Assembly (NCBI GenBank): GCA_028717345.1
Contig: JAQUNZ010000009.1
Coordinates: forward strand, 1 to 52,854
Length of the DNA stretch: 52,854 nucleotides
Source: Candidatus Methanoperedens sp.
GTDB lineage: Archaea > Halobacteriota > Methanosarcinia > Methanosarcinales > Methanoperedenaceae
Reading direction: 5' to 3'
Positions within the stretch are counted from its first letter, which is position 1; each line of letters begins with the position of its first letter. Positions 1 to 52,854 of the stretch are shown here, piece by piece. Under the pieces are notes generated by a model. That model ran no database searches. It was not told the origin of the DNA and saw only the letters and a program-made list of their open reading frames with translations. A program made the position numbers and the translations under genes.

Positions 1-561
1 AGCATTGGAGGCAATAAACGCATGACCGATATCCAGATTTATCTTTAAATACTCCGAACCTACCATTTCAATTATATGGATAATTTCACCCGGGAACACA
101 CCCACCTTATTCCCTCCATCCCTGTCAAACAGGTTCTCAAGGAGAAGGATGACACCATATTCTTCGGCAAGAGCACTTATATGAATTAAATTAAGAATAT
201 TCAGGTTAAGACATTTTCTTTCACCATTCTGACTGCCTGGATGAACAACTATATATCCCGCTCCAATCTCTGCGGCAAGCCTGACGACTTTTTCCATAAC
301 GGTAAAATTTTTGTCACTGAGAGTTGAAAAGTCTATCTTTATTCCCTCTATCCTGGAATCGATGTGCGGGGCATGGATAGTAAACTCAGTGCCAAAAGAT
401 GCGGCAAGATAGGCAGATTTTGACAAAAGTTCCTTCTCTTTTTGTTCGTCTAAAAAATCCATTCTATCAAGACCAAGTTCAATGATATCCACTTCACATG
501 GATATATGGCTCCTCCAAAATCTTTTATCTGGGGAGAATTTATGCCTGTTTTTATATTCAT
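1..561 (-). CDS. Sugar phosphate isomerase/epimerase-like TIM-barrel protein (3' end outside window)
   Basis: An open frame of 187 codons runs leftward from an ATG at 561 and leaves the window before any stop. The translation has the hallmarks of the xylose-isomerase-like / AP endonuclease 2 TIM-barrel superfamily: HAPH near residue 59, VVHPGS on the next strand, LLLENL with a likely metal-ligand Glu, and NLDIGHA, the usual Asp-x-Gly-His metal site. Such proteins isomerise or epimerise sugars or sugar phosphates, or act as endonuclease IV-like enzymes; the substrate here is unknown. The upstream gap carries the AT-rich block shared with the phosphate genes, so it may belong to the same regulon. 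The family call is firm, the function is not. Confidence 0.75.
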   Translation of the reverse strand, partial: MNIKTGINSPQIKDFGGAIYPCEVDIIELGLDRMDFLDEQKEKELLSKSAYLAASFGTEFTIHAPHIDSRIEGIKIDFSTLSDKNFTVMEKVVRLAAEIGAGYIVVHPGSQNGERKCLNLNILNLIHISALAEEYGVILLLENLFDRDGGNKVGVFPGEIIHIIEMVGSEYLKINLDIGHAFIASNA

Positions 562-600
562 ATATTATAGTTTCACGCTATATGTAATATATTTTATCTC

Positions 601-633
601 AATAATCTATATATTCTAAATAAAATCAGTATA
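601..633. promoter_or_regulatory. Pho-island AT-rich block, copy 1
   Basis: This is the CTATATAnn-CTAAATA tandem half-site followed by AAAATCAGTA, the shared core of a block repeated before many genes in the first 23 kb. It lies 40 bp upstream of the ATG at 561. The repetition is seen directly; its use as an operator is inference. Confidence 0.5.
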
Positions 634-663
634 ATTATTTCCTATCAAAGAACTGCAATCACC

Positions 664-1071
664 TCATATCTTTTCTGGCGAGTACCTGACAGCCAGCACC
701 CTTATCACTCCAAGCACAAGCAGCAGCGCCGAGAGTGCAAAAATAGTTTCATATCCAAATGATTTGGAATAAAGCCCGACAGTGACCTCACGCATAGCTA
801 TTAAGATCGTGACATCGGTTATATCGGTGAGCTTTATCCTTTCGTGTTTGGAATAGTCCGCAAAGGTCTTGAAGAACTCGATTACAATGAAAAGCGTGAG
901 AACATTAGTGACTATTTTGTTAAAACCCCCCTCAAGCGAATCTATGGCAACAGCGCGCAGGTCAAGTAAGATTCGCAGCATCCCTGCGATAAGTACCAGT
1001 ATCAGTACATAAAGGATAATGGTAACAATAGAGTCGGTAACTTTTTTGAAAAATTTTGTGTGGTCGATCAC
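664..1071 (-). CDS. PsiE-family (phosphate-starvation-inducible E) membrane protein
   Basis: The 135-residue product has four hydrophobic stretches and the conserved middle of the PsiE family (PF06146): FF..FADYSKHERIKLTDITDVTILIAMREV, in which a charged loop sits between helices 2 and 3. In enterobacteria psiE is induced by phosphate starvation, but its biochemical role is unknown. The start is a GTG at 1069-1071 that overlaps the stop of the 25-residue ORF upstream by four bases (GTGA), which suggests translational coupling. It closes a five-gene minus-strand run that starts at 1680. The family call is confident; a phosphate-stress role here rests on the family name and the context. Confidence 0.85.
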   Translation of the reverse strand: MIDHTKFFKKVTDSIVTIILYVLILVLIAGMLRILLDLRAVAIDSLEGGFNKIVTNVLTLFIVIEFFKTFADYSKHERIKLTDITDVTILIAMREVTVGLYSKSFGYETIFALSALLLVLGVIRVLAVRYSPEKI

Positions 1072-1145
1072 TTAACCACCATCCAGAATGCAAGCAATAG
1101 AAGAAATATCATCAGGAAAAGTTCTATTTTGTTAAGGCTTTGCAT
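1068..1145 (-). CDS. 25-residue single-helix membrane micropeptide
   Basis: An ATG-started frame encodes a 25-residue peptide that is almost entirely one hydrophobic helix (LFLMIFLLLLAFWMVV) between a short polar N-terminus and a C-terminal Lys. Its start lies inside the end of the 72-residue ORF (14 bp overlap) and its stop overlaps the psiE-like GTG by four bases. That coupling on both sides is the main evidence that it is translated. No known family is recognised. It could be a regulatory or assembly partner of the PsiE-like protein (inference). Confidence 0.5.
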   Translation of the reverse strand: MQSLNKIELFLMIFLLLLAFWMVVK

Positions 1146-1350
1146 TCTCAGTTTCCATCCTGGAGATCAAAGCCTGTAAATCTTTATCCGAATGTTCCTG
1201 CTGTACTTGTTCCTTATCTATAGAAATATCCTGCCTGCTTTTGTCAACTGAAATTAACATTCTGAGTCTGCCTCTGCGTATGAAGAACAAATCTTCACCA
1301 GCATTGCTGTAATCCCTGAACTCTGTATCTTCTTTTTCAGTCTGTACCAT
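1132..1350 (-). CDS. Hypothetical 72-residue charged protein
   Basis: An ATG at 1350 gives a 72-residue product. A longer frame from a TTG exists, but the ATG directly follows the TGA of the preceding ORF and fits operon spacing better. The N-terminal half contains FFIRRGRLRML, the C-terminal half is a strongly charged, Gln- and Asp-rich stretch likely to be helical or coiled. There are no Cys and no membrane segments. No family is recognised. It is third in a run of micro-ORFs ending in the PsiE-like gene and shares overlaps or near-overlaps with both neighbours. Confidence 0.5.
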   Translation of the reverse strand: MVQTEKEDTEFRDYSNAGEDLFFIRRGRLRMLISVDKSRQDISIDKEQVQQEHSDKDLQALISRMETENAKP

Positions 1351-1354
1351 TTTA

Positions 1355-1513
1355 TCACAATGCAACCAGTCTTGCTATTGATGCAGAGCATATATGATAT
1401 TCTTTGGCTACTGCATGCGTTGCTTTTGCCAATGCATCCTGTGAATTCGATCCATTCACCAATAATTCCTCTCTTTTTTCACAGATGTATATCAGAATGT
1501 CCAATGTATTCAT
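1355..1513 (-). CDS. Hypothetical 52-residue protein
   Basis: The ATG at 1513 starts a 52-residue frame ending 5 bp before the next ORF. The N-terminal half resembles an amphipathic helix (NTLDILIYICEKREELL) and the second half is Ala-rich and probably helical (DALAKATHAVAKEYHICSAS, two Cys overall). No family is recognised. Its place between two other short ORFs with tight spacing on the same strand supports it as a real gene. Confidence 0.45.
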   Translation of the reverse strand: MNTLDILIYICEKREELLVNGSNSQDALAKATHAVAKEYHICSASIARLVAL

Positions 1514-1527
1514 GGTCTCAACTCTTC

Positions 1528-1680
1528 CTACTTGGCAGCAAATCCGCCGCGCAGGAACAGGTAAATTTCCTTATCTTCCTGGTTCATTCCAATAAATCCC
1601 TCTTCGGGCGGATTATGCCTTGTACCGCAGGAGAGGGGTTTTTTCATAATTCTCTTATTTTCGTTCATTTCTTTCACCAT
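1528..1680 (-). CDS. 50-residue microprotein with C-terminal YLFLRGGFAAK motif
   Basis: The frame from the ATG at 1680 encodes 50 residues ending in EIYLFLRGGFAAK. A second ORF at 28639-28776 encodes a 45-residue relative: both start MVK.M, both have LPC or LSC in the middle, and both end in YLFLRGGF.AK. Conservation between two distant loci supports translation. It is first in the micro-ORF/psiE run, about 20 bp downstream of a copy of the Pho-island block. No known family is recognised. The paralogue lies beside a PhoU relic, so both copies associate with phosphate genes. Confidence 0.6.
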   Translation of the reverse strand: MVKEMNENKRIMKKPLSCGTRHNPPEEGFIGMNQEDKEIYLFLRGGFAAK

Positions 1681-1700
1681 ATCAACATTCTACCATAGAG

Positions 1701-1750
1701 TTATATAATTTATCACAATAATCTATAGATACTATATAAAATCAGTATAT
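1701..1750. promoter_or_regulatory. Pho-island AT-rich block, copy 2
   Basis: It contains TTATATAATTTATC, then AATCTATAG and ACTATATAAAATCAGTAT. The same order of elements recurs at 4832-4889 and 6572-6634. It lies just upstream of the micro-ORF/psiE operon (start 1680), and downstream of the PHP gene, so it most likely serves the micro-ORF operon. Confidence 0.6.
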
Positions 1751-2495
1751 GGTCTCATTCCATTTTCTCTTACCCTTTACATTCAGGATAATTTCCCCTG
1801 ATATACCGAATAAATACGATAATGGCAACCCTACATACAGCGCAGCGCCTATCAATCCCAGGGCTTCCGCCAAAGGAAGTTTTTCTTTTAAGGATGGATT
1901 TCCTGAGTTCCTCAGAAGTTCTTCCTTCAAAAATAGTGTATCCGTTGCCTATCATATCAAGTGAGTGGGCATCGCTGCTCCCCAGCCATGCAATTTTTCC
2001 GGGAGAGAAAGTCTGTGCCATTAAATTAGTATAAGCATCGCGGTGGCAGGCATTAAATACCTCCACGCCGTCCAGTTCTAAATAGTGTATCTTCTTTCCG
2101 AGAGATTGGCAGTGAGGGCTGAAGGGATGGGCAGCCACGGCAATGCCTCCCTGTTCATGGATAAGGTCTAATGTCTCAGAAGCGCCCAGCATAGGTTTGA
2201 TCCTTTCCTGTATGAACAGCGCCAGGATCTCACCGTCTGCGCTTGATATCTCTTCCCCGACCACGACCTCGATATCATGTGCGTGTTTTTGGGCAATGAG
2301 GGCGCCCTGGATCGTGTTATGGTCTGTTATGCACAGGACATCAAGTTTTCTCCTGTATGCAGTTTCGACGGCTTTGCGTGGATCGGAAACGGATTCAGGG
2401 AAACAGAGAAAAGAATATCTTCCAAACCCTGAATACCTGGTGTGTACATGAGTGTCTGCTTTGCCATGGTGATGCGTCTGTTCGATATTTTCCAT
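1742..2495 (-). pseudogene. PHP-domain phosphoesterase with frameshifted C-terminus
   Basis: The N-terminal part (ATG at 2495) has every PHP metal motif: DTHVHTRYSG, CITDHNTIQG, GEEISS, AAHPF and GSSDAH. This family covers trypsin-like phosphoester hydrolases acting on nucleotides, RNA or histidinol phosphate. Around 1860-1890 the reading frame changes quality: the continuing frame ends as Cys/Arg-rich nonsense at 1770, whereas the neighbouring frame encodes EALGLIGAALYVGLPLSYLF, a membrane-helix tail of the kind that archaeal PHP proteins can carry, and ends at 1742. A small indel, perhaps with a deletion, probably separated them. The catalytic part is intact and could still be active. A sequencing error is the alternative. 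Confidence 0.7.
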
Positions 2496-2539
2496 GTAAA
2501 ACAGTTATTACATTAACAAAATAAAGATTATCTTAGTAA

Positions 2540-2562
2540 AATATATAATCTATATAGATTTT
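2540..2562. promoter_or_regulatory. Pho-island half-site block, copy 3 (short)
   Basis: The sequence ATATATAATCTATATAGATT contains the palindromic TCTATATAGA and an ATAATCTATATAG core shared with the other copies, 45 bp upstream of the PHP start codon. It lacks the AATCAGTA tail. Confidence 0.4.
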
Positions 2563-2609
2563 GACCATTTATTACGATCGACGATTGGCGTGATAATTAT
2601 TTATTCTAA

Positions 2610-3425
2610 TTAAAATATATTATATAATGAAGATATTATAACGAAAAGTATAATGATAAAACCAAAACCAGTACAGAAATAGCCAAAATTGATCTTCTCC
2701 GCAAGTTTAACAAGGGATTTTATCGTCAGCAAACCAAAAAAGAACGAAGCAATTATTCCGGGAATGATCAAAATATCAAATGTGCTATGTTTCAGTAATC
2801 CGAGCAGGACTTCCACTCCAAAAACGGCAGGAATACTTACTAGGAAGCTAACCCGCAACGCCTCTCTTGCTGAATACCCCCTGAACATCAATGTTGAAAC
2901 CGTTGTCCCGGACCTGCTCAGGCCCGGAATAGCAGTAAGACCCTGGGCAATTCCTAGGTAAATCGAATCCTTAAAAATAATCTCTTTTTCCGTGTTTTTC
3001 TTTTTTTTTGCAGTCCACTGGAATACTCCTGTCAGTATCAGGAAAAATGCTATTAAAAGCATTGCTGCATTGCCTGCAAAATTAAATTTATCCAGACCGA
3101 ATAATAAAAGCGGGGTTCCGATAAGACCTGTCAGCAGGGTTGCCATTGTAATAAAGCTCGTTAACCTGTTTGCCTCTGTATCTTGTGCCGGATTTTTAAT
3201 GTAGTTCTTAAGATTTTTCAGTATCCCAAGGATTTCCATTTTGTAGTAAACAATAGCAGCGAGCAAAGTGCCGATGTGCATCCATAATGCGATCACGAGG
3301 GCTTCAGAAAGGGTTTTGTTGAAGAATTTGACCATGATAAGAGCTTCAACGCCCTTGCTTGAGACAGGAAGCCACTCGAGTATCCCTTGCAGGATTCCGA
3401 TTAAAAAATAGCTCAAAACATCCAT
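2610..3425 (-). CDS. uppP: Undecaprenyl-diphosphatase UppP/BacA family
   Basis: The 271-residue product matches the length and both signature loops of the UppP/BacA family: GILQGILEWLPVSSKG near the N-terminus and GIAQGLTAIPGLSRSGTTVS in the middle, with about eight hydrophobic helices. The enzyme hydrolyses polyprenyl diphosphate to the monophosphate at the membrane; in archaea it recycles the polyprenyl carrier for glycan assembly and releases phosphate. It lies downstream of phoA on the same strand beyond a terminator-like hairpin, so it may be transcribed alone. No copy of the Pho block is evident directly before it. Confidence 0.92.
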   Translation of the reverse strand: MDVLSYFLIGILQGILEWLPVSSKGVEALIMVKFFNKTLSEALVIALWMHIGTLLAAIVYYKMEILGILKNLKNYIKNPAQDTEANRLTSFITMATLLTGLIGTPLLLFGLDKFNFAGNAAMLLIAFFLILTGVFQWTAKKKKNTEKEIIFKDSIYLGIAQGLTAIPGLSRSGTTVSTLMFRGYSAREALRVSFLVSIPAVFGVEVLLGLLKHSTFDILIIPGIIASFFFGLLTIKSLVKLAEKINFGYFCTGFGFIIILFVIISSLYNIF

Positions 3426-3499
3426 AATCCTCTATTTATTTTGAATCGACTCTTGATAATTATTTCTTCAATTTAGTATTGCCTTTTGCACCCCCATGT

Positions 3500-3534
3500 A
3501 ATAAAAAGATACCGCCTGGAAAACCGGCGGCGGT
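3500..3534 (-). terminator. Terminator-like hairpin after phoA
   Basis: ACCGCC at 3511-3516 pairs with GGCGGT at 3529-3534. In the minus direction the hairpin follows the phoA stop (3553) and is followed by a T-rich run (complement of ATAAAAAGAT). Confidence 0.5.
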
Positions 3535-3552
3535 TCATATTTATACGTATTT

Positions 3553-4761
3553 TTACTGTTTAAGAGCTTTTACCATTACTCCATAAAGGTCAGTGTTGTC
3601 AACAGCCCTGTCCAAGGATTTGCTGCCTGGACCCTGGCTCCAGATAAGAGTATCTACGCCGGTATGCTCATTGCTTGTCCAGCCGGCATCCACAGACTCA
3701 CTGGCATTGAGAAGCTTATCAGGCCCGTTTATGGCAAAACCGCCTGTCTCATGGTCAGGAACAATAATGAGCAGGGTATGTTCTTTTCTCTCCGGACTTG
3801 TGTTTATCCAGTCCAGAACTACCTTCACGGCATCATCAAATGCCAGGGTTTCACCCAGCTGGTAATTCAGATCATTAGCATGGTTTGCCCAGTCAACCTG
3901 GGAGCCTTCCACCATGAGGAAGAAACCGTCACTGTTATTTTCCAGAATATTCAGGGCGGAAGATGTCATTTCCGGCAATCCCGGTTCAGTTGTTCCGGGT
4001 ACGCGAAGATATTCCGGGGTCATGCCGCTGTCATTGAATAGTCCCAGCAGTTTCACAGTTCCGTTTACTACAGCAGAGTCCATTCCCGCCCTGGTATATA
4101 CGACCGGATAACCTTTTAGCCCAGCTTCGGCGATAAAGTTCCCGGAAGTACCGCATTTATCCGGCTTTGTTGAATTGAATTTTGCAACGCCTCCGCCCAG
4201 CATTACATCAACCCCGGTCACCTCAATATACTGCCTGGCAATTTCATTCTCGCAGTTCCGGGACTTAACATGCGCCCCAAATACCGCCGGGGTGGCATGT
4301 GTGATTGTGGACGTAGCCACAAGACCGGTGGCTTTACCGTCTGCTTTAGCCAGTTCCAGGATGCTGGGATTATACGGTTTACCATCGGCGTGATAACAGA
4401 TCTCACCGTTATTGAATTTTTCACCGCATGCCCAGGCTGAGCCTGCGGCTGCTGAATCGGTTATGATGCTGTTGGCTGAATAGGTTCTCTGGTATCCGAT
4501 ATTCTCCAGTGTTTCAAGATAAAGGGAAGCTCCATCAGGTCCGTTTTTATATATCCGGGCTGCTGTCACATCCGCCAGACCCATACCGTCAGGAACCATG
4601 AATATGATGTTTTTGACTTCGTTATGGTTCTCCAGATAGTTTTCAGATTGCTGGAGCTCATTTTTATTTACACTCGCATTTATGGATGGCACAAATAAAA
4701 CGGCTGCCAGCATCATCAATGCCAGCAGTGCGCCAATCCCGATTAATTTATCTTTCCTCAT
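3553..4761 (-). CDS. phoA: Alkaline phosphatase (PhoA family), membrane-anchored or secreted
   Basis: The 402-residue product begins with a hydrophobic signal or anchor segment (residues about 6-30). It keeps the alkaline phosphatase active site: VPDGMG, the nucleophile Ser in TDSAAAGSAW, VEGSQVDWANHANDL, PDHETGGF and NEHTG, which together give the Zn and Mg ligands. It is shorter than the E. coli enzyme (471), as in many archaeal homologues. It would release phosphate from organic esters outside the membrane. A copy of the Pho block lies about 70-130 bp upstream, with a terminator-like hairpin after the stop. Confidence 0.95.
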   Translation of the reverse strand: MRKDKLIGIGALLALMMLAAVLFVPSINASVNKNELQQSENYLENHNEVKNIIFMVPDGMGLADVTAARIYKNGPDGASLYLETLENIGYQRTYSANSIITDSAAAGSAWACGEKFNNGEICYHADGKPYNPSILELAKADGKATGLVATSTITHATPAVFGAHVKSRNCENEIARQYIEVTGVDVMLGGGVAKFNSTKPDKCGTSGNFIAEAGLKGYPVVYTRAGMDSAVVNGTVKLLGLFNDSGMTPEYLRVPGTTEPGLPEMTSSALNILENNSDGFFLMVEGSQVDWANHANDLNYQLGETLAFDDAVKVVLDWINTSPERKEHTLLIIVPDHETGGFAINGPDKLLNASESVDAGWTSNEHTGVDTLIWSQGPGSKSLDRAVDNTDLYGVMVKALKQ

Positions 4762-4831
4762 ACTTTATTCCTCCATTTCTTATGTTGAAAGCAAAATCAA
4801 TGATCTTGCCTTTGATGTATTCATGTTAAAA

Positions 4832-4889
4832 AGTTGATATAATTTATCAACATAATCTATATAGTTCTATATATGAAAAATCAATATTG
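4832..4889. promoter_or_regulatory. Pho-island AT-rich block, copy 4 (phoA)
   Basis: TTGATATAATTTATCAACAT, then AATCTATATAG and TTCTATATATG form two CTATATA half-sites 10 bp apart. It is nearly identical to the block at 6572-6634, including the flanking GTTAAAAAGTT and the tail ATCAATATTG. It precedes phoA and runs into the 3' end of arsC. Confidence 0.65.
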
Positions 4890-5294
4890 GCTGAATTCTT
4901 CCTGGATCCGCTGCTTTATTTCGTCCCTGACCTTCCTGAATGCGGAAAGTATCTCATCTTCAGACCCTCTCACCGCTGCCGGATCATTAAAACTCCAGTG
5001 CAAATGGCGGGCCTTACCGGGGAAAACAGGGCAGGTTTCCCTGGCGGCATCGCATGTGGTTATTATTAAATCAAAACTCATCCCCTGAAATTCATCTACC
5101 GATTTTGACCTGTGTTCTGAAATATCAATGCCAATTTCTGCCATGACTCTTATCGCAATGGGATTTACAGCAGAATGTCTTGTTCCTGCACTTTCTACCT
5201 CGAACTTATCGCCCATGAGATGCCGCAAAATCCCTTCGGCCATCTGGGAACGGCAGGAATTTTCCGTGCATAGGAACAGTACTTTTTTCATCAT
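4881..5294 (-). CDS. arsC: Arsenate reductase, thioredoxin-coupled low-MW phosphatase type
   Basis: The 137-residue product has the phosphate-binding loop CTENSCRS (residues 10-17), the redox pair in [11 protein letters not shown] and the general-acid Asp in FNDPAAV. These are the three functional elements of thioredoxin-dependent ArsC of the LMW protein-tyrosine-phosphatase fold. It reduces arsenate to arsenite. It begins 12 bp after the prepilin peptidase gene and is probably cotranscribed with it. Placing arsenate detoxification in a phosphate-scavenging island makes sense because arsenate is taken up as a phosphate mimic (inference). Confidence 0.9.
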
Positions 5295-5306
5295 AGCATC
5301 TCAGGC

Positions 5307-6065
5307 TCACAGGAGAAATTTAATTAACTCAAACATCATATCACCATATAGAACAGCCGTGAAAAAACCTAACGTTATGGGAATCATAAAAGGCAGGCAC
5401 GGGGTCACCCATACCTCATCTTCAATTAAGCCCTTACCTGAAAGATGCTTAAGCTCCCTGACCGTATCCCCGTTAATTTCCATACCGCCCCATTTAAAAC
5501 GGGATCGAACCGTGCCATTAACCATCTCAAAACCCTGGATCAGCCTGATATGTTTGCCTGGAAGCTCTGAAATTCTCTTTTTATAACCCATGAAAATATA
5601 TGCCGGATTATCGATATGCAAACCCATTTTCGTGATATTATATGCAGCCAGCCCGATGGGAACCACGATTGCCAGCAGTGCTGCATTTCCAAAGATACTC
5701 AGGGTAAAAATATCATAGAGGGGTTTGTCCAGTGGGAAAGCATATCCCAAAACCTGGAAACCCGGATATGCAGGAATGGTCAATGATAGGACGATAAGCG
5801 CCTTAGCATCAGCACCGCCGAACGCCCCGATCGTAAAAAGGATATAAGCAAGTATGAAGATGAATCCTGCTGAAATAAATAATGGACGAAGAATAAGTAT
5901 CTTGTAAAGCGAGTAATCGAAAGAAATAAAAAAAATGCTGCCAACAAGCATTATCAGCCATACATTATTGTTCACGCTGCGCTTTTTAATATCCGAATAA
6001 CATGCGTAAATCAAAAATGGCGCGCAGAATAAGATCTTTAGAATATCAAGTACGCTATTTTCCAT
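5307..6065 (-). CDS. Archaeal prepilin peptidase (A24 family)
   Basis: The 252-residue polytopic protein has the two catalytic aspartates of A24 aspartic peptidases: D25 in YSDIKKRSV and D86 in GAFGGADAK (the GxGD-type motif). These enzymes cut class III signal peptides of archaeal pilins, archaellins and pilin-like binding proteins at the membrane. Several substrates are encoded nearby: the two PstS-like proteins (8515, 11218) and the pilin-like protein (21662). It is followed by arsC after 12 bp. A soluble insert sits between the second catalytic region and the last helix (residues about 155-225). Confidence 0.88.
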   Translation of the reverse strand: MENSVLDILKILFCAPFLIYACYSDIKKRSVNNNVWLIMLVGSIFFISFDYSLYKILILRPLFISAGFIFILAYILFTIGAFGGADAKALIVLSLTIPAYPGFQVLGYAFPLDKPLYDIFTLSIFGNAALLAIVVPIGLAAYNITKMGLHIDNPAYIFMGYKKRISELPGKHIRLIQGFEMVNGTVRSRFKWGGMEINGDTVRELKHLSGKGLIEDEVWVTPCLPFMIPITLGFFTAVLYGDMMFELIKFLL

Positions 6066-6086
6066 TAAATTCTCCTGACCGGTATG

Positions 6087-6293
6087 TTATATTAACTTAA
6101 GATTGATCTCTTTCGCTTTTTCCAGGAACATTTTTCCTCTGTCTGTGGTTACATATTTATCCTGCCTTTTATCCATAAGTCCATTTTTCAGGAGCAAAGC
6201 AAGATATTTTCCGGTTATCTGAAAGTTCAGGTTCGCACCACAGACAATAGTTGTTTTATGGACTCCTTTTTCCCATGTCCGGAAGCAAAGTCA
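6087..6293 (-). pseudogene. Truncated archaeal winged-helix regulator fragment
   Basis: A minus-strand frame encodes about 68 residues matching the C-terminal two-thirds of small archaeal winged-helix proteins (HTH_45 type): KTTIVCGANLNF, then KYLALLLKNGLM and YVTTDRGKMFLEKAKEI. The expected first helix is missing and no usable start codon precedes it: an in-frame stop lies at the 5' side. I read it as a remnant of a regulator gene. A Pho-island block directly upstream (6321-6369) may be what is left of its promoter. Confidence 0.5.
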
Positions 6294-6320
6294 TTCTGAT
6301 TTTGTACGTTCATGCCATAA

Positions 6321-6369
6321 AGCTGATATAATTTATCAAAATATTCTATATAGTCTATTTAGAAAGTCG
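6321..6369. promoter_or_regulatory. Pho-island AT-rich block, copy 5
   Basis: GCTGATATAATTTATCAAAA is followed by TATTCTATATAG and TCTATTTAG, half-sites 9 bp apart. It lies upstream of the winged-helix remnant and, beyond it, of the prepilin peptidase/arsC pair. Confidence 0.55.
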
Positions 6370-6380
6370 AATAATTTATT

Positions 6381-6557
6381 TCATAAAGAAGAACGCGATA
6401 TAACATTTTTTTCAGGGACTTTATAAGCACATCCTCTGAAACCGTTGATATACAGGATCTTTCTATTGTGGATCATGTCAATAAATTGGACATCTCCTTC
6501 CTGGATTTCACCTGATTCGATCCGGAATTTTACGATGTCTCCAACAGAGTATTTCAT
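6381..6557 (-). CDS. 58-residue small beta-rich protein, paralogue of 8243-8425
   Basis: The ATG at 6557 gives 58 residues. The core VGDIVKFRIESGEIQEGDV, then ILYINGFRGCAYKVP and NVIS closely matches the 60-residue product at 8243-8425 (TGDTVKFKLESGEIQEGDV, ILYINCSDRRAYRVP, KIIS). The pattern of alternating hydrophobic and charged residues with Gly turns suggests a small SH3- or KOW-like barrel. No family is recognised. A Pho-island block lies immediately upstream. Two diverged copies argue that both are expressed genes. Confidence 0.65.
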   Translation of the reverse strand: MKYSVGDIVKFRIESGEIQEGDVQFIDMIHNRKILYINGFRGCAYKVPEKNVISRSSL

Positions 6558-6571
6558 ACATGTAATAATGT

Positions 6572-6634
6572 TAAAAAGTTTATATAATTTATCAAAATAA
6601 TCTATATAGTTCTATATATAGAAATATCAGTATT
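6572..6634. promoter_or_regulatory. Pho-island AT-rich block, copy 6
   Basis: TTTATATAATTTATCAAAAT, then AATCTATATAG and TTCTATATATAG form half-sites 10 bp apart, followed by ATATCAGTATTG. Over about 60 bp it is nearly identical to the phoA block. It lies upstream of the 58-residue gene (minus) and about 70 bp before the plus-strand gene at 6703. Confidence 0.65.
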
Positions 6635-6702
6635 GCCTGAATGGTGATTACCAACTTAAATAAACGAAAGGTTTAACAACTATAAAATTTATAGTATTAT
6701 AT

Positions 6703-7311
6703 ATGACCACAGAACTACAAAAAAAAATTCTTACAAACAGATATTTGAAAAAAACTTTTAAAGAAATCGGTAAACTTTGCAATACAACACCGGGAAATGC
6801 ATATAATATTTTCAATCAGACCATAATATCGTTACAAAACGACATAAAGAAAGGCGAAGAAGCAGAGAAACTACTTGATTGTATGAATTTTATTTATGTT
6901 GATAATACAGATTATATGGTGTGGAAATATCCAATGCGTATTGATATACCACATTTAATATTTTCTGAGTCGGTTGTTGATACTGCAACAAGACTATTTG
7001 GGGATAGATATAAGATATTTACCTTCAAAAATCTACCCACTTACGGCAGAAGATTGAGAATAGAAGATTTGATTGTGCATACATTAAAGTTTGACCACAC
7101 CGCAGCGAAAGCAATATCAGAGAGGAACCGGGATTTTATAAATAAAGACTATCTGGAACAAAGGGTCAAAACCGAGAGTATGGAAAAGGACGCTATGATG
7201 GTATCATTAGATATTGATTATGGATTTAACCTTAAAGCAACCGACGTACTGAGGTACAAAGCGTTCATACTTAACAACAATCCATCACCAGCAAGGAGTG
7301 TCGCATTATGA
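6703..7311 (+). CDS. HTH-type protein of a putative toxin-antitoxin pair
   Basis: The 202-residue product has an N-terminal region that looks like a helix-turn-helix (KKTFKEIGKLCNTTPGNAYN, residues about 15-35), followed by a mixed alpha/beta part with no recognised domain and RLRIEDLIVHTLKFD near residue 120. The gene overlaps the next one by four bases (ATGA), the usual arrangement of toxin-antitoxin pairs. The partner is a minimal nucleotidyltransferase, so the pair resembles AbiEi/AbiEii, but I cannot show homology to AbiEi. The antitoxin or regulator role is inference. Base composition is AT-rich. Confidence 0.6.
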   Translation: MTTELQKKILTNRYLKKTFKEIGKLCNTTPGNAYNIFNQTIISLQNDIKKGEEAEKLLDCMNFIYVDNTDYMVWKYPMRIDIPHLIFSESVVDTATRLFGDRYKIFTFKNLPTYGRRLRIEDLIVHTLKFDHTAAKAISERNRDFINKDYLEQRVKTESMEKDAMMVSLDIDYGFNLKATDVLRYKAFILNNNPSPARSVAL

Positions 7312-7844
7312 TGAATCTGCTTTATGAAATCATCAAAGACAATAATTTGTCTGTAGATAAAGTTGTCTTAGTCGGAGGTCTGGCGGTCTCATTGTACACA
7401 GGAGTCGAAATAAGTAAAGACGTGGATTTCGCTCTGGTATTAGATGATTATCAGAAGATACAGGCAATGGATGAATGGGGCATTAAAACCAAAAAATATG
7501 AATGGGGTTCTGTAGATTTTCTGAACCCGAAAAATTATGTATCGAAGAAACATAATGGAAATGAGTTTATAACATACGTTAAGCAGCACAGGTCATTCAA
7601 GAAATCCGAGACCGGAGAATTGTATATAGCAAAACCAGAGGTTGTATTCTATACCCGCATGGTCGTTCCCACATGGGAAGGCTATATAACCAAATGTCTA
7701 AGAGATCTGAATGTTGGTCTGCTCAAAAAAAAACCCGAAATAATTAAAGGTATGAAGGCAATAGCAGATGTTTTTGGTACAAGAAACATTATAGACCACA
7801 GAACTGAGATATTAAATCAATATATCGAATCATATTTTCATTGA
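7308..7844 (+). CDS. Minimal nucleotidyltransferase-like protein (putative AbiEii-like toxin)
   Basis: The 178-residue product starts with VVLVGGLAVSLYTGVEISKD then VDFAL, which fits the nucleotidyltransferase fold: a Gly-Gly turn, a helix, and an Asp-x-Asp pair (KDVDFAL). This is the pattern of AbiEii/DUF6036-type proteins that often act as toxins modifying RNA. It overlaps the upstream HTH gene by four bases. The C-terminal half (residues about 100-178) is helical and charged. Toxicity is inferred from the family and pairing, not shown. Confidence 0.6.
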   Translation: MMNLLYEIIKDNNLSVDKVVLVGGLAVSLYTGVEISKDVDFALVLDDYQKIQAMDEWGIKTKKYEWGSVDFLNPKNYVSKKHNGNEFITYVKQHRSFKKSETGELYIAKPEVVFYTRMVVPTWEGYITKCLRDLNVGLLKKKPEIIKGMKAIADVFGTRNIIDHRTEILNQYIESYFH

Positions 7845-8242
7845 AGCAGCCAATATAATGGATACAAATATAACCAGGAACAGGTCAATAATGGAAGCAC
7901 TTTCAGAACAAAAAGATCGCCCTTTTCGCTTTCATTGCCAGGCATCCGGATCACCAACAATGATCATTTCAGGAGCATATACGTTCCACCGATCATAAAT
8001 GTGATCAACATGGGAATTTTTTATGATGATAAATGCCCGGTACCGGGAGGGATCTTCCTGCTTTTGTGCGGTTATTCCGGCTCGATCCCATCATCCCACT
8101 TCACCCCATTGTATTTTGCCTTGAATTCCTCTATATGCGCTTTTTCTGCTGAATTCTCAAAAATGCGGGCAAATGTCTTTAGAATATATTGCAGATTTTC
8201 TCATGAATCCTCTATCTGGCTGGCCTCTGTTCCTGATTTAAA
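7845..8242. other. Gap of about 400 bp holding a broken minus-strand coding remnant
   Basis: No intact gene was found here. On the minus strand, 8072-8200 reads as 42 residues (YILKTFARIFENSAEKAHIE and then EEFKAKYNGVKWDDGIEPE) with protein-like composition, but it starts just after an in-frame TGA and has no credible start, so it is probably a decayed gene end. The rest shows scattered stops in all frames. Confidence 0.4.
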
Positions 8243-8425
8243 TTAATTTTTTTTATGAACTCCTGATATGATCTTTTTTCCCGGAACCCTGTACGCCCGC
8301 CTGTCGGAACAGTTTATGTATAATATGTCCTCGCGAAGCCTCCTTTCGATAAAAAGAACATCCCCTTCCTGTATTTCACCGGATTCAAGTTTGAATTTTA
8401 CTGTGTCTCCTGTGGAAAATTCCAT
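8243..8425 (-). CDS. 60-residue small beta-rich protein, paralogue of 6381-6557
   Basis: The ATG at 8425 is preceded by GGTGA at a suitable distance, so I prefer it to the ATG at 8443. The 60-residue product shares the TGDTVKFKLESGEIQEGDV core and the ILYIN...AYRVP...II pattern with the 58-residue protein at 6381-6557. It lies downstream of the pstS-like gene, beyond a strong hairpin. The predicted fold is a small beta barrel; the function is unknown. Confidence 0.7.
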   Translation of the reverse strand: MEFSTGDTVKFKLESGEIQEGDVLFIERRLREDILYINCSDRRAYRVPGKKIISGVHKKN

Positions 8426-8469
8426 ACAATCACCGATATTCATTTTTTGCTGAATGGTTGCGCTGATAC

Positions 8470-8504
8470 GAAAAAAAGAAATTATGAGGAAATCTCCTCA
8501 TAAT
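8470..8504 (-). terminator. Intrinsic-terminator-like hairpin after the first pstS-like gene
   Basis: ATTATGAGGA at 8481-8490 pairs perfectly over 10 bp with TCCTCATAAT at 8495-8504, with a four-base loop. On the minus strand it follows the pstS stop (8515) and is followed by TTTCTTTTTTT. Confidence 0.75.
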
Positions 8505-8514
8505 TGATGTTTAT

Positions 8515-9636
8515 TTACTGAACTGCTCTGAAGAATCCTTCCTGCTCTACTATCTTCTGACCGTCGTTGCTCAGTACAAAGTCAAGGTATGCTTTAACTG
8601 CGCCTGTGGGTATGCCCTGGCTGTAGTAGTAGAGGTCGCGTGCAAGTCCGCTGGTCTTATCGGATGCTACACCGAGTCCGGTATTTGTGAGCTTGCTTGC
8701 TGCATTGTATGCGCCATTAGCGCCACTGGTAGTCGAGTTTGCCTGAATTCCATTCTGTGAGGCTGGGGTGACAAGATCTTTTCCATTAGCTCCGCCTGCT
8801 GCAAAACCGATATCAACGAAGCCGATTGTGTTAGGTGTTGATGCAATGTAATCTCTTATTCCCTGGTTGCCCGACTCTCCGTGTGCGCTGCTATCAAGCT
8901 GACCAACAGAGTTCTTAACGTTAATCCATTTTGCAAAGGTCTCTTCTGTGCCAGAGTCATCTGAGCGCTGGACTACCGCTATATCTTGACCGCCGATTGA
9001 TAGAGAAGTTGTTCCAATATATGCAGCTCTCAAAGCGGTGGTGTTTACAGTAAGGGTTGCGTTTCCGGCATCCCAACCAGATGCTACTGTGTTGTTAACT
9101 ACATTTATGGCTTTGGCTTGAGTTGCACCAATCTTGACATTTCCTGCAACTACAATCATGCCTGTTCCGATTTTGGTCTCATATATAAATGCGTCCTGTC
9201 CTGTTCCCTGAATGACTGCCTTCTCTCTGCCATCATATTTTAAGCCTGTGGTCGGGTCTGTTTGAGGACCGTTTGGCCAGATATCCGAGCTTGCTGCCAC
9301 ATCTACCTGTTTGTTGAAGACAAGCGCCCTGCCTGTGCCTGAGCCGCCGCCTGCGGTAGTGATTTTGATTGCGGGATATTTCTTACTGAAGTCAGTAATT
9401 TCGTGCTGGCTTATGGGTAATACTGTGGTACTGCCTTTGATGCCGAATTCTCCATTTACACTCATATCTTTGTTCGCTGTCTGGTCTCCCGCATTCTTCT
9501 GTGCGGACTGTACAAGTATTCCCACGCCCGCTGCTGCCACTGCCGCGATCACGATCAAGATCAATGTCGCGATTGCTGGCGAGACGGCTTTTGCGTCATG
9601 CAGGAATGCTCTTATTCCTTTAGTATTTTTTTCCAT
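8515..9636 (-). CDS. pstS: PstS-like phosphate-binding protein with archaeal pilin-type (class III) N-terminus
   Basis: The 373-residue product starts with a charged leader ending in HDAKA, then VSPAIATLILIVIAAVAAAG (residues 18-37), the classic archaeal pilin N-terminus, and not a lipobox or Sec signal. The rest is a PstS-type periplasmic-binding domain that keeps the phosphate site: GSTTVLP (68-74), GGGSGTGRA, the R-x-D-x-S-G-T segment RSDDSGTEETF, and NTIGFVDIGFA. It would bind phosphate outside the membrane. The pilin-type end suggests processing by the A24 peptidase (5307) and anchoring or assembly into a pilus-like structure by the motor at 14808-18338 (inference). No PstC, PstA or PstB was seen. 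Confidence 0.93.
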   Translation of the reverse strand: MEKNTKGIRAFLHDAKAVSPAIATLILIVIAAVAAAGVGILVQSAQKNAGDQTANKDMSVNGEFGIKGSTTVLPISQHEITDFSKKYPAIKITTAGGGSGTGRALVFNKQVDVAASSDIWPNGPQTDPTTGLKYDGREKAVIQGTGQDAFIYETKIGTGMIVVAGNVKIGATQAKAINVVNNTVASGWDAGNATLTVNTTALRAAYIGTTSLSIGGQDIAVVQRSDDSGTEETFAKWINVKNSVGQLDSSAHGESGNQGIRDYIASTPNTIGFVDIGFAAGGANGKDLVTPASQNGIQANSTTSGANGAYNAASKLTNTGLGVASDKTSGLARDLYYYSQGIPTGAVKAYLDFVLSNDGQKIVEQEGFFRAVQ

Positions 9637-9769
9637 GTTCTTTCTCCTATACCATATAAGGTGATGCTGACCGGTATTGCCCCTGATTTATCATTATTTT
9701 TCAAATCGAAGTTTGGCGGACACGGATTTATAGCATCACCAATCACATACTAATTTCATAAACTATTTT

Positions 9770-9815
9770 AGGAAAACCCTCATAAACTATAGAGAGTTAT
9801 ATAGTCTATTTTTAT
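9770..9815. promoter_or_regulatory. Pho-island block, copy 7 (upstream of pstS and of RNA candidate 1)
   Basis: The segment from the AAACTAT at 9748 region through CCTCATAAACTATAGAGAG and TTATATAGTCTATTTTTAT is repeated in diverged form at 9978-10036, with the same order: AAACTAT, CCTCATA.ACTATA, then TCTATTTTTAT. It sits between the pstS start (9636, minus) and the hairpin-rich segment (9820 onward, plus). Confidence 0.55.
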
Positions 9816-9819
9816 TTTC

Positions 9820-9972
9820 ATGAGCCTGAAACCTGCGCCCCCGATTTCCCCTGTGCGGGGGCATGGTTTCGACATGACAGAAGCCCTGCGCCCTGGCGAA
9901 AGCGCAAAGCGGGCTTCATTTCTTCCGACGGTCTATACACTGGCGGACGTGTGCGTACCGCCCGGCTAATCT
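9820..9972 (+). ncRNA. Candidate structured RNA 1 (three GC-rich hairpins)
   Basis: Three stems follow each other in a GC-rich patch within AT-rich DNA. Stem 1: GAAACC (9828-9833) and GCCCCCG (9837-9843) pair with CGGGGGC (9856-9862) and GGTTTC (9865-9870). Stem 2: GAAGCCC and TGCGC (9880-9891) pair with GCGCA and GGGCTTC (9902-9917), enclosing GCGAAAGC, a GNRA-type loop that favours the plus strand. Stem 3: GGCGGACG (9942-9949) pairs with CGT-A-CCGCC (9954-9962). It is preceded by a Pho-island block. A 49-codon ORF from 9820 to 9969 reads through the same bases, so a short protein is the alternative. No known RNA family is recognised. Confidence 0.5.
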
Positions 9973-9977
9973 AATTA

Positions 9978-10036
9978 TGGAAACTATATCAGGGTAAGCC
10001 TCATAGACTATATAGAAAAATATATTCTATTTTTAT
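9978..10036. promoter_or_regulatory. Pho-island block, copy 8 (upstream of RNA candidate 2)
   Basis: A diverged direct repeat of 9755-9815: AAACTATATCAGGGTAAG, CCTCATAGACTATATAG and TATTCTATTTTTATCCTC. Half-sites CTATATA and CTATTTT are present. It directly precedes the second hairpin-rich segment. Confidence 0.55.
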
Positions 10037-10044
10037 CCTCCAGG

Positions 10045-10180
10045 AAAAGGAGACTACAGGCTTTCTGCACGGGTTTGATTTATGAGTGGAAAGCCTGTAT
10101 GAAGCGCCGTACGAAAAGGATGGAATGTATGATGGGCTTCATATATCACTGTACATCAGGCAGGATAATAAAACCTGCAC
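10045..10180 (+). ncRNA. Candidate structured RNA 2 (three hairpins)
   Basis: TACAGGCTTTC (10055-10065) pairs perfectly with GAAAGCCTGTA (10089-10099), an 11-bp stem. TGAAGC (10100-10105) pairs with GCTTCA (10136-10141), and GCAGG (10160-10164) with CCTGC (10174-10178). The three-hairpin layout and the upstream Pho-island block mirror candidate RNA 1. The strand is not certain. No known RNA family or protein is recognised. Confidence 0.45.
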
Positions 10181-10182
10181 AA

Positions 10183-10370
10183 ATAGAAAATATAGTACTA
10201 TATAGTATCGAATTATTTCTGCATGCTGCGATCGAATTAATCTCGACATCTACATCATTTGCCCTCTGAATAGCTGCAAAAATGGTCAACCACAGAGCGC
10301 TCAGAGGACACAGAGAGCACAGAGAAAATGGAATTGAATGAAATATCTGAAAAGCGCTCTCTGTGGTTTT
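10183..10370. other. Third half-site block and palindromic repeat before the 64-residue gene
   Basis: 10183-10215 has another CTATATAG core (AAATATAGTACTATATAGTA), a perfect TAGTACTA-centred palindrome. From about 10285 to 10375 there is an interspersed repeat: ACCACAGAGCGCTC and CACAGAGAGCACAGAG on the left, with GCGCTCTCTGTGGT on the right forming an inverted repeat. A related repeat lies at 51913-51982. No gene was found. Confidence 0.5.
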
Positions 10371-10373
10371 TCA
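10288..10373. repeat. Interspersed CACAGAG-type palindromic repeat, copy 1
   Basis: ACCACAGAGCGCTC at about 10290-10303 is complementary to AGCGCTCTCTGTGGT at about 10355-10369, and the space between contains CACAGAGAGCACAGAG. A second copy with the same words is at 51913-51982. Its right end abuts the stop of the 64-residue gene, so it may also act in termination. Confidence 0.6.
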
Positions 10374-10565
10374 AACCACTTTCTTTTTATGGGCAAGAAC
10401 CATCACGCCAAGCGCGCCCATCACAGGAAAGACCGCAAACACCTCAGCGGGAAGATCTGCCGACAGGGAATACCACGATACAGAGGCGGCGCTGTAGATT
10501 GAAATAACAAAAAGCAGAAATGCACCCGCTAATTCATTGCGCATATCTTTTCTTAGTTGCATCAC
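10371..10565 (-). CDS. Hypothetical 64-residue two-helix membrane protein
   Basis: The product has two hydrophobic stretches (GAFLLFVISIYSAASVSWYS and VFAVFPVMGALGVMVLA) with a short acidic loop and a basic C-terminal tail (HKKKVV). No family is recognised. An ATATAGA-type half-site element lies just upstream (10583-10612). It lies on the same strand as the membrane protein at 10632, 66 bp apart, within the pilus/phosphate region. Confidence 0.55.
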   Translation of the reverse strand: MMQLRKDMRNELAGAFLLFVISIYSAASVSWYSLSADLPAEVFAVFPVMGALGVMVLAHKKKVV

Positions 10566-10582
10566 ATCATAAAACCATTCTA

Positions 10583-10612
10583 CATAGAAACAATAGAGTA
10601 TATAGAATAAAA
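10583..10612. promoter_or_regulatory. Pho-island half-site block, copy 9 (weak)
   Basis: ACATAGAAACAATAGAGTAT and ATAGAATAAAAC contain CTATA-type half-sites on the minus strand, about 20-45 bp upstream of the 64-residue gene. The match to the consensus is weaker than in the other copies. Confidence 0.3.
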
Positions 10613-10631
10613 CAGATGTCAGCGAAGATGC

Positions 10632-11066
10632 TCAACTCACATTCCTTTTTTGCAGAATAGACCATCCTGACAGGAATATCGCCATCATAATTGTTATTGC
10701 TGAAATTGCAAGGATGGCATTGGAATATGTTTCGCTCTTGAAATACCAGGATAAACCTCCGAAAGTATGCGCCAGCGATATCAGGATAAGAATGGCGGAT
10801 GCAGGATAGAAGAGCTTTTCGTCACTGGAAAGCAGTTTCAGGGCAAGGTAGGAACCGCAGAAGTAGAATATCACCGTGAACAAAAAGTAGGGGACCAACA
10901 GGTCGTTCCTGACCGCATATACCAGCAATGGGCTGAATTCATTCCGGATCAGGTTTTCCCTGGTGCCCGAAAACCATATTGTTGTGGAATAGTCGATGAT
11001 AGCCGAGATTGCAAAGAATACTGGTATAGATATCAGCAGCTTACCGATTATATCACTTTTCGACAT
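10632..11066 (-). CDS. Hypothetical four-helix membrane protein
   Basis: The 144-residue product has four hydrophobic segments (residues about 10-28, 50-75, 84-104 and 112-134). Between the first two is IDYSTTIWFSGTRENLIRNE, a conserved-looking polar loop of the kind found in small archaeal DUF-type membrane proteins. No catalytic motif is visible and no family is firmly recognised. It lies between the two pstS-like genes on the same strand. The start at 11066 is followed upstream by an AT-rich promoter region. Confidence 0.6.
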   Translation of the reverse strand: MSKSDIIGKLLISIPVFFAISAIIDYSTTIWFSGTRENLIRNEFSPLLVYAVRNDLLVPYFLFTVIFYFCGSYLALKLLSSDEKLFYPASAILILISLAHTFGGLSWYFKSETYSNAILAISAITIMMAIFLSGWSILQKRNVS

Positions 11067-11217
11067 AATGATATGTTAGACTTGTATAATATATAAACTT
11101 ATACATTATTATCATAATTACCATGATGACTTAATCAAATTCTGCAAAGCTGAGTCTGCTCCATTATTTTGTTCACATCCACCCTACCTGTAACCCTTAT
11201 ATTTCCTTTGAAAATAT

Positions 11218-12156
11218 TTAGTTAAATTCCCTTGTATAGCTTATGTATCCGCTTTTCTCTATGATATCCTGTCCTTCAAATGACCTTGCCCACTTTATGA
11301 AGGAATCTGTAAGTGAGGGATTACCTCTGGTCACAAAGTAGAGCGGATGGGCGAGCTCCAATGGATAATAGGAATTATTTGCATCGCTGCTGGCGGCTGC
11401 CCATGTAAAATTGGAGTAACTCATGTTTGCGTATGTTAGTCCATTACTTTCGTTATATAGTCCTGTTATGAGGTTGGCTTGCGACGAAACATAGCCGTAT
11501 TCAATAAATCCTATAGAACCTGGTGTGGTCTTCACAGCATCAAGCATTCCGGCGCTACCTGTAACCACAGAAATGTTCAGGCTGATTGGAGGATTACCAA
11601 GATACTTCATAAATGCATGTTGTGTACCTGAAGACCCTGACATCTGATATGCCTTTTGTGTACTGCCGTTGTAATATCCAATCAGGGTACTTTTAGTGAG
11701 GTTGCCTGTCACACCATTGGCAATGACCACAATTCCCGAAGTACCGAACTTTTGAGCTACGAGGTCGGGGTACTTTCCCACCTCATCCGAAGAAGGCGGT
11801 CTATCTGAAACCCCTATATCTGCTATCCCTGTACCTATCTCACCTATGGAGACGTTCGAAGTCATATCCAGTGTCTCACTCTTCTGTAACTGGAGCGTCA
11901 CGCCCAGGCGCTTATCATTATAAGCTTTTACAAGAGGTTCCACGGCTGGCCTGGCAAGGTCTGAGCTTATGATATTTATCTTCATGGATGTACGTTCTGC
12001 ACCCGTGCTCTTTCCTGCTACCTGATCAGCCTGGGAATTCATATTCTGCATCATCCCGGCTAGAAACGTCACGCTTCCGGCTACCACCATAATAAGCATC
12101 AGTGATGCGACAACCGGGGATACTGCATTTGTGTCCTTAATCATCTTCATATGCAT
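11218..12156 (-). CDS. Divergent PstS-like binding protein with pilin-type N-terminus
   Basis: The 312-residue product has a short charged leader (KMIKDTN), then AVSPVVASLMLIMVVAGSVT (residues 11-30), an archaeal pilin-type N-terminus. The rest is a PstS-type binding domain with the later motifs kept (MSGSSGTQHAFMKYL, GSIGFIEYGYV). The first ligand loop reads SSDLARP instead of GSTTVLP, and GTGIADIGVSDRPP replaces the usual dipole loop, so ligand or affinity may differ from the 8515 protein. A Pho-island block is directly upstream. It is probably a second substrate of the same prepilin peptidase and assembly motor (inference). Confidence 0.88.
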   Translation of the reverse strand: MHMKMIKDTNAVSPVVASLMLIMVVAGSVTFLAGMMQNMNSQADQVAGKSTGAERTSMKINIISSDLARPAVEPLVKAYNDKRLGVTLQLQKSETLDMTSNVSIGEIGTGIADIGVSDRPPSSDEVGKYPDLVAQKFGTSGIVVIANGVTGNLTKSTLIGYYNGSTQKAYQMSGSSGTQHAFMKYLGNPPISLNISVVTGSAGMLDAVKTTPGSIGFIEYGYVSSQANLITGLYNESNGLTYANMSYSNFTWAAASSDANNSYYPLELAHPLYFVTRGNPSLTDSFIKWARSFEGQDIIEKSGYISYTREFN

Positions 12157-12185
12157 TTCTGTGTATTTTTTTCTCTGATATAACT

Positions 12186-12212
12186 TATCTATATAGACTA
12201 TAGAGTTATCAT
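12186..12212. promoter_or_regulatory. Pho-island half-site block, copy 10
   Basis: TATCTATATAGACTATAGAG contains a palindromic CTATATAG and an adjacent CTATAG, 30-55 bp upstream of the second pstS-like gene. Confidence 0.5.
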
Positions 12213-12226
12213 ACCAGACAACAGCG

Positions 12227-13612
12227 TTATTTAGAGAGCCCGAGCAATCCCCAGACTTTCAACAAGAACAAAATTACCGAAATCACCAGCGCTCCTGCCA
12301 GTATTGCCAGATAGGTATATGGCAGTTCGTATCCGCTTATTGATAGAGCCCCGCTGATTCCCGGATCATTATCAGAAGTGGCTTCATTGGAAGGTTTCCC
12401 GGCAGCAGGAGCCGGAGGGGATGCAGTCTGAACCGGCGGGGAAACAGCAGATGCAAAAGTCAGTTCTACAGGATTGGATATGCCTGAACCTGTAACGGTC
12501 TTCTTGTCTTCCCCGGTGTCATAGCATGTCCTGTACTCATCAAATGTGAAATTTGCTGGAGGAAGTGTTACATTGCCAGACGCATTATTTATTTTCATTA
12601 CATAACTCTGGTTATAAGATGTTCCCGGCTGCATGACAATGCTGAAGTTCATATCCCCGCTAACCACCTCCATACCGGGATGGAGAGAATCCCTTACTTT
12701 TACCGCGGATGCCCTGCTCCCGTTGTTTTTTGCGCTCAAATTTACAGTAACCTTGCCTTTATCTACACCGGCAGTTTTTGATAAAATAATATCAGAAGAG
12801 CGCAAAATGAAACTTATATTACCGGTGGGGGGATAAGATAAATTATATGTTTTATTATGATAGACTACGTAAAGCACTGCAGGAGGCAGGTTATATTCCG
12901 CGCCTGCAACAGGCACAAGAGGCTTGATCAGATATTGGGTTTGCCACATTTCGCCATGGGGAAGAGATATGCTCCAGTTCAAATCAGGCGGTTCCGGTAT
13001 AAAACCATCTCCAGCCCGGTCTTCCACCCTGATAAAGGGGAAATCAAATATCCCGGTGTTTTCAATTGTTACTCCTATGGGGATGGACTGGTAGCAGGGA
13101 TTCACATTAGCTTCTTGTGGCACGATCTTGTTTATCTTCAGGTTTTCTGCGATATCAAGTTCAATACGTTCTTTCTCTTTTACCAGTATTTTAAGTTCTG
13201 CATAAGGCGTGGGTATGTTATAACCTGTGACAACATTCCTCGCAATAATCCTGAGTGAACTTTCATCATTCTGATATGAAGTTTCATTAAGAAATTCGAC
13301 CCCATCAGCAAAAGTATGATTCTCCTTCGCTATAGCGGCGTCCAATAAATGATTACCATTCCTGGAAATACTCAAAAGAACCCAATCGTCGCATCCAAGA
13401 ATTTTTCTTTTATAGCCATTGGTTTCATTATCACATTTTTTTGGTATATCTTCTACAGTCCCGGGTCTGAAATCTACTGCTGTTATATTATAACCAGAAA
13501 TATTGATACTTTCACCCCACCTGATGGTCACGCCATGTTCTTCCCATTCAGACGCCGCTCCCGCCACTGTTATTATATTCAGCCCGATGATAAGCAACAG
13601 GATAGCCCTCAT
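12227..13612 (-). CDS. Secreted, C-terminally anchored CARDB/S-layer-like surface protein
   Basis: I place the start at the ATG at 13612, which gives a Sec signal peptide (MRAILLLIIGLNIITVAGAA); the longer frame to 13690 would overlap the PhoU gene. The mature part has an N-terminal beta domain (EWEEHGVTIRWGESINISGY) and two CARDB/DUF11-like repeats (VTIENTGIFDFPFIRVED and NLSAKNNGSRASAVKVRDSL), with many N-glycosylation sequons. A Pro-rich linker leads to a C-terminal helix (YTYLAILAGALVISVILFLL) and a basic tail. It probably stands on the outer face of the membrane, perhaps as part of the pilus or binding assembly. The partner is unknown. Confidence 0.75.
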   Translation of the reverse strand: MRAILLLIIGLNIITVAGAASEWEEHGVTIRWGESINISGYNITAVDFRPGTVEDIPKKCDNETNGYKRKILGCDDWVLLSISRNGNHLLDAAIAKENHTFADGVEFLNETSYQNDESSLRIIARNVVTGYNIPTPYAELKILVKEKERIELDIAENLKINKIVPQEANVNPCYQSIPIGVTIENTGIFDFPFIRVEDRAGDGFIPEPPDLNWSISLPHGEMWQTQYLIKPLVPVAGAEYNLPPAVLYVVYHNKTYNLSYPPTGNISFILRSSDIILSKTAGVDKGKVTVNLSAKNNGSRASAVKVRDSLHPGMEVVSGDMNFSIVMQPGTSYNQSYVMKINNASGNVTLPPANFTFDEYRTCYDTGEDKKTVTGSGISNPVELTFASAVSPPVQTASPPAPAAGKPSNEATSDNDPGISGALSISGYELPYTYLAILAGALVISVILFLLKVWGLLGLSK

Positions 13613-13648
13613 TGCCTGAAAATAGAATAAAGCCTTATTAGGCTTTTT

Positions 13649-13680
13649 TGTATATAGTGTATATATTCTATATACTTTTA
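13649..13680. promoter_or_regulatory. Pho-island half-site block, copy 11
   Basis: TATATAGTGTATATATTCTA and TATACTTTTA contain CTATATAC and TATATAG half-sites. They lie 37 bp upstream of the CARDB-like gene start and overlap the last codons of the PhoU-AbrB gene. Confidence 0.45.
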
Positions 13681-14666
13681 GAGAAGTCAATGGCTAACTC
13701 TGCGACGTTTGCAGCATAATCCCCTATCCTTTTCACGCTGTCTGCAATGAGCCCCAGGGACATGACAGCATCAGGATCCATGGTCGTCGAAGGGTGCCTT
13801 ATCCTGCGCAGATCCTCGCCTATTTTTTTATGTTCTTCAATAATCCTGTTTGCAAGTTCTACATTGCATTTTGTAAAAGAAATAACTGAATCATTGACCA
13901 GCTTATAAGATATCAGGCCTATCTTAACAATATCCTTGAGCAGGGCTTCAGGAATATTTTCTCCGGATTCTATTATTATACTGGCGATCTTTCCAGCATG
14001 GTCTGACATGCGCTCTAACTGGTCGCTTGCCAGCCTGTAGTAGAAGGCGCCTGTCAATCCCAGTTCACTCTTTTCTGATATCCTTGAATGCAGCAGAATA
14101 TCCATGAACTGCTTTGATATCAATAGATGGAGGCGGTCTATCTCATCATCCTGCTTTACCACTTCAGAAGCGAGAGAAACATCTTTTGTATTCATTGCCT
14201 TGATGGTATTGTCAAGCATCCACTGTACTTTTATATGCATGCGCCGAAAGCTCATATCGATAGGCATGTCCCCAGGATTCGAGATATCCTGGATTATCAC
14301 CTTATCATGCGTCTCTTCGATGATCTCAATTCCTATCAATTTTTTCACAATAGCCGATATGTCCTTTCTCTGTTCATGTGTGATATTCCTGGCTTTAAGT
14401 TCGATCACACGGTACCCGGCAACGTAGGTGGCTATTATATCTCTTATCAGCGGATCGCCTGCCCTTCCTTCTATGGTTAAGGTCTTTGGACCCTGAGCCG
14501 CAAAACCCCCGTTTGAAGTTAAAAGAAGAGCCCCGTCCTCCTGGGGGTGCATATGAACACGGGAACCTGATGTTATTCCGGCACTGACAGCCCATTTTTT
14601 TGGAAGGGAAACAACGAACGTTGATTTGCCAGTCACCTGGACCTTTCTTATTTCTGTATTGATCAT
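13668..14666 (-). CDS. phoU: AbrB-PhoU fusion phosphate regulator 1
   Basis: The ATG at 14666 gives 332 residues, the same size as the paralogue at 22505 (333), so I reject the longer frame to 14780. Residues 1-45 are a SpoVT/AbrB swapped-hairpin DNA-binding domain (IRKVQVTGKSTFVVSLPKKW). The rest is two PhoU-type helical bundles ending in SLGLIADSVKRIGDYAANVAELA. Archaeal proteins of this type are annotated as phosphate uptake regulators. It is divergent from the pilus motor gene, with Pho-island half-sites between them. It is the best candidate reader of the CTATATA sites (inference). Confidence 0.9.
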   Translation of the reverse strand: MINTEIRKVQVTGKSTFVVSLPKKWAVSAGITSGSRVHMHPQEDGALLLTSNGGFAAQGPKTLTIEGRAGDPLIRDIIATYVAGYRVIELKARNITHEQRKDISAIVKKLIGIEIIEETHDKVIIQDISNPGDMPIDMSFRRMHIKVQWMLDNTIKAMNTKDVSLASEVVKQDDEIDRLHLLISKQFMDILLHSRISEKSELGLTGAFYYRLASDQLERMSDHAGKIASIIIESGENIPEALLKDIVKIGLISYKLVNDSVISFTKCNVELANRIIEEHKKIGEDLRRIRHPSTTMDPDAVMSLGLIADSVKRIGDYAANVAELAIDFSKSI

Positions 14667-14713
14667 TTTAATAGTCTTTTGTGAGGTTAGTAGATAGTAT
14701 ATACTTTTTCCCA

Positions 14714-14780
14714 AGAATATATAGGCTATATATAAAATCAGTAGAAATGAGGGTAAATAGACTATATAATCTATATACAA
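14714..14780. promoter_or_regulatory. Divergent regulatory region with two half-site blocks (PhoU-AbrB 1 / pilus motor)
   Basis: Two blocks lie between the divergent genes: GAATATATAGGCTATATATA then AAATCAGTAG (14716-14743), and AATAGACTATATAATCTATA (14757-14776), in which CTATATA half-sites are 9 bp apart. They could allow joint control of the regulator and the pilus motor operon. Confidence 0.6.
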
Positions 14781-14807
14781 AAGTTATTTAGTAATTTCTA
14801 TTTAAAC

Positions 14808-16502
14808 ATGCATAGCGTGATGAAAACATTATTTGGAGACTTTAATTTTAGCAGGCTGACTCCTTTTCCCGGGCGCATTAAAGGAAATGGGAACGGTAAC
14901 TGCAGGAAACAAAATGGCGCCGGAGAGCTTGAAATCCACCTCAAGCAGCTTGAGGAACAGATACTCGATAAGAAGGAAGAGAGCAAACATAATATTACAG
15001 AACTCCTGCGCTCATTCAAGGATAAACCCATCCATGAAATAAATGTCACGTATCCGGTAAATCCGCATTACCAGTTCGCCCGGATAACCTATGATAATAT
15101 TGAAGAAGAACTCCTGTACATACCGGTTGAGCCTGTTCTTGATAAAGCGGGTAAGGAGATATTCCAGAGGATAAGGGGTATCTTTGAGAGAGAGTTAGAT
15201 AAAGAGAGCGTGCAGGCGAGCCGCGAGATGTACATCGAAAAGAGGGTGGCGGATATTATTGACTTATACGGCATACGGGCAAGCAGGGATGTCCTTGAGA
15301 AAGTTGTCTATTTTATCAAGAGGGATTTTATCGGATACGGCGAGATCGACCTTATTATGAAAGACCCGATGATAGAAGACATAAGCTGCAACGGTCCGGG
15401 CAGGAACGTCTATATCTATCACCGTATCTTTGAATCCCTTCGGACGCAGTTGAAATTTGAAAGTGAATACAGGTTAAATTCTTTTATATTAAAGATGGCA
15501 CAGATCTCAGGAAGGCACATCTCAGTCCTTGATCCCATCACGGATGCAACTCTCCCTGAAGGCAGCAGGGTTAATCTCACTTACGGCAGCGAGGTGACAA
15601 AAAAAGGCTCATGCTTCACCATCCGCAGGTTCAAGAGCGAGCCTATCTCTTTCATAGACATAATGAAATACGGCACTTTAAATGCAAAGCAGCTTGCTTA
15701 CCTCTGGCTGCTAGTTGAATACGGCGGGTCAATACTGGTATCGGGCGGCACTGCATCAGGGAAAACAACCCTGCTGAATGGCATCAGCCTGTTCATAAAA
15801 CCGGAGGCAAAGATAGTAAGCCTGGAAGATACGGCAGAGATAAACATACCGCATGAGAACTGGATACAATCCATAACGAGGAGCGGTTTCGGGAGAGCGG
15901 AAGAAAGCGGCGGGAATGCAAAACGGGGGGGTATAGGTCTTTATGAATTACTGGCAGCCGCACTCAGGCAGCGCCCCGAATACATAATAGTGGGAGAAGT
16001 AAGGGGAAGCGAGGCATTCACTCTTTTCCAGGCTATCCAGGTGGGTCATGCAGCCATGGGTACGATACACGGCGGTTCAATGGAAGAGCTTGTCAACCGT
16101 ATCGAATCAAATCCCATGAACGTACCGCGAAGCCAGCTTGCAAGCCTCGACCTTGTAATATTTGCAGGCAGGATACGCATTAACAACAACTACGCCAGGC
16201 GGGTCGTGAATATGGTGGAGATACAGGGAATTGATCCTGAAACAAAGAACCTGATAACGAATAATATTTTCCACTGGGATCCTTATAGCGATTCTTTCAA
16301 TTACAGCGGCAAGAGCTTTATCCTGGAAAATATCGCCACTGAACACGGGATAGAACTCGATTATATGGAAAAAGAGATAGAAAAAAGAGAGAAGGTAATT
16401 AACTGGATGTACGGGCAGGGAATTACCTACTTTAAGGACGTGGCGAAGAACCTCAAGGCGTATTACTATTCTCCGGATGAATATATGAAAAAGATATCAT
16501 GA
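14808..16502 (+). CDS. Type II/IV secretion and pilus assembly motor ATPase (GspE/FlaI/TadA family)
   Basis: The 564-residue product has a variable N-terminal part, then the secretion-ATPase core: VSGGTASGKTTLLNG (Walker A, about residue 313), LEDTAEI (Asp box), EYIIVGEVRGSEAFTLFQA (Walker B region, about 390) and GHAAMGTIHGGS (His box). It powers assembly of type IV pilus-like filaments from the cytoplasmic side. It overlaps the following T2SSF gene by four bases. The gene is divergent from AbrB-PhoU 1 and preceded by two Pho-island half-site blocks. It is distinct from archaellum FlaI because no archaellum genes are nearby. Confidence 0.92.
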   Translation: MHSVMKTLFGDFNFSRLTPFPGRIKGNGNGNCRKQNGAGELEIHLKQLEEQILDKKEESKHNITELLRSFKDKPIHEINVTYPVNPHYQFARITYDNIEEELLYIPVEPVLDKAGKEIFQRIRGIFERELDKESVQASREMYIEKRVADIIDLYGIRASRDVLEKVVYFIKRDFIGYGEIDLIMKDPMIEDISCNGPGRNVYIYHRIFESLRTQLKFESEYRLNSFILKMAQISGRHISVLDPITDATLPEGSRVNLTYGSEVTKKGSCFTIRRFKSEPISFIDIMKYGTLNAKQLAYLWLLVEYGGSILVSGGTASGKTTLLNGISLFIKPEAKIVSLEDTAEINIPHENWIQSITRSGFGRAEESGGNAKRGGIGLYELLAAALRQRPEYIIVGEVRGSEAFTLFQAIQVGHAAMGTIHGGSMEELVNRIESNPMNVPRSQLASLDLVIFAGRIRINNNYARRVVNMVEIQGIDPETKNLITNNIFHWDPYSDSFNYSGKSFILENIATEHGIELDYMEKEIEKREKVINWMYGQGITYFKDVAKNLKAYYYSPDEYMKKIS

Positions 16503-17353
16503 ACATCTATTACAAGAAGTTATGCTACCGCCTGCTGGGAGGATATATGGAGGGAACCAGCCTTGAGATCGAGTTTTCAAGGATACTTTACCAGGCAGAG
16601 ATCAACATTGGCGGTAGCATGTTCCTTTCGGTATGGCTGATAAGTTCGCTTTTGCTTGCAGTCGCAGTTGGAGGCGTTTTTCTTATGCTTTCCATTAACC
16701 TGATCCATCCCCTTAATGCCGCCATACTGACGTTTGCCGTCACATCGGGGGCTGTCTATTTCCAGCTTACTTCTAAAATACAGAACAGGCAGCTTGCCAT
16801 AGACCGGAACCTGCCTTTTGCCATCAGCCATATGTCCATACTGGCATCTACGGGGACTCCTCCATTAAATCTCCTGCGCATGCTTGCATCTTCCGACCAC
16901 GGCGCAGTTTCAGCCGAACTCAAGAAAATCATCCATTCCGTGGATATACTGGGTAAAGACGTTATAGCCGCAGTCCTGGATGTTGCAAGAACCACCCCTT
17001 CCCCCCACATGCGCTCACTGCTCATAGAATTCACACGAATGATCCATACAGGCGGGAGCCTGGAAACGTATCTGCATGGGAGGCTTGACCAGCTTCTTGA
17101 GATCAAACGCGAGGTACAGAAAGAACTTAACCAGTCACTTGCTCTTTTCAGCGAGATGTATATCACATTCATAAGCACGGGTGTTATTATGAGCGTCCTG
17201 GGTGTAACTGTCGGAAGCATCCTGATGGGGGGGACAATAGGTCCCTTCCAGGCAGGCGACTTATTTAATATATTTGTATATTTCATAATGCCACTGGCGA
17301 ACGTGATCTTTTTTGTACTTTTGATGGTCGTGTATTCTCCCCACGGGGACTGA
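16499..17353 (+). CDS. Pilus platform membrane protein, T2SSF/TadC-like (first)
   Basis: The 284-residue product has two N-terminal helices (residues about 42-80), a cytoplasmic T2SSF domain with the recognisable DVARTTPSPHMRSLLIEFTR and MIHTGGSLETYL motifs, and two C-terminal helices. This corresponds to half of an archaeal FlaJ-like platform, as in TadB/TadC pairs. It overlaps the motor ATPase gene by four bases and is followed after one base by a second T2SSF protein, so the two probably form a heteromeric platform. Confidence 0.85.
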   Translation: MNIYYKKLCYRLLGGYMEGTSLEIEFSRILYQAEINIGGSMFLSVWLISSLLLAVAVGGVFLMLSINLIHPLNAAILTFAVTSGAVYFQLTSKIQNRQLAIDRNLPFAISHMSILASTGTPPLNLLRMLASSDHGAVSAELKKIIHSVDILGKDVIAAVLDVARTTPSPHMRSLLIEFTRMIHTGGSLETYLHGRLDQLLEIKREVQKELNQSLALFSEMYITFISTGVIMSVLGVTVGSILMGGTIGPFQAGDLFNIFVYFIMPLANVIFFVLLMVVYSPHGD

Positions 17354-17354
17354 A

Positions 17355-18338
17355 ATGATAAATCTTGAAAAATTATATGTAAGGTACAATCTAAAAAGAG
17401 AGCACTTTATAATCCTGCTTTCCGTACTTGCAGCAATAATCCTGATCGCGGTCAGCATACTTCCGGCAGGGCAGGAAAAACAGGCAAAAATTGAATATAC
17501 CCCGGAAGATGGGAGCGTACAGGAAAAAAATTTAACCATCAAACCAGCTCCCGTAGAAAAAAGGAATAATCTTGACCAGACAATAATCTTTGCAGTCCTT
17601 ATCGCGATAACTCCTTACAGTATAGAGGTGTTCCTCGCCAACAGGAGGACAAAGAGATATGAGGAAGAGTTTGTGGGATTTTTATACGAACTCTCTGAAC
17701 TGCTGCGGGGCGGTCTTGATCCCCTGGGAGCCATAAAGGAGATCGCATCTCCTGCCCTGCAATCTGAAAGGAGCCTGCAGGCGCTTTCTCCCCACCTGCA
17801 AAAAGCAGCAGCGCAGATAGGATGGGGCGTTTCCTTTGACGATGTGATAAGCACAATGGCAGAGGCACTCAAAAGCCCGCTGATAAGCAAATACAGCTAC
17901 CTCATAGTCCAGGCATCAAGGCTTGGCGCCATTAACACGGCCATTATCCTGAAGAGCGCCGACGACCTTGAAAAAACCATGCAGCTTGAACGTGAAAAGG
18001 AAGCCGCGCTGAAGGAGTACCTCCTCATAATCTATGCGGCGCAGTTCATTCTTATAGGGTTGATTTTCATGCTGAACACCACCCTTCTCCCTTCGATCCT
18101 CGACATGATGGCCGCAAGCGCAGGAGGGAAGGGAGTAACAGGTTTTGGCATCTCATCGTCTGCATTGAATATGACTAAATTCAGGACAGGTTTCTTCCAT
18201 GTGATAATGATCAATGCCTTTGCAAGCGGGATAATCGCAGGGCAGCTCACTGAGGGAAAAGCGAGGCACGGGTTAAAACATTCGGTGATATTGATGATAC
18301 TGGGATATAGCATAAGCCTGGCATTTTTGATAAAATGA
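17355..18338 (+). CDS. Pilus platform membrane protein, T2SSF/TadC-like (second)
   Basis: The 327-residue product has helices near residues 15-38 and 75-92, a T2SSF domain (FVGFLYELSELLRGGLDPLG; SFDDVISTMAEALKSPLISK), and helices at the C-terminus. It is the second half of the platform complex with the 16499 protein. The gene starts 1 bp after its neighbour. It ends the plus-strand run; the next gene (DUF262) is convergent and AT-rich. Confidence 0.82.
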   Translation: MINLEKLYVRYNLKREHFIILLSVLAAIILIAVSILPAGQEKQAKIEYTPEDGSVQEKNLTIKPAPVEKRNNLDQTIIFAVLIAITPYSIEVFLANRRTKRYEEEFVGFLYELSELLRGGLDPLGAIKEIASPALQSERSLQALSPHLQKAAAQIGWGVSFDDVISTMAEALKSPLISKYSYLIVQASRLGAINTAIILKSADDLEKTMQLEREKEAALKEYLLIIYAAQFILIGLIFMLNTTLLPSILDMMAASAGGKGVTGFGISSSALNMTKFRTGFFHVIMINAFASGIIAGQLTEGKARHGLKHSVILMILGYSISLAFLIK

Positions 18339-18433
18339 TCAAGAAGAGTTTTCATCGCTGTTGCTTTTCAATTTTATATTTTTTCTTAAAATCAAAGATG
18401 TTCACTATATGAACTATGTTTAGAAATTAGAAC

Positions 18434-20401
18434 TTATTTTATAAATTCTAATAAAAGTAATTCCGCTTTATCTTTATCATTACCTATTTCAATATCCCAT
18501 CTCTCTTCCACAAAATCTAACATCTTGATTCCCCTTTTTAAAATTAGATTTGGAGTCCAATCATTATATTTGGTTACATCAATTTCGCTATATGAGCCAT
18601 TAAAATATCCAACTTGATTTCCCTTCTTATCCTCATGCTCTTTCTTAAACTCAAAACATTCATTCTGAAACTCCGAATTCTTTGATTGAGAAAGTAATAA
18701 GAAATTTCCTAACGAATTTAACAAAAGTCCCCTCTCTTTTGAAGAAAAACCATTGAAGCTCTTTTTCCAGCAATCTTTGTAAGCTTCTTGTGGATAGACA
18801 TGTTCTATACTTTCATGATTTATATCTTCCCATTTTACTTTTGCATTACCTCTTGCTTTTGACATTAGAAATAATTCGTATTCATAAAGGAAATAATTTA
18901 ATCCACTCCACGAATAAAAGCCTTCTCCTTTTTTATACAAATCATTAATCTGGTTTTTAAAACCCTCAATATCAAACCAACCGTCATATTCGTCATCACC
19001 ATCAATTAATTCTTCAATGTTTTTATTAACCTTGTCAATCGACAAGTCATCGGAATAAAAATCATTAGCAGTTCTATACAAATTACTGCTTTGTGTGTTA
19101 GATGGTCTTTTAGACAGTCTGAAAACTAAAAAATTAAATCTTTCGGCATTTTTTAATAATCTTAATAACTTTTCTTCATCAACTTCCTTAAACATTGCAC
19201 ACATAATTATTGGACGAAAAGCGCCAAAACTCAACCTGTTCAGTTTTTCAAGGTATTCTTTAACATCATCATTAAATTTCGAGTAAGCAGGATTATGAAT
19301 ATAAAACCACTTCATTACACTTTTTGAAATACTTTCCGTATAGGTTTTTATCACATCAAAATCGATTTTATCTAATTCAAATTCAAATAATTCTACTATA
19401 GGATCAAAATCATTTTCATTTCTTGGACTTTGTACCGAAATATTATTTACGGTAAAATATTCTTTTAATAGGAATTTTGCATAAACTTCAGATTCGCTTC
19501 TATCGTACTTAAAACTCATTATCCAATGATTCAGTAAAAATTCATCATCATTTAAAGGATTGTCTTTATTTTTACCCAAATATTCGTAAATAGTTTTCCA
19601 GGCTGAATTAATATCGTTTCTTAATCTATTTTTATCACTTTCATTATTAGGTAATATAGTTGTTAAATAAATAAGCCTATTTTTAAGCAACTCAAGTTTA
19701 GAAAGAATTTTTCCTCTATTATTCAAAGTTTCAAAAGTAACAAATACATCCAAATCATTGTCAATTTCATAAAAATTAAACTTTAAAAAGTTAACGACTT
19801 TTTTAAAAACATTTTCAAGCTCTTGTTTTTTTAACTTTTTAACTTTTTTCTCAAAATATTCTTTAGCATATTTGAGATTCATTGTATAGAGTGTCTGTTC
19901 AGGAACATGAGCAGATGATAAAGACACTTGATTTAAAATTTTGGTTTTAAAAAACTCATCGCTTGGGTTATCCTTTTCATATCCAAAAACATACGATTTA
20001 TATTGACCATATTGTTGATACAAGAATCTGGTAATCCAAGTATTTCTTGGTTCAAAATTTATTCCCTCGGATTCATCAAACTTGTCTATAATAACTTTAA
20101 GAAGTATGATAATTGTTGTCAACCTTTGTTGTCCATCAATTATATAATAGGCCTTAAGTCCTTTATCAAACATCCATAAATCGTCATGCCACTTTTCTAA
20201 ACGTTCTATATTTTTCTTTTCGATAGACTCTACGGTTAATAACCCGGTATAATGAAATTTATTTGGTTTTAGATTTTCTAGATCGACCCAAAAATCATCT
20301 AATTGTTCCTCTTCCCAAGAATATCCCCTTTGATAGTCAGGAATTCTGAAAAATTTCTGATTAAAAATTTCAACTAACGATTGTAATTTACTTTCAGCCA
20401 T
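18434..20401 (-). CDS. DUF262/DUF1524 protein (GmrSD-like type IV restriction or anti-phage nuclease)
   Basis: The 655-residue product has a DUF262 (GmrS-like) N-terminus with IPDYQRGYSWEEEQL and IIDGQQRLTT, the nucleotide-binding and hydrolysis motifs of this family. The C-terminus is a DUF1524 HNH-type nuclease with ESIEHVYPQ and LGNFLLLSQSKNSEFQN. Such fusions cut modified phage DNA or act in other defence systems. The gene is markedly more AT-rich than its neighbours, has no Pho-island block and separates the pilus platform genes from the ExeA-like ATPase, so it looks acquired by transfer. Confidence 0.88.
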   Translation of the reverse strand: MAESKLQSLVEIFNQKFFRIPDYQRGYSWEEEQLDDFWVDLENLKPNKFHYTGLLTVESIEKKNIERLEKWHDDLWMFDKGLKAYYIIDGQQRLTTIIILLKVIIDKFDESEGINFEPRNTWITRFLYQQYGQYKSYVFGYEKDNPSDEFFKTKILNQVSLSSAHVPEQTLYTMNLKYAKEYFEKKVKKLKKQELENVFKKVVNFLKFNFYEIDNDLDVFVTFETLNNRGKILSKLELLKNRLIYLTTILPNNESDKNRLRNDINSAWKTIYEYLGKNKDNPLNDDEFLLNHWIMSFKYDRSESEVYAKFLLKEYFTVNNISVQSPRNENDFDPIVELFEFELDKIDFDVIKTYTESISKSVMKWFYIHNPAYSKFNDDVKEYLEKLNRLSFGAFRPIIMCAMFKEVDEEKLLRLLKNAERFNFLVFRLSKRPSNTQSSNLYRTANDFYSDDLSIDKVNKNIEELIDGDDEYDGWFDIEGFKNQINDLYKKGEGFYSWSGLNYFLYEYELFLMSKARGNAKVKWEDINHESIEHVYPQEAYKDCWKKSFNGFSSKERGLLLNSLGNFLLLSQSKNSEFQNECFEFKKEHEDKKGNQVGYFNGSYSEIDVTKYNDWTPNLILKRGIKMLDFVEERWDIEIGNDKDKAELLLLEFIK

Positions 20402-20469
20402 CTATATTCCACAATCTTCATTAATCATATAGTATAAATTTCTATCGTTTCCATAAAAATAGAAATCCA

Positions 20470-20640
20470 TCTCCCCATCTCGACGGTCAATTATTGTATA
20501 TGTGCCAAGCCGTGCGCCGTCCTAAGCACGCCGCCCAGAGGATGCGGTCTCCAGCCGCATCCGCCTGCGGGCGGGATACGCTATCACAAATCCGCGTTTA
20601 TCCGCGTTCATCTGCGGTTTCTTATTTTCAAATATTTCAT
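20470..20640. repeat. Interspersed GC-rich palindromic repeats
   Basis: GGATGCGG (20540-20547) pairs with CCGCATCC (20555-20562), and CCGCC (20561-20565) pairs with GGCGG (20570-20574). They are followed by TCCGCGTTTATCCGCGTTC and ATCTGCGG, words typical of interspersed REP-like repeats in environmental prokaryotic genomes. No gene is supported here; an antisense ORF across it is chance. Confidence 0.55.
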
Positions 20641-20688
20641 GATAGCCCCCACACCAAACGTTTTGATAACCACTATACGTTAATAAAT

Positions 20689-21549
20689 TCAACCCAGACT
20701 TTTCGCGATCAGCGGCACCCCGGTAATGCATGCTTTGCTCAGGGCATCATCCATCCCTTTAAGCAGCGCCCTGGGATTACCGCTGACCTGCGAATTCATG
20801 CTGTATATGAATTCCCTGGTAAATGGGAACGTGGGGTCCATGTTCTGGGCTGACCTGCTCACTGCAAGCCTTTTTGCCACAAGGAGTTCAGCCTCCTTGT
20901 CCGCAAGCCCGTCCAGGATATATTGTTTGTTTATCCGCTCTATAAAAGAAGGATTCGCCTCCCTGATGCCCTTAAAAATCTCCTTGTTGCATGTAAAACA
21001 GAGCAGGCTTCCAGCCTTCAGGTTGTTCACAAGGGAAACAAGGAAATCCAGGAAATTTTTATCCCCGCAATCAATGTTGTCCAGCAGGATATAGGATGGA
21101 GCCTTCTCTTTTAACATCACAGATGCCAGTATCCCGAGCTCGATAGGTTCTTTTTTCTGTTTTAATGATATTTTTATCTCCTTAACATATCCAGGCGACC
21201 TGAGCCTTCCCATAAAACCAGCGTTCTCATTTATCTGTTTCAGCCCGCTTTCGAATATCCTTTTTATGTTGAAAAAATAGTCCTGCTCAACGCTCAGGAA
21301 AATATGGAATATACCGCTTTTGCGCGCTACCTCCTCAAGCCATCGCAGTCTCTCGGTTTTTCCAATACCCAGTTCGCCCGCATACGCCACCACAGCCCTT
21401 CCCCCTTCAGATACCTCTCCGACCAGGCATGCGAATTCGCCGTCTATCTTCTGGCTCACATGCAGAAGGCCGACATTCTCTATCGCCTCAGCCGACACCT
21501 CCCGGAAAGGGTTTGAGGTCAGACCGTACAGCTTATATTCATTCGTCAT
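20689..21549 (-). CDS. ExeA-like AAA ATPase
   Basis: The 286-residue product starts with YKLYGLTSNPFREVSAEAIE, the opening typical of ExeA/GspA-type and related AAA ATPases. It has a Walker A AYAGELGIGKTE (about residue 56), Walker B SYILLDNIDCG with Asp-Asn in place of the usual Asp-Glu, and FTREFIYSMNSQVSGNPRAL near the C-terminus as sensor 2 region. ExeA-type ATPases help assemble secretion or pilus machines. It is divergent from the pilin-like gene at 21662 across a Pho-island block and a 16-bp palindrome, which supports a role in this pilus system. Confidence 0.75.
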   Translation of the reverse strand: MTNEYKLYGLTSNPFREVSAEAIENVGLLHVSQKIDGEFACLVGEVSEGGRAVVAYAGELGIGKTERLRWLEEVARKSGIFHIFLSVEQDYFFNIKRIFESGLKQINENAGFMGRLRSPGYVKEIKISLKQKKEPIELGILASVMLKEKAPSYILLDNIDCGDKNFLDFLVSLVNNLKAGSLLCFTCNKEIFKGIREANPSFIERINKQYILDGLADKEAELLVAKRLAVSRSAQNMDPTFPFTREFIYSMNSQVSGNPRALLKGMDDALSKACITGVPLIAKSLG

Positions 21550-21574
21550 CTACGCAGTAAGAGTCTCAGAGAAC

Positions 21575-21626
21575 GGTTAATTAATTAACCCCTATAGTCT
21601 AAATACATCTATATACTCTATATGGA
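21575..21626. promoter_or_regulatory. Divergent regulatory region: 16-bp palindrome plus half-site block
   Basis: GGTTAATTAATTAACC (21575-21590) is a perfect palindrome. It is followed by CCTATAGTCTAAATA and ATCTATATACTCTATATGG, in which CTATATA half-sites are 9 bp apart. The region separates the ExeA-like ATPase (minus) from the pilin-like gene (plus). Confidence 0.55.
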
Positions 21627-21661
21627 AATACATTATCGGCTTCGAAGAAAAAACGTAATGT

Positions 21662-22441
21662 ATGAAGCTGCTTGAAGATGAGTCCGGGCTGTCAGTGGTA
21701 GTCGGCACACTGCTTCTGATACTGATCGTTGTAGCTTCGGTATCTGCCCTTTCTCTCATGGTATCCGAAGCGCAGAAAAAAGAGATGGAGCAGAGAAGCC
21801 TTCGCGCTGCCGTGGAAAGTGAGAATTTAAAGATACTTTCGCTTGCTCTCAATGATCCTGACGGGGACGGGTACTGGAATACCATAATACTGAACGTTGT
21901 GAACCTGAATACCGAAGAATCAAGAGTTGTCGGACTCAATATTAATGACAGGAACGCGGCAGGCTATACAGATGGAGTAAAATCATACAATTTCCAGAAC
22001 CAGTTTCCTGTACCATCTGCAAGAAGCAGGCAGATATTCCTGAACCTTACCTCAGGCTTTACTTCCCCTCTTAACATATCCCGGAATGATGCCATCCGGG
22101 TAATCCTCTTTACCAGTCTGGCAAACAATTTCGAGCATGTCTTTCTACCACCTGTGCCTGTCATAAAAGTGAATGTTGAATCGGAAAAAATCGGAACTGA
22201 ATTCTATGATGTACTTTCCATGGACGGTTCGGATTCTTTTGACCGTGAAGGAACTATTATCAAATACCAGTGGCAGGTCGGCAACTGGACTTCGGTCGGC
22301 AATACTTCGATCCTGGGAAATTTAAGCGGGCAGAAAGCAAGGATGAATTTCAACATGAGCAATACAGGCAGGTTCTGGGTAAACCTTACAGAGGAAGATG
22401 GCGCAGGGATGTCGGGTTTTGCCCGCTGGGAATCTCCATAA
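21662..22441 (+). CDS. Pilin-like protein with C-terminal PKD-type domain
   Basis: The 259-residue product begins with KLLEDESG then LSVVVGTLLLILIVVASVSA (residues 10-29), an archaeal class III pilin N-terminus. A beta-rich region follows (residues about 55-165). Residues 170-259 are PKD-like: the strand VLSMDGSDSFDREGTIIKYQ, then RFWVNLTEEDG. Several N-glycosylation sequons are present. It is a likely substrate of the A24 peptidase and a major or minor subunit of the filament driven by the motor at 14808. It lies upstream of AbrB-PhoU 2, 63 bp apart, with a Pho-island block in the gap. Confidence 0.85.
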   Translation: MKLLEDESGLSVVVGTLLLILIVVASVSALSLMVSEAQKKEMEQRSLRAAVESENLKILSLALNDPDGDGYWNTIILNVVNLNTEESRVVGLNINDRNAAGYTDGVKSYNFQNQFPVPSARSRQIFLNLTSGFTSPLNISRNDAIRVILFTSLANNFEHVFLPPVPVIKVNVESEKIGTEFYDVLSMDGSDSFDREGTIIKYQWQVGNWTSVGNTSILGNLSGQKARMNFNMSNTGRFWVNLTEEDGAGMSGFARWESP

Positions 22442-22459
22442 AATGTATATATTTTCCTC

Positions 22460-22492
22460 CAATAATCTATATATATTATAAACAATCAGTAG
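22460..22492. promoter_or_regulatory. Pho-island block, copy 12 (AbrB-PhoU 2)
   Basis: AATAATCTATATATATTATA and AACAATCAGTAG form the block just before the start codon at 22505. The match includes the AATCTATATA half-site and the ATCAGTA tail. Confidence 0.6.
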
Positions 22493-22504
22493 AGTAAAGA
22501 TAAT

Positions 22505-23506
22505 ATGGAAGCGCGTAAAGTTTACGTTAGCGGCGGTTCAACCTTTGTAATTTCGCTGCCCAAGAAATGGGTCAGGAAGACTAACCTGAAGCCGGGAGAC
22601 TCTCTGGTAGTTACAGAACATGGTAGTTCATTGCTCATTGAGACCAGTGTAATTGAAAAAGAATCACGAACGAAGGAGATCAGGATATCACAAATAACAT
22701 CAAGCGAAGCCCTTGAGCGTACATTGATCGCTTTTTACCTGGTTGGTTATGATACGATCAAGATAAAACTCGACAGAAAAGATCATCTTGCATACAGGGA
22801 GAGCATTCGGAATATCATGGACTATCTGATCGGTGTGGAAATAGTTGAGGATACCAATGAAGCAATGACGCTTGAAATAATGCTTGACTACAAACGTATG
22901 AGTACCTTGCAGATACTCCAGAGGATGTTTTCCATAGACAGGTCGATGCTTCTTGATCTTGGAAAGGCATTGAAAACTATGGATATCGGGCTGGCAAAAG
23001 ACGTAATAGTCAGAGAGAAAGAGATCGACAGGCTCTATTTTTTAGTTGTCAGGCAGCTTAAGAGCGCCGTGGAATACCAGCAGATAGCGGAAAAACTTGG
23101 AATAGAATCCCAGAGGGACTGCCTTGGATACAGGATCGTGGTAAAAGTTCTTGAAAGAATAGCAGACCATATAGAAAACATAGCAAAAAATTACATCAGG
23201 TTATATGAGGTTCAAAAAGAAACTCAATTGAATGATTATATAGACCTTAACAATAATTTAGTTGTGACTTTCGAAAAAGCGATTCAGTCATTATTTACAA
23301 GAAATGGTGAAATGGCTGAAAGCGTTTTTCGTGAGCTGAAAAAGGTTGAAAAATCCCAATCCGATATTTCAAAAGGATTGTTCAAGATAGAAGATATCCA
23401 ATCTGCTATTTTAATGAAAGCAATGCTTGACAGCCTTGGAAGAATAGCGAGCTACAGCGGGGATATTGCAGAAGTAGCTATCAATATGTCAACGGAAACG
23501 TCCTGA
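22505..23506 (+). CDS. phoU: AbrB-PhoU fusion phosphate regulator 2
   Basis: The 333-residue product has the same layout as the 13668 protein: residues 1-45 are an AbrB-type domain (ARKVYVSGGSTFVISLPKKW), then two PhoU helical bundles ending in MLDSLGRIASYSGDIAEVA. It lies next to the pilin-like gene and its promoter carries a Pho-island block, suggesting autoregulation. A relic of a third family member, matching its last 36 residues, lies at 28775-28882. The two intact paralogues may sense different states or form heteromers (inference). Confidence 0.9.
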   Translation: MEARKVYVSGGSTFVISLPKKWVRKTNLKPGDSLVVTEHGSSLLIETSVIEKESRTKEIRISQITSSEALERTLIAFYLVGYDTIKIKLDRKDHLAYRESIRNIMDYLIGVEIVEDTNEAMTLEIMLDYKRMSTLQILQRMFSIDRSMLLDLGKALKTMDIGLAKDVIVREKEIDRLYFLVVRQLKSAVEYQQIAEKLGIESQRDCLGYRIVVKVLERIADHIENIAKNYIRLYEVQKETQLNDYIDLNNNLVVTFEKAIQSLFTRNGEMAESVFRELKKVEKSQSDISKGLFKIEDIQSAILMKAMLDSLGRIASYSGDIAEVAINMSTETS

Positions 23507-23562
23507 TTTTATAAAAAATCAGTATAATTTATATTTCAGGTAATGAGCATTGAATATATAAT

Positions 23563-24495
23563 TTACCAGAAAATCGCCAGGATAACAGCGGCAACGACCA
23601 GTATGCCCTCCCTGAGTATTGCAGAATATACCATTATCTGTGTTCCGAGCTTTGAACCGAATATTCCCACGTAATATGGAATAAGAATTCTTATACTCAT
23701 AATGCTTGAAAGGATCTTTCCGACAAGCAGGGATAATACTATTTCCTTCGTGTTGAGAATGCCTGCTGAAAGAAGGTTTCCGGCAATCGTATAAGCTGCA
23801 ATGTTAGCTGTAAATTGCGCCGCTATTATGGGAAGCGCTTCACCCGGCACAGGAATGAAAACTGCATGTTCCTTTAAAAAATCCGCAAGAACTTCAAAAA
23901 ATCCTGCATCGAGCAGGACAAATACCAGTATTGTAACCGGAATAGTCATCGTGATAATCCGGAATATGGTTTTTCTGGATTTTTCAATACTTGTTTTAAA
24001 TGCGTTTAAAACTAAAGGAGGCTGATAGACAGATTTCTCTGGAATATACTGCTTTTTTTCCAGCAGGAAGTGTCCGATCAGTACAATGACGAACGTTCTT
24101 AAAAGCCCTACAAATGTCAGTATTCCAAGGTATATCATGCCTGCCATACCAAGAAGAGGAATAAAAACAGGTAAAAGCGTTCTCCAGTGCATTATTATGG
24201 ACGGGAATGAATTTATCAGTGAGGCTACAATAAGCTCTTTTCTTTCAATCCGCCCGTCATCATACAATTTTTTAAGCATCGAATTGGACGCTGCGGGAGA
24301 ACCGAACGCAGTGATGAAACTTACGCTGCATTCTTCATGAAGATGCGCAAATCTGGTCAATGGTGAAACAATGAAACCGATCTTGTGAATCCAGCCCATC
24401 TCGACCAGGAATTCTGCTGCAACAACTCCAATTACCATAACCGGGATTATGGTAACAAGATAATCGAGCGACTGGTAAAAAGCATCATAAAGCAT
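23563..24495 (-). CDS. Gate-domain (nucleoside recognition) membrane protein
   Basis: The 310-residue polytopic protein has Gate-domain features (PF07670, COG3366-like): an early helix, then FITAFGSPAASNSMLKKL, LIVASLINSFPSIIMHWR and late QFTANIAAYTIAGNLLSAG. Such proteins are transporters or channels of uncertain substrate, related to spore maturation and FeoB gates. Its start lies inside the end of the ChrB-N-like gene (11 bp overlap), so the two are translated from one message. A fragment of the Pho-island tail (AAAATCAGTATAATTTATAT) lies just past its stop. Confidence 0.8.
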   Translation of the reverse strand: MLYDAFYQSLDYLVTIIPVMVIGVVAAEFLVEMGWIHKIGFIVSPLTRFAHLHEECSVSFITAFGSPAASNSMLKKLYDDGRIERKELIVASLINSFPSIIMHWRTLLPVFIPLLGMAGMIYLGILTFVGLLRTFVIVLIGHFLLEKKQYIPEKSVYQPPLVLNAFKTSIEKSRKTIFRIITMTIPVTILVFVLLDAGFFEVLADFLKEHAVFIPVPGEALPIIAAQFTANIAAYTIAGNLLSAGILNTKEIVLSLLVGKILSSIMSIRILIPYYVGIFGSKLGTQIMVYSAILREGILVVAAVILAIFW

Positions 24496-25039
24496 AAGAT
24501 GCCTGATGACCTGCTGCTTTGCCTTTCCGTAAGACTTTTTCTTCGAACTCGTTCAATCTTTCTTTACAGTTTCCAATTTCTTTATTTAAAATCTCAATAT
24601 TGGTTGTGCCGGGGCTGTGTTTCTGAATCAGCTTTATTCTCCACTTATCAAGCTTATGAAGGTCATCGTTCAATTCTTCTAATTCAGGAACTTTGAATTT
24701 TTTATTTGAAATTCTTTCGGTTACATCATAAATAAAATCCTCACATTCTTTGGAAAAATCTTTAATTTCTCTGGTGATTTCTTCCGAGATCAGTTTATTT
24801 AACCCCTGCTCCTGTTCTTCATTAAAAGCATCAGCAAAAAATTGCAGGACTTCACCATTTCTGTCACGAACAATTTTTACAATATTTGACGTGATAAGCC
24901 TGTTTTCTTCAGTGTCATGCAATAAATATACGGAATGCGATAAAGAAATTGCACCAGTATTTTTGATATTCCGCCAGATGAACATCCGGTCTCTTGATGA
25001 TACATTTACAGATTTGATTATCAGTATTATCCATTTCAT
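24485..25039 (-). CDS. ChrB N-terminal-domain-like protein
   Basis: The 184-residue product opens with KWIILIIKSVN, then SRDRMFIWRNIKNTGAISL and SVYLLHD, which fits the N-terminal domain of chromate-resistance protein ChrB (W-R-x-L/I-K, G-A, V-Y-L-L). The usual ChrB C-terminal domain is absent; instead a charged helical, partly coiled-coil region fills residues about 75-184. It overlaps the Gate membrane protein gene. It may be a metal or oxyanion-responsive regulator for that transporter (inference). It is divergent from the NikR-like gene across an inverted repeat. Confidence 0.6.
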   Translation of the reverse strand: MKWIILIIKSVNVSSRDRMFIWRNIKNTGAISLSHSVYLLHDTEENRLITSNIVKIVRDRNGEVLQFFADAFNEEQEQGLNKLISEEITREIKDFSKECEDFIYDVTERISNKKFKVPELEELNDDLHKLDKWRIKLIQKHSPGTTNIEILNKEIGNCKERLNEFEEKVLRKGKAAGHQASYAL

Positions 25040-25062
25040 GTATCATAGAACAAGTATATGGT

Positions 25063-25094
25063 ATTTAAATGTTATGTTTGTAACAAATTTAAAT
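25063..25094. promoter_or_regulatory. Inverted repeat between ChrB-N-like and NikR-like genes
   Basis: ATTTAAATGTTA (25063-25074) faces TAACAAATTTAAAT (25081-25094) across a six-base spacer, complementary apart from two extra A. It is a candidate operator for the ribbon-helix-helix NikR-like protein or for the ChrB-like protein. Confidence 0.45.
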
Positions 25095-25150
25095 GTAAAT
25101 ATTTAGACTTTTACAAAAGTATAAGTTAATCAAGTGCTACTGAGTAGTCC

Positions 25151-25528
25151 ATGGTCGTCATAAGCATATCACTTTCAGGCAGAGAATTAAAAGAGTTCGA
25201 TGAAATCACGAATAAAATGGGCTTTTCCAGCCGTTCAGACGCAGTCCGTGAAGCACTTCATAGATTCGTGGCTCAGAATAAATGGATAGAGCATATTGAT
25301 AGTGGTACTCCATTCATTGCTACTATTGTTTATGACGATAAAAGAGAACAGCCGGTACACAACATCATCCACGATTTCAAAAATATAGTAAAATCCGCTA
25401 CACACACGCATTTTGGCGACAGGTGCGCCGAGTGGGTAATCCTTCAGGGAGATAATGACAGCATCAAACAGTTCGTAGAACGCATATCTGCAATTAAAGA
25501 TGTTGTTATTTGCCGCTGTTCGGTCTGA
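25151..25528 (+). CDS. NikR-like CopG-family metal-responsive regulator
   Basis: The 125-residue product has an N-terminal ribbon-helix-helix (ISISLSGRELKEFDEITNKM; SRSDAVREALHRFV) and an ACT-like NikR C-terminal domain (THTHFGDRCAEWVILQGD). The metal motif H-x-H-x4-C is one residue shorter than in E. coli NikR (His87, His89, Cys95), so the metal or geometry may differ. It lies about 200 bp before a heavy-metal P-type ATPase and next to a ChrB-like gene, suggesting metal-efflux control. The ATG at 25151 is the natural start. Confidence 0.8.
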   Translation: MVVISISLSGRELKEFDEITNKMGFSSRSDAVREALHRFVAQNKWIEHIDSGTPFIATIVYDDKREQPVHNIIHDFKNIVKSATHTHFGDRCAEWVILQGDNDSIKQFVERISAIKDVVICRCSV

Positions 25529-25594
25529 TATTTATTAACTTTGCGCCGGTTTCTTAGCACAACCTACTTTTAAAAGCGTGTAATACAGGTCTGC

Positions 25595-25723
25595 ATGGTT
25601 GAGTTAAAGGATTTTGAATTAAAAATCAATGGCATGAACTGCCCTTCCTGCGCCATGAATCAGGGGGATGGAAAAAACACTTCGAGTGCACACGTTATCA
25701 AGAGTGGTTTTTTTCAAAGATGA
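25595..25723 (+). pseudogene. Broken HMA metal-binding domain fragment (5')
   Basis: The frame starts as an HMA domain ([18 protein letters not shown], with the CxxC motif) but after residue 22 continues as unrelated sequence and stops at 25723, eight bases before the P-type ATPase ATG. It looks like a truncated copper-chaperone-type or HMA gene left after a deletion. Confidence 0.55.
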
Positions 25724-25730
25724 GGGAAAC

Positions 25731-28049
25731 ATGACAGATCAGGAGAAAGTTTTTAAAATAAAAGGAATAGACTGTGCTAACTGCGCCTTGAATATCGAGA
25801 TGGCGGTATCTAAGATTCCAGGCGTAAAACTTGCTCAGGTATCTTTTGCAATCTCAGAACTTAAGGTGATAACAAATATTTCTCAATTTGATTTTAGGGC
25901 GGTAACCTCAGCTATCGAAAGCCTGGGTTATTCAATCAAGGATGAAGAATCAGCCATTACCGTTACCCTCAAAATCGAGGGAATGGATTGCGCTGATGAG
26001 TCTGAGATTATTGAAAAGAAAATGAAATCTTTAGCAGGCGTAAAAGATTTTGATATCAATCTCATGACACAGCAAATAAAAATTTCCTATGATCCGTCCT
26101 TTATCTCTGTTCAGGACATGATTAAAGCCATCGCTGAAACAGGAATGAGGGCATCCTTAGTAAGAGCTAAGGAAGAAAAAGGTAGAGCGTGGTGGAAGGA
26201 AAACAGGCAAATGTTATTCCTCTTCGCCTGCGGAGCCTTGATAGTAATAGCTTTCTTATCTGAACTCCTCGGTATACCACGTCAGGACACCAAGCTCGTT
26301 TATGCCTTAGCCATCCTTATCGGGATATACTATCCAGCAAAGATGGGTTTTCTGGCTTTAAAAACTCTGACGCTTAATATTCGGCTTCTGATGACCGTAG
26401 GCGCGATAGGTGCTATTTTCCTCGGTCTATGGGAAGAAGCTGCCCTTCTGGTTTTTATTTATTCACTTGGTGATGTCCTCGAAGCCTATGCCGTTGATAA
26501 AGCAAGGGGAGCAATCAAGGCTTTAATGGAACTGGTTCCCAAAGAGGCACTTGTTCGCAGGAATGGCAATGAAATTATTCTTCCTACAGAGGAGATTAGT
26601 ATCGGGGATGTAGCCATTGTAAGACCGGGTGAGAAGATACCCGTAGATGGTAAAGTAATAGCTGGAACTTCGTTTGTGGATCAGTCACCTATCACGGGGG
26701 AATCAATCCCAGTAGAGAAGAGAACCGGGTTTGATGTTTTTGCTGGCACTATCAACCAGAAAGGTTCTCTTGAGATAAATGTAACTAAGAGGGTGAGTGA
26801 TACCACCCTGGCACGAATTATTCACTCCGTAGAAGAAGCACAGGCAAAGAAGTCCTCTTATCAGCGGTTTGCTGAGAGATTTGGTAAATATTACACCCCT
26901 GCGATGTTTGCTCTGGGCATCGGAGTGGCAGTAATCCCGCCTTTATTTTTTGGAGGAGACTGGCAATCCTATATCTATCGAGGATTGGTGGTATTAGTAG
27001 TCTCTTGCTCCTGCGGGCTTGCTTTATCAGTTCCAGTGTCTGTCGTTTCAGCCACTGCAAACAGTGCACGTAACGGGGTTCTATTTAAAGGCGGTGCTTA
27101 TCTTGAAGCTGCTCAGGAATTGAGAGTTATAGCCTTTGATAAAACAGGAACCCTTACAATCGGAAGACCTGTAGTCACAGATGTAGTTACTTACGATACT
27201 CTCTCTGAAAAAGAGATACTTGCTTTAGCAGGCGGTATTGAGTCTCGCTCAGAACATCCTATAGCAGAAGCAATAGTACGAAAAGCAAAAGAATCAGAAG
27301 CTCCTCTGCCGGGCATAGGTGATTTCAAGGCTATGGCTGGATTGGGTGTGAAGGCAAGGGTTGATGGCAGCCTTTATTTTGTTGGCAGCAGCCGTCTTTT
27401 CCAGGAAAAAAGTATTTCATTGGCTCAGGCTCAAAATGATATATCTCGCTTTGAAAATGAAGGAAAAACCGCTGTACTCTTAGGCAGCGAACAGAGATTG
27501 TTGGGTATTCTGGCAGTTGCAGATAAATTAAGAGTAGAGACAAGAGAAGCTATAAAAACGTTGAAAAGTTCAGGCATGAAAGTTGTGATGCTTACCGGCG
27601 ATAATGAGAGAACAGCGAAGGCGATTGCATCACTGGCTGGGGTGGATGAGTATTTATCTCAGCTATTGCCTGAGGATAAAGTTGAAGCAGTAAGGAAGCT
27701 CAAAGAGAGATTTGGCAAAGTTGCCATGGTCGGGGACGGTATAAACGATGCTCCTGCTATGGCTGTTTCAGATGTGGGGATAGCTATGGGTGCGGCAGGC
27801 ACAGATATAGCGATAGAGACGGGTGATATTGTCCTGATGTCTGATGATCTATCCAAAATTGACTATGCTCTCAGATTAAGCAGAAGAACTATCGGAAACA
27901 TTCGACAGAATGTTATTGTTTCTTTAGCCATCATAACATTTTTAGTTCCACTGGCTTTAATTGGATGGATTGGTCTTGTGCCTGGGCTAATTCTTAATGA
28001 GGCAAGCGGTCTGATAGCAATTGTTAATGCATTGAGGTTATTAAGATAA
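25731..28049 (+). CDS. Heavy-metal P1B-type ATPase with CSC membrane motif
   Basis: I start at the ATG at 25731; the longer frame to 25668 crosses the HMA remnant. The 772-residue pump has HMA1 with GIDCANC (12-18), HMA2 where GMDCADE (84-90) lost its second Cys, the TGES loop, DKTGTLT phosphorylation site (about residue 469), HP motif (SEHPIAEAI) and GDGINDAP. The membrane metal motif reads SCSCGLALS, so the CPC typical of Cu or Zn/Cd/Pb pumps is CSC here. The last helix has [16 protein letters not shown] where Zn/Cd pumps often have HEG. Substrate is uncertain; efflux of a soft metal is likely. Confidence 0.92.
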
Positions 28050-28064
28050 AAAACGAGGTTCATT

Positions 28065-28156
28065 ATGGAAAAACTAATCCTTGATATCGCGGGAATGCGC
28101 CAGATATCGCGAAGGCTGTGAACGATCTTGGATATATTGCAACAGCAGGACGTTAG
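28065..28156 (+). pseudogene. Broken HMA metal-binding domain fragment (3')
   Basis: The sequence opens with EKLILDIAGM (start of an HMA domain) and, after an internal deletion and frame change, continues as DIAKAVNDLGYIATAGR, the typical end of an HMA domain. The CxxC motif is lost. It follows the P-type ATPase stop by 15 bp. Confidence 0.55.
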
Positions 28157-28188
28157 TACCTTTATTCGAATTGAGCAAAAAGACGGTA

Positions 28189-28572
28189 TTAAATCCTGAA
28201 AACGAATCTTAAAAATAAATAAACTGCCAGCAACCAGATTAAAACTATAATAAACGCAGCAACCCAGTTTTTTTGCCCGCTGCCATTAAGTTCAGATTGA
28301 GCCTTTTTCCTGTATTCATCAAGAACATCCTTTGGCATCAATTTTAGCGCCAGGGAAATCCCTGCTGGTACAATAATTAAATCATCAAGCTGCCCCAGAA
28401 CTGGTATGAAATCCGGAATCAAATCTATAGGGCTTAAAGCATAACCTACAGTTGCAGCTATTATGATCTTTGCATACCAGGGGACTCTTGGATCTTTATA
28501 GGATAAAAAAAGGGCATACGTATCGGTTTTTAACCGCTGCATTTCTTCTTTCAATGGTTTTATGGTTATCAT
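28189..28572 (-). CDS. DUF1232 (YkvA-like) membrane protein
   Basis: The 127-residue product has the DUF1232 core: VGYALSPIDLIPDFIPVLGQ then LDDLIIVPAGI, with one or two hydrophobic segments here and a C-terminal helix (AAFIIVLIWLLAVYLFLRFV). The family is widespread; its function is unknown. It lies alone on the minus strand between remnants. Confidence 0.9.
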   Translation of the reverse strand: MITIKPLKEEMQRLKTDTYALFLSYKDPRVPWYAKIIIAATVGYALSPIDLIPDFIPVLGQLDDLIIVPAGISLALKLMPKDVLDEYRKKAQSELNGSGQKNWVAAFIIVLIWLLAVYLFLRFVFRI

Positions 28573-28638
28573 TCAGAGATATCTTATATTTTGCAGCATT
28601 ACGTATAACTTAATGCCTGGGGCTTATTCATGTTACTC

Positions 28639-28776
28639 TCATTTGGCAGTAAATCCGCCGCGCAGGAACAGGTATAGCTCCCTGTCCTCTTTTTCCATTT
28701 CCTTAAATTCTTCTGTGAATGAGTTGCAAGGCAACGTTTTTCTCAAAGTCTCCTTTTCTATCATTTTTTTCACCAT
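28639..28776 (-). CDS. 45-residue microprotein, paralogue of 1528-1680
   Basis: The ATG at 28776 opens a 45-residue frame ending in ELYLFLRGGFTAK. It shares MVK.M, LPC and the C-terminal YLFLRGGF.AK with the 50-residue product at 1528-1680. The DNA identity is highest in the last 40 bases (CTGTTCCTGCGCGGCGGATT in both). It overlaps the start of the PhoU relic on the opposite strand by two bases. No known family is recognised. Confidence 0.5.
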   Translation of the reverse strand: MVKKMIEKETLRKTLPCNSFTEEFKEMEKEDRELYLFLRGGFTAK

Positions 28777-28882
28777 ACTGCAAAAGACCATGCTTGACAG
28801 CTTTGGGAGAATAGCAAGTTACAGCGGGGATATTGCCGAGATAGCCATAAACATGTCAGCTGACACTATCGGGAATGAATAA
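28775..28882 (+). pseudogene. Relic of a third AbrB-PhoU protein (C-terminal 36 residues)
   Basis: In frame, the segment encodes TMLDSFGRIASYSGDIAEIA and then INMSADT, which matches the C-terminus of AbrB-PhoU 2 (MLDSLGRIASYSGDIAEVA, INMSTET). No homologous sequence precedes it, so it is a truncated copy left by a rearrangement. It ends at the TAA at 28880-28882. Confidence 0.75.
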
Positions 28883-28911
28883 AAGAAAAAAAGAAAGGCT
28901 TTTCAGCCTTT
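28880..28911 (-). terminator. Terminator-like hairpin at the end of the PGF-CTERM gene
   Basis: AAAGGC (28894-28899) pairs with GCCTTT (28906-28911); in the minus direction it is followed by TTTCTTTTTTTCTTTT. It overlaps the stop codon of the 28903 gene. Confidence 0.55.
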
Positions 28912-30069
28912 TCTTCCAAGCTTATATGCAAGACCTGCGCCCAACAGTCCAATTGCGATTTCAAACCCAGGCGTTGAGGGTGTAGGAACAGGAGTCTTTC
29001 CAGGAGTTTCTGTAGATGTTTGAGCCGGTGTAGATTCATTCTCAACCACGACATCCACTACGCGTTCAGAGAAGTTCGCTATGTACATCAATGCCTGCAT
29101 GCGTTTCCCGCCTGGCATTGTAAGCCAGAATGATGATTCTTTAGCGCCATACAATTCATCAGAGGTCATGACCTGCCTCATAGGCATATTGTCAATATAA
29201 AGGCGTATTTTCTGTCCCTGTGACCACATCATTGAACTGTTATCCAGGTTCATCATAATGAATTTGCCTGAATGGTCGGTGGAATTAATTACCATCTTCA
29301 TGCGGTTATTGCCCACTGATCTTACCATAAGGTTCAGATTCTCAGAATAATTGACAATAGAATATTTATCTGACAGACCGATCGCTACCTCAGCTCCCGT
29401 CCTGTTCTTCATCATTTCTCCCATGAATTTCTGATGCACACCGTCCATCGGCATGTTCACTGGCACAGCCCTGAAAACGGCATTTCCCCTGCTGGATTCG
29501 ATCCTGACGTTTCCATCAACAATATTTATTGATGTGTTATTTGTTGAAACAATAAATGCAGTCAGGTTACCGTCTTCTATTTTGACTATATTATCCTCTT
29601 TCGAAGCTCTCACGCCATCCGCGAGGTCAAAGGTGATCGTAGCATCTGCTTTTGTCCTGATGTTTATCACAGCAGCAGGATTATCGTGCAGTTGTATCAC
29701 AACAGAGTCATTTTTATCTGAAACTCTTGTCAGCGCCCCCATTGTTTTTGAGTCTTTGTAATCGAAACCTGCAACTTTAATGGAATCAAAAACAGTGATG
29801 CCAAGGATACCGTAATTCATCACCGCGCCTGTGGTATTATCCACAGAAAAAGTCACGAAGTTGCCATAATTGCTGCCTTCACTATGCATAAATCCCATTC
29901 CCATCACGCTCTGGGCGCTGCGTATCTCGCTGCCGCGGGTCATCATATCTTTTGCTTTTCCGCGCATCATATTGTCATCTATCATTCCAGTGCCCATCTG
30001 CCCGATAACTGGCATAGCCAGTATTACCACTGCAAGAAAAAATGCAGTTATTTTTATTGATCTTTTCAT
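28903..30069 (-). CDS. Secreted PGF-CTERM surface protein, Met-rich N-terminus
   Basis: The 388-residue product has a Sec signal (residues about 5-25), a Met/Gly-rich mature N-terminus (MGTGMIDDNMMRGKAKDMM), a long beta-rich region with many N-glycosylation sequons, a Thr/Pro-rich linker and the C-terminal TPGFEIAIGLLGAGLAYKLG plus a basic tail. That end is a PGF-CTERM sorting signal, processed by archaeosortase A with lipid attachment. The Met-rich parts could bind copper or silver, in keeping with the nearby metal pump, but this is inference. No domain of known function is recognised. Confidence 0.8.
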   Translation of the reverse strand: MKRSIKITAFFLAVVILAMPVIGQMGTGMIDDNMMRGKAKDMMTRGSEIRSAQSVMGMGFMHSEGSNYGNFVTFSVDNTTGAVMNYGILGITVFDSIKVAGFDYKDSKTMGALTRVSDKNDSVVIQLHDNPAAVINIRTKADATITFDLADGVRASKEDNIVKIEDGNLTAFIVSTNNTSINIVDGNVRIESSRGNAVFRAVPVNMPMDGVHQKFMGEMMKNRTGAEVAIGLSDKYSIVNYSENLNLMVRSVGNNRMKMVINSTDHSGKFIMMNLDNSSMMWSQGQKIRLYIDNMPMRQVMTSDELYGAKESSFWLTMPGGKRMQALMYIANFSERVVDVVVENESTPAQTSTETPGKTPVPTPSTPGFEIAIGLLGAGLAYKLGRKG

Positions 30070-30231
30070 GTTATTAACCTCCCTTAACTGTGTGATGTAA
30101 GAATCTTATCTTTAATATAAATATTTTGGTCGTGTAAAAAGATTGGCTAAGTCAGGTTCATAATTCTTTGTGGAGTAATACCACACCATTTATTATCTAT
30201 TAAACGCATACAAACTCATGGAGGGATGTGA

Positions 30232-30630
30232 TTGATAGACTATACGAAAGAATCAAAACTAAATGTCAATTCAGCAGTTGAAAAACTCAAAAAAGACCTT
30301 ATGGATAACAAATGGGGTGTGCTGAGCGTTATAGATGCAAAAAAAATACTGGCGGAGAAGCTCAAGGTAGAATTCGATGATTATATAATTCTTGATGTCT
30401 GCAATCCTGTTCTTGCGCATAAGGGTCTTACCATAAATAAGCAGGCAGGTCTTATTCTGCCGTGCAAGATCGTGGTTTATGCAGATAAAGGCAAGACAAA
30501 GGTATCCCTCTACAGACCGACCGTTGCCCTGAGCACCGCAAGTTCCCTGCCGGGTTATGATAAATTGAAAATTCTTGCCAATGAAGCAGAAGATGCATTA
30601 AAGAAGATAATTGACATGCAGCAGGGATAA
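30232..30630 (+). CDS. DUF302 protein
   Basis: The 132-residue product matches DUF302: VNSAVEKLKKDLMDNKWGVL, YIILDVCNPVLAHKGL and the closing strand-helix part. A TTG at 30232 is the only start that fits; GGAGGG lies 6-7 bases upstream and an in-frame TGA sits directly before it. DUF302 proteins are small homodimers of unknown function, often near redox or thiosulfate genes. It heads the plus-strand redox run, 2 bp before the rubrerythrin-like gene. Confidence 0.85.
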   Translation: MIDYTKESKLNVNSAVEKLKKDLMDNKWGVLSVIDAKKILAEKLKVEFDDYIILDVCNPVLAHKGLTINKQAGLILPCKIVVYADKGKTKVSLYRPTVALSTASSLPGYDKLKILANEAEDALKKIIDMQQG

Positions 30631-30632
30631 GC

Positions 30633-31013
30633 ATGCAAATAATCGAGATAATGGAAAAGACATTTATTGCAGAATCCGGCGATGTAGCCCTGTATCTTGC
30701 GATGTCAAAAAAAGCAGCCGATGAAGGAGATCAAGAGACTGCACGTTATCTTTATGATGTGGCAATGGACGAAGCACACCATGCAGCGGATTTTGCGATC
30801 CTTCTTGGCAAGGTGAAAGATACAAGATCAAATGTAAGCATGATGCTGGAAGATGAGATAAGATCAGAGAAAGAAAGAGGTCAGGCTGCAAATATTGCGC
30901 TTGCGGAAGGTGATAAAGAAGCATTTCAATATTTTGAAAAATCTATGCATGATGAAATAAAGCATAAAGCAGGACTGAAAGTAATTCTTTCAAAATTACA
31001 GGAAAAGGATTAA
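30633..31013 (+). CDS. Rubrerythrin/ferritin-like diiron protein
   Basis: The 126-residue product is a four-helix diiron protein: ESGDVALYLAMSKKAADEGD gives the first Glu, YLYDVAMDEAHHAADFA the ExxH, and further Glu/ExxH-type pairs lie in the second half (FEKSMHDEIKHKAGLK). It lacks the C-terminal rubredoxin domain of classic rubrerythrin. It probably reduces peroxide or handles iron. It is second in the redox run. Confidence 0.82.
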   Translation: MQIIEIMEKTFIAESGDVALYLAMSKKAADEGDQETARYLYDVAMDEAHHAADFAILLGKVKDTRSNVSMMLEDEIRSEKERGQAANIALAEGDKEAFQYFEKSMHDEIKHKAGLKVILSKLQEKD

Positions 31014-31049
31014 ATCAACTGCGAACAATTAGATTATGGGAGAATATAC

Positions 31050-31445
31050 ATGGAACCAGATAAAGTAATTAAAAGCATAGACGATAAAATGGGATTTACC
31101 CCTGAAATATTGAATATGATGGGTGAGATGAATCCTGAATTGTTCGAACATTATAAAAAATGCGATGAAATTATTCAGGAAGACGGCGCACTTTCTTCCA
31201 AAGTTAAGGTTCTGATGTCGCTTGCTGTCATGGCTTCCCAGAGGTGTGATGCCTGCTGCGAATCCCAGATGAGGAGCGCAATCAACCATGGCGCCACAAA
31301 AGAAGAAATAATGGAGACGATAAATGTTATTTTTATCACATCAGGAGCCCCGGGAGTGGCAACTTGCAGGAAAGCCCTCAAGATGCTTGAAGGAAAGGAA
31401 AGTCAGGGCGGTCACGGCTGCGTGCCGCGGAGAATGAAACATTAA
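31050..31445 (+). CDS. AhpD/carboxymuconolactone decarboxylase-like protein with altered active site
   Basis: The 131-residue product has the CMD/AhpD core: KVKVLMSLAVMASQRCDACC then AINHGATKEEIMETI and GAPGVATCRKAL. In AhpD the motif is CxxCxxxH; here it is C66-x-x-C69-x-x-x-Q73, plus an extra Cys70. The peroxidase-linked disulfide is kept but the His proton relay is a Gln. A thiol-dependent peroxidase or disulfide role is likely given the neighbours. The C-terminus has an HGC segment (GGHGCVPRRMKH). Confidence 0.82.
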   Translation: MEPDKVIKSIDDKMGFTPEILNMMGEMNPELFEHYKKCDEIIQEDGALSSKVKVLMSLAVMASQRCDACCESQMRSAINHGATKEEIMETINVIFITSGAPGVATCRKALKMLEGKESQGGHGCVPRRMKH

Positions 31446-31521
31446 AAAATTTAAAATACATTGGTGTTCATTAATTAATCAAATATAACCAGAAATAACC
31501 AGAAAGGGAGGAATAAATAAT

Positions 31522-31941
31522 ATGAGCCAGAAATTAATAGATGCATTAAACAAGGACAGGGAAGGAGAACTCAGCGCAATAATACAGTACATGAAGCATC
31601 ATTATGAGGGAGAGGGAATGGAAAGCCCGGCGGTTCTTGAAATATTCAAGTCAACAGCAAAAGACGAGATGGGACATGCAGAGAAGCTTGGCGAGAGGAT
31701 CGTTTACCTTGGCGGGACACCAACAAAGAAACCTGAACCTATAGTAGAAGGCGGCGACCTCAAGAAGATGATCCAGGACGACCTTGCAAAAGAGAATGCA
31801 GCTATCAAGCAGTACAAGGAACACATCAAGCTTGCGATCGAGGAGAACGATCCGACTACAAGGCTCATGCTTGAAGAGATCCTCTCGGATGAGGAGGGTC
31901 ATGCCGATACCTGGGAGACCACCCTGGGAATAAAGAAATAA
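31522..31941 (+). CDS. Ferritin-like/bacterioferritin-domain protein
   Basis: The 139-residue product is a ferritin-like four-helix bundle with both iron motifs intact: EGELSAIIQYMKHHYE and STAKDEMGHAEKL in the first half, and ENAAIKQYKEHIKLA and EILSDEEGHADTWE in the second. It resembles archaeal bacterioferritin/Dps-like proteins that store iron or remove peroxide. AAAGGGAGG precedes the start. It is fourth in the redox run and starts 2 bp before the end of spacing to the McrC-like gene. Confidence 0.88.
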   Translation: MSQKLIDALNKDREGELSAIIQYMKHHYEGEGMESPAVLEIFKSTAKDEMGHAEKLGERIVYLGGTPTKKPEPIVEGGDLKKMIQDDLAKENAAIKQYKEHIKLAIEENDPTTRLMLEEILSDEEGHADTWETTLGIKK

Positions 31942-31943
31942 AT

Positions 31944-32639
31944 ATGTTCGGAAGAGATACCCAGTTGGTTGATTGCAGGGAAGCGATGGGACTTGGCAGA
32001 GGCGGCGGTATAGCCCAGCGCGGGACGATCTCAGAAGCCGCAAGACCTGACGTGGTTGCGATAGCGATGACGCCAGGGAGGCGGCACATTACAAAACCTG
32101 TATGCGAAATAACATACGGGCTAAGGAGAGAAGGCATACAGGTAAGCGTTCTTGTGTTTGAAGCAGGAGCCGGTATTCCCATGGAGGAAATGGGCGCATC
32201 AACAACAGCAAGAGGTTATGGACCAAAGTTCGGTATCACGGCAAAAGAGATCGAACAGATAGCCCGCCATAAGCTTGTGCTGATACACATGGGAAATGTT
32301 AACTCGCATATCGTTTTGAAAACAAAGAAAATTCTTAAATATGTCAATATTCCTGCGGTCATTGCATGTGAATACCCTATCGATTATGAGGATTTTGCAA
32401 AAGCAGGTATAAAGACAAAATTCGTGAAGCCAAAAGTCCCTGAAACTGAAGGTACGGTGGTAGCGATAGTGAGCGGAATAACAAGAGGAGAGACCTGCTC
32501 ACGAAACGTTCTGAATGAACTTGTAAAAGAGATCCGTAAGATTCTGGGTGAGTATGTCGAGGAGACACATGCGGTCAGGAGCGACCTCCTGATAAATGAA
32601 GGTCTGATGCTTGGTGAAGATCAAACGGAGAGTGAATGA
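31944..32639 (+). CDS. mcrC: McrC-family protein (methyl-coenzyme M reductase operon protein C)
   Basis: The 231-residue product matches the McrC family: FGRDTQLVDCREAMGLGRGG, GGIAQRGTISEAARPDVVAI, TPGRRHITKPVCEITYGLRR and the closing VSGITRGETCSRNVLNE. In methanogens McrC is encoded within mcrBDCGA and is part of the complex that activates methyl-coenzyme M reductase. Here it lies 2 bp after a ferritin-like gene and away from mcr genes, in a redox operon, so it may be a second, stress-linked McrC paralogue (inference). Confidence 0.88.
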   Translation: MFGRDTQLVDCREAMGLGRGGGIAQRGTISEAARPDVVAIAMTPGRRHITKPVCEITYGLRREGIQVSVLVFEAGAGIPMEEMGASTTARGYGPKFGITAKEIEQIARHKLVLIHMGNVNSHIVLKTKKILKYVNIPAVIACEYPIDYEDFAKAGIKTKFVKPKVPETEGTVVAIVSGITRGETCSRNVLNELVKEIRKILGEYVEETHAVRSDLLINEGLMLGEDQTESE

Positions 32640-32640
32640 T

Positions 32641-32853
32641 TTGAAATGCTATATTTGTGCGAAAAAGGGAAAAGATACTGATGCGGTGGCTGTATGTATC
32701 GTTTGCGGGATGGGTGTGTGCATGGAACATGCCATCAGGGAAGAAACCCCGGTATGGAAAGGGGATTATCCTGTAAGGCTTGAAAAAGATATTGAGAATA
32801 TAAGACGGATATTGTGCCCGCCATGTCATGAAGCTCTTAAGGAAAACTGGTGA
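32641..32853 (+). CDS. DUF2180 zinc-binding protein (first)
   Basis: The product (70 residues from TTG at 32641; a GTG at 32632 is possible) reads LKCYICAKKGKDTDAVAVC then IVCGMGVCMEHAI and RRILCPPCHEAL. Four CxxC or Cys-His pairs give two zinc sites, the DUF2180 pattern. The family occurs in archaea and has no known biochemical role. It overlaps or abuts mcrC, with a paralogue immediately following. Confidence 0.85.
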   Translation: MKCYICAKKGKDTDAVAVCIVCGMGVCMEHAIREETPVWKGDYPVRLEKDIENIRRILCPPCHEALKENW

Positions 32854-32858
32854 TTGCC

Positions 32859-33080
32859 ATGTTGAAATGTTATGAATGCGCGGAAAATGGAAGTGATGAA
32901 GAAGCCGTTTCTGTATGTATAATGTGCGGCATGGGATTGTGCATGGAACATGCAAAGCGGATCGACCTGCCGATATGGGAAGGAGGATACCCGGCGCCTG
33001 TTAAAATTCTGAAGAAAGGTCTTCCAAGATTCGTATGCCGGGATTGCGGTAATATTCTTTTGCCCGGATCGTGTGAATAA
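32859..33080 (+). CDS. DUF2180 zinc-binding protein (second)
   Basis: The ATG at 32859 gives 73 residues: [33 protein letters not shown] and [14 protein letters not shown]. It shares all Cys and His of the preceding DUF2180 protein, so this is a tandem duplication. The start lies a few bases past the previous stop; a GTG at 32850 is an alternative. Confidence 0.85.
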
Positions 33081-33091
33081 CAGGGCAGAGC

Positions 33092-33991
33092 ATGTTCGAA
33101 CTGCGGTTCCACGGCAGGGGAGGGCAGGGAGCTGTCATGGCAGCCCAGACCATTGCAGAAGCTGCTGTGATCGAGGGCAACTATGCCGTGGCGTTCCCCT
33201 TTTTTGGCGCTGAAAGAAGAGGCGCTCCTGTTCTTGCATTTGCAAGGATTGACTCAAAAAAGATATACAGCAAGACGCAGGTCTATGCCCCGGACTGTGA
33301 AGTTGTGCTTGACGACTCACTTCTGGATACCATTGATGTGGTTTCAGGTCTAAAGCCTGACGGAATTGTTGTTATCAATTCGAAGGATAAACCAGAAGAT
33401 ATTGACCTGGGAAAAGAAATAAGAACAGGAGCCGTGGATGCCACATCAGTAGCTCTTGAAATATTAAAAGCCCCCATAACCAACACTGCAATACTGGGTG
33501 CGCTGGCAAAAGCCACAGGGATAATAAAGATCGAGTCCATAGAAGAAGCTATAAAGCGAAGGTTCGGTGAAAAACTGGGTGCAAAGGTAGGGGAAAGAAA
33601 TGCTCTTGCTGCAAGAACTGCTTATGACAGAACCGTTGTCGGAAAAAGCAAAGGGATAAAAAAACTCGAAACTAAGAAACAATGGCTTCCCTCATATCAG
33701 GAACTGCCAGTCGGAGGCGTGCTTGTTGAAGGAAGAACCGAAGCTGGATTGATCGGTCCGGGCAGTTTTGTTGAGAACAAGGTCTTTGGATGGGCGACTT
33801 TCCGCCCGGTACGCGATAAGGAAAAATGCACAATGTGCCTTCTGTGCTGGTTCTACTGCCCTGAAGGAACAATAGTCCGTATTTCTGACAGGGGCGACCT
33901 CATGACAAATTACGATTACTGCAAGGGCTGCGGCATCTGCGCCAATGAATGCCCTGTTGACGCCATTAAAATGGTCAGGGGGAAAACATGA
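33092..33991 (+). CDS. porG: 2-oxoacid:ferredoxin oxidoreductase, fused gamma-delta subunit
   Basis: Residues 1-190 are the gamma subunit ([36 protein letters not shown]). Residues 195-299 are the delta-type ferredoxin part with two [4Fe-4S] motifs ([29 protein letters not shown]). Together with alpha (33988) and beta (35157) it forms a Por-type enzyme that oxidises pyruvate, or a related 2-oxoacid, to the acyl-CoA and CO2 with reduction of ferredoxin, reversibly. It overlaps alpha by four bases. The fusion replaces the usual separate porG and porD. Confidence 0.92.
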
Positions 33992-35160
33992 AGAAGGTAA
34001 TTACAGGCGACCACGCAGTCGCTATTGGGGCAAAACTTTCACGCGTCGAAGTAGTCCCTGCGTTCCCCATCACCCCGCAGACGCTTATAATCGAACATAT
34101 AGCCGATTTCGTCAACGACGGAGAGATGGACGCAAAGTTCCTCACGATGGAATCAGAACACAGCGTGATGAGCGCCGCAGCAGCAGCAGAAGCCGCAGGT
34201 GCAAGGGTTTTCACAGCAACTTCGTCACAGGGTCTTGCGTTCATGCATGAAATGCTATATGCCACGGCGCCGCTTCGCCTTCCTGTTGTTATGGTTAATG
34301 CGAACAGAACGCTTGGAGGTCCTCCAGGCATCTGGTGCGAATATAACGATTCGATGGGCGTGCGCGATTCAGGATGGCTCCAGGTTTATGTGGAAGATAA
34401 CCAGGAAGCTCTGGACATGGTCATCCAGGCGTACAGGATTGCTGAGGATAAACGCATCCTGCTTCCCATAATGCCCTGTCTTGACGGCTTTGTGCTCACG
34501 CATACGGTTGAACCTGTCGAAATCCCTGAGCAGCAGGATGTGGATTCTTTCCTGCCGCCATATGAACCGGATGTTATACTTGACCCGGCAAGACCTGCCA
34601 TGATAGGTACGTTCATGCCTGCTGAATATATCATGGAACTGCGAAGGCAGACCGCAGGGGCTGTGGAATCCGCAAAAGAGGTCATACAGGAAATAAATGA
34701 CGATTTTGCAAAGCGCTTTGGAAGGGATTACGGAGGGCTCATCGATGCATATCAGATGGAAGATGCAGAAGCTGCACTTGTCACTATGGGCACTGTCACG
34801 AGCACATCAAGACAGGTAGTGGATGAAATGCGGCAGGAAGGGGAAAAAGTAGGACTCATCAAACTTCGCTTCTTCAGACCTTTCCCGTCAGAAGAATTGA
34901 AGAATGCATTGAAAGACACCACGGCAGTTGGTGTTCTGGACCGTTCTCTCTCTTTTATAGGGGGAGGGCAGGCGTTCAATGAGGTGCGCTCGGCGCTGTA
35001 TGGTCTCAGCATCCCTATCATAAATCATCTTGCAGGGCTGGGCGGAAGGGACGTGACAGAGATGCAGATAAGAAAGATGTTCGAATTGACGCTTCGGGCA
35101 GCCAATGGTGAAAAAGTGAAAAGTGTAAACTGGCATAATACACGGGGTGAGACAGTATGA
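33988..35160 (+). CDS. porA: Pyruvate (2-oxoacid):ferredoxin oxidoreductase alpha subunit
   Basis: The 390-residue product has the PorA signature: [55 protein letters not shown], and [17 protein letters not shown]. Domain I (1-220) binds near TPP; domain II (230-350) carries [15 protein letters not shown]. The length fits archaeal PorA. The sequence is closer to pyruvate than to 2-ketoglutarate enzymes, but the substrate needs comparison. It overlaps beta by four bases. Confidence 0.92.
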
Positions 35161-36116
35161 GGATAAAGGACCTGCCTGATGAAAATCTGTTCGTGTGCGG
35201 ACACACAGCATGTCCGGGCTGTGGCGTGGCTCTTTCGATACGCAATGCGATAAGGATACTCGGAAAAGATACATCTGTGTATGTCCCCGCAAGCTGCGCC
35301 GTGGTGTTTGGCAGCACATATCCATACGGTGCATGGAAGGTGCCGTTCTTCCATACTGCATTCGAGAACACGGGTGCATGTTTGACCGGGATGCAGGCAG
35401 CTTTTGAGAAAAAAGGGAAAAAGGTGATATCTGTCGGATTTGCTGGCGACGGCGGGACGTATGATATCGGTCTTCAGAGCATGTCAGGCGCTGCTGAGCG
35501 AAACGATGATGTGCTCTATATTTGTGTTGATAACGAGGCTTACATGAACACAGGCATCCAGCGAAGCGGCGGGACGCCTTTTGGCGCATGGACGACCACT
35601 ACGCCTGTTGGCTCAAAGGTTCAGGGGAACCGCACATTCAAGAAGAACCTGGGCGAGATAGTGGCGGCTCATGACATTCCCTATTATGCAACGCTGTCCA
35701 TCGGTCATCCCTTGGATTTTATAAAGAAGGTGGAGAAAGCAAAGGATATCAAGGGATTCCGGTTCCTACATATGTTCACGCCCTGCGTCCCTGGCTGGAA
35801 GATCGACCCGGCAAAGACCATTGAGGTCACAAAGCGCGCTGTAGAGAGCGGTATGTGGACACTGTACGAGGTAGAGAACGGCGAGAAGAGGATCACGCAT
35901 AAACCAGGGAAGATGAAATCGGTGAAGGATTACCTGATGATGCAGGGCAGGTTCCGCCACATGAGCCCGGAGGATCTAAAGAAGCTCCAGGGCTGGGTGT
36001 GCAAGAAATGGAATTTGCACTATAAGGAGAAGGGCGCGCCTGAAATATGCGAAATAGAATTGCCAGAAGAGCACCACGCAGTTACAGAAGAGCACAGGGA
36101 GATGCACGGACCATGA
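35157..36116 (+). CDS. porB: Pyruvate (2-oxoacid):ferredoxin oxidoreductase beta subunit
   Basis: The 319-residue product carries the TPP site: CPGCGVALSIRNAIRIL, VGFAGDGGTYDIGLQSMSGA and DNEAYMNTGIQRSGGTPFGA. The CPGCG and later Cys residues ligate the beta-subunit [4Fe-4S] cluster as in other PorB. It completes the three-gene Por set. The ATG overlaps the alpha stop by four bases and its own stop overlaps the glutaredoxin start by four bases. Confidence 0.92.
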   Translation: MRIKDLPDENLFVCGHTACPGCGVALSIRNAIRILGKDTSVYVPASCAVVFGSTYPYGAWKVPFFHTAFENTGACLTGMQAAFEKKGKKVISVGFAGDGGTYDIGLQSMSGAAERNDDVLYICVDNEAYMNTGIQRSGGTPFGAWTTTTPVGSKVQGNRTFKKNLGEIVAAHDIPYYATLSIGHPLDFIKKVEKAKDIKGFRFLHMFTPCVPGWKIDPAKTIEVTKRAVESGMWTLYEVENGEKRITHKPGKMKSVKDYLMMQGRFRHMSPEDLKKLQGWVCKKWNLHYKEKGAPEICEIELPEEHHAVTEEHREMHGP

Positions 36117-36370
36117 AGAAGAACATAAGACCGAAACTCTATACGCTTAGCACATGTGTTCATTGCAAGGCTACAAAGCGGTTCTTGAAGGAACACGGCA
36201 TCGATTATGACTATGTGGATGTTGATCTGCTGGAGGGTGAGGAAGAAGAAAAAATCCGGGATGAAGTTGTGAAAGTTAGCGGAGGGTTCAGGTTCCCAAC
36301 GATAGTGGTGGGGAAAAAGGTGATAGTGGGATTCTATGAGGATAAGCTGAGAAAGGCGCTGGGATTATGA
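36113..36370 (+). CDS. Glutaredoxin-like protein
   Basis: The 85-residue product from the ATG at 36113 has the thioredoxin-fold core with KLYTLSTCVHCKATKRFLKE (CxxC active site), VDVDLLEGEE and FPTIVVGKKVIVGFYEDKL with the cis-Pro. It resembles archaeal glutaredoxins that pair with ferredoxin-thioredoxin reductase. The start overlaps the porB stop by four bases, and the stop overlaps the next gene start by four bases, so it is coexpressed with its probable reductase. Confidence 0.9.
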   Translation: MKKNIRPKLYTLSTCVHCKATKRFLKEHGIDYDYVDVDLLEGEEEEKIRDEVVKVSGGFRFPTIVVGKKVIVGFYEDKLRKALGL

Positions 36371-36864
36371 GAACAGTTGCAGAAATGTTCGCCGAGATGA
36401 AAATGATTGCAGATGAGGAAGGCTACCAGTTCAACCCGGTTCAGAATGACCTTGATGACATTCTCCAGGGTCTCTGGGATAACGAGCACAGGTACGGCTA
36501 CCCCTCATGCCCGTGCAGGATGGCAAGCGGAGTGCTGGCTGATGACATGGATATCATCTGCCCCTGCAACTACAGGGACGCTGACATTGTGGAGTACGGA
36601 TGCTGCCTGTGCACGCTGTATGTCAATGACGACTGGATAAGCGGGAAAAAATCACATGACCCCATACCTGAGCGGCGACCGCAGGATTATTATGAGAAAG
36701 GTTATCCGGCGATAATGGAACAAAAAGGAGCAGGAGGAAAAGAAATGGCGCAAGTTTACAGATGTACTGTGTGCGGTTACCTCTGCGCGAGAGATGAGCC
36801 GCCTGACCTGTGCCCGATTTGCAGGGCAAAGAAGGAGAGGTTCGAGAAGTTTGAGATGAAGTGA
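36367..36864 (+). CDS. Ferredoxin-thioredoxin reductase catalytic subunit fused to rubredoxin-like domain
   Basis: Residues 1-110 are the FTR catalytic (beta) subunit: CPC at 48-50, CPC at 65-67 and GCCLC at 78-82, where the usual CHC is CLC. Residues 128-165 form a small rubredoxin/rubrerythrin-type iron domain (YRCTVCGYLCARDEPPDL; CPICRAKKERF). FTR takes electrons from ferredoxin to reduce a disulfide in thioredoxin or glutaredoxin. The fused domain could accept electrons for peroxide-reducing partners in the same operon (inference). It is last in the operon. Confidence 0.9.
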   Translation: MRTVAEMFAEMKMIADEEGYQFNPVQNDLDDILQGLWDNEHRYGYPSCPCRMASGVLADDMDIICPCNYRDADIVEYGCCLCTLYVNDDWISGKKSHDPIPERRPQDYYEKGYPAIMEQKGAGGKEMAQVYRCTVCGYLCARDEPPDLCPICRAKKERFEKFEMK

Positions 36865-37026
36865 TCCTGAAAGCGGTATGTACAGGCACCGTACGTTTGT
36901 CTGGGTTTGGGGTGACTGCAAGCTGTGGAAAACTCATGCTCTCGAAAGGTGATAAAACCCAGAACTAACTTTTAAAACATGAAATTCCGGCGCACATAAT
37001 ATATAAGTAAAAAAGTTATAATAGAC
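36865..37026. other. Gap with an inverted repeat before hicA
   Basis: CTGGGTTT (36901-36908) and AAACCCAG (36955-36962) form an 8-bp inverted repeat enclosing 46 bases with smaller internal pairings. It could be a terminator-like or structured leader element, or a mobile-element end. No gene was found. Confidence 0.3.
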
Positions 37027-37044
37027 TTGAAGAACATAAGCCCC

Positions 37045-37239
37045 ATGAAAATACGTGAAATCATAAAATTGCTTAAAGCAGATGGCTGGTATATAGTGGC
37101 AACAAAAGGCAGTCATCAACAATATAAACATCAAACCAAACCAGGGAGAGTAACAATCGCAGGTCATCCGGGTGATGATTTGTCGGCAGGAACATTAAAC
37201 AGCATATTAAAGCAAGCTCAATTGAAGAAGGTGAAGTGA
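37045..37239 (+). CDS. hicA: HicA-family toxin
   Basis: The ATG at 37045 gives 64 residues: MKIREIIKLLKADGWY, ATKGSHQQYKH and VTIAGHPGDDLSAGTL. The Gly-Ser-His motif is the catalytic His of HicA, a double-stranded-RNA-binding-fold mRNA interferase. It is followed by hicB with a four-base overlap. A TTG start at 37027 is possible but gives an atypical N-terminus. Confidence 0.9.
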   Translation: MKIREIIKLLKADGWYIVATKGSHQQYKHQTKPGRVTIAGHPGDDLSAGTLNSILKQAQLKKVK

Positions 37240-37481
37240 AAATGTATCGTTTCCTTGTAGTGATTGAAAAGGTAAATAAGAACTATTCGGCATATTCGCC
37301 GGATTTACCGGGATGTGTGGCTACAGGCGCCACCCGCGAAGAAGCTGAAAAGAATATATATGAAGCTATTGAAATGCATATACAGGGAATGCTGGAGGAT
37401 AATTTATCCATTCCAGAATCTAAGTCTTTTGCAGAGTATATAGCTGTTGCTGAAAAATCAATTGTGGGGCAAATAGCTTAA
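37236..37481 (+). CDS. hicB: HicB-family antitoxin
   Basis: The 81-residue product from GTG at 37236 (ATG at 37242 is also possible) is the HicB N-terminal domain: FLVVIEKVNKNYSAYSPDLP then GCVATGATREEAEKNIYEAI. It neutralises HicA. The C-terminal DNA-binding domain found in many HicB is absent, so autoregulation may be weak or need another factor. Its end overlaps the convergent small gene by four bases. Confidence 0.9.
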   Translation: MKMYRFLVVIEKVNKNYSAYSPDLPGCVATGATREEAEKNIYEAIEMHIQGMLEDNLSIPESKSFAEYIAVAEKSIVGQIA

Positions 37482-37678
37482 TAAGAGAGAAAATCAAAAG
37501 CCGGATTGGAGGCTGCTGCATAAAGCCATTCCTTCTCGTCACTGTCTGCATCTTCAGGAAGCAGGATAATTACACGAACCCGTGTTGGGCCTGGAACAGG
37601 CAGCGTTTCATCTAAAAGAAGCTGATGCTGTGCGTCAATAGTTCCTGTTGTTTCTATTGCTTTTACTGCAACATCCAT
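37478..37678 (-). CDS. Small antitoxin-like protein, possibly truncated
   Basis: The ATG at 37678 (preceded by AAGGAAAT) gives 66 residues: VKAIETTGTIDAQHQLLLDE, TRVRVIILLPEDAD and SNPAFDFL. It matches small prokaryotic proteins of the AbrB/antitoxin-like kind that often continue past SNPAFDFL with a Lys-Asp-Pro-Glu-rich tail; that tail is missing here. It lies 34 bp past folD and its end overlaps hicB by four bases on the other strand. No toxin partner is adjacent. Confidence 0.6.
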   Translation of the reverse strand: MDVAVKAIETTGTIDAQHQLLLDETLPVPGPTRVRVIILLPEDADSDEKEWLYAAASNPAFDFLSY

Positions 37679-37712
37679 ATCGATTTCCTTTTTTTTAAGG
37701 CAGTACATTGAG

Positions 37713-38588
37713 TCATCCCCGACCCTGCATCTTCGCAGCCGTAAGCGTATGCTCCATCAATATCGCTATCGTCATAGGTCCCACGCCTCCGGGCACGGGA
37801 GATATCAGTTTCACCTTTGGCAGCACATCATCAAAGTCCACATCCCCGTAAACTCTCTCATCATGCCATGTGATTCCAACATCGAACACGATGGCGCCCT
37901 GCTTCACATGATCGGCTTTTATCAGCCCGCGCACACCTGTAGCGACGATCAGGATATCCGCTTCTCTTGTCTTGCTCATGAGGTCTTTTGTGAAAATATG
38001 GCATATCCTGACCGTTGCGTTGCGGTTCAGGAGCATAATCGCAGCCGGTTTTCCCACCACGTTGCTGTGCCCCACAACAACAACTTCCTTTCCCTGGGGA
38101 TCGATATTGAACTCCTCAAGCGCCCTGATAATGCCTTTTGGAGTACACGGCACAAAACCCTCGCTGCCGATAAGCATTTTTCCCATGTTGAGCGGATTGA
38201 AACCATCCACGTCCTTTTCCGGTGATATACGCATCATCACTTCGCGTTCATCGATATGTTTTGGAAGAGGGAGCTGAACAAGTATTCCATGAATTTCAGG
38301 TCTGCTGTTCAGCGTTTCGATAAGCTGGATTATTTCTTCCTGCGCTGTTTCTGCCGGGAATTTGTGGTCTTCAGATGTGATGCCAACGCGCTTGCATGCC
38401 CAGTGCTTGAGCTTCACATATAATTTTGACGGGGGATGCTCGCCAACAAGTATCGTCGCAAGCGCGGGTTTGATACCTGTTTCCTTGGCGAATTGTTCCA
38501 CATCTTTCTTTACATCAGCCTCTATTCCCAGCGCGATCTTCCTGCCATCAATAACGCGCGGGTCAGTGACCTCCGGGAGCGGCTCCAT
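37713..38588 (-). CDS. folD: Methylenetetrahydrofolate dehydrogenase/cyclohydrolase FolD
   Basis: The 291-residue product has the FolD signatures: ATILVGEHPPSKLYVKLKHW with the catalytic Lys, GILVQLPLPKHIDE, KDVDGFNPLNMG, and the dinucleotide-binding VVVVGHSNVVGKP. It interconverts methylene-, methenyl- and formyl-tetrahydrofolate in the cytoplasm, supplying formyl groups for purines. It is 9 bp after glyA, so the two act in one C1 operon with purN. Confidence 0.95.
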   Translation of the reverse strand: MEPLPEVTDPRVIDGRKIALGIEADVKKDVEQFAKETGIKPALATILVGEHPPSKLYVKLKHWACKRVGITSEDHKFPAETAQEEIIQLIETLNSRPEIHGILVQLPLPKHIDEREVMMRISPEKDVDGFNPLNMGKMLIGSEGFVPCTPKGIIRALEEFNIDPQGKEVVVVGHSNVVGKPAAIMLLNRNATVRICHIFTKDLMSKTREADILIVATGVRGLIKADHVKQGAIVFDVGITWHDERVYGDVDFDDVLPKVKLISPVPGGVGPMTIAILMEHTLTAAKMQGRG

Positions 38589-38597
38589 TTAATGACC

Positions 38598-39833
38598 TCA
38601 CTCGTACGGGATCGGGAACCGGTTGCACAGTTCAAGGATATCCCTCTTTACTTCTTTTATCCTGCCTGCATCGTTCATGTTCTTGATTGTCACGTCAATC
38701 GCATCTGCAATTATGACCATCTCTTTTTCTTTCATGCCCCTTGTTGTCGCAGCAGGCGTCCCGATGCGGATACCGCTTGTGATGAAGGGGCTTCTCGTCT
38801 CAAAAGGTATGGTATTCTTGTTAAGAATGATGCCTGCCTCGCCAAGCTTTGCCTCCGCGTCCTTGCCTGTGATATTCTGGGGCGTGAGGTCAACGAGCAT
38901 CAGGTGGTTATCCGTGCCGCCTGAGACTATCTCATTTCCCCTTATCGCAAGCTCGTTCGCTATCTTTTTTGCATTTTTCACGATCTGGGTCTGGTAATCG
39001 ATAAAATCCCTGCTCATTGCTTCCTTGAAAGCCACAGCCTTTGCAGCTATTACATGCATCAGAGGTCCGCCCTGTATTCCGGGAAATACTGATTTGTCGA
39101 TCTCCTTTGCATATTCTTCCCTGCACATTATCATGCCGCCGCGCGGTCCCCTCAGGGTCTTGTGCGTGGTGGTCGTGACAAAATCAGCATAGGGCACAGG
39201 GTCGCAGTGGATCTTTGCGACCACAAGTCCAGCTATATGCGCGATATCTGCCACAAGCAGTGCCCCAACCTCATCTGCTATCTCGCGGAACCGTTTGAAA
39301 TCAAGCTCTCGCGGGTATGCGCTTGCGCCTGAGACGATAAGTTTCGGCTTATTTTTTCTGGCAATCTCCATGAGAGAATCATAATCAATAGTCCTTGTCT
39401 CCCTTGAAACGCCGTACGGTACGATATTGAACAGTTTTCCTGAAAAGTTGACCGGGCTTCCGTGTGAAAGATGCCCCCCGTGCGACAGGTCCATGCTCAT
39501 GATCGTGTCCCCGTGCTTGAGCATGGCAAGATAAACAGCCATGTTTGCCTGCGAACCTGAATGCGGCTGGACATTGATATGCTCTGCCCCGAAGAGCTTC
39601 TTTGCGCGCTCAATTGCCAGGTTTTCAGCCATGTCAACGAACTCGCATCCGCCGTAATATCTCTTGCCTGGATAGCCCTCAGCATATTTATTCGTCATTA
39701 CAGAGCCCTGCGCCTGGAGCACTGCACGGCTTGCGTAGTTCTCCGAAGCTATCAGGTTCAGTTTGTTCCTCTGTCTTTCAACTTCATGTCTAATTATCTC
39801 GTAAATTTCAGGGTCGATCGTCTTTAATGGCAT
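38598..39833 (-). CDS. glyA: Serine hydroxymethyltransferase GlyA
   Basis: The 411-residue product is [42 protein letters not shown], the PLP Lys in [14 protein letters not shown], and the C-terminal small domain. It converts serine and a C1 carrier to glycine and the methylene form. In archaea the carrier may be tetrahydrofolate or tetrahydromethanopterin; the linked folD suggests tetrahydrofolate. It is between purN and folD. Confidence 0.96.
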
Positions 39834-39846
39834 AATTATTCCTTTT

Positions 39847-40455
39847 TTATGATTGTAATATTTTCACTTTTCGTCCTTCTATTCTCAGGCGATTTTCGAC
39901 AAACAATTTCACAGCTTCGGGATAAATCTTGTGCTCCTGTTCAAGTATCCTGTCAGCAAGCGTTTCATCAGTGTCGTCCTCCTTAACCTCAACGCAGCGC
40001 TGCAGGATTATCGCGCCGCAGTCAAGTGTCTCGTCCACGAAATGAACAGTGCATCCTGCCACTTTAACACCATATTCGAATGCCTGCTTCTGTGCATGGA
40101 GCCCTGGAAAAGCAGGAAGGAGCGCAGGATGAATGTTGAGAATACGGTTTTTATATGCTGACAGCAGTGTTTTTCCAAGGATTTTCATATACCCTGCAAG
40201 GAGGATAAGTTCTGCGTTGTGTTTTTTTAGAACAGCCAGAACCTGTTTTTCATACAAATCCTTTGAAGAGTATTTTTCAGGATCAACAAAAACAGCCTCT
40301 ATCCTGTGTTTTTTTGCTCGCCCAAGTGCATATGCATTTTCAATATCGCTTATAACAACAGAAATTCGTGCCTTCAGGTATCCACTTTCAATGCTGTCTA
40401 TTATTGCCTGAAGGTTCGAGCCTCTCCCGGAAACAAGCACTGCTATATTCATCAC
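39847..40455 (-). CDS. purN: Phosphoribosylglycinamide formyltransferase PurN
   Basis: The 202-residue product matches Pur[41 protein letters not shown] with catalytic His, and [19 protein letters not shown] with catalytic Asp. It transfers a formyl group from 10-formyltetrahydrofolate to GAR in purine synthesis, using C1 units from the adjacent glyA and folD. It is 13 bp upstream of glyA. Confidence 0.95.
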
Positions 40456-40495
40456 GGGAGGCTCTAATGCTTCCGGGAATATAATAGGTTTTGGT

Positions 40496-40681
40496 TTACT
40501 TTCTTCTGTAGAATTGAATTAAAAGATCGTTTGTGCTTTTTATCTGTGCTTTTGCCATCCCCACCGGGCAATCTGCCTGGTGTTTGTCACCACAATTTAA
40601 GCAAGCATTTTGAATAGCACGTGAAAAATCGATCTTATTTGGTGGAAAATACTCCGTCAATACATACACCTCGTATTTCAA
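40496..40681 (-). CDS. Hypothetical 61-residue four-Cys protein
   Basis: The product has YEVYVLTEYFPPNK, then AIQNACLNCGDKHQADCP, whose Cys pattern (CxxC plus Cys) could bind zinc or iron, and a basic C-terminal tail. No family is recognised. It lies 40 bp upstream of purN on the same strand and may lead the C1 operon. Confidence 0.5.
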   Translation of the reverse strand: MKYEVYVLTEYFPPNKIDFSRAIQNACLNCGDKHQADCPVGMAKAQIKSTNDLLIQFYRRK

Positions 40682-40784
40682 TATAACATAAAATCAAATA
40701 AAGCTTTTGTTTTGCATGCTTTTGACATTACCATAACGAAACCACAAGATTTAATACACCCCTGAGTATTATGTGAATTTGAAC

Positions 40785-41090
40785 ATGCCTTCTGAATCTG
40801 AATCATATACTATCTCTGCTATAAATACAAAAAATGAAGTCATAGATGTAGCCGTTTCAAAATGTTGTCATTGCAATGAGATAGTCCCCATAGTGGGAAA
40901 ATGTCCCGACTGCAAGACAATTTATGAGCATGTTAAGACCGTGGAAAATCCCGAGACAGGTTTTATCCATTTTGTCTACGAGTGCTCAATGTGCCCGCCG
41001 GGAAAAAGGAAAGCTCAAAAAATAATCCGGATCAATGACGGCAACTCAAATTCAAATACAAAGGACGATCTTATAAAGAATTTTCTTTAG
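40785..41090 (+). CDS. Zinc-ribbon protein
   Basis: I start at the ATG at 40785 (101 residues); a GTG at 40773 is possible. Two pairs of Cys motifs are visible: KCCHCNEIVPIVGKCPDC and YECSMCPPGKRK, which give a zinc ribbon. The rest is charged with a low-complexity C-terminal end (NDGNSNSNTKDD). No family is recognised. It is convergent with the DUF1858 gene across a strong palindrome. Confidence 0.6.
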   Translation: MPSESESYTISAINTKNEVIDVAVSKCCHCNEIVPIVGKCPDCKTIYEHVKTVENPETGFIHFVYECSMCPPGKRKAQKIIRINDGNSNSNTKDDLIKNFL

Positions 41091-41117
41091 AAAGAAAAAA
41101 TATTCTATTTTTTCTTT
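41091..41117. terminator. Bidirectional terminator-like palindrome
   Basis: AAAGAAAAAATA (41091-41102) and TATTTTTTCTTT (41106-41117) are perfectly complementary over 12 bp with a three-base loop, and each strand ends in a T-rich run. It sits exactly at the ends of the convergent zinc-ribbon and DUF1858 genes. Confidence 0.75.
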
Positions 41118-41311
41118 GACAGGGCAATCTTATTTAAGTCAGACACCAGTGCGTCCACATCTATCCCGTGTGCCATTGCGCCTTCTTCTATGCTTTCGAA
41201 CGCTGATACATGGCATCCAACGCAGTGGAGACCGTGTTTCATGAATACCATTACTGATTCCGGATATTTGGTCACTACTTCTTCTATTGTGTTTTCTTTT
41301 GATATTGTCAT
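41105..41311 (-). CDS. DUF1858 small redox-disulfide protein
   Basis: The 68-residue product matches DUF1858 (hybrid-cluster-protein-associated redox-disulfide domain): IEEVVTKYPESVMVFMKHGL then HCVGCHVSAFESIEEGAMAHG. The CVGC pair is the redox-active disulfide. Such proteins accompany hybrid cluster proteins and other anaerobic redox enzymes. It stands alone here, next to a redox-rich operon. Confidence 0.9.
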   Translation of the reverse strand: MTISKENTIEEVVTKYPESVMVFMKHGLHCVGCHVSAFESIEEGAMAHGIDVDALVSDLNKIALSKKK

Positions 41312-41423
41312 TATTTCCTCGTTTTGTTCGTATAGTTACGAATATTTATAAAGCTTTCTGAATTCGGTCTATCTGGGTGTTTCCCACACATAAAAGTTAT
41401 GTCAGAAATGTTCAATGTTCTGT

Positions 41424-41936
41424 CTAATGGTGCGTCCCTTCAACCACTTTAACGCCTTTTCTTGTTATCATTTCTTTGATATCCTCAAGGTGAGGGCATT
41501 TTGAATAGCTTTTCTCCATGAGCATGCAGGAGCTAAGGTGGATGACATCAATATCGTGTTTCAGGAGGCTGTCCACAAGCCTGAATACTCGCCTGCCCGG
41601 GCAGCCGCCGCATGTGAAAAATCCTATGATCTCTGCATCCTTGCCATATTCTGCAAAATGCACCTTTCTTTTATTGAAGGCATTGAAGCATGCCACCCCG
41701 GGGCAGACTTCGCTTACGATGTCGCATCTTACAACAGCTATTCTTGTTTTCTTTTCATCTTTTTTCATCAAGGCTCTGAACTGTGATTCTGCTTCCCTGA
41801 CATCATCAAGGGTCACGGTCGTTCTTCCTTTTTTTTCCACAGATGTTTCAATACCCATTTTCGCCATGTTACGGACATGTGCAGGCACTTTTTCCAGTTC
41901 TTTTGTTGCTTCAGGTTTCCATTCCATTCGTATCAC
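41424..41936 (-). CDS. PCP_red domain fused to CGGC domain
   Basis: Residues 1-60 match the small domain at the end of light-independent protochlorophyllide reductase subunit B (PCP_red: MEWKPEATKELEKVPAHVRN; AREAESQFRALM-like helix). Residues 65-170 are a CGGC domain: VVRCDIVSEVCPGVACFNAF, FFTCGGCPGRRVFRLVDSLL and SSCMLMEKSYSKCPHL, with several Cys likely to bind metal. The fusion occurs in anaerobes; the function is unknown but probably redox or metal sensing. It ends a six-gene minus-strand operon and abuts the next gene with no spacer. Confidence 0.85.
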   Translation of the reverse strand: MIRMEWKPEATKELEKVPAHVRNMAKMGIETSVEKKGRTTVTLDDVREAESQFRALMKKDEKKTRIAVVRCDIVSEVCPGVACFNAFNKRKVHFAEYGKDAEIIGFFTCGGCPGRRVFRLVDSLLKHDIDVIHLSSCMLMEKSYSKCPHLEDIKEMITRKGVKVVEGTHH

Positions 41937-42353
41937 TTATGTCAGTTTTTTTGCTTTACTAATGCTTTTCCATATGTTGCATATGAACAAGAATATTGAA
42001 ATCGCTTCTATCAGACCGAACAAGATAACCATCAACACGGCATCTGAGGCATCCTTTTCTTTCAGCATATACATCCTCATGAATGGGTAGGAAAGGGTCA
42101 ATCCAACAAGACCGATATTGCCGAGCCAGAAGTGGATATACCCCAGTTTTTCGCTAAAAACCGCTCGACCTGAATAATGCGGGATGATCTCATAAGCAGC
42201 GCCAAAAATGAAATAGGTCACCCAGCCAATAAGCGCAAGGTGGGAATGCATGAAACTATAACCCGGACCTATGGTAATCAGCACTCCAAGGATCGTGCCA
42301 AGCGCGAGATATACAAGGCTTGTCTTGATAAAAAGGATTGATAGTTTGTTCAT
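41937..42353 (-). CDS. Four-helix haem-copper-oxidase-like membrane protein
   Basis: The 138-residue product has four helices. GPGYSFMHSHLALIGWVTYF then IFGAAYEIIPHYSGR resembles helix II of cytochrome oxidase/NO reductase subunit I (CcoN/NorB family), including the HSH and the GW...Y..P pattern where haem is bound. It is far too short for a full oxidase subunit, so it may be a stand-alone haem-binding or sensor protein. It overlaps the DUF2124 gene by four bases. Confidence 0.7.
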   Translation of the reverse strand: MNKLSILFIKTSLVYLALGTILGVLITIGPGYSFMHSHLALIGWVTYFIFGAAYEIIPHYSGRAVFSEKLGYIHFWLGNIGLVGLTLSYPFMRMYMLKEKDASDAVLMVILFGLIEAISIFLFICNIWKSISKAKKLT

Positions 42354-42895
42354 TTAAACCCGTATGTTGTTACTTCCATGTCCGCATCAACAAGAAAATC
42401 AAAATCTATGACTTTATCCCATCCTGCTTTCTGGAATACTCCTCCAACACAAACACCGAGTATCTGCCTGTTTTGCCCATACGTGACTTCATCAATCAAT
42501 CCCTTAAGACCATTGACATCTACTTCCATTTTGGGCATGGCAAGACCGCCCAGCAGGACTACAGTATCAGAGGCAGGATCGGCTTTTTCACCGAGCTGCA
42601 TGCCGTATTCGGTCATGACGACCTTTGATGCGAGTTCTTTCCTTAAATTCGGAATGAATACCATCTCTTTCCCTGCATCGCGAAGCACATAACCAAGTAG
42701 CTCTGCAAACGGATTGCACCAGCCTGGGCAGCCGATGAATGTTATCTTATTCCTTCCACGGGCAAGTTTCCTGAATGCTGTGAGCAGCCCGCCGATGCCG
42801 GATGAGGTTTCTACCTGTTTCATGAGATCACGTTTATATGGATTGGTTGAAGTGGGATATAAGGGTTTATTTACGAAATCGAAATACTCAAACAT
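42350..42895 (-). CDS. DUF2124 protein
   Basis: The 181-residue product matches the methanogen family DUF2124: GIGGLLTAFRKLARGRNKIT, FIGCPGWCNPFAELLGYVLR, VVLLGGLAMPKMEV and QILGVCVGGVFQKAGWDKVI. The function is unknown. It lies immediately before NAD kinase in the same operon (start next to its stop). Confidence 0.88.
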   Translation of the reverse strand: MFEYFDFVNKPLYPTSTNPYKRDLMKQVETSSGIGGLLTAFRKLARGRNKITFIGCPGWCNPFAELLGYVLRDAGKEMVFIPNLRKELASKVVMTEYGMQLGEKADPASDTVVLLGGLAMPKMEVDVNGLKGLIDEVTYGQNRQILGVCVGGVFQKAGWDKVIDFDFLVDADMEVTTYGFK

Positions 42896-43726
42896 TTAAT
42901 ACGCGAGCTTGCTTCTCACTTTATCATAAAACGCGTCTTTTTTAGTTCTTACGAACCTTGCGGGTTTTTCAGCCTGTGTGATATGGATCTTATCTTCATG
43001 ACTGATCTTTCTCGTGAACTGTCCATCAATAACGATAACAGCTTCCTTTTTCGGAACTGTCAGTTCCATACTTATCTCGCTTTTTGCGGGGACCACCCAT
43101 GGACGCGCCGATAGTTTGAAAGGTGCCAGTGGCACTATCACTGTTCCGTCCACACGAGGGTCAACAATCGGACCGCCGGCGCTCATTGCGTATGCAGTTG
43201 AGCCTGTCGGAGTGGCAAATACCACCCCGTCCGACCTTAATTCCTCCATCCTGCATTTATCCACGAATATCCTGCAGGATATCATCTTTGCCGGGCTTGC
43301 TGTTATTATCACTACCTCATTTGTGGCATGAGGGAGTATTTCATCATTGACTTTTACCGAGAGGCGCGCACGTTCTTCAATTTCAAAACCTGAAAGCGCT
43401 TTATCGATCGCCTCAAGAGCTTCATTGGGGTTCACATCCACAAGGAAACCGATAGTTCCCATGTTGATACCAAGAACTGGAAGGGGATCTTCCATCTTCT
43501 GGATCCCGCGCAGCACAGTCCCGTCGCCGCCTATCGAGATGATGAATTCTGCGCCCTTTTTTTTCATCTGCGCTACAGGTGTACCTTTAATATCCATTTT
43601 TTCTGCGGTCTTAAGATCGATGAAAACTTCTGCCCTTGCGCTAAGGTGAGAAAGTACGGTTTCCACCATAGCAAGCACTTCATCGCTGTCGCATCTTGAT
43701 ATCAGCCCGATCTTCTTCATACTCAT
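42896..43726 (-). CDS. nadK: NAD kinase
   Basis: The 276-residue product has the NAD-kinase motifs: FIISIGGDGTVLRGIQKME, GFLVDVNPNEALEAID, TNEVVIIT and TPTGSTAYAMSAGGPIVDP. It phosphorylates NAD to NADP in the cytoplasm. In several archaea NAD kinase is fused to the phosphatase encoded next to it; here they are separate neighbours in one operon. A second ATG at 43720 is possible. Confidence 0.94.
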   Translation of the reverse strand: MSMKKIGLISRCDSDEVLAMVETVLSHLSARAEVFIDLKTAEKMDIKGTPVAQMKKKGAEFIISIGGDGTVLRGIQKMEDPLPVLGINMGTIGFLVDVNPNEALEAIDKALSGFEIEERARLSVKVNDEILPHATNEVVIITASPAKMISCRIFVDKCRMEELRSDGVVFATPTGSTAYAMSAGGPIVDPRVDGTVIVPLAPFKLSARPWVVPAKSEISMELTVPKKEAVIVIDGQFTRKISHEDKIHITQAEKPARFVRTKKDAFYDKVRSKLAY

Positions 43727-43738
43727 ACTATTATATGC

Positions 43739-44521
43739 CTACCCAAGCTCAAGTAATTTATCATGAGCGTGACCATTGCTTGCTATCATGTTCACCCTCT
43801 GTCTAACATCAAGCGCAGTGGACAGAGGATCTCCGTTCCAGTCCGTAACGCGACCGCCTGCTTCTTCCACGATCAGCTTCCCAGCCGCGATATCAGTAAC
43901 CCGAAGCATGCTTCTCATGTCGATAAAAGCATCGAAGATACCTGATGCTATGTAGCATAGCTCAAGAGCAGCGCAGCCGTACACCCTCACCCTCCTGACA
44001 TTGTGGTTGTTTATCGGGAGAGCATGAGGGCGCTGGCTGTAGGAAATAACACTTAGTTCAGGAAGCTTTGAGTAATTGGAAACATGAATTCTTTTACTAT
44101 TCAGGAAAGCGCCTTTTCCTTTTTCAGCAGAATAGATATCCCCATTGATAAGATTCTTCACAAAGCCGAACCTGATCTCAGATAAGTCAGAGCCTCCGAT
44201 GGCTATGGGCACGCAGAAGAATGGGATATTGTTAACGGCGTTAAAAGTACCGTCTATCGGGTCTAGTACGAATGTAAATTCTGGTTTGCTGCCCAAAATC
44301 TTTTCACCCAGTTCTTCACTAACAAAGCGCATCGACCTTCCATCACTTTCCAGTACGTTCAATGCTGCGTTCTCAGCGACTTCGTCTATCTTCTCGGTAG
44401 GAGTTCCGTCCGCACCTATGCGAAGCATCTCCCCTGCTTCTGGTTTTCCAATTAATCCCGAAACCTCTTCCTTTATGGCATCAGCAACTTCATTGCATAG
44501 CTCAAAGAATTGTAAATTCAT
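43739..44521 (-). CDS. suhB: Archaeal fructose-1,6-bisphosphatase/inositol monophosphatase
   Basis: The 260-residue product has the IMPase fold motifs: FVSEELGEKIL, FVLDPIDGTFNAVNNIPFFC with the metal-binding DPIDGT, and VTDIAAGKLIVEEAGGRVTD. Archaeal members act on fructose-1,6-bisphosphate and inositol-1-phosphate and serve in gluconeogenesis and lipid synthesis. It precedes NAD kinase in the operon, 12 bp apart. Confidence 0.92.
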   Translation of the reverse strand: MNLQFFELCNEVADAIKEEVSGLIGKPEAGEMLRIGADGTPTEKIDEVAENAALNVLESDGRSMRFVSEELGEKILGSKPEFTFVLDPIDGTFNAVNNIPFFCVPIAIGGSDLSEIRFGFVKNLINGDIYSAEKGKGAFLNSKRIHVSNYSKLPELSVISYSQRPHALPINNHNVRRVRVYGCAALELCYIASGIFDAFIDMRSMLRVTDIAAGKLIVEEAGGRVTDWNGDPLSTALDVRQRVNMIASNGHAHDKLLELG

Positions 44522-44536
44522 GTTCTTTCTGACCGC

Positions 44537-45577
44537 CTACGCCAGGGCGCATCCAGCCACGAACCTCTGCTTAGGATTGTTCAACTGGGCGATAAGGAAA
44601 CGGTCGTTTTTGTTGTATGCCACATCCTTCTGCGTGGCAATAACTACTGTACACTCCGACCCAGCCTGTGCCTGAGTGGCATCTTTGCCGCCCACAGAAA
44701 TACTGCTAATGGTCGCAGGCATGTCCTGAAGCCCGGCGAACAGGTGCACAGTGTCGCCCACGCCCAGAGGTTGAGTGAATTTTGAAAGGCGGCACTGAAG
44801 TGTGAATTTTGATGCGACACTCTCGTCTTTTGACAATATATACCCGCGGTCGAATTCCTTTGACTGCACTCCTTTCAGAGCCAGTCCAACTCTTGTGCCT
44901 GCGGGTGCGGTTTTCATATCCACGTCATTGCTCTGTATCGAGCGTACCTCGGCAGGTCTTTTTACCGGGAACAGGGTGAACTGGTCGTGAACCTTGATTG
45001 TCCCCTGCATAACGACGCCCAGCACCACAGTCCCGATACCGGTGACGTTGAAGAAATGATCTACCATGATACGGGGCGGCAGGTCGTTCAGGGCTGCATT
45101 GGCTTTCTTTGCTTCATCCGCAAGTGAGAATATCTTCTCCTTTAGCGTTTCCAGACCTTCGAACGTGGTTGTTGAAACTGGAACAGATTCCCACTTTTCA
45201 AGGTTCGTTCCTTTTGTGATGGCTTTTATCTTTTCAGTAAGTTCAGAAAGTGCCATAGGATTTGATTTATCAGACATCGTGATAACGAATATCCCCCGTT
45301 TGTTGCCAAGCAGGTCAAGCGCCACGATGCATTCTCCAACCTGCGAATTAAGTCCTGTCGCCGGGACGCAGACAAGGGAAATATCAGAAAGGTTAATCGC
45401 ATTGATGAGCGATTTTATCGAAGAAGGATAGCCTATGGCATCCACAAATGAATAAATGTCAGTCCCCTTTACAAAATTATAAAGAGTAATATCAGATTCA
45501 GTCCCCTTCTTTCCAAGCTTTGCTGCAAGACTGGTCCTGCCTGATTTCTCACTTCCGATGATAGATACGTTTGCCAT
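44537..45577 (-). CDS. Degenerate SelB-like (aSelBL) translation-factor-type GTPase
   Basis: The 346-residue product has the layout of EF-Tu/SelB domains 1-3. Domain 1 is degenerate: G1 reads GSEKSGRTS (Arg for Lys), G3 is DAIG, G4 is TMSDKS without NKxD. Domain 2 (about residues 170-250) is well kept (RIMVDHFFNVTGIGTVVLGV). Archaeal paralogues of this kind are known as SelB-like proteins in some methanogens that lack selenocysteine. GTP hydrolysis is doubtful. It leads a six-gene operon; a tRNA- or ribosome-binding role is inference. Confidence 0.8.
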   Translation of the reverse strand: MANVSIIGSEKSGRTSLAAKLGKKGTESDITLYNFVKGTDIYSFVDAIGYPSSIKSLINAINLSDISLVCVPATGLNSQVGECIVALDLLGNKRGIFVITMSDKSNPMALSELTEKIKAITKGTNLEKWESVPVSTTTFEGLETLKEKIFSLADEAKKANAALNDLPPRIMVDHFFNVTGIGTVVLGVVMQGTIKVHDQFTLFPVKRPAEVRSIQSNDVDMKTAPAGTRVGLALKGVQSKEFDRGYILSKDESVASKFTLQCRLSKFTQPLGVGDTVHLFAGLQDMPATISSISVGGKDATQAQAGSECTVVIATQKDVAYNKNDRFLIAQLNNPKQRFVAGCALA

Positions 45578-45653
45578 TATAAGAACTCCATGTAATAATA
45601 AGGTTGAATGTATATGAAATTGGCGTTACACTTAAATATTGTGACATATGTAA

Positions 45654-47702
45654 ATGTTGGGTCAGTTATTCATTATTTATGGTGATAACACGAATTATAA
45701 TTATCTATTCTATGCACTTATCATCTTTTACCTGGTGGGCGCAGTATTATCTATAATATTTAATAAAAATGACAAGCTCTCTACCTATTCTGCATTCCTG
45801 AGCGCTTCCATCGCATCTTTTTTTGGTATTGTTTTTTCATTCTCTGTTCTTTCTGGAGAAAAATTTACATATTCCATATCAGGTTCATCGTTCCTGAATT
45901 TTGCTTTTGTCGCGGACAGGCTCTCAGCGTTCTTCATTCTTGTGATCTCGATCTCAGCCCTTGCAGTATCGATATACTCAATCGGCTATGTGCGCGAATA
46001 CTTCGGAAAAAAGAACATCGGATATCTTGGTTTTCTTTACAATATCTTTATCCTCTCGATGATATTCGTTGTCATAGCAAGCAATGTGGTCATGTTCCTG
46101 ATAGTCTGGGAACTGATGTCAGTGACATCATATTTCCTGGTTATTTACGAACATGAAAAACCGGAAACAAGAAAAGCAGGTTTTATCTACATCGTGATGA
46201 CCCACATAGGCACAGGTTTCATCATACTCTCATTACTTATCCTCGCAGGCGGGAGCGGGAGCTTCAATTTCGGGAGTATGAGCGGTGTATCGCTCCCCCC
46301 ATTGCTAAAAGACCTTGCATTCCTCTTTTGCCTCATAGGTTTCGGAACAAAAGCAGGCATTGTGCCTCTTCACGTCTGGCTTCCGTATGCACATCCTGCG
46401 GCGCCAAGTAACGTATCCGCATTGATGTCCGGGGTGATGATAAAGACCGCGATATACATGATAATCCGCATTTCATTTGATTTCCTGGGAGCAAGCAGCA
46501 TGTGGTGGGGAATGGCGCTTTTAATAATTGCATCCGCATCTGCACTTCTTGGTGTCATGTACGCATTGATGGAGCACGACATGAAAAGACTGCTTGCTTA
46601 CCACAGCGTTGAGAATATCGGGATAATCCTGATCGGTGTTGCAGTTGCTATGATATTTATGTCCCTGGGGCATCCTGAACTTGCAGCATTCGGATTGATC
46701 GCAGCCCTGTATCACACAATAAACCATGCTGTTTTCAAGTCCCTGCTTTTCATGGGCGCAGGCTCTCTGATATATTCAACACATACAAAGAATATCGAGG
46801 AGATGGGCGGTCTGATAAAAAAGATGCCGTGGACAGCGCTTTTTTTCCTTATCGGTTCAATATCGATCTCTGCACTGCCTCCGTTTAACGGTTTTGTAAG
46901 CGAATGGCTGACCTTCCAGGCACAGCTTCTTAGCATCAATCTTTCGGATAATATCACAAAGATAGCTATACTTTCAAGCGGCGCCGCCCTTGCACTCACA
47001 AGCGCTCTTGCTGCTGCGTGTTTTGTAAAAGCTTTCGGGATAAGCTTCCTTGCACTTCCCCGGAGTGAACATGCACAGCATGCAAAAGAAGTGCCAAAAA
47101 GCATGCTGATCGGGATGGGAATTCTGTCTCTCCTTTGTATAGCACTTGGTGTTTTTCCATTTTATTTTGCTGGTGTCCTTGATGATATCGCATCTCCTCT
47201 TGTGGGTACAAGCGTAATATCAAGGATCACTTTTGACCTTTCTATAGTTTCAGGAGCAGGAAGTATCTCGACAGTGTGGTTATTCCTCCTGCTTTTTATT
47301 TTCATCCCGATTATCTTAATACTGGCATTGGCTGCCGGAGGAAGAACTGGTACGAAGACATACGAAACATGGGGATGCGGGCAGCCTGCTACCACGGGCA
47401 GGAATGAGTACACAGCCACAGCATTCTCAAAACCTATAAGGATGTGGTTCGTTAATATCTACCGCCCTCACAGGGAGATACATACAACATATGCGGGTTC
47501 TCCATATTTCAAGGAGAGGTTCGCGTTTGAATCCGAGATCGAACCGATCTTTGAGAAGTATCTCTACTCACCTGTAGCATGGATCGTTCTTGCTTTATCC
47601 AGAGTCCTGAGGGTCATTCAGACAGGCAGCATTCATTTATATTTGTTGTATATCCTGATCACTCTTGTAATTGCGCTGATATATGTGGGAAGCGGAGGGT
47701 AG
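45654..47702 (+). CDS. Hydrogenase-4 subunit B / NuoL-like proton-pumping antiporter-type subunit
   Basis: The 682-residue polytopic protein has the antiporter-like domain of the HyfB/NuoL/MrpA family: LIVWELMSVTSYFLVIYEH, GFGTKAGIVPLHVWLPYAHP (the Lys-containing loop), ALMEHDMKRLLAYHSVENIG and LYHTINHAVFKSLLFMGAGS. It lacks the extra NuoL C-terminal amphipathic helix. It normally works with other Hyf or Fpo subunits, but none is encoded next to it, so it may serve a complex coded elsewhere. The start is the ATG at 45654. Confidence 0.92.
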   Translation: MLGQLFIIYGDNTNYNYLFYALIIFYLVGAVLSIIFNKNDKLSTYSAFLSASIASFFGIVFSFSVLSGEKFTYSISGSSFLNFAFVADRLSAFFILVISISALAVSIYSIGYVREYFGKKNIGYLGFLYNIFILSMIFVVIASNVVMFLIVWELMSVTSYFLVIYEHEKPETRKAGFIYIVMTHIGTGFIILSLLILAGGSGSFNFGSMSGVSLPPLLKDLAFLFCLIGFGTKAGIVPLHVWLPYAHPAAPSNVSALMSGVMIKTAIYMIIRISFDFLGASSMWWGMALLIIASASALLGVMYALMEHDMKRLLAYHSVENIGIILIGVAVAMIFMSLGHPELAAFGLIAALYHTINHAVFKSLLFMGAGSLIYSTHTKNIEEMGGLIKKMPWTALFFLIGSISISALPPFNGFVSEWLTFQAQLLSINLSDNITKIAILSSGAALALTSALAAACFVKAFGISFLALPRSEHAQHAKEVPKSMLIGMGILSLLCIALGVFPFYFAGVLDDIASPLVGTSVISRITFDLSIVSGAGSISTVWLFLLLFIFIPIILILALAAGGRTGTKTYETWGCGQPATTGRNEYTATAFSKPIRMWFVNIYRPHREIHTTYAGSPYFKERFAFESEIEPIFEKYLYSPVAWIVLALSRVLRVIQTGSIHLYLLYILITLVIALIYVGSGG

Positions 47703-47918
47703 AATTGGCCGTGATGAAAGAAGAGACTGTTTCAATTCTTGTTGGTGAATTTTAATAAGTTGTTTTTCCCCCAAATTTAACTTATTATCACACAATTAAA
47801 TAAGCGTCTGAGTGTGGGTCAAACGTTGCGACGACTATGAGTATTCCGCCATTTTATGCGGTTTTGCGCTAAAGATTTATATACAATATCACAGATAAGA
47901 TAAAAGGCAGGTAAGAAA

Positions 47919-47981
47919 ATGGCGATTAGCGAGATGGATGTTCCTGAGGAAGAGATCAATGATAAATCAAGGGAAAATTAA
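47919..47981 (+). CDS. Possible 20-residue leader ORF before the MNT gene
   Basis: The ATG at 47919 (preceded by GGCAGGT) opens AISEMDVPEEEINDKSREN and ends inside the next gene by overlapping 23 bases. A TTTATATA box lies 40 bp upstream. It could be a leader peptide or a chance ORF. Confidence 0.3.
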   Translation: MAISEMDVPEEEINDKSREN

Positions 47982-48276
47982 GAAAGTAGTCAAAACCATA
48001 GTTGAAGGGTATAAACCCAGAAAGATAATCCTGTTCGGATCATACGCATACGGGCATCCAACAAAAGATAGCGATCTGGATTTTCTCATAATAAAAGATG
48101 ATGATCTTCCCGGGATCCAAAGGAATCGAAAAGTTAGAAATATCCTTAAGGATTTTTCAATACCAATAGACATAATAGTTAAAAGCACTCAGGAATTTGA
48201 TAAGTTGAAAGATGTTATCGGAACAGTGGTTTATCCTGCGAATAAATATGGTAAAGTGATATATGAACAAAAATAA
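47959..48276 (+). CDS. mntA: MNT-family minimal nucleotidyltransferase (antitoxin of HEPN/MNT pair)
   Basis: The ATG at 47959 gives 105 residues with the MNT catalytic motif: ILFGSYAYGHPTKDSDLDFL (Gly-Ser-Tyr and Asp-x-Asp) and IDIIV as the third acidic strand. In HEPN/MNT systems this enzyme AMPylates a Tyr of the HEPN RNase and neutralises it. It overlaps the downstream HEPN gene by 14 bp. Because the HEPN gene is broken here, the pair is probably inactive. Confidence 0.85.
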   Translation: MINQGKIKKVVKTIVEGYKPRKIILFGSYAYGHPTKDSDLDFLIIKDDDLPGIQRNRKVRNILKDFSIPIDIIVKSTQEFDKLKDVIGTVVYPANKYGKVIYEQK

Positions 48277-48673
48277 GGTCATAAATGATCTCGTTATTCA
48301 ATGGATAAAGATTGCAGACCGTGATTTAATTGCAGCAGAACAGGGTCTTAAGGCAAATATCATCATTTCTGAAGGTGTATGTTTCCATTGTCAGCAAGCT
48401 GTGTAGAAATACCTCAAGGCTTTTCTCGTAAAATATCAGATAGAATTTCCGAAAACGCATAGCATTATGACTTTGATAAATTTATGTTCAGAAGTGGATA
48501 ATTCTTTCAATGAAAAATTATCGCATATTGACATTCTAACAGATTATGCAGTTGAGATACGCTATCCTGATGAGTGGTACGAGCCAACGATCGAAGAAGC
48601 AGAAGAAGCGTATGTGTTGGCGCTTGAGGTTAAAAAATTCATACGGGATAAACTCATGATTCAAAAATCATGA
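48263..48673 (+). pseudogene. HEPN-domain toxin gene interrupted by an in-frame TAG
   Basis: The frame from the ATG at 48263 encodes 136 residues with one interruption, a TAG at 48404-48406 (codon 48). Both sides are HEPN: KIADRDLIAAEQGLKANIII, CFHCQQAV then KYLKAFLVKYQIEF and SHIDILTDYAVEIRYPDEWY. Most HEPN proteins have Glu (GAG) at the interrupted position, so a single G-to-T change explains it. Pyrrolysine insertion is an unlikely alternative. An internal ATG at 48467 could yield a C-terminal fragment. Confidence 0.85.
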
Positions 48674-48776
48674 GCAAAGTACGCAAAGAAATACAACTAT
48701 ACAAACATGTAAAGTAACGGTCAAAAAAGAAAGTTTTAAGTCACAAAAAATGATATGACATTGATTTATTTTACAT

Positions 48777-51700
48777 ATGATAGTCCTTCATGGGATATGG
48801 AAACCGCCTGAAGCATCAACAGACAGAGGAGACTTCTTCTTATGGGGCGAATCATCCTTCATTTCACCGGTCAAACGCAGGGGACGCCCCCCAAAATCAG
48901 GCGCTATGCATCCATACCAGGCATTGGAAAAAGACCTGAAAATAGCTATAGAGTCCTTCGACTCAGTGCAGGGCTGCAATATCAGCAAAAAAGCGCGCTC
49001 AAAGAAAGTGCCACTCCTGCTACCATCACTTTCCAGGTCTCCTCTGGCATCGCCGGATATTCTCAGGGACGATAGCGGGGAGATTGCAGAGGGGCCGCTA
49101 AGCCTGTCGCAGTGGAAAGTGGGTGGTCTTTGCATACCGCCCGAAGATGCGGTCATGCTGCTGAGTTCACTATCAGGCGCATGGAGAGAAAACGACGGCG
49201 CGGTCATCGGGACAGACCTGCGGTTCTGGAGCAAAGTCTCAAAATTCGCAATGGAACTTCTCTCAAAACAGCATTTTGTGCCAGGGATCGTTTTTTCAAA
49301 AAACAACATGGCGTTCGCAAGGTGGCAGTATGCGCTGAACGATGAGAACGCCAGGATGCGATTTTCGATGCTAGCGCGCGGAATGCCCCCTGTTTGCCGG
49401 GCGCTCGTTCAGGACAATGTACCGAATACCCAGGAAGCATTCTTATCAGATTATCTTAATAGCTCGATCGACAGTTGTATCCGAAGCTGGAAGCCGGTAT
49501 CTGATATCATATCAAAAAAACCCGGTCTCTCTGAAGCATGGCTTAAGTCTCTTGCCACGGGAGAACCGATCAACGTCCAGGTATCGGGTATTAAAGACCT
49601 CTACGAAGGAATAATGGCATGGAAAGCTCCGATACATGAAATTGAAAGATCAGACTTTCGCACATGCTTCCGTCTTGAACCTTCTGATGGTACATATCCT
49701 GATACCTGGAACCTGCATTATCTTTTACAGGCATCCAGTGATCCAAGTCTTCTTGTCCCTGCAGAAATGGTCTGGAGAGAATCAAATGACACACTCCATT
49801 ATTTGAACCGCAAGTTTGACCATCCGCAGGAAAAACTTCTCTCCGACCTTGGAAAAGCCTCCCGGTTATATCCTACTATCGAGGACAGCCTGCATTCGGC
49901 AAAACCGGATTCAGCGCAGCTAACCACGCAGCAGGCATACGCTTTTTTAAAAGAAGCAGTACCATTATTTGAGGAAAGCGGATTCGGCGTCCTCATACCC
50001 CCCTGGTGGAATAAAGGCGCAGCAAGCTTGAAGCTCGGTATGAAACTGAACATGAAACCAAAGAAAGACCCGAAGACCAGCAAAGGGCGGTTCGGTTTCG
50101 ATTCGCTCATTAACTACGACTGGCAGCTTGCTATCGGGGATGAGCCTTTAAGTGAAGATGAATTCAAGGCTCTCGTTAACCTGAAAGAGCCGCTCGTGCG
50201 CATAAGAGGACAATGGGTAGAGGTGAAAAAAGAAGACATTGAAGCTGCCATCAAGTTCTTCAAATCCAGGGGTCCAGGTGAGATGAAGCTGGGAGAAGCC
50301 CTGAGTCTTGGTCTTGCAAAAGGTGAGACAAATACTGGTCTTCCTGTAAGCGGATTTTCTGCATCGGGATGGCTATCTGAACTTTTTGAGCGTTTATCGG
50401 GAAGAGCTGCCATAACAGAAGAAGCTCAGCCGGATGATTTTGTGGGTGAGCTTCGCCCGTATCAGGTTAAAGGCATGTCCTGGCTTACTTTCCTGCGGCA
50501 GTACGGGCTTGGCGCGTGCCTTGCTGACGATATGGGGCTTGGGAAGACCATACAGATGCTGGCTCTGTTATTAAAGGACAAAGATAGAGGCGCAGATAAG
50601 CCCACGCTATTGATATGTCCCACATCCGTCGTAGGGAACTGGCAGAGAGAAGCAAAGAAGTTCGCGCCCTCGCTTAGCGTTCTGGTCCACCACGGCATTG
50701 CGCGCAAAAAGAAAGAGTTCATTTCGGAAGTTCCAGGATACGATCTTGTTATCAGCACCTATGCGCTGGCGCACAGGGATGAAGAAATATTCTCACAGAT
50801 ACACTGGAATGGAGTTGTGCTTGATGAGGCGCAGAATATCAAGAACCAGTTTACAAAGCAATCACAGGCAGTCCGGAAGTTCAGATCGGACTATCGCGTG
50901 GCGCTCACAGGCACACCCGTGGAGAACCGCTTATCTGAGCTCTGGTCGATCCTTGAGTTCCTGAATCCAGGCTACCTTGGTTCTGCAGAGGGATTTAGGA
51001 AAAGATTCGCGCTGCCTATTGAGCGGTATAATGACAAAGAGGCGGGGATAAAGCTCAGGAGCATTGTTTCACCTTTTATACTCCGCCGCCTGAAAACCGA
51101 TCCGACGATTATTAAAGACCTTCCTGATAAGATCGAGATGAAGGAACACTGCAACCTTACTAAAGAGCAGGCGACTCTCTATGAAGCAGTTGTTAAAGAT
51201 ATGCTCAGGAAAATAGAGGAATCCGAGGGCATCGAACGAAAAGGCATGGTGCTTTCGGCTCTTGTAAGGCTGAAGCAGGTCTGCAACCACCCTGCACAAT
51301 TCCTGGTGGACGGCTCAGCGCTTCCCGGACGTTCCGGAAAGTTAAACCGCATTACGGAGATGCTGGAGGAAGTGCTGGCTGAGGATGATGCCGCTCTTGT
51401 ATTTACCCAGTTCGCAGAGATGGGAGGTATGCTTAAGACGCATTTCCAGAAGGTTTTTGGTCAGGAAGTGCTCTTCCTGCATGGCGGAGTTCCCCAGAAG
51501 CAGAGGGACCAGATGGTCATGCGTTTTTCAGAAAAGAACGGACCAAGGATATTTGTCCTCTCGCTAAAAGCAGGCGGGATCGGCCTGAACCTGACGCGCG
51601 CCAGTCATGTTTTCCACTTCGACCGCTGGTGGAACCCTGCTGTTGAGAACCAAGCGACTGACCGCGCATTCCGCATCGGGCAGACAAAGAACGTGCAGGT

Positions 51701-51875
51701 GCACAAGTTTCTCTGCGACGGGACTCTTGAGGAGAGGATCGATGAGATGATAGAGGATAAAAAAGCGCTTGCAGAGAACATCATAGGTACAGGTGAAGGC
51801 TGGCTGACCGAGATGACGACCGAGCAGCTAAGAGAGATGTTCACGCTGCGAAAAGAGGCGGTGGCTGATGAATAA
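48777..51875 (+). CDS. SNF2-family helicase
   Basis: The 1032-residue product has an N-terminal DUF3670-like domain (about 330-500) and an SNF2 helicase core: DDMGLGKTIQMLALLL, VLDEAQNIKN (DEAQ box), ALTGTPVENRLSELWSILEF, and a C-terminal lobe with VHHGIARKKKE and GIGLNLTRASHVFHFDRWWN, QATDRAFRIGQTK. It remodels DNA-protein complexes using ATP. The SWIM zinc-finger gene downstream (52046) is the usual partner of this type. Confidence 0.93.
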   Translation: MIVLHGIWKPPEASTDRGDFFLWGESSFISPVKRRGRPPKSGAMHPYQALEKDLKIAIESFDSVQGCNISKKARSKKVPLLLPSLSRSPLASPDILRDDSGEIAEGPLSLSQWKVGGLCIPPEDAVMLLSSLSGAWRENDGAVIGTDLRFWSKVSKFAMELLSKQHFVPGIVFSKNNMAFARWQYALNDENARMRFSMLARGMPPVCRALVQDNVPNTQEAFLSDYLNSSIDSCIRSWKPVSDIISKKPGLSEAWLKSLATGEPINVQVSGIKDLYEGIMAWKAPIHEIERSDFRTCFRLEPSDGTYPDTWNLHYLLQASSDPSLLVPAEMVWRESNDTLHYLNRKFDHPQEKLLSDLGKASRLYPTIEDSLHSAKPDSAQLTTQQAYAFLKEAVPLFEESGFGVLIPPWWNKGAASLKLGMKLNMKPKKDPKTSKGRFGFDSLINYDWQLAIGDEPLSEDEFKALVNLKEPLVRIRGQWVEVKKEDIEAAIKFFKSRGPGEMKLGEALSLGLAKGETNTGLPVSGFSASGWLSELFERLSGRAAITEEAQPDDFVGELRPYQVKGMSWLTFLRQYGLGACLADDMGLGKTIQMLALLLKDKDRGADKPTLLICPTSVVGNWQREAKKFAPSLSVLVHHGIARKKKEFISEVPGYDLVISTYALAHRDEEIFSQIHWNGVVLDEAQNIKNQFTKQSQAVRKFRSDYRVALTGTPVENRLSELWSILEFLNPGYLGSAEGFRKRFALPIERYNDKEAGIKLRSIVSPFILRRLKTDPTIIKDLPDKIEMKEHCNLTKEQATLYEAVVKDMLRKIEESEGIERKGMVLSALVRLKQVCNHPAQFLVDGSALPGRSGKLNRITEMLEEVLAEDDAALVFTQFAEMGGMLKTHFQKVFGQEVLFLHGGVPQKQRDQMVMRFSEKNGPRIFVLSLKAGGIGLNLTRASHVFHFDRWWNPAVENQATDRAFRIGQTKNVQVHKFLCDGTLEERIDEMIEDKKALAENIIGTGEGWLTEMTTEQLREMFTLRKEAVADE

Positions 51876-51912
51876 GGGAATGAAAAAATTTGAATTATTT
51901 TCCGATTTGAAA

Positions 51913-51982
51913 AACCACAGAGAGCACAGGGGACACAGAGAAAAATTTCCAAGCTCTGTGCTCTCTGCGTCCTCTGTGGTAG
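51913..51982. repeat. Interspersed CACAGAG-type palindromic repeat, copy 2
   Basis: AACCACAGAGAGCACAGG and GGACACAGAG on the left are complementary to CTCTGTGCTCTCTGC and GTCCTCTGTGGT on the right, an inverted repeat of about 30 bp per arm. The same words form the repeat at 10288-10373. Confidence 0.7.
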
Positions 51983-52045
51983 ATTACCCTCGCAGGGAAT
52001 CATTTTTTCATTATAAAATGAGAAGTCACAGGAAAGGAGGGATAA

Positions 52046-52854
52046 ATGGGCTATCGTGATGATTTCTGGGGCGGATACACCCCTTCAAAGCCAATAAAAG
52101 TAGAAGGTGGAATTAAAGCTAAAAGCAAGAGAGGGAGCATCGGCGATACCTGGTGGTCGAAGCGCTGGGTAAAGGTGCTTGAGTCGTTCGGATGGAGCAA
52201 CAGGCTGGAGCGCGGAAGGAGATACGCAAGAAGCGGACAGGTGCTTGATTTTAAACTCACCCCTGGCAGGGTTACGGCAAGGGTGCAGGGTTCTATGTCG
52301 GAACCATATTCCGTGAAGATAGAAATGAAGCCGCTTGCTGATGAAGCATGGAACAGGGTCATGGAAGAAATGTCCCGGAAAGCCATATTCGCGGCGAAAT
52401 TGCTTGCAGGAGAGATGCCCCAGAATATCGAGGAAGCTTTTGATGCAACAGGAATGTCGCTTTTCCCTGAATCCTCAAAAGGCATAAAGACAGACTGCTC
52501 ATGCCCTGACAGCGCCAATCCATGCAAGCACATTGCTGCGGTATATTATATCCTGGCAGAGGAGTTTGATCGTGACCCTTTCATGCTTTTCAAACTTCGA
52601 GGAAGGACAAAGGATGAAATTACTGCGTCGCTTCGCAAAAAGCGTACTGTAAATACTGAAAAGGTTCCTGAGGTAGGAGCCCCTTCAACCGCCAGCGTGA
52701 CTGAACAAATAGAAGTACCCCTTTCCGTCGATGGTTTCTGGTCGGGAGAGGAACTTGAGTCTTTTTCAGTGAATATATCCCCGCCAGATGTATCTGCAGC
52801 AATTCTAAAACGGCTGGGAACACCGCAATTCTGGGATAGCAAAGATAATTTCAA
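52046..52854 (+). CDS. SWIM zinc-finger protein (3' end outside window)
   Basis: The ATG at 52046 is preceded by GGAGG. The 269 visible residues start with GYRDDFWGGYTPSKPIKVEG and include the SWIM motif CSCPDSANPCKHIAAVYYIL (CxCx(n)CxH) near residue 152. The frame runs off the window. SWIM proteins commonly follow SNF2 helicase genes and may guide them to DNA or partner proteins. Confidence 0.9.
   Translation, partial: MGYRDDFWGGYTPSKPIKVEGGIKAKSKRGSIGDTWWSKRWVKVLESFGWSNRLERGRRYARSGQVLDFKLTPGRVTARVQGSMSEPYSVKIEMKPLADEAWNRVMEEMSRKAIFAAKLLAGEMPQNIEEAFDATGMSLFPESSKGIKTDCSCPDSANPCKHIAAVYYILAEEFDRDPFMLFKLRGRTKDEITASLRKKRTVNTEKVPEVGAPSTASVTEQIEVPLSVDGFWSGEELESFSVNISPPDVSAAILKRLGTPQFWDSKDNF

Follow-up and report, generated by a model that had tools for sequence, protein, structure and literature searches.

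sRNA132 of Haloferax volcanii is a 138 nt intergenic RNA with its own promoter, stems and a linker; it accumulates at low phosphate, acts on the mRNAs of phosphate ABC transporters and is confined to one genus (PMC6560208). In Listeria, LhrC1-5 are multicopy small RNAs (sRNAs) that answer to a single stress regulator and whose short binding sites are redundant (PMC4132741). The role of archaeal sRNAs is known in few cases, and a search of the literature turned up no sRNA described in the methane-oxidising archaea considered here.

The window, the whole stretch of 52,854 nt that was analysed, is one contig (C9) from an archaeal genome of 2.54 Mb (about 1.48 Mb of which was examined, piecewise) whose nearest named relatives are Methanoperedenaceae MAGs. 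It carries an array of hairpin-rich units that lies between an adjoining pstS-like gene and small minus-strand genes (Table 1). With somewhat better than even confidence, this is taken to be a Pho-controlled tandem array of small structured RNAs on the minus strand, probably regulatory, that arose when the pstS promoter and leader were duplicated. The units resemble sRNA132 in being intergenic and archaeal, of similar size, with stems, a linker and a predicted promoter of their own, and restricted to one genus; sRNA132, however, is a single-copy RNA with two stems, encoded away from pst. It demonstrates that pst mRNAs can be targets of archaeal sRNAs, and the parallel is one of analogy, not of relation. 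As with LhrC1-5 there are several similar copies, whose common Pho regulation is suggested by their promoters, but LhrC1-5 are bacterial, bind Hfq and are controlled by LisRK, whereas the units are archaeal and their internal copies have a duplicated pstS promoter. Structured 5' leaders of archaeal mRNAs offer a further comparison: the pstS leader and hairpin h3' of the units share a start position and CCGCCAAAC-type sequence, but the units do not include pstS and have two more hairpins, which are their own. The units are probably a family of small RNAs that is new and under phosphate control.

Table 1. Features of the array and its surroundings (positions in the window)
Feature	Position	Strand	Basis
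pstS-like phosphate-binding protein gene (PBP_like_2)	8515-9636	minus	Pfam PF12849, E=2.6e-19
pstS 5' leader	9637-9742	minus	alignment and folds of 9 leaders
Block 1, pstS promoter	9750-9815	minus	repeat D1, alignment of 24 blocks, tree
Unit 1, probable minus-strand small RNA	9818-9965	minus	folds, covariance alignment and search, covariation
Unit 1 parts in minus order: h3', purine-rich linker, h2', h1'	h3' 9965 to ~9924; h2' 9919-9880; h1' 9870-9828	minus	
Segment 1 hairpins h1, h2, h3	9828-9870; 9880-9917; ~9924-9965		
Mini-ORF, 33 codons, MKPALRF..., starting at ATGAAGCCC	9818-9919	minus	translations of 20 units
49-codon ORF, judged not a gene	9820-9969	plus	stops in homologous units, no Pfam match
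Block 2, pstS promoter paralogue, proposed unit 1 promoter	9971-10036	minus	repeat D1, block alignment
Unit 2 (outermost type)	10042-10143	minus	folds, alignment of 5 outermost units
Unit 2 parts in minus order: h2', h1'	10143-10098; 10099-10055	minus	
Segment 2 hairpins h1, h2	10055-10099; ~10098-10143		
Diverged Pho-type promoter of unit 2 (predicted)	10160-10206	minus	conserved in 5 genomes, promoter scan
Promoter of small ORF 10371-10565 (predicted)	10566-10610	minus	repeats D3 and D4, promoter scan

The first-pass annotation had described two hairpin-rich segments, each with three stems and each preceded by one of two diverged direct-repeat blocks. The blocks are as described (66 nt, 77% identity). 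Segment 1 does contain three hairpins and segment 2 two, the first of which has the 11 perfect pairs claimed for it (TACAGGCTTTC/GAAAGCCTGTA); the supposed third is a weak GCAGG/CCTGC stem at 10160-10178 with no conservation among homologues, and a promoter is the better interpretation of its region. A GCGAAAGC motif in a loop of segment 1 exists, and its conservation is absent among homologous units. Neither tRNA nor tmRNA was found in the window. When the window sequence alone was folded against shuffles, z for segment 1 was -1.46 on the plus and -2.16 on the minus strand, and for segment 2 it was -3.18 (plus) and -2.81 (minus). Folding thus exceeds chance only in part, segment 2 but not segment 1 being clearly above shuffles on the plus strand, and the case for structured units lies in homologues with covarying stems rather than in the folding of single sequences.

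Such homologues were found in the same genus. A DNA search revealed the same arrangement, units between blocks in a pst/pho neighbourhood, in 8 other genomes, so that with the window 9 of the 31 genomes of this genus (Methanoperedenaceae) have between 1 and 4 units each and 20 in all: two each in the window, G020, G021, G026, G008 and G028, three in G005, four in G016 and one in G017, truncated remnants being left out of these counts. One further genome, G019, has one block and zero units. A covariance model built from 15 internal units gave no confident match outside the pst/pho locus in the 31 genomes and nothing significant in 186 genomes from other genera of the order; it did find the outermost unit of G026, which was absent from the model, at E=9.2e-19. 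The h2 signature had no match in viral contigs, and a contig scan with PstS brought up two relatives, both already among the genomes with an array or a block. The units are homologous copies, and next to every one lies a predicted promoter, either a Pho-type block or a diverged promoter-like sequence. In a tree the block-1 copies from 8 genomes group together, as do the outermost units of four genomes, so the array is older than these species; u2/u3 of G016 and u1/u2 of G005 look like later duplications. In the G005 locus (L065, ~3660-3760) a hairpin, GGAAGCCC...GGGCTTC, whose loop is rich in A and which is possibly a decayed h2, lies upstream of the displaced pstS. This locus also has CACAGAG stretches like those in the window at 10288-10368, where an inverted repeat (AACCACAGAGCGC/GCTCTCTGTGGTT) with CACAGAG repeats lies between the array and the small ORF.

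Three hairpins recur in internal units and two in outermost units, h3 being internal only. The h1 stem is exemplified by GGTGCCCC/GGGGCACC, or CAGGCTTTCC/GGAAAGCCTG in outermost units; h2 is ATGAAGCCC/GGGCTTCAT, with a plus-strand loop rich in A, and h3 is GGCGGC/GCCGCC. Covariation of the stems, which the first-pass annotation had named as the test of an RNA, was observed: the score was 0.145 against 0.108 +/- 0.012 for shuffles (0/500 as high), and slid controls reached at most 0.094. Relatedness inflates such scores, but it is retained in the slid controls. In the MAFFT alignment on which the score was computed, which is not fitted to structure, 84% of cells pair and 11 pairs have changed on both sides. 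Rfam gave no match at the gathering score, and relaxed thresholds gave only sub-threshold chance matches. A pseudoknot between the linker and the h1' loop was tried and rejected, its post hoc co-occurrence (Fisher p=0.002) having a permutation p of 0.37. The units combine compensatory stem change with the lack of a conserved protein frame, as a structured non-coding RNA should, and the earlier proposal of duplicated structured RNA units, probably non-coding and linked to Pho-type promoters, is supported by the homologues and their covariation.

Block 1 contains Pho-like repeats (CTATAGTTTATG) and a TATA-like ATAGTTTATGA at 9756-9766. Block 2 has a TATA-like ATAGTTTCC at 9979-9987 and, in the alignment of 24 blocks, shares the sequence of the pstS promoter and keeps a constant spacing to the first hairpin, as would a paralogue of that promoter. 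The promoter predicted for unit 2 consists of CTATATAG and a TATA box, GTTTTATTA (10166-10173), ~27 nt upstream of ATGAAGCCC, and resembles the promoter of a minus-strand small ORF, orf64 (repeats D3 and D4). For the small ORF at 10371-10565 (minus) the probable start is ATG 10544, on a leaderless mRNA with a TATA box (10567-10574) ~27 nt upstream; the alternative GTG start, 10565, is almost on the TATA box. The pstS-like protein has an archaeal type IV pilin-like N-terminus, and the leader of its gene has a conserved outer stem (GGTGATGC/GCATCACC) around a near-invariant TATAAATCCGTGTCCGCCAAACTTC. This motif was found in 7 genomes, a single time in each. The 5' end of the leader is similar to h3' of the units, and the leader could be a cis-regulatory RNA.

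The direction of transcription had been given as rightward, each segment being paired with the block on its left. Neither the direction nor the pairing is supported, the block to the left of segment 1 being the minus-strand promoter of pstS and the units probably being driven from the right. In the 24 aligned blocks the spacing between a minus-strand ATAGTTT and a CTGG-like start hardly varies, and this start opens the pstS leader hairpin in block 1 and h3' in the other blocks. As pstS depends on block 1, the simplest view of the copies of this block is that they too are promoters on the minus strand. Outermost units have no h3' and have a predicted minus-strand promoter of their own instead, with TATA boxes ~27 nt from ATGAAGCCC. 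The rival reading, that the blocks promote rightward into plus-strand small RNAs whose pyrimidine-rich UUCCUCCU linker between h2 and h3 pairs with the Shine-Dalgarno (SD) sequence of targets, would suit the block on the left of every unit, the CCTCC-like linker of most internal units and the two stems and pyrimidine-rich linker of the haloarchaeal phosphate sRNA (PMC6560208). A BRE-TATA promoter matrix, made from 14 tRNA sites only, too few to tell direction in AT-rich blocks, also found TATA-like matches of similar score on the plus strand of the blocks. Yet block 1 must in any case serve the minus-strand pstS, and the distance from block to h1 varies (~8-12 nt) whereas that from block to h3' is nearly constant. 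Moreover G021 and G008 retain their rightmost block with no unit on its right, where, read rightward, it would drive nothing. Folding over 20 units is slightly better on the minus strand (z -3.66 vs -2.98, Wilcoxon p=0.028). Wobble counts do not separate the two strands. In the plus reading they are 14/5/34 G-U and 14/3/12 A-C for h1/h2/h3, and the outer part of h3 pairs better on plus; 31/34 of the h3 G-U cells, however, fall outside the RNA that would start at the inferred minus-strand 5' end, and in the core of h3 there are 3 G-U vs 12 A-C. An independent count in the minus reading gave totals of 34 G-U and 33 A-C, h2 of the outermost units favouring plus. Plus-strand RNAs are accordingly judged fairly unlikely, and it is quite likely that the units are transcribed from the minus strand, in the same direction as pstS. 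Unit 1 would then most likely be driven from block 2 and unit 2 from the diverged third promoter, both on their right.

Three other explanations accept the repeats and read them otherwise. The array might consist of cis-acting cassettes, Pho promoters multiplied for read-through into pstS with hairpins that stabilise or process a long leader, which agrees with the orientation of all units towards pstS, their pstS-type promoters and the 5' hairpin position common with the pstS leader. This is unlikely, as simple promoter duplication has no need of the conserved and covarying h2' and h1', and genomes in which pstS is lost or undetected nearby (G017, G008 and G028) still have the array. Minus-strand genes for small proteins or leader peptides, with an SD-like sequence and an ATG giving short MKP... 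peptides, would explain why ATGAAGCCC, with which h2' of unit 1 opens, is retained in most units, why an AGGAGG-like purine stretch precedes it in many internal ones and why outermost units have it at the position of a leaderless start. Beyond the MKP start, however, no conserved amino-acid sequence was found in these mini-ORFs: sequence, length (3 to over 40 aa) and frame diverge, one unit reads MKP-stop, two have no ATG, and the frame in which the retained 3' arm of h2' is read differs between units. The AGGAGG-AAT-ATG spacing of only 3 nt is odd for a ribosome site and there is no Pfam match, which makes such genes quite improbable; a slight third-position excess over eight codons, seen by eye in the MKP frames, was not counted as evidence. 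The plus-strand ORF of 49 codons that had been offered as a possible small protein does exist, but its translation is unsupported, as in 17/19 other units every plus-strand frame is interrupted by stops. The units fit RNA better than protein, and translation of the mini-ORF as part of the mechanism is possible. Finally, the inverted repeats could act as DNA, as cruciforms or as sites bound by protein within a regulatory array, and the near-even G-U and A-C counts agree with pairing that does not serve one particular RNA strand; given the long variable loops, a separate promoter for each unit and hairpins at the inferred transcript start, this is very improbable.

In the favoured reading, that of minus-strand small RNAs, the two segments would be copies of one small RNA gene lying upstream of pstS in the same orientation, born by duplication of the pstS promoter and the start of its leader. 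Each unit would give a short minus-strand RNA of ~100-155 nt from the promoter on its right, internal units being capped by a 5' hairpin and unit 2 having h2' right at its inferred 5' end. Phosphate control is suggested by the promoter held in common with pstS, with which the units may be co-induced at low phosphate, and by the gene neighbourhood, which has phosphate-binding protein genes and a PhoU-domain protein (Pfam) and an alkaline-phosphatase-like gene (by sequence). Two PhoU-like proteins are encoded in the window, at 13668-14780 (minus) and 22505-23506 (plus); the former has an N-terminal MazE/AbrB-like segment, below the Pfam cut-off, and is a candidate DNA-binding Pho regulator. The RNAs would probably act in trans as regulators of phosphate genes, the contacts being made by the AGGAGGAAU linker, which is rich in purines, and by the loops of h2' and h1', which are rich in U or C, and extra copies might raise the dose or diversify the targets. 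Action in trans is suggested by the persistence of units with no adjacent pstS detected in three genomes; in G017 pstS is gone and one unit retained. At the loci of G008 and G028 (L066 and L067) block 1 and the pstS leader persist where no pstS was found, beside a predicted multi-spanning membrane protein gene (3321-4454) in G028. A more specific and rather doubtful proposal is that this genus-restricted family mimics an mRNA start, its start codon and SD-like stretch titrating a factor or RNA that governs pstS translation, in a tandem array that expands and contracts, each copy being a self-contained low-phosphate RNA gene.

The strand on which transcripts should be sought is corrected, probably, from plus to minus. 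If these RNAs are made, the array would illustrate clearly a way in which small RNA genes may originate, by promoter-leader duplication, and would connect such genes with the supply of phosphate in a lineage that is uncultured and important in the environment.
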